This document shows, piece after piece, positions 1 through 27,068 of a DNA stretch of 27,068 bases. Source of the stretch: a virus. A model generated the notes under the pieces. The model saw only the letters and a program-made list of their open reading frames with translations, made no database searches and was not told the origin of the DNA. The translations under genes and the position numbers were made by a program. The stretch spans positions 1-27,068 of the IMG/VR virus record IMGVR_UViG_3300006793_000217. One strand, written 5' to 3'. Every line of letters begins with the position of its first letter. Positions within the stretch are counted from its first letter, which is position 1.

Positions 1-66
1 AACGAGCGATTATCGGATCTAGAACCCAAGATCGCCCGAATTCTCCCACGGGAAGGTCCAGTCCCC

Positions 67-291
67 ATGGAGATCTGGCTTTCTTTGGACAAGGATGTTA
101 TCGTAAGTAATGCCCTGAAGGGTTGCATAGAGGGAATCCTTGCCAATGCACCGTTGCATAACATGGACAATCCCCATATGCAAGAAACTTACGCTACAAT
201 TGCATTAAACATGGCTGAAGTCTTCCTTGCAGAGATTGCAAAGAGGCGAAACGAACTTGTCACGGAGAAACCCAATGAAGACGATTCTTGA
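67..291 (+). CDS. Small protein of unknown function, possibly 5'-truncated
   Basis: I do not recognise this 74-aa protein. It is acidic at the C-terminus and predicted mostly helical, with no transmembrane segment or Cys motif. The ATG at 67 is preceded by GGAAGG at 51-56, a 10-nt spacing. The reading frame is also open from base 1, so the true start may lie outside the window and this could be the 3' end of a longer gene. Its 3' end overlaps the next gene by 17 bp, which suggests translational coupling with the small membrane-protein genes that follow. Confidence 0.55.
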   Translation: MEIWLSLDKDVIVSNALKGCIEGILANAPLHNMDNPHMQETYATIALNMAEVFLAEIAKRRNELVTEKPNEDDS

Positions 292-499
292 TAACATCAA
301 AAGTAAGTTCTCGGACTGGTTGGCATCTGCTGACTCCAAGAGATTAGTAGCGACTGTGCTCACAGCAGTAGTGGTCACTGTAGGTACGTTCAACAATTGG
401 TTAACCGAGGACCAAGCACAGAACATTGCGGGTCTTGTGATCGCAGCAATCCTAGGTGACAGTTACCGTCCCATGAACCCTTCCAAACTCGAGGGTTGA
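275..499 (+). CDS. Small membrane protein, holin-like
   Basis: This 74-aa protein has a hydrophobic segment at about residues 24-39 and a second, weaker one at about 49-60, separated by a short polar turn (NWLTEDQAQ). A charged N-terminus and a short polar C-terminal tail complete it. This two-helix layout, with the second helix read as IAGLVIAAILG, resembles small phage holin-like proteins, but a lysis role is inferred only from topology; no endolysin gene is adjacent. The ATG at 275 is chosen over an upstream in-frame start because CACGGAG ends 7 nt before it. It overlaps the upstream gene and is followed within 3 nt by the next. Confidence 0.6.
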   Translation: MKTILDNIKSKFSDWLASADSKRLVATVLTAVVVTVGTFNNWLTEDQAQNIAGLVIAAILGDSYRPMNPSKLEG

Positions 500-501
500 C
501 A

Positions 502-843
502 ATGGGACGCAAACGCAGAGAGCGTAGGATGGATGAGCAACGGTTCACCGCAGACGGGTATTATAAGGGAACAGATAATACCGAAGCCCGACTGCACGGA
601 CTTAATGTGCCTCCCGTCGAACCTGCACCTCCGAAGAAGGAATCTCGATGGAACTACAAGATTTCTAAGACGGAGGCTAAGACTCAGAAGTCCTACGCCA
701 CTGCTGCCAAGCGTAACTCACTCGCCAATCTTATAAAGTGGGTATTAATTGCCCTTGGTGTCTTCTACGGGATTACCAAACTAGGAGGGATCAGCATGGG
801 TGATGGATTATTAGACCAAGTGAAAGGATTCTTTGGAAAATGA
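502..843 (+). CDS. Basic protein with C-terminal membrane helix
   Basis: This 113-aa protein begins with a very basic stretch (GRKRRERR), continues with a polar proline-rich middle, and has one hydrophobic helix near residues 75-92 (LIKWVLIALGVFYGI), then a short amphipathic tail ending DQVKGFFGK. It is probably a tail-anchored inner-membrane protein. A TTG at 496 is possible, but ATG 502 has GAGGG at 491-495, a 6-nt spacing. It lies 2 nt after the holin-like gene and its stop overlaps the next start (ATGA). The family is not recognised. A virion or lysis accessory role is only a guess from position. Confidence 0.55.
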   Translation: MGRKRRERRMDEQRFTADGYYKGTDNTEARLHGLNVPPVEPAPPKKESRWNYKISKTEAKTQKSYATAAKRNSLANLIKWVLIALGVFYGITKLGGISMGDGLLDQVKGFFGK

Positions 844-1052
844 GAACACGATTTATCAAGCCCGGTCACCGAAACAGAATGATGATTCGAGGACCGTTTA
901 CCGACGACACAATTACCATCTCAAAACACATATTGGGCTCAGGCTACGAAGCTGCCACACTTCTTCAGTTCTGGGGACATATTCTTTTCTGGAAGAGGAG
1001 AGCTCGTCTCCAAAGAAAGAAGGATCAACCTTCTCCCCAGAAAAAAGACTAA
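840..1052 (+). CDS. Small basic protein of unknown function
   Basis: This 70-aa basic protein has a lysine/arginine-rich C-terminus (KRRARLQRKKD) and a short aromatic-hydrophobic patch (LLQFWGHILFW). The ATG overlaps the preceding stop as ATGA, and AAGGA at 824-828 lies 11 nt upstream. A competing frame starting with TTG at 833 runs to 1069, but lacks the ATGA coupling. No family is recognised. About 50 bp of noncoding DNA follow, containing a TATAAATA element before the nuclease gene. Confidence 0.45.
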   Translation: MRTRFIKPGHRNRMMIRGPFTDDTITISKHILGSGYEAATLLQFWGHILFWKRRARLQRKKDQPSPQKKD

Positions 1053-1071
1053 CCAAATTTAGTACTTAATT

Positions 1072-1079
1072 TATAAATA
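1072..1079 (+). promoter_or_regulatory. TATAAATA element, T4-late-promoter-like
   Basis: The octamer TATAAATA sits 25 nt upstream of the nuclease ATG in a short intergenic gap. It matches the core of T4-type late promoters. No T4-type late sigma factor or sliding clamp gene is visible here, so this may equally be a generic AT-rich -10 region. Confidence 0.3.
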
Positions 1080-1104
1080 CGACCGAAGCGTTAGCGAGGG
1101 AGAG

Positions 1105-1470
1105 ATGGACACCCCACCACCCATATACGAAGACGAATTGTTCTACTTTTACCGTTGTACTCCCCAGAGAGTAATCGACGGAGACACAATAGTGTTGGAC
1201 ATTGATCTTGGGTTGAATATTTCGATTACGGAGCCTTGTCGACTCTCAGGGATAGACGCTCCTGAACTCCGAGGATTCACTCGCTACGAAGGGCTCGAGT
1301 CCAAAGCTTTCCTCACGCACCTTATAGATGGGGATCATAAATTTGCCTGTCAGACATACAAAGATCGTACAGGTAAGTACGGTAGATACATAGTCACCCT
1401 GTACATGGATGACGAGTGCATTAACGATATTATGATTGAGCGGGGGTATGCCAAGCCTTATGTCCAATAG
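1105..1470 (+). CDS. Staphylococcal nuclease-like (SNase/thermonuclease) endonuclease
   Basis: The 121-aa protein aligns by motif with the SNase (OB-fold) family of Ca-dependent nucleases. VIDGDTIVLDID (residues 23-34) carries the calcium-site aspartates. RLSGIDAPE (46-54) matches the conserved R-x-x-G-I-D-x-P-E element, so Arg46, Asp51 and Glu54 correspond to Arg35, Asp40 and Glu43 of the S. aureus enzyme. KYGRYIV (91-97) supplies the equivalent of Arg87 at Arg94. All key catalytic residues are present, so it should be active. There is no signal peptide, so it would act in the host cytoplasm, perhaps on host DNA or packaging intermediates. The start has GAGGGAGAG immediately upstream. It lies in the terminase cluster and its end overlaps the DUF3310-like gene. 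Confidence 0.88.
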   Translation: MDTPPPIYEDELFYFYRCTPQRVIDGDTIVLDIDLGLNISITEPCRLSGIDAPELRGFTRYEGLESKAFLTHLIDGDHKFACQTYKDRTGKYGRYIVTLYMDDECINDIMIERGYAKPYVQ

Positions 1471-1747
1471 AGATGAGTGGGAAGATCTTCCTGCATTTGA
1501 ATTCACTGATGAAAGACTCGGGGAGCGTGTAGACCATCCTAAACACTACTCCAGAGGATCAATAGAGACGATCCAAGCCATCATGGGTTTAGATCTCGAC
1601 CCGTGCGAGGGCAATGTCTTAAAATATGTATCGAGGCATCGAGATAAGAATGGGATCGAGGATCTTCACAAAGCGAAGAAGTATCTTGACCTTATGATAG
1701 AAAATTACGGAGCATGGTATGGGTCTTCTGGATCAAATAAAAGATAA
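1460..1747 (+). CDS. DUF3310-like phage protein
   Basis: The 95-aa product carries the hallmark pattern of the DUF3310 phage family: VDHPKHY near the N-terminus, a conserved helical segment with GNVLKYVSRHRDK, then EDLHKAKKYLDLMI. The family is common in phage genomes and sometimes labelled a nucleotide-kinase-like protein, but its function is unproven. The start is uncertain: ATG 1460 overlaps the nuclease end by 11 nt, while ATG 1448 and TTG 1436 are in frame upstream. The 3' end overlaps the terminase start by 29 nt, so the two are probably co-translated. Confidence 0.82.
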   Translation: MSNRDEWEDLPAFEFTDERLGERVDHPKHYSRGSIETIQAIMGLDLDPCEGNVLKYVSRHRDKNGIEDLHKAKKYLDLMIENYGAWYGSSGSNKR

Positions 1748-3227
1748 AGACACAGTATTCCATGGTTTACGCCCCAAATGGACTGCTTACATCCCTCATG
1801 ATCCGACAGCCAAACAATTAGCGTATTTGATGCTTCCTCATCGAGAAGCTTTTTACGGGGGGGCAGCGGGGGGTGGCAAATCGGACGCTTTGCTCATGGG
1901 AGCTCTACAATACGTCGACGTGCCCGGCTACGCAGCCATGATCTTCCGAAAAACCCTTTCTGACCTAAAACAACCCGGCGCCCTACTCGACCGAGCCCAT
2001 GCTTGGCTATCAAATACCCCTGCCAAATGGAATGCTGGCGAGCACACCTATTACTTCCCCACGTACGACAGCAATGGGAACCCCGCAGAGCCCTCCAAAA
2101 TGACGTTTGGCTACATTGGGAAGACTGACGCCTACACACGCTATCAGGGCATAGAACTGCAGTACTGTGCGTTTGACGAGCTCACACAGCACTGGGAAGA
2201 CGATTATCTCTACCTTTTCTCCAGAATTAGGCGTAATCGGTGTCCTGAACACGGAAATGACCGAGATCCGACCTGTAAGGACTGCGATTTACGTTCCTCA
2301 GTGCCAATCAGGATGAGATCTGCCTCCAACCCCGGTGGCGTAGGTCACCAATGGGTTCGTGATCGATTCGACATTGGTCCATCTCCCGATCCAGACGATC
2401 CCACCAAAGAACGCTATGTAGGCAGGCATCCTGACCGACCCTACATCCCTGCATACATTTCAGACAACCCTTTCCTCGATCAAGACGAGTACAACATCGG
2501 TCTAGACCAACTCGACCCTGTTACTCGAGCCCAATTACAGGCAGGAGACTGGGGAGTCAGTGCAGATTCTCGATTTAACCGAGATTGGGCGAGATATTAC
2601 AGTATTCGAGGACCAAATCTCTGTATGGGTAAGGATGGAAAGGGCGAAGCTCATCCTATCGACTCCCTCCAGAAAATATTTGCAACAATAGATCCTGCTG
2701 CCTCGTCGAGGGAGGGACCGGGGGATAAGGATATTTGGCGTAAGCAAGCCAGTTATACCGTGATCTCTACCTTTGGTTTGACCCAAGACTACAATCTTGT
2801 CTGGCTCGACATGCGTAGATTCCGTAAAGAGATCCCTGACATTCTCCAAGAAGTTAGGAATGTGTACAAAAAGTGGCAACCCCAGTACTTTGTCTGCGAA
2901 TCTTCAGGTCTTGGTAAGGGGGCATACCAAATGCTTCTAAAATGTGGGCTCCCCGTTAAACCTGTACACCCACACTACGATAAACTTGTCCGTGCAACGG
3001 ATGCCATGAATCGTATGCAGCAGGGCAAGATCTGGTTACCTCAAACTGCAGGTTGGCTAGGGGATTGTGAGAAAGAGCTATTCACATGGACTGCTCACCC
3101 ACAACAAAGTGATGATATTATTGACACTTTAGCCTATGCTGCCAAAGAAGTTAGTTGGGAAGCTTCGCATGAGGAGAGAAGTATGGTCGAACTGTACTCC
3201 ATAAACGATCTCCCTTCCGTCTTCTAG
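1719..3227 (+). CDS. terL: Terminase large subunit (packaging ATPase/nuclease)
   Basis: The 502-aa protein is the DNA-packaging motor. The N-terminal ATPase has a Walker A motif GGAAGGGKS (residues 47-55) and a Walker B strand ending AFDE (Asp153, Glu154). The coupling-type motif SASNPGG is at 201-207. The C-terminal RNase-H-like nuclease shows ATIDPA (Asp325), an acidic residue in FVCESSG (Glu394) and SDDIIDTLAYA (Asp465/466/469). Length is typical. Between Walker B and SASNPGG lies a C-x2-H-x7-C-x2-C cluster (Cys175, His178, Cys186, Cys189) that could bind zinc. The ATG at 1719 has CGGAG 7 nt upstream. Its stop codon overlaps the convergent gene's stop in a shared CTAG. No small terminase is recognised in the window. 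Confidence 0.95.
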   Translation: MGLLDQIKDKDTVFHGLRPKWTAYIPHDPTAKQLAYLMLPHREAFYGGAAGGGKSDALLMGALQYVDVPGYAAMIFRKTLSDLKQPGALLDRAHAWLSNTPAKWNAGEHTYYFPTYDSNGNPAEPSKMTFGYIGKTDAYTRYQGIELQYCAFDELTQHWEDDYLYLFSRIRRNRCPEHGNDRDPTCKDCDLRSSVPIRMRSASNPGGVGHQWVRDRFDIGPSPDPDDPTKERYVGRHPDRPYIPAYISDNPFLDQDEYNIGLDQLDPVTRAQLQAGDWGVSADSRFNRDWARYYSIRGPNLCMGKDGKGEAHPIDSLQKIFATIDPAASSREGPGDKDIWRKQASYTVISTFGLTQDYNLVWLDMRRFRKEIPDILQEVRNVYKKWQPQYFVCESSGLGKGAYQMLLKCGLPVKPVHPHYDKLVRATDAMNRMQQGKIWLPQTAGWLGDCEKELFTWTAHPQQSDDIIDTLAYAAKEVSWEASHEERSMVELYSINDLPSVF

Positions 3228-3499
3228 TCATCATAAATTGTCGTGATAGCTGGTTTATCTTGACCACAGTTACATTTAACAGCCCGCACTAGCTTAACAA
3301 TTTCTTCTGGACCATGGTCGTAGAAGTTCTGCACCATCATAACTGCTTGATTAGCCATTTGCGTATTTGCATTTGCTTGAGATGTGGTTATCGCTATTTG
3401 ATTTTCCACTTTCTGAACTCGATATTCCCCAAGCCAGATGGATGCAGCTAAAACTAAAACTAGGATGAAGTTTAAAGCATTCTTCAACTTATCTTTCAT
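3224..3499 (-). CDS. Small membrane-anchored protein, last gene of minus-strand cassette
   Basis: This 91-aa protein has an N-terminal membrane helix (about residues 9-25, ALNFILVLVLAASIWLG), then a polar alanine/glutamine-rich helical stretch and a C-terminal region with a CNC motif. The layout fits an N-in membrane protein with an extended soluble or periplasmic domain. This is spanin-like only in outline, and I do not claim that function. Its ATG begins one base after the phosphoesterase stop on the same strand, so the two are co-translated. It converges on terL, sharing a CTAG. Confidence 0.6.
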   Translation of the reverse strand: MKDKLKNALNFILVLVLAASIWLGEYRVQKVENQIAITTSQANANTQMANQAVMMVQNFYDHGPEEIVKLVRAVKCNCGQDKPAITTIYDD

Positions 3500-3500
3500 A

Positions 3501-4403
3501 TCACCGTGCCTCTATAATCTCGTACTGGATACCTTTCTGCATAGCGTCAGAGGTGTCCTGAAAGAACAACCTCAGCCAGTATGCACCGATGGGCTTTGGT
3601 GGGGCTTCTCGCTCCACATGCCACCCATCAAAGCCATCCTTAAATTCCTCTTTGTAAGTAGGAATACAGATGTGAGTTTGAACGTCGTGATATGTTTTGT
3701 TGCGACCTAATCTTAATCTTACCAGATCGAGCTTCCATGACTCATGGATATGTCCACTAATTACGATATGGGGGTCGGGAAGATACACTGCCTTCCTATT
3801 TGTTTTGATTACGCCCTTGGTCACAGGACCGCCCCCGCCCGCACCATGGCTGTAGTGGAGTATCAAGGTTCGACCTACAGTCTTTTTACCTTTATCATGA
3901 AGTGCGAATCGAATAAAGCCCGAGTACCCACCGCTATGTATTTTGTAGCCAGTACGGAATCTCAGCTGTTCTGTCATTCGTTCAATGAGATCCGTTTCCT
4001 GCCTTTTCAGGATGTTGGCTTCGTGGTTACCTCGAGCAATCATGATTATCTGGTCAGCATAAGGCTCAAAGAAATCGCAGGAGGTGTTCACAAGAGCATC
4101 TAGGTACTCAGGAACCTGATGTTCTGGGCGAAGATCAGCCTTGTTGGACCGGGGGTCATATTTGCCCTGCATTGCGCAAAACCAGTCGCCGCAGTCAATT
4201 ATTCCAGCCTGCCTCTCCCGAGCCTGTTTAAGATGTTTTATTTGCATCTCATGATTGCTCTTGGGGTTGTCCCAATGCCTATCAGAAGTTAGTAGAAACC
4301 ATTGCTCCCACTTAGCTGGTGTAGGCTTCGCCTGCATGATGACAGAGAAAACATTTCGATTTAATTTTGCTACGTGATAGTTCGGATCAAATTTTTTAGG
4401 CAA
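3501..4403 (-). CDS. Calcineurin-like metallophosphoesterase
   Basis: The 300-aa protein has the full set of metal-ligand motifs of the calcineurin-like phosphoesterase superfamily in order: a D-x-H variant in TSDRHWDN (Asp41, His43), CGDW (Asp73), ARGNHE (Asn126, His127), LHYSHG (His183/His186) and SGHIHES (His218, His220). It should be a two-metal hydrolase acting on a phosphomonoester or diester; the substrate cannot be read from sequence. The start is TTG at 4403, supported by AAGGAG 6 nt upstream that overlaps the preceding gene's stop. It is the middle gene of a minus-strand operon between a carbohydrate-binding-like structural protein and a membrane protein. It could process nucleic acid, nucleotides or a surface phosphate group. 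Confidence 0.88.
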   Translation of the reverse strand: MPKKFDPNYHVAKLNRNVFSVIMQAKPTPAKWEQWFLLTSDRHWDNPKSNHEMQIKHLKQARERQAGIIDCGDWFCAMQGKYDPRSNKADLRPEHQVPEYLDALVNTSCDFFEPYADQIIMIARGNHEANILKRQETDLIERMTEQLRFRTGYKIHSGGYSGFIRFALHDKGKKTVGRTLILHYSHGAGGGGPVTKGVIKTNRKAVYLPDPHIVISGHIHESWKLDLVRLRLGRNKTYHDVQTHICIPTYKEEFKDGFDGWHVEREAPPKPIGAYWLRLFFQDTSDAMQKGIQYEIIEAR

Positions 4404-4413
4404 CGGAGACTCC

Positions 4414-5751
4414 TTAATCAGAGGCTAGAGAATCTGCAATAGAGGGACTCGCTGCAGAAGGAAGTTGAATTCCGAGTCCCTTTCTGAATACAGTTTGAAA
4501 TTTTCCTGCATCGCTGTTACTAACGGTGTAGCTGAAAGTATCATCTTTTCTAAATACTCCAGCCCCCATGATAACAACTGCATTAACTCCCCCATGATAC
4601 ACTACAGGTCCGAATTGGAGCTCATCAATATATACAGTTTTTCCTGTAGTCAATCCTCCTGCGAGGGTGATAGATATTGCAAAATCGGAAGGAATTACAG
4701 TTGGAATGTTTATATACATGTGTTTCAGAGTCCAACTAGTAGTAGAAGATAGGGTAGAAGCATTCATTGTGACTTTTTCCGAAGAACTGGCAGTAAACCC
4801 AGTCCCTATGAATTTAACTTCTAGCGTCCCTGCTCCAATCCCAGATTCTGCTTTGACATAGAAGGCTAGGCAATATCGTCGATACCGCTCTATAGATCCT
4901 GCAACTAAAGCTTGGGTGTAGTCCCACTCCTTAGATCCATCCCCCACGAAGGACATGGCGTACGTACCTTTGTACGGTGATGCACTCCTAGCAGCAGCAT
5001 CATCATTCTTTACCCATGTACCCACTGTAGACGCATCCGTCCAAGTTTCAAAATCTGAATTTGTTAAATGTGATGTTGTATTTAATTTCAGCGGATTGAG
5101 ACTAGGACCTGATCCACTTCCTGAGACTTCAGCAGAGTAACCTTCACTACCAATTGTCCCACCCCATTCAAAAGATTCATTATTTTCTGTGATCTCTGAG
5201 ACTACTGAATCTGTGACGCAGGCAATTGTCAAAGAATCTGAAGTGGGTCCCATTTCACTAGTGACCCCATTGTATGCTTCGTAAGCTATAGAACCGATTG
5301 TAGGAGAGTTATATCCATCCAGAATTGAGTCTAGTAAGACAGTCCCTGCAGTAGAGTTTGTCTTACTTTCTGTAACAGAGCTAACAGTTATTACATTTCT
5401 AAGTATGGACTGTGAAGTAGCATTCATATCATTGATAATCTCAATGAGTGTCCCTTCCCACCCAGCTGTCGTAGTAAAATGGTCTAAAACTAGGTCATCA
5501 TTATTTAATACTGAATCTATCTTAGCTGTCAAAGAAGCGATCCATCCAACGGTTGCATTTTTAAAACCGTCGAAGATTATGGTATTATCACTATAGAGAG
5601 CTATGGGAGCACTGTTGGCTTGCATCTCAGTTTCGATCTGACTTCGGTCAGTTTCTAAATCTGAAACAATTGTCACAAAGTCATTTATTCGTTGAACATA
5701 TTCACCAATTACTTCAAAAAGGTTGGTATACTGGCTGGCTGTAAGTCCCAT
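4414..5751 (-). CDS. Predicted virion surface protein with CBM-like beta-sandwich
   Basis: The 445-aa protein has a helical/coiled N-terminal part (about residues 1-120), a Ser/Thr-rich middle, and at about residues 229-388 a jelly-roll pattern resembling carbohydrate-binding module 4/9-type domains: TNSDFETW, then a YKGTYAMSF strand, YRRYCLAFYVKA and a YIDELQFGP closing strand. Such domains occur in phage fibres and decoration proteins that touch glycans. The start is chosen at ATG 5751, with GGAA about 9 nt upstream; a TTG at 5802 would add 17 residues but falls inside the inverted repeat. It is the first gene of the minus-strand cassette and is transcribed away from the head operon. Confidence 0.6.
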   Translation of the reverse strand: MGLTASQYTNLFEVIGEYVQRINDFVTIVSDLETDRSQIETEMQANSAPIALYSDNTIIFDGFKNATVGWIASLTAKIDSVLNNDDLVLDHFTTTAGWEGTLIEIINDMNATSQSILRNVITVSSVTESKTNSTAGTVLLDSILDGYNSPTIGSIAYEAYNGVTSEMGPTSDSLTIACVTDSVVSEITENNESFEWGGTIGSEGYSAEVSGSGSGPSLNPLKLNTTSHLTNSDFETWTDASTVGTWVKNDDAAARSASPYKGTYAMSFVGDGSKEWDYTQALVAGSIERYRRYCLAFYVKAESGIGAGTLEVKFIGTGFTASSSEKVTMNASTLSSTTSWTLKHMYINIPTVIPSDFAISITLAGGLTTGKTVYIDELQFGPVVYHGGVNAVVIMGAGVFRKDDTFSYTVSNSDAGKFQTVFRKGLGIQLPSAASPSIADSLASD

Positions 5752-5791
5752 TGTATTGAGTTCCGTTATTTGGGTTGTCTTTAATAATGAT

Positions 5792-5819
5792 TTTGATAAC
5801 AAAATAATTTGTTATCAAA
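5792..5819. promoter_or_regulatory. Perfect 12-bp inverted repeat, likely operator or hairpin
   Basis: TTTGATAACAAA (5792-5803) and its exact complement TTTGTTATCAAA (5808-5819) are separated by ATAA. The element lies in the divergent region between the minus-strand cassette and the head operon, and its right arm overlaps the proposed -35 hexamer of the head promoter. The symmetry fits a dimeric DNA-binding protein; a hairpin in the minus transcript leader is the alternative. Confidence 0.6.
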
Positions 5820-5837
5820 CGAAGATTCATATATTAT
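5809..5837 (+). promoter_or_regulatory. Predicted sigma70-type promoter for head operon
   Basis: TTGTTA (5809-5814) and TATTAT (5832-5837) are separated by 17 nt, upstream of the head-operon start at 5886. The -35 lies within the inverted repeat, so occupancy there would block transcription. A GAGG ribosome-binding site is at 5871-5874. The surrounding DNA is very AT-rich, so a chance match is possible. Confidence 0.4.
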
Positions 5838-5885
5838 ATTATAAGAATACCTGTAGAATGTATTTTATACGAGGTAGATATTTTA

Positions 5886-7175
5886 ATGCGTTTTAAAAAA
5901 CCAATCGTCACTACTGGTGTTTATACCATACCGGGCGATAAACCACGAAAAGTAAAAATTGATAGTCAACGTCTTTCGCACTGGGAAACCCAGTTCAATA
6001 AAATGAAAGACGCTGGTGTATCGGTTCCTGCCCCTTGGAACCACAGCGAGAAGGCGATGCCAATGTCTTCTGGTGATGATGGGACTTTACCACGCAGTGA
6101 TATGAATGCTGGGTGGTGGGAAAACCTTTGGGTAGAGGACGGAACTTTGTGGGGAGAATTAGAAGTTCCCCAAAGTGAAGATGCTGTCAAAATTGGTAAG
6201 AACGTAAAAGAAACCTCTATTTATGTCAGACCTGACTTTAAAGATGGATCTGGTAATGAATGGAAGGATTCTTTAATGCACATTGCATTAGTTACGCATC
6301 CCATAGAGAATGGGCAAGGTAACTTTATGCCAGTTGGAGATGAGGCAGGATTGGCTCTCTCTATGTCACATTTAACGGAGCCACTTGAAATGGCATCACC
6401 AGAAAAAGCTGAAGAACAACTTAATGCCAACCCTGTTGGTCTTAAGCCTGAACGTGAGAACTCTGCGAACGGAGTTCCCGCTTTGTTGGATGCCCTCAGA
6501 GCAGTCGCAATTGACTTACCTGAAGATACCAACGATACTAATTTTACGGAAAGACTTTTGGTTGCTTTACGTCAGAAGAAAGCTTCTGAACATCCAGAAG
6601 AGAAATCTGTTTCACAACCACCGGAGGGCGCAAAGGAACAACCTGCGCCAGTTGCTATGTCACAAAAAAGTGAAGAAAACGTAGAGGCAACCACCGATGA
6701 TACGCAATTGGAAGAGGTAGTAATGTCTCATCCTAAATTCCAAGCTGCCCAGAATACCGTCAAATTTTTGATGGGTCATATTGGGAATCAGCACAAGGAA
6801 CAACTTGCTGTTCGTCGTGATAGTCTCATTAAAGAAGGAAAAATTACTGAAGAATATGCTGGGCAACATTTAAATCCATCGATTGATGGGTTCCAGATGT
6901 CCTTCGGTGATGATGGAAGCGTTGCAGAATGCGCAGCAGCCAAAATTATGGATGCTTTAGAAGCTGCAACGTCCTTAACTACTAATATCTTGGGGGGATC
7001 AAGTTCTAACCAAGACCTTAACAAACTCGCTTTGGCTATGTCGCAGTCGGGTGTTACTGGACTTCCAGTAGGGTTAAACCTACAAGAAGAAGCAAATCCT
7101 TCAGTTGGGGATGAAACTTCTCCTGATGATGTTGCTTTGGAATTCCTAAAAAACACCGGACATGTAAAAAGCTAA
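5886..7175 (+). CDS. Capsid maturation protease fused to scaffold-like domain
   Basis: The 429-aa protein has an N-terminal half (about residues 1-150) resembling Mu gpI-like prohead proteases. Features include APWNHS (His53), DMNAGWWENLWVEDGTLWGELEVP-type strands, ETSI (candidate Ser111) and HIALVTHP (His132/His138). The C-terminal half is charged, Glu/Gln-rich and predicted helical (about 150-429), as expected for a scaffold that fills the procapsid and is then cleaved. It directly precedes the decoration and capsid genes, the usual position for a protease/scaffold. The catalytic assignment is inferred from motif position rather than alignment. Confidence 0.72.
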   Translation: MRFKKPIVTTGVYTIPGDKPRKVKIDSQRLSHWETQFNKMKDAGVSVPAPWNHSEKAMPMSSGDDGTLPRSDMNAGWWENLWVEDGTLWGELEVPQSEDAVKIGKNVKETSIYVRPDFKDGSGNEWKDSLMHIALVTHPIENGQGNFMPVGDEAGLALSMSHLTEPLEMASPEKAEEQLNANPVGLKPERENSANGVPALLDALRAVAIDLPEDTNDTNFTERLLVALRQKKASEHPEEKSVSQPPEGAKEQPAPVAMSQKSEENVEATTDDTQLEEVVMSHPKFQAAQNTVKFLMGHIGNQHKEQLAVRRDSLIKEGKITEEYAGQHLNPSIDGFQMSFGDDGSVAECAAAKIMDALEAATSLTTNILGGSSSNQDLNKLALAMSQSGVTGLPVGLNLQEEANPSVGDETSPDDVALEFLKNTGHVKS

Positions 7176-7204
7176 TTTATCCCCCCTATGAAAGGTAAGA
7201 GGAT

Positions 7205-8029
7205 ATGTCTTTCGAATTCACAGGAGCGTTTGGACTCCCTTCTGCACAATCCGCACTAGAAACAAGTGAAAATGTTTTCTGGTGGGGTCGTTTTGAGCAG
7301 GAAGCGTTCATCGGTTCTATTATTGATGGGTCTGCACGAGATGCAGGCAATACAGGCTACACAGATGTTTTACGTCCGGGCTTGTTACTAGGTCGCATTA
7401 CTGCCAGCGGTAAGCTGAAGGAATGGAACCCAGCAGCAACAGACGGATCACAAAATGTTTATGGAGTACTCGGATACTCACAAAAAATGTCTCGACTCGG
7501 TGCGAATGCGGATCGTTGGTTGGGATGGGTTTATACTTGGGGATTCCTCAAGGGTGACCGAGTTCTAGTGCCCGGCAGTACTAACTTCGGGCTTTCTGGC
7601 AACGCAAACGAACACTTGATTCGTACGCAGCTAGATAAACGGTTTACTTTTTCAGATCAATTGGAAGGTAGTAATTTTGGCGGATACCGCAACGTAATCG
7701 CTAAGACAGCTGACTACAGCGTAACTGAAGGCGACCATGACACCATGTTCACGAACACTGGTGCTTCAGGTGCAGTTAATTTTACGCTGGATGCGGATGG
7801 GCACACTAAGAAAGGCTTACGTTATGGTTTTTACGTAACTGCGGATCAGAATGTGACAATCACCAGCGGTACTTCTGACAAAATGATTACATTTAATGAA
7901 GCTGACGCTGACAGTGTCGCTTTCAGTACTTCCAGCCAAAAAATTGGCGGGTTTATTGAAATCTATAGCGATGGTGCTGCGTGGCTTGTTGTTCATCACG
8001 GTGCTAATACCCTTACGGTAGTAGACTGA
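7205..8029 (+). CDS. Head decoration protein (lambda gpD-like) with extra beta domain
   Basis: The 274-aa protein contains a gpD-type core (about residues 50-140): LRPGLLLGRITASGKLKEWN followed by NVYGVLGY and a strand around GDRVLVPG. This fold trimerises on the capsid surface. A second beta-rich domain (about 165-274), with ADYSVTEGDHDTMFTNTGASGAVNFTL, resembles a module found in phage head fibres and tail fibres. The usual family length is near 110-130 residues, so this is about twice as long. It lies between the protease/scaffold and the major capsid gene, the lambda arrangement. The start has AAGAGG 5 nt upstream. Confidence 0.75.
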   Translation: MSFEFTGAFGLPSAQSALETSENVFWWGRFEQEAFIGSIIDGSARDAGNTGYTDVLRPGLLLGRITASGKLKEWNPAATDGSQNVYGVLGYSQKMSRLGANADRWLGWVYTWGFLKGDRVLVPGSTNFGLSGNANEHLIRTQLDKRFTFSDQLEGSNFGGYRNVIAKTADYSVTEGDHDTMFTNTGASGAVNFTLDADGHTKKGLRYGFYVTADQNVTITSGTSDKMITFNEADADSVAFSTSSQKIGGFIEIYSDGAAWLVVHHGANTLTVVD

Positions 8030-8050
8030 TTTAACTAGGAGAATTTAGAT

Positions 8051-9208
8051 ATGGCTGGTGAAATCACCCTCCAACAGTTGATGCAGACTCCCGTAATCAC
8101 ACGGGTAGTCTCCCGCATCAAAACCCCGATGACATTATTCCAAAGTTTCTTTGGGATGTTACCGGGACAAGCTTCGACGCAAAATGTGTCTGGTCGATAC
8201 CTCGGTTGGGACATTTTTGATAAGACTCGATTGATTGCTGAAGGTCGTGCTCCCGGTACGGGTCCAGCGACTGTACAGCGTAAAGCAGTCGGTCATGTCA
8301 GTGCTGTGGCTTATCGTGCTCACGAAAAGATGACTCTTCTTCACGAAGAAATTTTCCGAACTCGACCTTTGGGTCAACAGTTTGGTGTCGTCGATGTTAA
8401 TGGGCAAAACTATATCAATCGTCAGTTAGAATACTTAACGCAGCGATTCCGCAACTCCCGTGAATTTATGATCTCACGCATGTTGCGAGGTGGCTTCGGT
8501 GTATTGCAAACTGGTGAGACATGGGTTCCTGTAGAGAAGGGTGCTGGTACTTTCGATATCGATTACAGTATGCCTGCTGAACACCTATCTCAACTTGATA
8601 TGGGTACTGGTTCCGACATCATTGATGCTGGATGGCAAACTGCCTCCACGAACGTGATCAAGCATGTTTTGAATATGAATCGTGCATTTGAACGACTACA
8701 CGGTCGTCCATTGCGTCATATTTGGATTAATAGCACTACGTTCGAAATGCTTCTCAATAACACTAGCCTGCAGAACACTGCTGGTACAGCATATCGAATC
8801 TTCGATTCGTTGACTGCTCGTCAGCAATCCTCTGCAGAGGGAATTCCCGATAGTGGTTTTGACGTTGTATTCCGTGGGCTCCCACTTCAAACATTCCACA
8901 TCTACGATGGTGTCTTGAATGTAAATCAATCAGTTGACAGTGATACTGCTGCTAATAGTAGCATGTTTATCCCTGACAACTATGCGATTTTCATGCCAGA
9001 TCCAAGTGCAGATTGGGTTGGATACATCAACTCTTCCGAGTTCGTGAAAGAAAATATCATGGACAACGGTAAGCAGGTCTACGGTTTCCACAGTTGGACA
9101 ACCAACACAATTGACCCTGCTGGTGTTGAATTGAAAATGATTGACAACGGTCTTCCAGTCCTCTACGTACCTAAGTCTATTGCTTACGGTAAAGTAGCGA
9201 ACTTCTAA
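8051..9208 (+). CDS. Major capsid protein (lambda gpE family)
   Basis: The 385-aa protein matches the lambda E-type capsid family (Phage_cap_E). It begins with ITLQQLMQTPVITRVVSRI and has the beta-rich ISGRYL-like segment VSGRYLGWDIFDKTRLIAEG. A mid-region carries WINSTTFEMLL, and the end has GKQVYGFHSWTTNTIDPAGV with a C-terminal VPKSIAYGKVANF. The length fits. It follows the decoration protein by 21 nt, with TAGGAG upstream of the ATG, and is followed by a strong terminator, as expected for the most abundant virion protein. Confidence 0.88.
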   Translation: MAGEITLQQLMQTPVITRVVSRIKTPMTLFQSFFGMLPGQASTQNVSGRYLGWDIFDKTRLIAEGRAPGTGPATVQRKAVGHVSAVAYRAHEKMTLLHEEIFRTRPLGQQFGVVDVNGQNYINRQLEYLTQRFRNSREFMISRMLRGGFGVLQTGETWVPVEKGAGTFDIDYSMPAEHLSQLDMGTGSDIIDAGWQTASTNVIKHVLNMNRAFERLHGRPLRHIWINSTTFEMLLNNTSLQNTAGTAYRIFDSLTARQQSSAEGIPDSGFDVVFRGLPLQTFHIYDGVLNVNQSVDSDTAANSSMFIPDNYAIFMPDPSADWVGYINSSEFVKENIMDNGKQVYGFHSWTTNTIDPAGVELKMIDNGLPVLYVPKSIAYGKVANF

Positions 9209-9228
9209 GATCCAGTTTGATTGAAGAC

Positions 9229-9269
9229 AAAAAGCGGGCTGCGGGCGTTTAGTCTGTAGTCCGCTTTTT
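9229..9269 (+). terminator. Rho-independent terminator after capsid gene
   Basis: AAAAAGCGG (9229-9237) pairs exactly with CCGCTTTTT (9261-9269). The stem extends about five more pairs with two G-U wobbles, enclosing a loop of about 13 nt, and ends in a T-run. It lies 20 nt after the capsid stop and would end or attenuate the head transcript. Confidence 0.88.
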
Positions 9270-9284
9270 CTTTACAGGAGCATC

Positions 9285-9587
9285 ATGAAAATACTTTTTG
9301 CCTTCCTACCGCCCCTCCTTGCAGCAAGTGATTCTGTAATTGGGTTTGAGTGGGGAACTGTGAGTGCTACAGGTCTTTTAGGTTGGTATCTTTGGTACAC
9401 CACCAGAGTCGTCATGCCTCGCCATCAGGCACAGATAACGGACATGCAGGAGAGCTTTAATACCCAATCTTCCTCTCAGCGGGATCATTATGAAGTGTTA
9501 ATAGACAACCTGCAGCGGAAACATGAGCGTAGGGATGAGAAAATAGTTGCTGCCCTTGATAAACTAGTCGACAGGTTAGACCCGTAG
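9285..9587 (+). CDS. Small membrane protein with coiled-coil tail
   Basis: The 100-aa protein has hydrophobic N-terminal segments (about residues 2-16 and 23-40, containing TGLLGWYLWYTT) followed by a highly charged helical tail (QITDMQESF... NLQRKHERRDEKIVAALDKLVDRL) that looks like a coiled coil. It could be a membrane-anchored oligomer, for example a lysis accessory protein, but no family is recognised. ATG 9285 has ACAGGAG 5 nt upstream and lies just past the capsid terminator. Its stop abuts the next start. Confidence 0.6.
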   Translation: MKILFAFLPPLLAASDSVIGFEWGTVSATGLLGWYLWYTTRVVMPRHQAQITDMQESFNTQSSSQRDHYEVLIDNLQRKHERRDEKIVAALDKLVDRLDP

Positions 9588-9728
9588 ATGGCTACTATAA
9601 GTAAAATTTTGATATGCCCCGATTGCAGAAAATCATATAATATTACTTATCTAGTGTTAGACATTGGGTTGCAAAAATTAAATGCGGGGCTCGAAGATCC
9701 TTGTCCCCACTGCGAAGAGGTTGAATAA
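9588..9728 (+). CDS. 46-aa double CPxC zinc-binding protein
   Basis: This small ORF starts at ATG 9588, directly after the preceding TAG (9585-9587), and ends in TAA 1 nt before the next ATG. It encodes 46 residues with a CPDC motif near residues 10-13 and a CPHC motif near 39-42, the paired Cys layout of a minimal zinc ribbon. A hydrophobic stretch lies between them. It sits exactly between two genes with no spare bases, which supports its being real. The function is unknown; a nucleic-acid or protein-binding adaptor is possible. Confidence 0.65.
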   Translation: MATISKILICPDCRKSYNITYLVLDIGLQKLNAGLEDPCPHCEEVE

Positions 9729-9729
9729 C

Positions 9730-9912
9730 ATGCCAAAAGTAAATGGAAAACGCTTTAGTTACACTGCAAAAGGCAAGGCGAAAGCTGCAGCCTACCGTAA
9801 GAAGATCGACACTAAGAGACGGAAGCTCAAAGAGTCACGAAGAATGGTTGTGACTGAAGACGCAAAACCAACTTCCAAGTACAAGCATCCTAAAGGAGCT
9901 CGGTACAAATGA
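9730..9912 (+). CDS. Small lysine-rich basic protein
   Basis: The 60-aa protein is strongly basic, with a core NGKRFSYTAKGKAKAAAYRKK and a C-terminus ending KYKHPKGARYK. Similar short basic proteins with a K-x-F-x-Y-T-x-K-G-K pattern are common in aquatic phages, but their role is unknown; DNA or capsid-interior binding is plausible from charge. ATG 9730 is preferred over an in-frame ATG at 9682 because the earlier start would lie inside the CPxC gene, and AGAGG is 10 nt upstream. It overlaps the next start by 4 nt (ATGA). Confidence 0.65.
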   Translation: MPKVNGKRFSYTAKGKAKAAAYRKKIDTKRRKLKESRRMVVTEDAKPTSKYKHPKGARYK

Positions 9913-10592
9913 CACGTATAAGCAGGGCTGTATCCATAGCGACCAGTTTTAGTCCCTCCAGAGGAATTGCAGTACATCCGAATATGGATGCAGCTGCTTC
10001 TTCAGGAAGCACTGACTTTGATAAGCAGACAGGTTCCTCCACCAGTGATGGCTATCACATAGATACCATTGGTCCCTATGAATCAGGAAGCACATATTCA
10101 TTCAATAACAATGCGACTACGATGAAGGTGGGCTATCAAGCACCAGATGAGATAGGAGCAGCAGACGGGTACTCATGGTCCATCTTTGCCAGAATAACAG
10201 GTGTAACAATACCTCAAGGATCGACAATCGACTCCGCTACAATAAAGTTTTATACTCCAGCAAGTAGCAGTGCTACTGGAAAGAGTGTGACTATTGACGG
10301 TAATGATGTGAACTCTGCTGCCATACCTACTAACGAAGGGCACATACGTTCTGCTACCAAGACCTCCGCTACCGTTAGTTGGACGTTTGGGTCAATCAGT
10401 GGCGGTTCTATAGAAAGTCCAGAGATTAAAACTATCGTACAGGAAATTGTAAATAGGGCGGGGTGGGCGAGTGGGAATGCCATGACGATCTATCTTCATA
10501 CTCCTACAACTTCCTCAGATTGGGACTTGACCGTGAGAACGTATGATCATTCTTCAGGTCAGGCTCCCCATATAAATATTACTTACTCGTAA
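9909..10592 (+). CDS. Predicted virion structural protein, DNRLRE-like beta domain
   Basis: The 227-aa protein is rich in Ser/Thr/Gly and predicted almost all beta. The segment ITGVTIPQGSTIDSATIKFY resembles the start of DNRLRE-type beta-sandwich domains, and VQEIVNRAGWASGNAMTIYL resembles their conserved interior. Such domains occur in extracellular and phage surface proteins. The ATG overlaps the previous stop (ATGA). It is the first of a run of beta-rich genes (to 14.9 kb) that together look like fibres or head/tail decorations. No enzymatic motif is seen. Confidence 0.55.
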   Translation: MTRISRAVSIATSFSPSRGIAVHPNMDAAASSGSTDFDKQTGSSTSDGYHIDTIGPYESGSTYSFNNNATTMKVGYQAPDEIGAADGYSWSIFARITGVTIPQGSTIDSATIKFYTPASSSATGKSVTIDGNDVNSAAIPTNEGHIRSATKTSATVSWTFGSISGGSIESPEIKTIVQEIVNRAGWASGNAMTIYLHTPTTSSDWDLTVRTYDHSSGQAPHINITYS

Positions 10593-10602
10593 AGGGATAA
10601 CA

Positions 10603-10911
10603 ATGTCTTTCACTAAAGTACTTAACGCAGTTTCAGCAAACTCCAATAGCTCTACGTATAACTTCAATAAAGGTGAAGGGCAGATCGTAGCTTCTGGGAC
10701 TTGGGATACTGCGACAGTAAAATTACAAATGTCTCCAGATGGAGGCACAACTTGGGTGGATGTTGGATCAGCATCCACATACACAGAAGATGGGATTTCT
10801 AGTTTTGCATTAAATTCATGCAAAGTCAGAGTTAATGTATCGTCTGTAGGGAGCAGTACTTCAGTTAGTGCTTGGATCTCTACTTCAGTTTCTGGTGATT
10901 TATACACATAG
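10603..10911 (+). CDS. Small beta-rich structural protein
   Basis: The 102-aa protein is Ser/Thr-rich and predicted to be one compact beta-sandwich. The TVKLQMSPDGGTTWVDVGSA segment is a strand-turn-strand pattern common in phage decoration proteins. No cysteine cluster or membrane segment is present. Spacing to the genes on either side is 10-11 nt, with AAAGGGA before this ATG and AGGAGA before the next. Function is inferred only from composition and context. Confidence 0.55.
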   Translation: MSFTKVLNAVSANSNSSTYNFNKGEGQIVASGTWDTATVKLQMSPDGGTTWVDVGSASTYTEDGISSFALNSCKVRVNVSSVGSSTSVSAWISTSVSGDLYT

Positions 10912-10922
10912 GAGAATAGCTA

Positions 10923-11357
10923 ATGGCTGGGTTTACTAACAAAGGTAAAGCAAAAATACTTCGTAATTTTTTTCATTCGGAGACACCTCCGGGACACCTG
11001 TACGTGTACCTTGTTACAAGTGCAACTGCTCCAGTAGCAGATACGAATACTCTTAGTCAGTTGACTGAGATTACTGAGACGGGAAAGGAATTCGAGTTGG
11101 ATTTGAATACAACGGATTTCGACACGTCTGTCTCCGCTTCAGAAGATGACACCAATGATAAAGGTGTCATGAAAATAAAAGACTGCACGTTTGCAGGTCC
11201 TATTACCAATGCACGATATGCAGTAATGGTTGATGACAATGGCACAGAGGGTAGTCGGGAAGTCTATTGTTACTGGGACTTAGGATCTAATAGATCTGTT
11301 AGCTCTGGTCAGACTTTGACACTTCAAGATTTAGAAATGAATCTGTTAGAACCTTAA
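10923..11357 (+). CDS. Predicted tail-fibre-associated structural protein
   Basis: The 144-aa protein starts with GFTNKGKAKILRNFF and continues with a beta pattern (LYVYLVTSATAP, TLSQLTEITETGKEF, then CTFAGPITNARYAVMVDDNG). The N-terminal NKGKxKIL helix followed by YVYL resembles short phage structural proteins often found near tail fibres. Acidic overall. TAGGAGA lies 9 nt before the ATG. It sits 16 nt before the very long repeat protein and may be part of the same fibre complex. Confidence 0.55.
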   Translation: MAGFTNKGKAKILRNFFHSETPPGHLYVYLVTSATAPVADTNTLSQLTEITETGKEFELDLNTTDFDTSVSASEDDTNDKGVMKIKDCTFAGPITNARYAVMVDDNGTEGSREVYCYWDLGSNRSVSSGQTLTLQDLEMNLLEP

Positions 11358-11373
11358 TCCATAGGGTTCGAGT

Positions 11374-14300
11374 GTGGCAACGATAATCACTAGTATTGGG
11401 ACAAACAACTCAATTGCTACTGCAACCCCAACGGGTTGTAGTGGTAGTGGGGGCGGTTCAGGCTATGCGGTCACCTTTTCTTCAGCCCCTTCAGGGGTGT
11501 CGGTAGGCGATAAGGCTACCATTGAAGACGTAGCATCCTACTCTGCTACTTTCACATACAGAGTGACTAATATTTCGGGCAGTACGCTCACCTTTGTTTT
11601 TGTTGAGGAAGACACTCTTGGTTGGGGTGAGCAGTCTCCGTGTGAGCTGTATGACATGTCATATAGCCAAGCAGAAGCCACTTTTAGGAGGTTCTACGGA
11701 TCTCCGGGGGAGTGGGCAACAGACCTCGGTAATTCGGATGTATATGCCTCTTCAGACGATGCAGTCGGGCAGTGCCATAACGATTCCATCTGGACTGACT
11801 CGAACCACTTTGCAAGTGTTTCCTCACTAGGATCTCTTAATAGTATCAAACTGACTGTCCACCCAGATAGCAGGCATAATGGTACGACTGGTTCTGGTGC
11901 GAGAATAGAACACGATGGGTCTTCAGCCCTAACTCCCATAGTCATAGGGTGTAATAATTTTACTGTTGAATGGCTGGGAATATCGGGACGACTCGCAACT
12001 GCGGGGACAACAGGGGTAGAGATCTCCTCTGGAGCGACACTCAATGTCCTCATCCAAAACATGGTTATTGATAATATTGACCCTGAAGATGACGAGGAGG
12101 AGGAACGATATGGGATAAAGATTATAGGGGCTCAAGCTTCCTCAATCCCTTCAGGATCAACTGGTAGAACGATCAGAAATAATTTTGTGACTAGAATTAG
12201 TGCCAGTGGGGGAATCTCCGCAGGTACTACGGGGATTGGGCAAAGTGATTCTACCGCTACTGGAGGTGCGAATTGTTACCATAACTCCGTACATGTATCC
12301 AGTTCTGGTGGGACTATTTATGCATTTTACCTGTCCCCTGCCTGTGCGATTGTCAACAATCTCGCCTATTCGGGGAGCTTCAAAATAACGGATGATTCTG
12401 CAGGTTCTTCGTCAAGCAGCAGTAATTTCTCACAAGGTTCGTCATCTGCTAGCTTAGGGAGCGGTCCCGGATATGGGGCAAGGGATGCGTCTGATGGGGT
12501 GTCTATAACTAGTAGTACAAACCCTGCTCTCAAGCTAAGACCGACACCCCCACCGTATTATGCGGAGTGGGCTGGAACCACCCCTCCAACAATCCAGCCC
12601 CATGGATATTACAATGCTTGTGTAGAAGCTGGGGCGACTGGTTATGCCAGTAATGTAGATATATTTGGAACTAGCTGGAGAGATCCAAGCACTAACTGGA
12701 ACATGCTACCAGATATAGGCTGTGCCGCAGCAGTTGTCACAGTCCTTACGCCCGGCCCCGCCACTTGCGAAGCATCAACTCAGGGTGAATACCAGTCTGC
12801 TGCCACTACGGAAGCGGTAACTGTCTCCCCACCAACAGTAAGTATTTCAGACCCTCCAATCACCCCTAGTGCTGCTACTGTAGATGCTGTAACAGTAAAT
12901 CCTACAGCTACCTTAGGCTCTTTCTCTATAACCCCATCTGCTGCTACTGTAGATGCTGATACCGCAGCTCCTACGATAATTTTAGGTTCAGTCACAGTTA
13001 CTCCCAGTGCAGCTACTGCAAATACTGGGGCTGTAGATCCTGAAGTATTAGGAGTGCCTATTTTTGTTATTCCTGATGCAACTACTGCGAAGGCTGTAAC
13101 AGTAAATCCCACAGTTGTTTTAAACTTGGTTTCTATCTCAGTAACTCCTAGTGCGGTCACTGCAGAAGCACAGACTGCAAGACTGTCCATTACGTTCAAG
13201 CTGAGTGGGTTTTCTGCAACATCAGATGCTCAGACTTCAATATCGGTTATAGCTCTTTCAAGTTTCATCGCTACTGCAGATGCTGGAACTGCGCTCGGGA
13301 CTATCCTTGAAGCTATTTCTCCCAACGCAGCTACTGCAGAAGCTTCTGGCATAGATCCTGAAGTCTCCCCATCTGCTGGAACAATCACAGCAAATGCTGT
13401 TACTGTCGACCCCACAGTTATAGCAGCTAGCATTTCTGTAGTGCCATCGCCCGCTACTGCCAATGCAGATGTCGGAGGTATTTCAGATGATCTAGCAGAT
13501 GTGGCGATCTCGTTAGAAGCCATTACTGCAGATGCTGGGGGATCGGACCCCGTAGTAATCCTTGGTGGCTATACAATACTTCCTGAGAAAGCAACTGTAT
13601 CAGCAGAAACTTCTGCATCGCTTAACCTAACGATATCTCTAGCTCCAGCTACTGCCAAAGCGGGCGTTAACGAACTGTCCCTATCCTCAGGAATAAATCT
13701 TAACAGCATTACAGTGACCCCATCCGCAGCTACTGCAGAAGTGTCCTGTTCTGTGGGAGATGTGGAACACTACATCTCTCCAGTTGCTGCTACAGCAGAA
13801 ACATCTGCTACCAACCCTACATTGATCTTCGGAAGTGTCACAGTTACTCCTTCTGCTGCCACCTCTGATGCGAGCACACCTACGACATTTGTGCTAGGCA
13901 TTTCCTCGTTCACTGCAACCTCGGATGCAGGAACCTCAGGACCCACAGTCATAGAAGCTCCTTCAGGTCCTTTGGTATTGTCGCCTGCTTCAGTAGATAC
14001 GTCTTCCTCAGTGGGATCTGTAATACTGGGCGGGTATGCAATCACCCCCAGCGTACTTAGTTCTAAACCCACAGTGCTAGGACCTGAACTAGTACTGTCA
14101 TCATTCTCATTAGCTCCATCTGAAGCTACTGGAGAAGCTTCAACTCCGTCCCCTACAATAGGAATAAACACAATTGTAGCTCCTACTCCTGCAAGAGCTA
14201 AAATAGATGTTTATAATCCTCAGCTAACACCTGCTAGAATAACAGTAGTAGCTCGGGCGGTTTTGTCAGGATTACGTAGTGATCTACTAAAGATCTCGAA

Positions 14301-14469
14301 AGTTCCATCATTTACAGAACCCTCCGCTACTAACGAAGGATTCGATGTTGCCAGCATTCAAGCTGAGTCTTTTATAGATTCAGACATATCAATAGAAAGT
14401 TTTTCAGGATCGACAGCAGCATTAGAAACCTTCACCCAACCTACAATAACATCAGAATCTATAGAGTAA
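11374..14469 (+). CDS. 1031-aa beta-helix protein with degenerate 23-residue repeats
   Basis: This is a GTG start with AGGG 7 nt upstream. Residues about 1-110 are Gly/Ser-rich beta. About 160-370 look like a right-handed parallel beta-helix of the kind in fibres and pectate-lyase-like proteins, with strands around GVEISSGATLNVLIQNMVI, GRTIRNNFVTRI and GANCYHNSVHV. From about 459 to 956 there are roughly 20 degenerate copies of a unit like TPSAATVDAVTVNPTVVLGS..., about 23 residues each. A unique C-terminal segment of about 75 residues follows. The lengthy Ala/Thr/Val repeats resemble a stalk that would extend a receptor-binding or surface domain. No enzyme motif is recognised. Confidence 0.7.
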   Translation: MATIITSIGTNNSIATATPTGCSGSGGGSGYAVTFSSAPSGVSVGDKATIEDVASYSATFTYRVTNISGSTLTFVFVEEDTLGWGEQSPCELYDMSYSQAEATFRRFYGSPGEWATDLGNSDVYASSDDAVGQCHNDSIWTDSNHFASVSSLGSLNSIKLTVHPDSRHNGTTGSGARIEHDGSSALTPIVIGCNNFTVEWLGISGRLATAGTTGVEISSGATLNVLIQNMVIDNIDPEDDEEEERYGIKIIGAQASSIPSGSTGRTIRNNFVTRISASGGISAGTTGIGQSDSTATGGANCYHNSVHVSSSGGTIYAFYLSPACAIVNNLAYSGSFKITDDSAGSSSSSSNFSQGSSSASLGSGPGYGARDASDGVSITSSTNPALKLRPTPPPYYAEWAGTTPPTIQPHGYYNACVEAGATGYASNVDIFGTSWRDPSTNWNMLPDIGCAAAVVTVLTPGPATCEASTQGEYQSAATTEAVTVSPPTVSISDPPITPSAATVDAVTVNPTATLGSFSITPSAATVDADTAAPTIILGSVTVTPSAATANTGAVDPEVLGVPIFVIPDATTAKAVTVNPTVVLNLVSISVTPSAVTAEAQTARLSITFKLSGFSATSDAQTSISVIALSSFIATADAGTALGTILEAISPNAATAEASGIDPEVSPSAGTITANAVTVDPTVIAASISVVPSPATANADVGGISDDLADVAISLEAITADAGGSDPVVILGGYTILPEKATVSAETSASLNLTISLAPATAKAGVNELSLSSGINLNSITVTPSAATAEVSCSVGDVEHYISPVAATAETSATNPTLIFGSVTVTPSAATSDASTPTTFVLGISSFTATSDAGTSGPTVIEAPSGPLVLSPASVDTSSSVGSVILGGYAITPSVLSSKPTVLGPELVLSSFSLAPSEATGEASTPSPTIGINTIVAPTPARAKIDVYNPQLTPARITVVARAVLSGLRSDLLKISKVPSFTEPSATNEGFDVASIQAESFIDSDISIESFSGSTAALETFTQPTITSESIE
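12748..14241 (+). repeat. Degenerate 69-nt tandem repeats within the long structural gene
   Basis: The coding repeats are visible in DNA: GCTGCTACTGTAGATGCTG occurs at 12871-12889 and again at 12940-12958, exactly 69 nt apart. GCTGTAACAGTAAATCC occurs at 12886-12902 and 13093-13109, 207 nt (three units) apart. Other copies are more diverged. The period of 69 nt equals 23 codons, so units remain in frame. Confidence 0.75.
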
Positions 14470-14475
14470 TTTCCC

Positions 14476-14868
14476 ATGTCGCAATCTAAACTAACAGACA
14501 AAGAAAGACGAGTAGAGGAACGGTCCACTGCAAGGTATGTAGTTACCTTGAAGGATGAGGCTGGAGTAGTTATACCTCTGAGCGCACTGACTACACTCAC
14601 ATTAACATTGTATGATGTTTATACTAACACCGTGATTAATAGTCGCAATGATCAGGATGTAAAAAATACTAATAACGTAGTTTATACTGAGGCAGGAGTA
14701 CTTACTTGGACTCTACAGCCTACAGACAATGTGATCGTCACCAGTGATGTAAGAACCAATGGGTACGAAGATCATATTGCTCTATTTGAATATACATGGA
14801 GTTCGGGTTCAAAGGCAGGGAAGCATGAACTAGAAATCTTCGTCAGACAGATCAATAAGGTGACATAA
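14476..14868 (+). CDS. Predicted beta-rich virion structural protein
   Basis: The 130-aa protein has a short charged N-terminus (SKLTDKERRVEERSTARY) and then an Ig-like beta pattern: YVVTLKDEAGVVIPL, TTLTLTLYD, VLTWTLQPTDN and KHELEIFVRQ. This ends just before the head-tail connector genes and is translationally coupled to the next by a TAATG overlap. The ordered strand pattern resembles N-terminal domains of phage baseplate/fibre proteins (BppU-like), but the identity is not established. It may tie the preceding fibre group to the virion. Confidence 0.5.
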   Translation: MSQSKLTDKERRVEERSTARYVVTLKDEAGVVIPLSALTTLTLTLYDVYTNTVINSRNDQDVKNTNNVVYTEAGVLTWTLQPTDNVIVTSDVRTNGYEDHIALFEYTWSSGSKAGKHELEIFVRQINKVT

Positions 14869-15371
14869 TGGTAGAATCACTTGCATTTACATACACATCT
14901 CGTAGCGAGATAGTTAGAATATTTGGCTCTAGTGGGGTTAACCTGCGTGGGGATGATCTAGGTCAGGGTAGTTCTGAAGCTGCAATGATGGACGAGATCG
15001 TTGGTGAAGCTACTGAACTAATCAACTTCTACTGCGGGATGAACTATTCTGAAGAAGACCTGAGCACCTCCTATCTCGTCAGACGTTGGGCTACATGGAT
15101 CGCCTGCCACCTTCTTTCCCAGAGAAGAGGCAATCCAGCAATGTTTGGTGATAAGTATGACGAGACTTTAGGTCTTTTGGAAGAAATATATAAATTCAAT
15201 AGAATCATTCCTCGCCTACCTACGAGAGAAGATCTCACTCCTGCAATGTCCAACTTGCATGTGGATGATAGATTCCGAACTCACAAGTTACGTGTACACC
15301 CAACGATTTCGACTGGTGGTACTTATGGTAAACAGGATCTCAGTCCAAGGTTCCCATTTGAATGGCTATAG
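14868..15371 (+). CDS. Head-tail connector protein (Mu gp36/DUF1320-like)
   Basis: The 167-aa protein is mostly helical and opens with TSRSEIVRIFGSSGV, followed by EIVGEATELINFYCG and a second helix with VRRWATWIACHLLSQRRGNP. This order resembles the DUF1320/gp6-like connector family that sits under the portal. The C-terminal part (about 100-167) is less typical. It begins a three-gene connector block with tight overlaps: TAATG at its start and a 10-nt overlap with the next gene. Confidence 0.6.
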   Translation: MVESLAFTYTSRSEIVRIFGSSGVNLRGDDLGQGSSEAAMMDEIVGEATELINFYCGMNYSEEDLSTSYLVRRWATWIACHLLSQRRGNPAMFGDKYDETLGLLEEIYKFNRIIPRLPTREDLTPAMSNLHVDDRFRTHKLRVHPTISTGGTYGKQDLSPRFPFEWL

Positions 15372-16042
15372 AATTATCTGGTCTTGTACAAGATCTCCCC
15401 AAAATCTTAACTGACAAGCAAGTCACTCCTGAGCTCATGAAACTCAGAGAAGTCTTCTGGGGGGCTTTTACACACTCATTTTTTAAGCAAGTGCATAAAG
15501 ATTTTAAGATGAGGTCTAAGGGGGGCTCAGATTCCCACCAGCTAACTTGGAAACCTATCAAGGCATCTACTAAGGCATACCGCCCTCGGAGGACTAATAA
15601 TAAAGGTCGAGGTCTATTGACCAAGGCACAGGATTCAGAATGGAAGCGGATTTTTGTCAGATACTTTAAGAAATTTAGTGCTACAATGGCTGAATCTCGG
15701 GCGAAAGCAGAAGCAGCTAAAATTGCGTGGGCAGTACTTAAGAAGCAAGGAGCGAAGACAAAGATAGATGTATACGGGTCTAAGGATGCTTTGATAATGA
15801 TCCGTACTGGTCGATTACGAGACAGCCTTAAGCCCGGCAGATTTGACGGTAGAGAATACACACCATCTGGTCCAGATCAGATTTATGAATTTAGGAAGGG
15901 AAAAATTAAAATAGGGACCTCAGTTCCTTATGCAGGAGAGGTCAATGATGCTAGATCTGTTTTCGGAAATGAAGATGCTATCATTAAAGAAGCAATGGGA
16001 GAAGGCATAAAAGCACTCGGTAAAGAGATGAAACGACTATAG
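15362..16042 (+). CDS. Virion morphogenesis / neck protein (HK97 gp10-like)
   Basis: The 226-aa basic protein has a C-terminal half like phage virion-morphogenesis and HK97 gp10-type tail-completion proteins. IMIRTGRLRDSLKPG is followed by GTSVPYAGEV and a downstream VFGNED segment. The N-terminal 130 residues are helical and Lys/Arg-rich, longer than in HK97 gp10. It overlaps the preceding connector gene by 10 nt. It probably acts at the head-tail joint. The R-T-G-x-L pattern is the main support. Confidence 0.65.
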   Translation: MAIELSGLVQDLPKILTDKQVTPELMKLREVFWGAFTHSFFKQVHKDFKMRSKGGSDSHQLTWKPIKASTKAYRPRRTNNKGRGLLTKAQDSEWKRIFVRYFKKFSATMAESRAKAEAAKIAWAVLKKQGAKTKIDVYGSKDALIMIRTGRLRDSLKPGRFDGREYTPSGPDQIYEFRKGKIKIGTSVPYAGEVNDARSVFGNEDAIIKEAMGEGIKALGKEMKRL

Positions 16043-16066
16043 GTACTAATTTCAGGAATTTAATTA

Positions 16067-16642
16067 ATGAGTTTAGGTAGACTTTTACTTAGCGTACGAG
16101 ACAAACTTCGTACAGAATTAGATCTAAGTGAGGGGGAGTGCGAGGTCATGCCCAGTGGCGAGCCTCCCGCCTCCTGTGGACAGAAGTTTATCTCGGTATA
16201 TGGGGCTAATTGGGCTGCAGAAGGGGGAAGCACATTCGCAGATTTAGGTGTAGTAGAATCCTACGGAATCGTATGTGCAGTCACTTTTCGCAGCAACTAT
16301 GTCCCTTTTGATCGACTGGGAGAGGGATTATATATAAATCGACTTATTGGGATGGAAGATTACTGCAGGAGTATAATGAAGGCAGTGCACCTAAGTACTG
16401 ACATTCTTGAAAGCACGGATTCATTGATCGATGAGGATTTTGGTTCGAATGTTCCATCTCCGCATAAAATGGTAGAATATTTAAGATGGACATATTGTGA
16501 TGCAAATCCAAGACCAGTAGATGGGGCTTGGTTTGGAACGGAAGAATCATCAGCGTCAGGACTTGTAATGGAGGTTAGATTTACAAACGCAACCCGATTC
16601 AGTTCTTTTGGAGATGGAAATGAGGGAGTTAATTTTGCATGA
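16067..16642 (+). CDS. Putative tail terminator-like protein
   Basis: The 191-aa protein is predicted mixed alpha/beta: an N-terminal helix (LGRLLLSVRDKLRTEL), strands around CGQKFISVYG, YGIVCAVTFRSN, and VEYLRWTYC, then LVMEVRFTNATRF. Its position after the gp10-like gene and before the tail-tube candidate is where tail terminators usually lie, and the topology is compatible. No diagnostic motif is seen, so the call rests on synteny. The stop overlaps the next ATG (ATGA). Confidence 0.45.
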   Translation: MSLGRLLLSVRDKLRTELDLSEGECEVMPSGEPPASCGQKFISVYGANWAAEGGSTFADLGVVESYGIVCAVTFRSNYVPFDRLGEGLYINRLIGMEDYCRSIMKAVHLSTDILESTDSLIDEDFGSNVPSPHKMVEYLRWTYCDANPRPVDGAWFGTEESSASGLVMEVRFTNATRFSSFGDGNEGVNFA

Positions 16643-17100
16643 CATTTAAGATACACAAGCCCGAAGTTAGACTGTTCCCAGTCCTCTGCAGAAATGGTGG
16701 GTGCTCTGAGAGAAATTCTCTCAAGTTTCTCCCATTTAAAGACACAGCAGGTGGCTGGAAACGAGAACGTATCGCATCTGACAAATGCGAAAAGTGTGGT
16801 GAATTTTTAAGAACATTGGACTTGGTCCATCTTCTCATACCCAATGAGAATGGATCAGTTCACGGATCATTAGAAACAAGCCCCGGAAGCTTTACCGAGC
16901 ATCCAATCAAGCGATGGGAATTCGCATGTGAAAGATCAATGGAAGCCTACAACTCTTCTTCAGAAGAAGATCTAGACTACCCTCGATCCATGACCGTAGT
17001 TCCGACTGCAACAACCTGTTATGAATGTTTAGAGCGTTTAACCGATCTTGAAGGTGAAGAGATGGATAAACGCATGGCTTATTTTAAGACAAAGGAATAG
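16639..17100 (+). CDS. Cys-rich putative zinc-binding protein
   Basis: The 153-aa protein has Cys pairs near its start (LCRNGGC), at CEKCGEF, and later at TTCYECLERL, giving at least six Cys arranged as probable zinc-binding knuckles, plus several His. Such domains are uncommon between connector and tail-tube genes. It is coupled to the upstream gene by ATGA and followed closely by the tail-tube candidate. It may stabilise a virion part or act as an assembly factor; family unknown. Confidence 0.55.
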   Translation: MTFKIHKPEVRLFPVLCRNGGCSERNSLKFLPFKDTAGGWKRERIASDKCEKCGEFLRTLDLVHLLIPNENGSVHGSLETSPGSFTEHPIKRWEFACERSMEAYNSSSEEDLDYPRSMTVVPTATTCYECLERLTDLEGEEMDKRMAYFKTKE

Positions 17101-17104
17101 AGTA

Positions 17105-17635
17105 ATGGCTGTAACTGCTAGTGCTATATCTGGACCGTACTACGGTTCCTACAACGGAACGTACATCGGTGCTACTGAAGATGGATTTGAAATTGAACAT
17201 ACCCTGTATAGCGAAGCTGTACGAGGTGACAATCTTGGTGATTCGATCCAAGACGAGATCCATCGAGGGTGCGATGTTTATGTGAACTTCACACTCATAG
17301 AATACAACAAAGGTCGGGCTGCTGCTGCAGGTGCGGGAAGTTCCAAAATCGATTGGACTCAAGCGGCTGAAGGTGTTGCTGGTGTGATCGGTGATGTAAT
17401 CTCTGATGCTTCTGCTGCTTTGGTGCTAACTGCATTAGGTAATACTCCTGCTGCTGCTAGTCCAGCTTCGATCACTTTCACAAAATCAATCCTCGCTAGA
17501 AACTTCCCAGTACGGGTTATCTATGCTAGTCGACTTCGTCGATTACCATTGCGTTTGATTTCATATCCTGATGGATCTGGATCTTCCCAAGCTGCGAGTT
17601 ATAACGAAGCTATTAAGTGGTACACGACTACTTAA
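17105..17635 (+). CDS. Putative major tail (tube) protein
   Basis: The 176-aa protein is beta-rich and Ala/Gly/Ser-rich, with YNGTYIGATEDGFEIEHTL near the N-terminus and SITFTKSILARNFPVRVIYASRLRRLPLRLISYP near the C-terminus. The I-G-x-T-E-x-G-F-E-I start is the kind seen in phage tail-tube proteins, and position just before the tape-measure candidate supports it. ATG 17105 is preferred over an upstream in-frame ATG at 17048 because AAGGA lies a suitable distance upstream and the earlier start would overlap the preceding gene. Confidence 0.6.
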   Translation: MAVTASAISGPYYGSYNGTYIGATEDGFEIEHTLYSEAVRGDNLGDSIQDEIHRGCDVYVNFTLIEYNKGRAAAAGAGSSKIDWTQAAEGVAGVIGDVISDASAALVLTALGNTPAAASPASITFTKSILARNFPVRVIYASRLRRLPLRLISYPDGSGSSQAASYNEAIKWYTTT

Positions 17636-17639
17636 TTAA

Positions 17640-17867
17640 ATGTGTTTAATTTCCGATCTATTCTCAAAAGGACCTCGCAATAATGCGGAAGAGGCTATTC
17701 TTGATGCCCACATCAAGGAAGCCTCCAAGCAGATTCGAGATGCTTGGACAGATGAAGAGAGGGAACTACGGGCAAGTAAAGCAGGTAGTCCTATACGACA
17801 ACGTGCAGAAGTGCCCATAGTTGAAGTTGATTTGAATAATCTTTCTGCGGTAGAGCACGATGGCTGA
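17640..17867 (+). CDS. Small acidic helical protein of unknown function
   Basis: The 75-aa protein is helical and charged, with NNAEEAILDAHIKEASKQIRDA and WTDEERELRASKAG, and has a Cys at residue 2. It lies 4 nt after the tail-tube candidate and overlaps the tape-measure start by 8 nt, so it is co-translated with tail genes. No clear Shine-Dalgarno is seen, but upstream coupling could compensate. No recognised family. Confidence 0.5.
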   Translation: MCLISDLFSKGPRNNAEEAILDAHIKEASKQIRDAWTDEERELRASKAGSPIRQRAEVPIVEVDLNNLSAVEHDG

Positions 17868-19470
17868 TCATACAATTACAATTCAGAGCGAAGGACTAGG
17901 TTCCCCTATTCGAGGATCGAATGAGCCTAGTACTTTTTCTGAATCAAGTAAATTGTTAGCGGAGGAAATACGCAATCTCCTAAAGGAGATGCAAAAATCT
18001 AATCCAAATGCCACCTACAGGGATGCGCAAAGACAGTTCCATCAAGGTTTGAACTCTACCGCAGCTGCTAGGAATGCTGGAAGACCTGATGTTTGGGCTG
18101 GGCAAACTGGTCGTGGACCAACAGCAGGTTATGCATTGCAGCCTGTTGAAGGCGGTGGGGGTAGGGGTGAACCCTTCTACGGTGAACCGTCTAAAAATCC
18201 ATGGGAAATATTGGATCGATGGAGGAATGGGGCGAATGACCCTAATCGTCCTATGGGGATATCGGAAGAAGAGGCTCATATTCTCGATAAGAAACGAGAT
18301 TCCTCTCAAGGTCACTTTGGCAGGGGGGATGTCAGTGATGATGGGTTTTACTCCGACTGGAGGTCTGCTAAACATAAAATTAAAAATCCAGACCAATACC
18401 AAAGGAACGAGGACATTTCTTCCGACGAGCATGATGATCGTGAAGCTGCAATGGAGGCTGTCAATGTTCAAGATGATCAGAGTCAAGGCGGTGGGGGTGG
18501 TGGTGGAGATGGCGGTGGTGGTCTGTCCACCTTTGAACAAGGAGTTGCAGATGCCTCAGGTGGTGCTGCTGAAGCAGCTGCAGGGACAGCTCAAGCAATT
18601 GCAACAATGGGGGCTACGGGTTGGGATAAGATTGGATCTGGTGCTGCAAAAGTTGGGATGGGCTCCCTTAAAGCAGTGGGAGGACTTGCTGGGTCAGGGC
18701 TCAATGCAGCAACACATCTTGGTACTGGTGGAGCAGAGGCAGCAGTAACTGCAATTGGATCTAGCAATGTTCAAGAACAAGCAGATGCTGTGGGTGGAGC
18801 CCTTCAATCTGTTTCTGGTGCTGCAGCAGAATTGACTAGCGTAATCCCCGGTCTTGGCGGGGTCATGGAAGGTCTAGATGGCGTAGTTGGTGGGGTGATA
18901 AATACCTTTAAAGGGTTTATGGCTGCTATGGACAATGCTTCTGAAGAAGTCATGGGTTTCAACCCTGACATTCTTATGGAGCGTATTGGGACCGAGATCG
19001 AAGTCCTTCATAAGCAAATCCAACGAGCTCAAATTGTAGGGGATGAATTAGCAGATTGGGAAGAACAAAGGGGAGATTTCGTATCTGTAATGGAGGACAT
19101 TAAAACTATCCTCATCAAAATCTTAGGACCTCTAGTAACTCAGATCTTGAAAATGGTAACGGAACTGTTAGAACGATTCTTGGAAAACATTCCTCATCTA
19201 CTGAATGCATTAGCATCAGGGGTAGAAGCTTTAGCAACTATTGCTGCTGGAATTCCGGGCATAGGAGCTACTGTTAGCGGTGCTCTGACTAATATCGCAC
19301 TAGGCATTCAAGGCATGGCTCAGGACGCTGCGGATGCTCTGGCTCTATTACGAGGTCCTGCTACTCCAGCGGATCTAGCATTTGGTAATTGGTTGATGGG
19401 AGGAACTGTTGACGCAATGCAAGTCCCCGGCGTTAACCATCCTCGTATTCCCTTCGGACTTAACCCATAA
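17860..19470 (+). CDS. Putative tape-measure protein, short and glycine-rich
   Basis: The 536-aa protein has an N-terminal helical charged part (about 25-70), a polar middle with a poly-glycine run at about 210-221, and a long Ala/Gly-rich helical region (about 225-350). The last part contains hydrophobic helices (ILIKILGPLVTQILKMVTELL and VEALATIAAGIPGIGATVSGAL). Long helical stretches with internal hydrophobic helices in a tail cluster are typical of tape measures. At roughly 1.5 angstrom per residue it would specify a tail of about 80 nm. It is shorter than usual, and a pilot or DNA-ejection role is the alternative. It starts 8 nt inside the previous gene. Confidence 0.5.
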   Translation: MADHTITIQSEGLGSPIRGSNEPSTFSESSKLLAEEIRNLLKEMQKSNPNATYRDAQRQFHQGLNSTAAARNAGRPDVWAGQTGRGPTAGYALQPVEGGGGRGEPFYGEPSKNPWEILDRWRNGANDPNRPMGISEEEAHILDKKRDSSQGHFGRGDVSDDGFYSDWRSAKHKIKNPDQYQRNEDISSDEHDDREAAMEAVNVQDDQSQGGGGGGGDGGGGLSTFEQGVADASGGAAEAAAGTAQAIATMGATGWDKIGSGAAKVGMGSLKAVGGLAGSGLNAATHLGTGGAEAAVTAIGSSNVQEQADAVGGALQSVSGAAAELTSVIPGLGGVMEGLDGVVGGVINTFKGFMAAMDNASEEVMGFNPDILMERIGTEIEVLHKQIQRAQIVGDELADWEEQRGDFVSVMEDIKTILIKILGPLVTQILKMVTELLERFLENIPHLLNALASGVEALATIAAGIPGIGATVSGALTNIALGIQGMAQDAADALALLRGPATPADLAFGNWLMGGTVDAMQVPGVNHPRIPFGLNP

Positions 19471-19483
19471 GGTAAGATGTAAA

Positions 19484-21769
19484 ATGTCAGGACTTGAACA
19501 TTACGACCAATTTGATTTAGGGCAAGTTACCTACAATGGTTTCTTATTCCCCCCCGCATTAAACACTTCTGTGCAATGTACTCCTGTATACGATGATACG
19601 GATCGCAGCATAATGTACATGATGTACCGAATTCGTATTGAGTTCATCATTGACTTGGATCTTGTTGGAAAGCTAGGTGAAACTGGAACAGAAACATCTG
19701 CGTGGAATACGGGAGCGAGTAAAGGGTCTATTGACAATCAAATGGCTCATCTTCGCAGAAAACTATGTCAGCCCGGCAGAACATTTCATGTTGCAAAGAT
19801 AGGCTTAGGTCCCGACCTACGTATTAATGATCCTGCTGTAAACTATGTGTGGGATGTGACATGGGGTCCAAAGCCCAGAATGATTAGCTGGAAACCTTTG
19901 GGGATGAATCGTGCAGCCACAGTTACTTGGGAGTGTGAAGTAGGATTGGTTGAGTGTGAGAATCCCAGTGCTAATAACAAAGAAAGACGTATTCCAGATG
20001 CGTTAATCCCACATAAACGTCCTCTTCCCAATGGGGCGATCCCATGGAACATCTTGCAGGTTTATTACAACCAGTCATGGGACATCAGTGAAACGGGAGC
20101 AACAACTAAAACTTACGATGCAGTCGTGGAAACTCGAGGTCAAATAAATCCAACGGATGTTAGAAAGGTTTTAGATTCTGCAGACCACTACAGGGTTTTC
20201 TTTGAGCCTGCCCTACAGGCTGGGTTTAGACGGACGAGAAGTTATAAGTTAGACGAAAAGAAAACTCGCCTTGAAATATCTATTACAGATGTTGAATATG
20301 AATCTGACTTCCCCCTTCCTCCCGGCGTCATAGACATACAGGTAAGCTATGATATTTCATCCAGCCTTCTGGGAGCTACACCCTTCGGAGGCAAACAAGG
20401 ATTTAATATATGGGATGCTACCATTGGTGGAACCTTTACTTTGGCGAAGGGTTTTCACCCTTTCTGGAGAAGGATCTACCCATACTATCTAATCCTATTG
20501 TTGATACGTAGTAGATTCCACCAAACTGCAACTGCATCCGCTGCATCTTCGAGCGGATCTATGAGAACAAGCTTTCCTGCTGATTTCAATAAAGATGCAA
20601 CTTCTGATAAGCCTGCATTTGCTATCCCGTTAGACTTTAGTATGGGAGAAGAGATTTTTGGCAGAAATTTTAACTTCAGTTTTACCTTTATGAAAATCGT
20701 CCCTCCAGATGAAGCAGCTTACCAACTTGCTTTCGGAGCTCCACCTAATCAATATGCTGAAGTGAGTACCAATCAAACCACCCATCACGCTGGGCAGTTA
20801 CGGGATGCTGGAGCTACTTGGGATTGGGATCTATGGCTACACTCGGTTTACGGGACGGGTAATGATTCTACCAATGGGGACTTCCTACCTTCTCCCATAA
20901 CCTTGACTTTACATACTAGTCAAGTACAGGGTGTAGATGCTGACGGAAATACCATATGGAAAGATTATACACAGACGCTGCCAGTCTTAGGGCGGTGGGG
21001 TGCGGGAACCCAACTCCAACGTGGGGCTCCCATGTCGAATAGAGGATTTAGGGGTATGTGGTTTGAGGGTGATGCGAGGCAGGAACCTTGTCTGAATAAT
21101 GCTGATTTTTGGTACACCAGAATTCCTCAAGGAGCGTCTGCCTCAGGAGGACCTACTGATTCCGACCTATTCACCGGTCAGGTAGAGAATGATCAACGTA
21201 CGTTGAGCTACTCCAATCAATATGAGATTTATGAGTCACCGGGTAGCCATACTTGGCAAAAAACAAATTACGGATCTCGTAGCCTTTCTTCAATGATTGG
21301 GAATGACGTAGACGGATATGCGAATGCTAATAGTGCTACACAAAATATAATTGGTACAACTGAAGCAAAATGGACTTCTGCTGGAAGCCCAGACAAAAAG
21401 TTTGGGTTTAACCCATGCGAAAATCTTATTGATCCTGATGATGACCAACATGCATTGCAAATACAAGTTAACAATGGTGCTCAATTCTTCGGAGTCAGGA
21501 TGTTTGGAGTAGCTACCTCAGCGAATAAACCCCTACCTGTCCCACGCCAACATAAATATGGAAAAGCAATACTAGTAAAGGGGAAATCAAGGTATAATAT
21601 TGAGCTAATCGTTGATCGAGGTAATACTAGAATTTATAGAACGATGTGGGATATACACTATACCTGTGTTGGTTCTCCCAGCGCAGATAGTGCAACAATA
21701 CTCAGAGGCAATCCCGCTGAGTATTTATCACAAGGAACCGGAAGCCCTGCATCAGGAAATTTACAATAA
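19484..21769 (+). CDS. Large tail protein, possible distal-tail/hub component
   Basis: The 761-aa protein is beta-rich with an aromatic, Trp-rich content: YTWGPKPRMISW-like segments, WNILQVYYNQSWDIS, and later WEIPL-like strands around FAIPLDFSMGEEIFGRNFNF. It follows the tape-measure candidate, the position of distal tail or hub proteins, but no standard family is recognised. ATG 19484 is preferred over an in-frame TTG at 19409 that would fall inside the upstream gene; GGTAAGATG lies just upstream. It is followed 10 nt later by the chaperone gene, and the order is tail protein, then chaperone, then portal. Confidence 0.5.
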   Translation: MSGLEHYDQFDLGQVTYNGFLFPPALNTSVQCTPVYDDTDRSIMYMMYRIRIEFIIDLDLVGKLGETGTETSAWNTGASKGSIDNQMAHLRRKLCQPGRTFHVAKIGLGPDLRINDPAVNYVWDVTWGPKPRMISWKPLGMNRAATVTWECEVGLVECENPSANNKERRIPDALIPHKRPLPNGAIPWNILQVYYNQSWDISETGATTKTYDAVVETRGQINPTDVRKVLDSADHYRVFFEPALQAGFRRTRSYKLDEKKTRLEISITDVEYESDFPLPPGVIDIQVSYDISSSLLGATPFGGKQGFNIWDATIGGTFTLAKGFHPFWRRIYPYYLILLLIRSRFHQTATASAASSSGSMRTSFPADFNKDATSDKPAFAIPLDFSMGEEIFGRNFNFSFTFMKIVPPDEAAYQLAFGAPPNQYAEVSTNQTTHHAGQLRDAGATWDWDLWLHSVYGTGNDSTNGDFLPSPITLTLHTSQVQGVDADGNTIWKDYTQTLPVLGRWGAGTQLQRGAPMSNRGFRGMWFEGDARQEPCLNNADFWYTRIPQGASASGGPTDSDLFTGQVENDQRTLSYSNQYEIYESPGSHTWQKTNYGSRSLSSMIGNDVDGYANANSATQNIIGTTEAKWTSAGSPDKKFGFNPCENLIDPDDDQHALQIQVNNGAQFFGVRMFGVATSANKPLPVPRQHKYGKAILVKGKSRYNIELIVDRGNTRIYRTMWDIHYTCVGSPSADSATILRGNPAEYLSQGTGSPASGNLQ

Positions 21770-21779
21770 AGGATTTAAT

Positions 21780-22085
21780 ATGAGTAGTGAAATTGTAAAA
21801 ATAGTCTCACCCAATCTGGACTATAAAATCAGATTAGCAGATACGGAAGATAATACGATCTTTGAGGCAGAGGCACTCTATCTCGATCATCTATTGGCTC
21901 AAGCCCAAAAAGATATAGATATATCGGAAGACAACGCAGTTATAGGATGGTTACCTAAATTTTCCTCCTTAGTTTGTGAAACATTCGATGTTACTATTTC
22001 TGACACAGATGCATTTTTTATAGCCAAAGAATGTGTAAAATTAATGTGGGACCTTAAAAAAAAATACGAAGCCATATCGACGTAG
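21780..22085 (+). CDS. Tail-assembly chaperone, short form (G-like)
   Basis: The 101-aa product begins at ATG 21780 (MSSEIVKIVSP) and ends at TAG 22083-22085. It is mixed alpha/beta and acidic, the usual size for the N-terminal chaperone frame of siphoviruses. It reads through a run of nine adenines (22056-22064) shortly before its stop. An in-frame upstream start at 21612 lies inside the previous gene and is rejected. Its role would be to keep the tape measure soluble during tail assembly, inferred from the frameshift arrangement and the tail context. Confidence 0.68.
   Translation: MSSEIVKIVSPNLDYKIRLADTEDNTIFEAEALYLDHLLAQAQKDIDISEDNAVIGWLPKFSSLVCETFDVTISDTDAFFIAKECVKLMWDLKKKYEAIST
22056..22064 (+). 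promoter_or_regulatory. A9 slippery sequence, probable -1 frameshift site
   Basis: Nine consecutive A residues give the A-AAA-AAA slippery heptamer in the chaperone frame (codons AAA AAA AAA then TAC). A -1 slip leads into an 83-codon open frame ending at 22315. A weak stem, GAAGC (22068-22072) with GCTTC (22085-22089), lies just downstream and could assist, but it is only 5 bp. Confidence 0.68.
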
Positions 22086-22315
22086 CTTCAGTTTATGGAA
22101 TCAACCCATTTGATTTAACATCAAGTGAGCTCAGATTACTTCAGATGGGTATTCCAAGAGTTTTAGCAAAGCGAGAAATGCTTGAAAGGAACAGCAGAGC
22201 TTCTATGGATGAAGATCGTTTATATCGATTAATATATGATATATACGAAGATGAAGATAAGGCGAGTAAAGCTGTTGCATCATTCGTAATCAACAAAGCA
22301 AAAAAGAGTAAATAA
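22064..22315 (+). CDS. Tail-assembly chaperone extension (T-like), by -1 frameshift
   Basis: This frame has no good start of its own at the slip point. It opens as IRSHIDVASVYGINPFDL and continues helical and charged to KAKKSK, 83 residues. Joined at the A9 tract to the 95 preceding codons it gives a 178-aa fusion, the lambda G/GT pattern. The VYGINPFDLTSSELRLLQMG segment resembles the start of T-type extensions, which typically carry a G-I-x-P-F-x-L motif. An internal ATG at 22145 could start a shorter product. It ends 2 nt before the portal start. Confidence 0.68.
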   Translation: MRSHIDVASVYGINPFDLTSSELRLLQMGIPRVLAKREMLERNSRASMDEDRLYRLIYDIYEDEDKASKAVASFVINKAKKSK

Positions 22316-22317
22316 AT

Positions 22318-23547
22318 ATGGCTACATATAATTCAGTAAAATCATCCGCTAAAGAGGTAAATCCTGATGAGCTATTAGGATCTCCGTTAACTGCTGACTA
22401 CATGCCTAGCGGATATGCAGGCATATTTCTCTTCGCCAGAAATAGACCCCCTTTCAGTCTCACAGTGATTCAGGAAATGCTAGCAGATCCTCGAGTTATA
22501 TTTGGTCTTTGGCTTCTCAAAGGACCCATTCTGGCAAACTCTAGATTTTATGTTGAATGTGAAAACGATGACGTAAAAGATTTTCTAATCAAAAATGTGA
22601 CTCGTTTCTGGAAGAACTCTGCTGCTCGAGCCTTAAAGGCAATTGAGTGGGGATACTCAGCCAGCGAAGTTATGTATCGAGTAGATGAGGGAAAGATTCA
22701 ATTTGACATCATGAAGGACTTGCATTCTCAAGATTGCATGGCTGTTACGCATGATGGTCAACTGGTGGGTTTTACAGTACGCAATGTACCAGACCCGTAT
22801 ACTAAGCAAGGTCGCCACAAGATCTTCTTAGGCATACCCAAGGGATTCTGGCATATACACTGGAGAACTCATCACCCATGGTATGGGTTGAGTAGATTGT
22901 ACGGAGCCCATATCCCGTGGTGGGAGATGTGGTCCGATGGTGGTTATCGAGATGTTCGTCGGTTGTGGTTCCACAAGAATGCATTCGAGGGCGGTACGAT
23001 GTACCATCCTCCGGGGATCACAAGAACGAAGGATGGGTTGGTTATCTCGAACAAAGACCTTGCCAGAGAAATGATCGAAAAGAAGCGTACAGGCGGTACA
23101 CTGACGCTTCCAAATACCATGGGCGCAGACAATGTGAAGAGTTGGGAGTATCATCCTCCTACGTCAAATCAAATCCCTGCGGGGCTGATGGAGTACGGAC
23201 AAAGCCTTAAAGAAGAGCTCTTCGAAGGAATGGGGATTCCCCCCGAGGTATTCCAGAATGCCACCAGCGGATTTGGTGCTGCATCAGGAAGACAGATTCC
23301 TGAAGAAGCATTCTTTTCTATTCTGCAGGAGATGGTTCAATGGTTAATTTCTGACGCAGATAACCAGATCTTCCGTCACTTAGTGAGGATCAACTTCGGT
23401 GAGGTCCCGTACGAAATAATTCCATTTGGACTTACTGGGAAAGCTGAAGAGAGGGAAGCTCAAATTAGAGAAGACAACAGAGCTACTGAAGCAGCACAAG
23501 CTTTTGGTTCTGGACCACAGGCTCCCCCACAACAAGTTCCCGAATAA
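22318..23547 (+). CDS. Portal protein (Mu gp29/DUF935-like)
   Basis: The 409-aa protein shows the Mu-type portal pattern: PFSLTVIQEMLADPRVIFGLWLLKGPI near the N-terminus, AIEWGYSASEVMY, a WHIHWRTHHPWYGLSRLY core, MEYGQSLKEELFEGMGIPPEVF and a C-terminal QEMVQWLISDADNQIFRHLVRINFGE. The length is a little shorter than Mu gp29. The portal forms the dodecameric packaging ring bound by TerL. It has no strong Shine-Dalgarno and starts 3 nt after the chaperone extension. It lies about 19 kb from terL, after the tail genes, which is unusual. Confidence 0.88.
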   Translation: MATYNSVKSSAKEVNPDELLGSPLTADYMPSGYAGIFLFARNRPPFSLTVIQEMLADPRVIFGLWLLKGPILANSRFYVECENDDVKDFLIKNVTRFWKNSAARALKAIEWGYSASEVMYRVDEGKIQFDIMKDLHSQDCMAVTHDGQLVGFTVRNVPDPYTKQGRHKIFLGIPKGFWHIHWRTHHPWYGLSRLYGAHIPWWEMWSDGGYRDVRRLWFHKNAFEGGTMYHPPGITRTKDGLVISNKDLAREMIEKKRTGGTLTLPNTMGADNVKSWEYHPPTSNQIPAGLMEYGQSLKEELFEGMGIPPEVFQNATSGFGAASGRQIPEEAFFSILQEMVQWLISDADNQIFRHLVRINFGEVPYEIIPFGLTGKAEEREAQIREDNRATEAAQAFGSGPQAPPQQVPE

Positions 23548-23577
23548 TTAAATTCAGAATATTAATAGGTATGCTGT

Positions 23578-25851
23578 ATGACTATCCCTACAGGCACAGG
23601 AAAAGCTTCGTTTAAACTTGCGGCGATGGATACTATAGATGCTGGAAGTGCTGCAAAATCTATGCGTGAGGCTGGACTGTCCCCTCACGAGTTCGAGGGA
23701 ATCGCTAATAGCTTCATATATCGCCCCAGAGGACCCCAGAGCTCCGAGGGATGGCTCTTAGTCAACAGACATGACTTAGATAGGGCTTTTCCTTCAATGC
23801 TCGGAGAAGGCTTCCTGAGCGAATCTCAGGAAGACTCATATAAATCATACACTTGGAATGAAGGAAGCGTCGGAACTCTTCATATTAAAAATGATCCCAC
23901 ATCCTTTGGCGCAGTAGATCCTGCAGCACAGACTGACATAGACATTTCAGTAATAGTTGAAAGTGCGTACTGCATTACGGGTGTTCCTAAACCAGATGCG
24001 TATACTTACCCCAGCTATGGCTATGAGAGAGACAAATTCTCAGAGCAGATGAATGCCAGTACTAATGCGTGGGACATGCAATTATGTGTGGTACATTTAG
24101 TAGATAAGAGATGGTATAACGTGGGCGAGCACGGTAGTGGTTCTAAGAAGAATGAATGCACCATGCTTCAGCATTATTTACCTAGACGTTTTCTTTATGA
24201 AGATGAAAGTTTTGAGGCTGCGGATGAGATCAACTATGGTACAAACCTAACCGCTCCCGTCGACGTGGAAGAACCGTATGGTTATGCATCTTTATTTAAA
24301 TCGCTACTGAGCGAGTTGGATTTGACTTACGATGAGAGCATAGACCAGACAGGTGCTGACTATCCAACCCTGTGTAGGAACATCTCGTTAGTAGGATTAG
24401 ACCCGTATCGATGTTTGTGGGAACTCTTAGATGAGATAAGCCATACTATAATTTTTGATCTGATTGATCAAAGTTCCGCTTATGGCAATGACATCAGTGT
24501 TGTTCCTAAAGGGTCGAACGATGCCAACACATTATTGGAGAGAAATACCTATAAGAATTTAAATCTACTAACAGAGATCTCAAATGATGTCCGACCTAAA
24601 CGAGGGAACGTATCCTATTCAATCCTCTTTCCTTTAGAATCGGGAAACCATGGCTACCCCCTAAAGGCAACTGAAAATAGTTTGACTGGGCATCGCCCTA
24701 CTTATTTTAAGGTAGACGTCGTAACCGTCGGTCAATCCACTGACACAGGAATGTACGGTTTTACCACGAATGCTGGATCTGGATACTCAGCTGAAGACTA
24801 CGACATGGCAGTTTTGTATGGAGCCGAATCGATTCCATACGGATATAATACCCCCCACTATGGTAACAGGGGCAATGCAATTAAGGGGAGACTTTTTGTT
24901 CGAAATAAGAAAGGTGAAACTTCTAAGGAATTAATGAGTGGTGGTCAAGCTCACTCTAGTACTGCGAGTGTATGGGGGTCGTTTACTGAAGGTTATGGGG
25001 GATCAACAAACCATCAAGAAATCCTAGATCACGCAAAAGAACTAGCAGTTCTTCGGGCTAAACAAGATCATTTCGAAAGTAAAGGTAAAATGATCATTGA
25101 TGAAACCTATATTGGATTTCTAAAGTTCTCTGCCACTAAGGATCTGTCTGCAATCATATGGAGCGATTTAGGAGATGGAGCCTCAACCCGAATTATAAAT
25201 CGACCTTTCGCAGAGGATAGGGACTCACGCAGTTCTTCACCACCAAATTTTCCCGCACCGCCCAAAGTCGAACATGTGCATATTAATGAATTCCCCCCAT
25301 CGCATTTTCACGATGATCTCAGACAGATGGTTTATCCTTATGTCACGGGTTCAGGCATTTGTAAAGAGGACGAGACGTTTTTTGCAGACCTTCAGACGTA
25401 TCGAAGCGGTATGACTGGTGGGGTCCCACCAGTAGCCTCATCACCCGGAGAAGACGTGATAGGGACAGTAAAGGTGAAGAATAAATCAAAAATTCCCTTA
25501 ATATCCTGTACATTAGCTGGTGAATCTCTTTGGGGAACGGAAGTAGAAATATTCTGGAATCGTTATCAAGAAGAGTGGCAGTGCTATTACTATCCCCCAA
25601 CCATTCTTGCAATTGGCGGTATGATACAATATGTCAATGATGATAATGAGTACGAATCGACTGGTGTGAGCACAGAGGCGATTACTTCGGTTGGCGAGAT
25701 ATTTGGTATTAAGACAGTGGTTGGTGATGGTTCGGAGCATATAGGTTATAGCTATTTAGGTTCTGATGGAGGTAGTGGTGGGCACTCAACAAAGACCTTA
25801 TACTTCAGAACAATTGGTGGTTCGTACATAAGATTTAAAGACAACTACTAG
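23578..25851 (+). CDS. Large structural protein, possible tail hub/baseplate
   Basis: The 757-aa protein is mixed alpha/beta. Its middle has YASLFKSLLSELDLTY and CRNISLVGLDPYRCLWELLDEI, a helical pattern seen around gp27-like hub domains, and its C-terminal third is beta-rich with His-rich linkers (VEHVHINEFPPSHFHDD). No catalytic motif is recognised. It is the last plus-strand gene, ending 12 nt before a terminator-like hairpin. A tail-tip, hub or receptor-binding role is inferred from size, composition and position. Confidence 0.5.
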   Translation: MTIPTGTGKASFKLAAMDTIDAGSAAKSMREAGLSPHEFEGIANSFIYRPRGPQSSEGWLLVNRHDLDRAFPSMLGEGFLSESQEDSYKSYTWNEGSVGTLHIKNDPTSFGAVDPAAQTDIDISVIVESAYCITGVPKPDAYTYPSYGYERDKFSEQMNASTNAWDMQLCVVHLVDKRWYNVGEHGSGSKKNECTMLQHYLPRRFLYEDESFEAADEINYGTNLTAPVDVEEPYGYASLFKSLLSELDLTYDESIDQTGADYPTLCRNISLVGLDPYRCLWELLDEISHTIIFDLIDQSSAYGNDISVVPKGSNDANTLLERNTYKNLNLLTEISNDVRPKRGNVSYSILFPLESGNHGYPLKATENSLTGHRPTYFKVDVVTVGQSTDTGMYGFTTNAGSGYSAEDYDMAVLYGAESIPYGYNTPHYGNRGNAIKGRLFVRNKKGETSKELMSGGQAHSSTASVWGSFTEGYGGSTNHQEILDHAKELAVLRAKQDHFESKGKMIIDETYIGFLKFSATKDLSAIIWSDLGDGASTRIINRPFAEDRDSRSSSPPNFPAPPKVEHVHINEFPPSHFHDDLRQMVYPYVTGSGICKEDETFFADLQTYRSGMTGGVPPVASSPGEDVIGTVKVKNKSKIPLISCTLAGESLWGTEVEIFWNRYQEEWQCYYYPPTILAIGGMIQYVNDDNEYESTGVSTEAITSVGEIFGIKTVVGDGSEHIGYSYLGSDGGSGGHSTKTLYFRTIGGSYIRFKDNY

Positions 25852-25862
25852 GGGACAAAAAA

Positions 25863-25901
25863 AGACCCCCGAGGAGGAGTCAAGAGAATCCTCGGAGGTC
25901 T
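25863..25901 (-). terminator. Terminator for the minus-strand genes
   Basis: AGACCCCCGAGGA (25863-25875) pairs with TCCTCGGAGGTCT (25889-25901) over 13 bp with one mismatch and a 13-nt loop. A run of seven A lies at 25857-25863, so a minus-strand transcript ends in a U-run after the stem. On the plus strand no T-run follows, so it best terminates transcription from the right-hand unit. Confidence 0.78.
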
Positions 25902-25946
25902 AATACGAACCGAACCACCTGTATTATGACTATTCAGTCTAACTTG

Positions 25947-26030
25947 TCAAATGGCTCTTTCAATCAAATACCCTATTATTAACGCTAGAGTACATAGCAA
26001 AGCTCCTTTAATTTGTTCTTTTTTATTCAT
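25947..26030 (-). CDS. 27-aa hydrophobic membrane micro-protein
   Basis: This tiny frame runs from ATG at 26030 to TGA at 25947-25949. It encodes a short basic start (MNKKEQIK) then a single hydrophobic helix (GALLCTLALIIGYLIERAI). Its start overlaps the stop of the zinc-ribbon gene (ATGAATAA), typical of phage coupling. There is only a weak ribosome-binding site. No function is known; chance is possible at this length. Confidence 0.4.
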   Translation of the reverse strand: MNKKEQIKGALLCTLALIIGYLIERAI

Positions 26031-26373
26031 AGGTTTTCTCACAGCCTCCACAAAGTTGAAGTTCTCCTGCAGCTAACAATACTCCACACTTCAAGCATTG
26101 TTTGCCATTAGGTTTATTTTCTAGATTAGACATAAGAGCTCGCTGTTTTTCCTGCTGTCTCTTAAACACCTCAGGATCACAGAATTCCGCTATACGTCTA
26201 TTTGTTTGCATTAACGCTCGTATCAATCTCTTTTCTAGATTGTACGTACTCCAATACTCCCGAACATCTTCTTCAGATATATCTTCCATGACATCAATAT
26301 TGGCAGAACGTAATTCAAACTCTACACATATCTCATCCATGAGGTCGAAGATTGCACTTAATTTATCTTGCAT
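26023..26373 (-). CDS. Zinc-ribbon protein of unknown function
   Basis: The 116-aa protein is helical and charged over residues 1-90 and ends with a zinc-ribbon pair, CLKCGVLL and LCGGCEKTYE. The coiled helical N-terminus and C-terminal Cys4 ribbon suggest a nucleic-acid- or protein-binding regulator. ATG 26373 has AAAGGA 9 nt upstream. It is downstream of the helicase on the same strand, separated by a 205-nt structured gap. No family recognised. Confidence 0.65.
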   Translation of the reverse strand: MQDKLSAIFDLMDEICVEFELRSANIDVMEDISEEDVREYWSTYNLEKRLIRALMQTNRRIAEFCDPEVFKRQQEKQRALMSNLENKPNGKQCLKCGVLLAAGELQLCGGCEKTYE

Positions 26374-26411
26374 AGTTTAGGTTCCTTTAAAAAAGTTACG
26401 TAGTAAAAGTG

Positions 26412-26572
26412 AGCAGTGTTTAATCACCGTACTCAGGGTGAGGACCTTACATGAGTATAAACGAACTAAGGAGGTTCCTCATATAAGGTAACAGGGGTTA
26501 CAAAGCCACTCACTGCTAGGCTCTCCTTGTGGGCGTGACAATCATGAAAAAACTCCCACTATAGGCAAGGAG
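26412..26572 (-). ncRNA. Structured noncoding stretch, possible ncRNA or leader
   Basis: This gap between two minus-strand genes folds by eye into several helices. An outer helix, AGCAGTG (26412-26418) with CACTGCT (26511-26517), encloses three: TCACC/GGTGA (26424-26428/26437-26441), a long helix (26444-26455 with 26478-26489, 12 bp), and GTAAC/GTTAC (26488-26492/26497-26501, which overlaps the long helix by 2 nt). A separate helix pairs 26523-26529 with 26566-26572. In the long helix the single non-Watson-Crick position is a G-U pair only if minus-strand RNA is made, and a C-A mismatch on the plus strand, so minus is favoured. It is not a canonical tRNA. It may be a leader for the zinc-ribbon gene. 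Confidence 0.4.
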
Positions 26573-26578
26573 TGTCCA

Positions 26579-27068
26579 TTACTCTCCCTCCATAAATACT
26601 AAGGTATTCATGCTGCGTGTCATCGCAACATATTTGATATTAAATTCTTGACTAATTTCCCATTCGAGTTTCGCCATGGGGTGGGGCATCTTTTCTGGGT
26701 TAGAAATATACACAGTCTCTGCCTCTAATCCCTTGGCACGATGTACGCTCGATAGAAGCACCTTGGACTTAGGTCCACCCTTTGCGTTATCAGAAAATAG
26801 ATTTTCGATACGATTAACGACATCTTGAACTGTTTCCAATCCTTCCGAGATAGCCTGTATACATAAAGTTCTATCGATAATCATTTCGTACTGAGATTCG
26901 CTGACTCGAGCGTTCAATGCTTTCTTGTCCAACCGAGCCATCTCCTTTACGTGATACTCATGGAGCTTAGTAGTGAAAGCTAAGATATCTGTAGATAGAT
27001 TACCTTTGACTAACTTCTTACAAAGAGCAGCAAGTGATGTACCGATATCCCTACCTTGGATCGTGACC
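26579..27068 (-). CDS. UvrD/Rep-like (SF1) helicase, C-terminal part, runs off the window
   Basis: The frame is open from the window edge to a stop at 26579-26581. Visible conserved motifs are GRDIGTSLAAL near the upstream end, KVLLSSVHRAKGLEAETVYI (motif V region with the H-R-A-K-G-L-E element) and YVAMTRSMNTLVF (motif VI with the catalytic Arg). These are characteristic of UvrD/Rep-type 3'-5' helicases used in replication or repair. The Walker A and motif II region lie beyond the window, so ATP binding cannot be confirmed here. An internal ATG at 26941 is likely not the start. Confidence 0.82.
   Translation of the reverse strand, partial: VTIQGRDIGTSLAALCKKLVKGNLSTDILAFTTKLHEYHVKEMARLDKKALNARVSESQYEMIIDRTLCIQAISEGLETVQDVVNRIENLFSDNAKGGPKSKVLLSSVHRAKGLEAETVYISNPEKMPHPMAKLEWEISQEFNIKYVAMTRSMNTLVFMEGE

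Follow-up and report, generated by a model that had tools for sequence, protein, structure and literature searches.

The minus-strand block between the terminase gene and the head operon of this virus is, we conclude with moderate confidence, a composite in which two genes, B and C, were added behind an old gene of the lineage, gene A. The window, as we call the whole 27,068-nucleotide stretch analyzed (IMG/VR virus record IMGVR_UViG_3300006793_000217, positions 1 to 27,068), carries A, B, and C as consecutive minus-strand ORFs between TerL and the first head gene. A preliminary description of this DNA had reported the arrangement, and the ORFs, which were chosen by length without a gene finder, and their flanks are as it described. 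The relevant features are the following.

1719-3227, plus strand: TerL (phrog_979, E 1.2e-57), convergent with gene C
3224-3499, minus strand: gene C, 91 amino acids, ATG start
3501-4403, minus strand: gene B, 300 amino acids, calcineurin-like metallophosphoesterase, TTG start
4414-5751, minus strand: gene A, 445 amino acids, ATG at 5751
5752-5885, no strand: spacer separating gene A from the divergently oriented head operon, GC 0.231, with putative divergent promoters
5792-5819, no strand: inverted repeat with perfect 12-bp arms and a 4-nt center
5886-7175, plus strand: first head-operon gene, divergent from A; protease/scaffold-like by position and appearance only
7205-8029, plus strand: head decoration protein (HDPD), by family match
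8051-9208, plus strand: major capsid protein E, by family match; the query for finding relatives
22318-23547: portal (phrog_113, E 3.8e-10)

The gene at 5886-7175 had no clear family match in the profile searches, and the portal gene is present in the window, away from the block. The tight coupling noted earlier was evident at both junctions. Genes A and B are 10 bases apart, with the A stop codon TAA (4416-4414) overlapping the AAGGAG Shine-Dalgarno sequence of B, and a single base lies between the B stop codon TGA (3503-3501) and the ATG of C (3499). The stop codons of C (3224-3226, minus) and TerL (3225-3227, plus) overlap, which leaves no space for a terminator. A longer form of A starting with TTG at 5802 was not supported by the relatives and was rejected. 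In two pairs of close relatives dN/dS was.018/.215 and.048/.338 for A and.026/.306 and.047/.821 for B, with changes mostly at third codon positions. These values, well under 1, show that both A and B are translated genes subject to purifying selection. A and B have diverged more than TerL or the capsid protein: between the window and the relative L002, identity was 66% for A and 75% for B versus 93% for TerL and 92% for the capsid protein.

The evidence that A is a long-standing gene comes from its distribution. Twenty public contigs with A were found, one of which (L001) is identical in sequence to the window. A set of 20 A sequences, with that of the window and both copies from L120 but not those of L001 and L013, fell into 13 clusters at 90%. 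Gene A was opposite to the adjoining head gene in 19 of the 20 contigs and opposite to TerL in the other (L013), which has no head gene within the contig. This orientation was unchanged in relatives whose A was as little as 26% identical to that of the window. A contig retrieved with A as the query necessarily carries A, and therefore only a set selected with the capsid protein tests its presence. Two of the 17 loci in that set (L110 and L117) stop short of the site; A was present, and opposite, in all 15 contigs that cover it, which represent about nine lineages. Thus, A is a fixed gene of the lineage that adjoins the first head gene in the opposite orientation. In one outgroup (L142) about 10 kb separate A from TerL, so the only constant is adjacency to the head gene, and A and TerL are separated in L137/L138 and L140 by a gene of about 130 amino acids on the head strand. 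An invertible DNA segment was rejected as an explanation, as all 20 contigs had one orientation and there were no convincing flanking repeats; inverted pairs within 2800-6400 were all 19 nt or shorter, and none convincingly brackets the block.

The distribution of B is different. Among the capsid-selected contigs that cover its site, 11 of 14 had B (L046/L116 was left out because the contig ends inside A); it was absent from L120, which has two tandem copies of A, and from L121 and L122. The outgroups L121/L122, L137/L138, L140, and L142 have A, 26 to 33% identical to that of the window, without B. Among phages with A, B is restricted to the subclade of the window, and this pattern of presence and absence suggests that B was a later addition there. 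A capsid tree with L140 and L142 had branches too long for use. "Has B" did not fall on one side of a branch in the capsid tree, requiring two changes, and a single change sufficed in 16% of bootstrap trees. The tree being unusable, the later arrival of B is argued from presence and absence only.

Gene C varies even among close relatives. Three relatives from the first search lack C but match the window in the position and strand of A and B, with TerL and B abutting. Among the phages with antisense B, a small gene with one hydrophobic helix separates B from TerL in the window, L009/L010, L011, L018/L019, and L020/L021, and is absent from L002/L007/L008/L013. Phages with another terminase type also have a gene behind B, and only the C of the window can be recognized as a member of its family. 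In those phages TerL, B, C, and portal are on one strand, and the B-C pair of these unrelated phages follows TerL at a short distance; in L025, with TerL and portal identified by profile, one small ORF separates TerL and B. Homologues of the window-type C were found behind B in L022-L025 and L049-L054, a weaker homologue was about 3.8 kb upstream of B in L026/L027, and none was labeled in L047 or L048 among the surveyed B loci. The preliminary description had called C a membrane protein, which is likely from hydropathy, the protein having a single N-terminal hydrophobic helix. Its conserved C-terminal segment contains a CxCG motif that was invariant in a 7-row alignment. A match of C to a defense "2TM effector" model (PADLOC, E 0.0014, 16.3 bits) was taken as a membrane-helix match.

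The protein encoded by A has a helical N-terminus, predicted with low confidence, a beta-sandwich at about residues 220 to 395, and a conserved C-terminal segment. The CBM-like fold that had been proposed for it was recovered by structure prediction. Although the whole-chain model was weak (pLDDT 59.6), a block over residues 271 to 410 had pLDDT 69 to 92, with lower values before it. The predicted domain matched CBM16 2zez with Z 11.1 (120 residues, rmsd 2.7) and modules of the CBM16 and CBM4 families with Z scores of about 10 to 11, and residues 220 to 395 would have the same fold as the CBM_4_9 jelly-roll of these families (Z 9.8 to 11.1). The Pfam CBM_4_9 match (E 6.7e-5) scored 23.7 bits, just below the gathering score of 25.9, and 2 of 11 A family members matched at E 0.1. 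Phage baseplate and fiber chains, from the phi812 baseplate and the central fiber of mycobacteriophage Douge, were also similar to the domain (Z 10.7 and 9.8), as were MAM domains, GH101 enzymes, and insecticidal proteins (Z 9 to 10), the jelly-roll being a common fold. The rest of the protein, the helical N-terminus and the conserved C-terminus, differs from the CBM families and constitutes a family of its own. Across 14 A relatives 22 columns were invariant, 10 of them within C-terminal residues 376 to 432, and an unnamed entry of a viral structure library (A0A516L1K0) matched the whole of A (E 8.8e-18, 20% identity). Comparison of A members with PHROG virion families gave no convincing match, the best being a baseplate hub for 1 of 14 members (E 0.0015). 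No A homologue was found in phage records by tblastn with the A of the window, L009, L138, or L142 as the query (E limits of 1e-3, 5, 1, and 1, respectively), and the capsid protein had no match in those records either. The plainest reading is that A is most likely an adhesin or fiber, presumably located in the virion, and the modeled domain may bind sugars.

Metal-site motifs and predicted fold support B as a metallophosphoesterase, as had been proposed. The DxH, GD, GNHE, and GHxH motifs were invariant in all 41 aligned sequences, and an MxGKxDxR-type segment is conserved after the GD motif. The window protein scored 21.2 bits against Pfam Metallophos, for which the gathering score is 21.5, and 20 of 21 B members matched at E 0.01 or better (best, 1.7e-7); none of the 41 members matched an NCBIfam model at E 0.01. 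The structure model was of high confidence (pLDDT 90.1, pTM 0.90). The best listed fold was DP1 of DNA polymerase D (PolD) (Z 18.4 over 233 residues), and matches also included LpxH (Z 15.1, 180 residues), Mre11 (Z 14.5, 205 residues), and the B-subunits of DNA polymerases delta and zeta (Z about 14 to 16). DP1, LpxH, and Mre11 have metal-site motifs and an overall fold in common with B; among the matches listed, those to DP1 and LpxH had 12 to 17% identity. The best match in the viral structure library was the unnamed entry H9YSH0 (32% identity), and two lower-ranked phage entries were named "DNA polymerase II small subunit." An identification of B as LpxH was rejected, as DP1 scores higher over more residues. 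A shared fold does not show function, and B was therefore filed under neither LpxH nor DP1. From the modeled fold we lean toward a nucleic-acid or nucleotide phosphodiesterase. A defense or antidefense label for the block was discarded, as PADLOC defense models had no match for A or B.

The 134 nt that separate A from the head operon form the most AT-rich zone of the window; GC was below 0.231 in 20 of 26,933 windows of 134 nt, all starting at 5754 to 5782. The palindrome at 5792-5819 is the only perfect one in the window with arms of at least 10 and a loop of 2 to 14, and a palindrome with 12-bp arms arose in 2 of 3,000 dinucleotide shuffles of the region. A shorter repeat with a compensating base change was at the same place in L002, L007, and L008, and L018 has TAAC-N10-GTTA in front of A. 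The palindrome is not universal: L009/L010 have another repeat, and L011 and L020 have none like it. TAAC-N10-GTTA also occurs inside genes (at 5373 in the window and in L010, L011, and L020) and is thus weak evidence by itself. Promoter-like sites in the scan were not above chance (10 versus 8.2 in shuffles), and two terminator-like sites, both on the plus strand, were not above shuffles. The region nevertheless suggests that A may have its own divergent promoter and that the palindrome is a putative operator or leader hairpin.

One possibility is an excludon-like arrangement, in which read-through from TerL to the head genes is antisense to A-B-C, so that expression of A is confined to times when the late operon is silent. 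Retention of the opposite orientation over deep divergence, the overlapping convergent stop codons without a terminator, and the overlap of the palindrome with candidate divergent promoters would all be consistent with this. However, we consider it unlikely, given a promoter scan that did not rise above chance and a palindrome found in only some relatives.

Another possibility is that the block is a true moron, a three-gene lysogenic-conversion cassette that was recently inserted, is self-expressed, and alters the host surface. The preliminary description had called it a moron-like module. That term suits B and C, which vary, but not A, which was in 15 of 15 contigs covering the site and constant in strand in all 20; A is fixed in the relatives, whereas B and C are not. 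The block resembles phage morons in its opposite strand, in possibly having its own promoter region, here AT-rich, and in the accessory behavior of B and C, and a tyrosine integrase is near B in other phages (L029, L034, L035, and L084). It differs from them in its fixed gene A, whose recent insertion is already refuted, in the lack of space for a terminator, and in the absence of a detectable integrase. Base composition, a comparison that had been suggested, was not foreign, and insertion of foreign DNA was rejected on this basis: GC was.412 for A,.466 for B, and.384 for C, and.429 for the cassette versus.445 for the window. No tyrosine integrase (Phage_integrase) was found in eight records, none of them rated complete (the window, 27 kb, and others of 44 to 62 kb; five from the subclade of the window). 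The same eight records had no match to Amidase_2, Peptidase_M15_4, DUF5675, Phage_lysozyme, Peptidase_M23, or SLT. Each of these integrase and endolysin families was matched in at least 1 of 14 control genomes. The negatives lend no support to lysogenic conversion and are compatible with a role in lysis. The ends of two outgroup records gave no firm host. We give the lysogenic-conversion cassette a rather small chance. Opposite-strand genes are also known from the siphovirus genome of cyanosiphovirus P-SS2, whose ORFs 016-020 lie on the opposite strand, and the P-SS2 paper states that reverse promoters often support such ORFs (PMC2784084). The likeness to the block is in arrangement, a few genes on the opposite strand.

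The B family is widespread in uncultured phages, with 368 confirmed IMG/VR stretches in a pattern-based search whose E-values are relative to the candidates. It was in 1 of 50,697 phage records at the search sensitivity used and in one contig of a Rickettsiales MAG. Neighbors were surveyed from the best 80 of the 368 stretches, and the survey thus leans to close relatives; it comprised 86 loci, reduced to 42 representatives (85% clusters), and one locus (L030) dropped out because the ORF picker took another frame. Terminase and portal genes were found near B (with terminase downstream in L070), and endolysin-type (PHROG lysis) genes were directly upstream of it in L087, L096, L103, and L061. 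Pfam searches of 58 upstream proteins gave four matches to Amidase_2, three to DUF5675, which we take to be a lysis-type family and whose function Pfam lists as unknown, M15-type matches, and six to Terminase_6C. The 58 proteins were 56 of the 57 picked (L026:7368-8216 was dropped) plus two added for their endolysin look, the annotated endolysin of L042 and an M15-like gene of L094; the tally names no members. In Rhodobacteraceae phage LS06-2018-MD07, B comes after an annotated endolysin gene and a gene for a membrane protein. With neighbors this varied, no single pathway is indicated. In the B tree the antisense B genes formed one group (89/79, below the starred level), nested in a 12-row set (96/92) with B of the phages with another terminase type.

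These neighbors raise the possibility of a lysis module, in which B and C would work together with A when infection ends: B would eliminate an envelope precursor that contains phosphate, and C would serve as a spanin- or holin-like membrane protein. B often follows an endolysin-type gene in other phages, as in LS06-2018-MD07, C has a weak match to an Rz-like spanin profile (phrog_739, E 0.039), and the six endolysin-type families were unmatched in the eight records. However, the lysis neighbors are confined to a few clades of the B tree and are therefore not independent, six of the upstream proteins match Terminase_6C, relatives of the L002 type have no C, and a holin-like gene is elsewhere in the window (275-499, plus strand, E 0.049). 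This reading therefore seems to us quite unlikely.

In the composite reading that we prefer, A would already have stood opposite to and before the head operon in the last ancestor shared by the phages found, and its transcription would start from a promoter of its own within the divergent region, which is AT-rich and bears the palindrome. B would have been added behind A only in the subclade of the window, from an accessory family found elsewhere near terminase, endolysin, or integrase genes, and C, which is now variable, would have come along with it. A would be made as a separate unit, its jelly-roll domain binding glycans of the host or surroundings and its conserved C-terminus attaching or trimerizing the protein. 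B would be a two-metal phosphodiesterase of the cytoplasm whose probable targets, late in infection, are nucleic acid or nucleotides, and C would be its membrane-bound partner; we infer both the partnership and the substrate. A more far-reaching scheme, very improbable in our estimation, is that the B family comprises late phosphodiesterases of uncultured phages that, with a small membrane partner, form a lysis or late-takeover module moving among terminase, endolysin, and integrase junctions. In the phages of the window, where the six endolysin-type families were unmatched in the eight records, this module would have docked onto a conserved antisense adhesin gene under a divergent operator.

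The composite reading tells a conserved, reversed gene of structural type apart from accessory genes docked behind it, and it offers a testable case of why one neighbor of a head module has kept to the opposite strand through a long evolutionary time. It also brings into view a metallophosphoesterase family that is frequent in uncultured phages and, at the search sensitivity used, nearly unseen in the phage records searched. The recurring neighbors of B, which are terminase, endolysin, and integrase genes, make its role a concrete question for the bench.

In several relatives, the interval between gene A (the adhesin/fibre-like gene) and the head operon holds a gene for a small basic protein:

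L018:8349-8519, head strand, small basic protein gene
L020:6859-7119, head strand, small basic protein gene
L046:9651-9911, head strand, small basic protein gene

Frames resembling this gene were also recognized by eye in L009, L011, and L120, and it is absent from the A-head operon interval of the window and of the L002 group, its close relatives that carry genes A and B without gene C. L120, which has A without B, carries gene A twice in tandem on the opposite strand (L120:4423-7445), and the copies, of 531 and 471 amino acids, have diverged.

The portal gene of the window (22318-23547) lies about 19 kb away from the terminase large subunit gene (TerL), downstream of tail-type genes, and a portal homologue in the record of the outgroup L142 (L146:12572-13870; E value, 3.2e-63) is also distant from TerL. 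At the right end of the window are two more minus-strand ORFs (26023-26941), one of which by eye is similar to the C terminus of UvrD-type helicases.

L025, a phage of another terminase type with both gene B (the metallophosphoesterase gene) and gene C, has a Mom-like DNA-modification gene (L025:7495-8250; phrog_1384; E value, 2.5e-24) immediately upstream of TerL. Collagen-like repeat proteins, recognized by eye, are encoded downstream of B in L087, L096, and L101, phages in which B follows a lysis-type gene.

Between A and B, L020 and L021 (L020:9396-10019 and L021:6886-7194) carry a small ORF resembling an HExxH peptidase, with the motif HELLH, preceded by a head-strand ORF. As these ORFs illustrate, the gap behind gene A accommodates varied genes.
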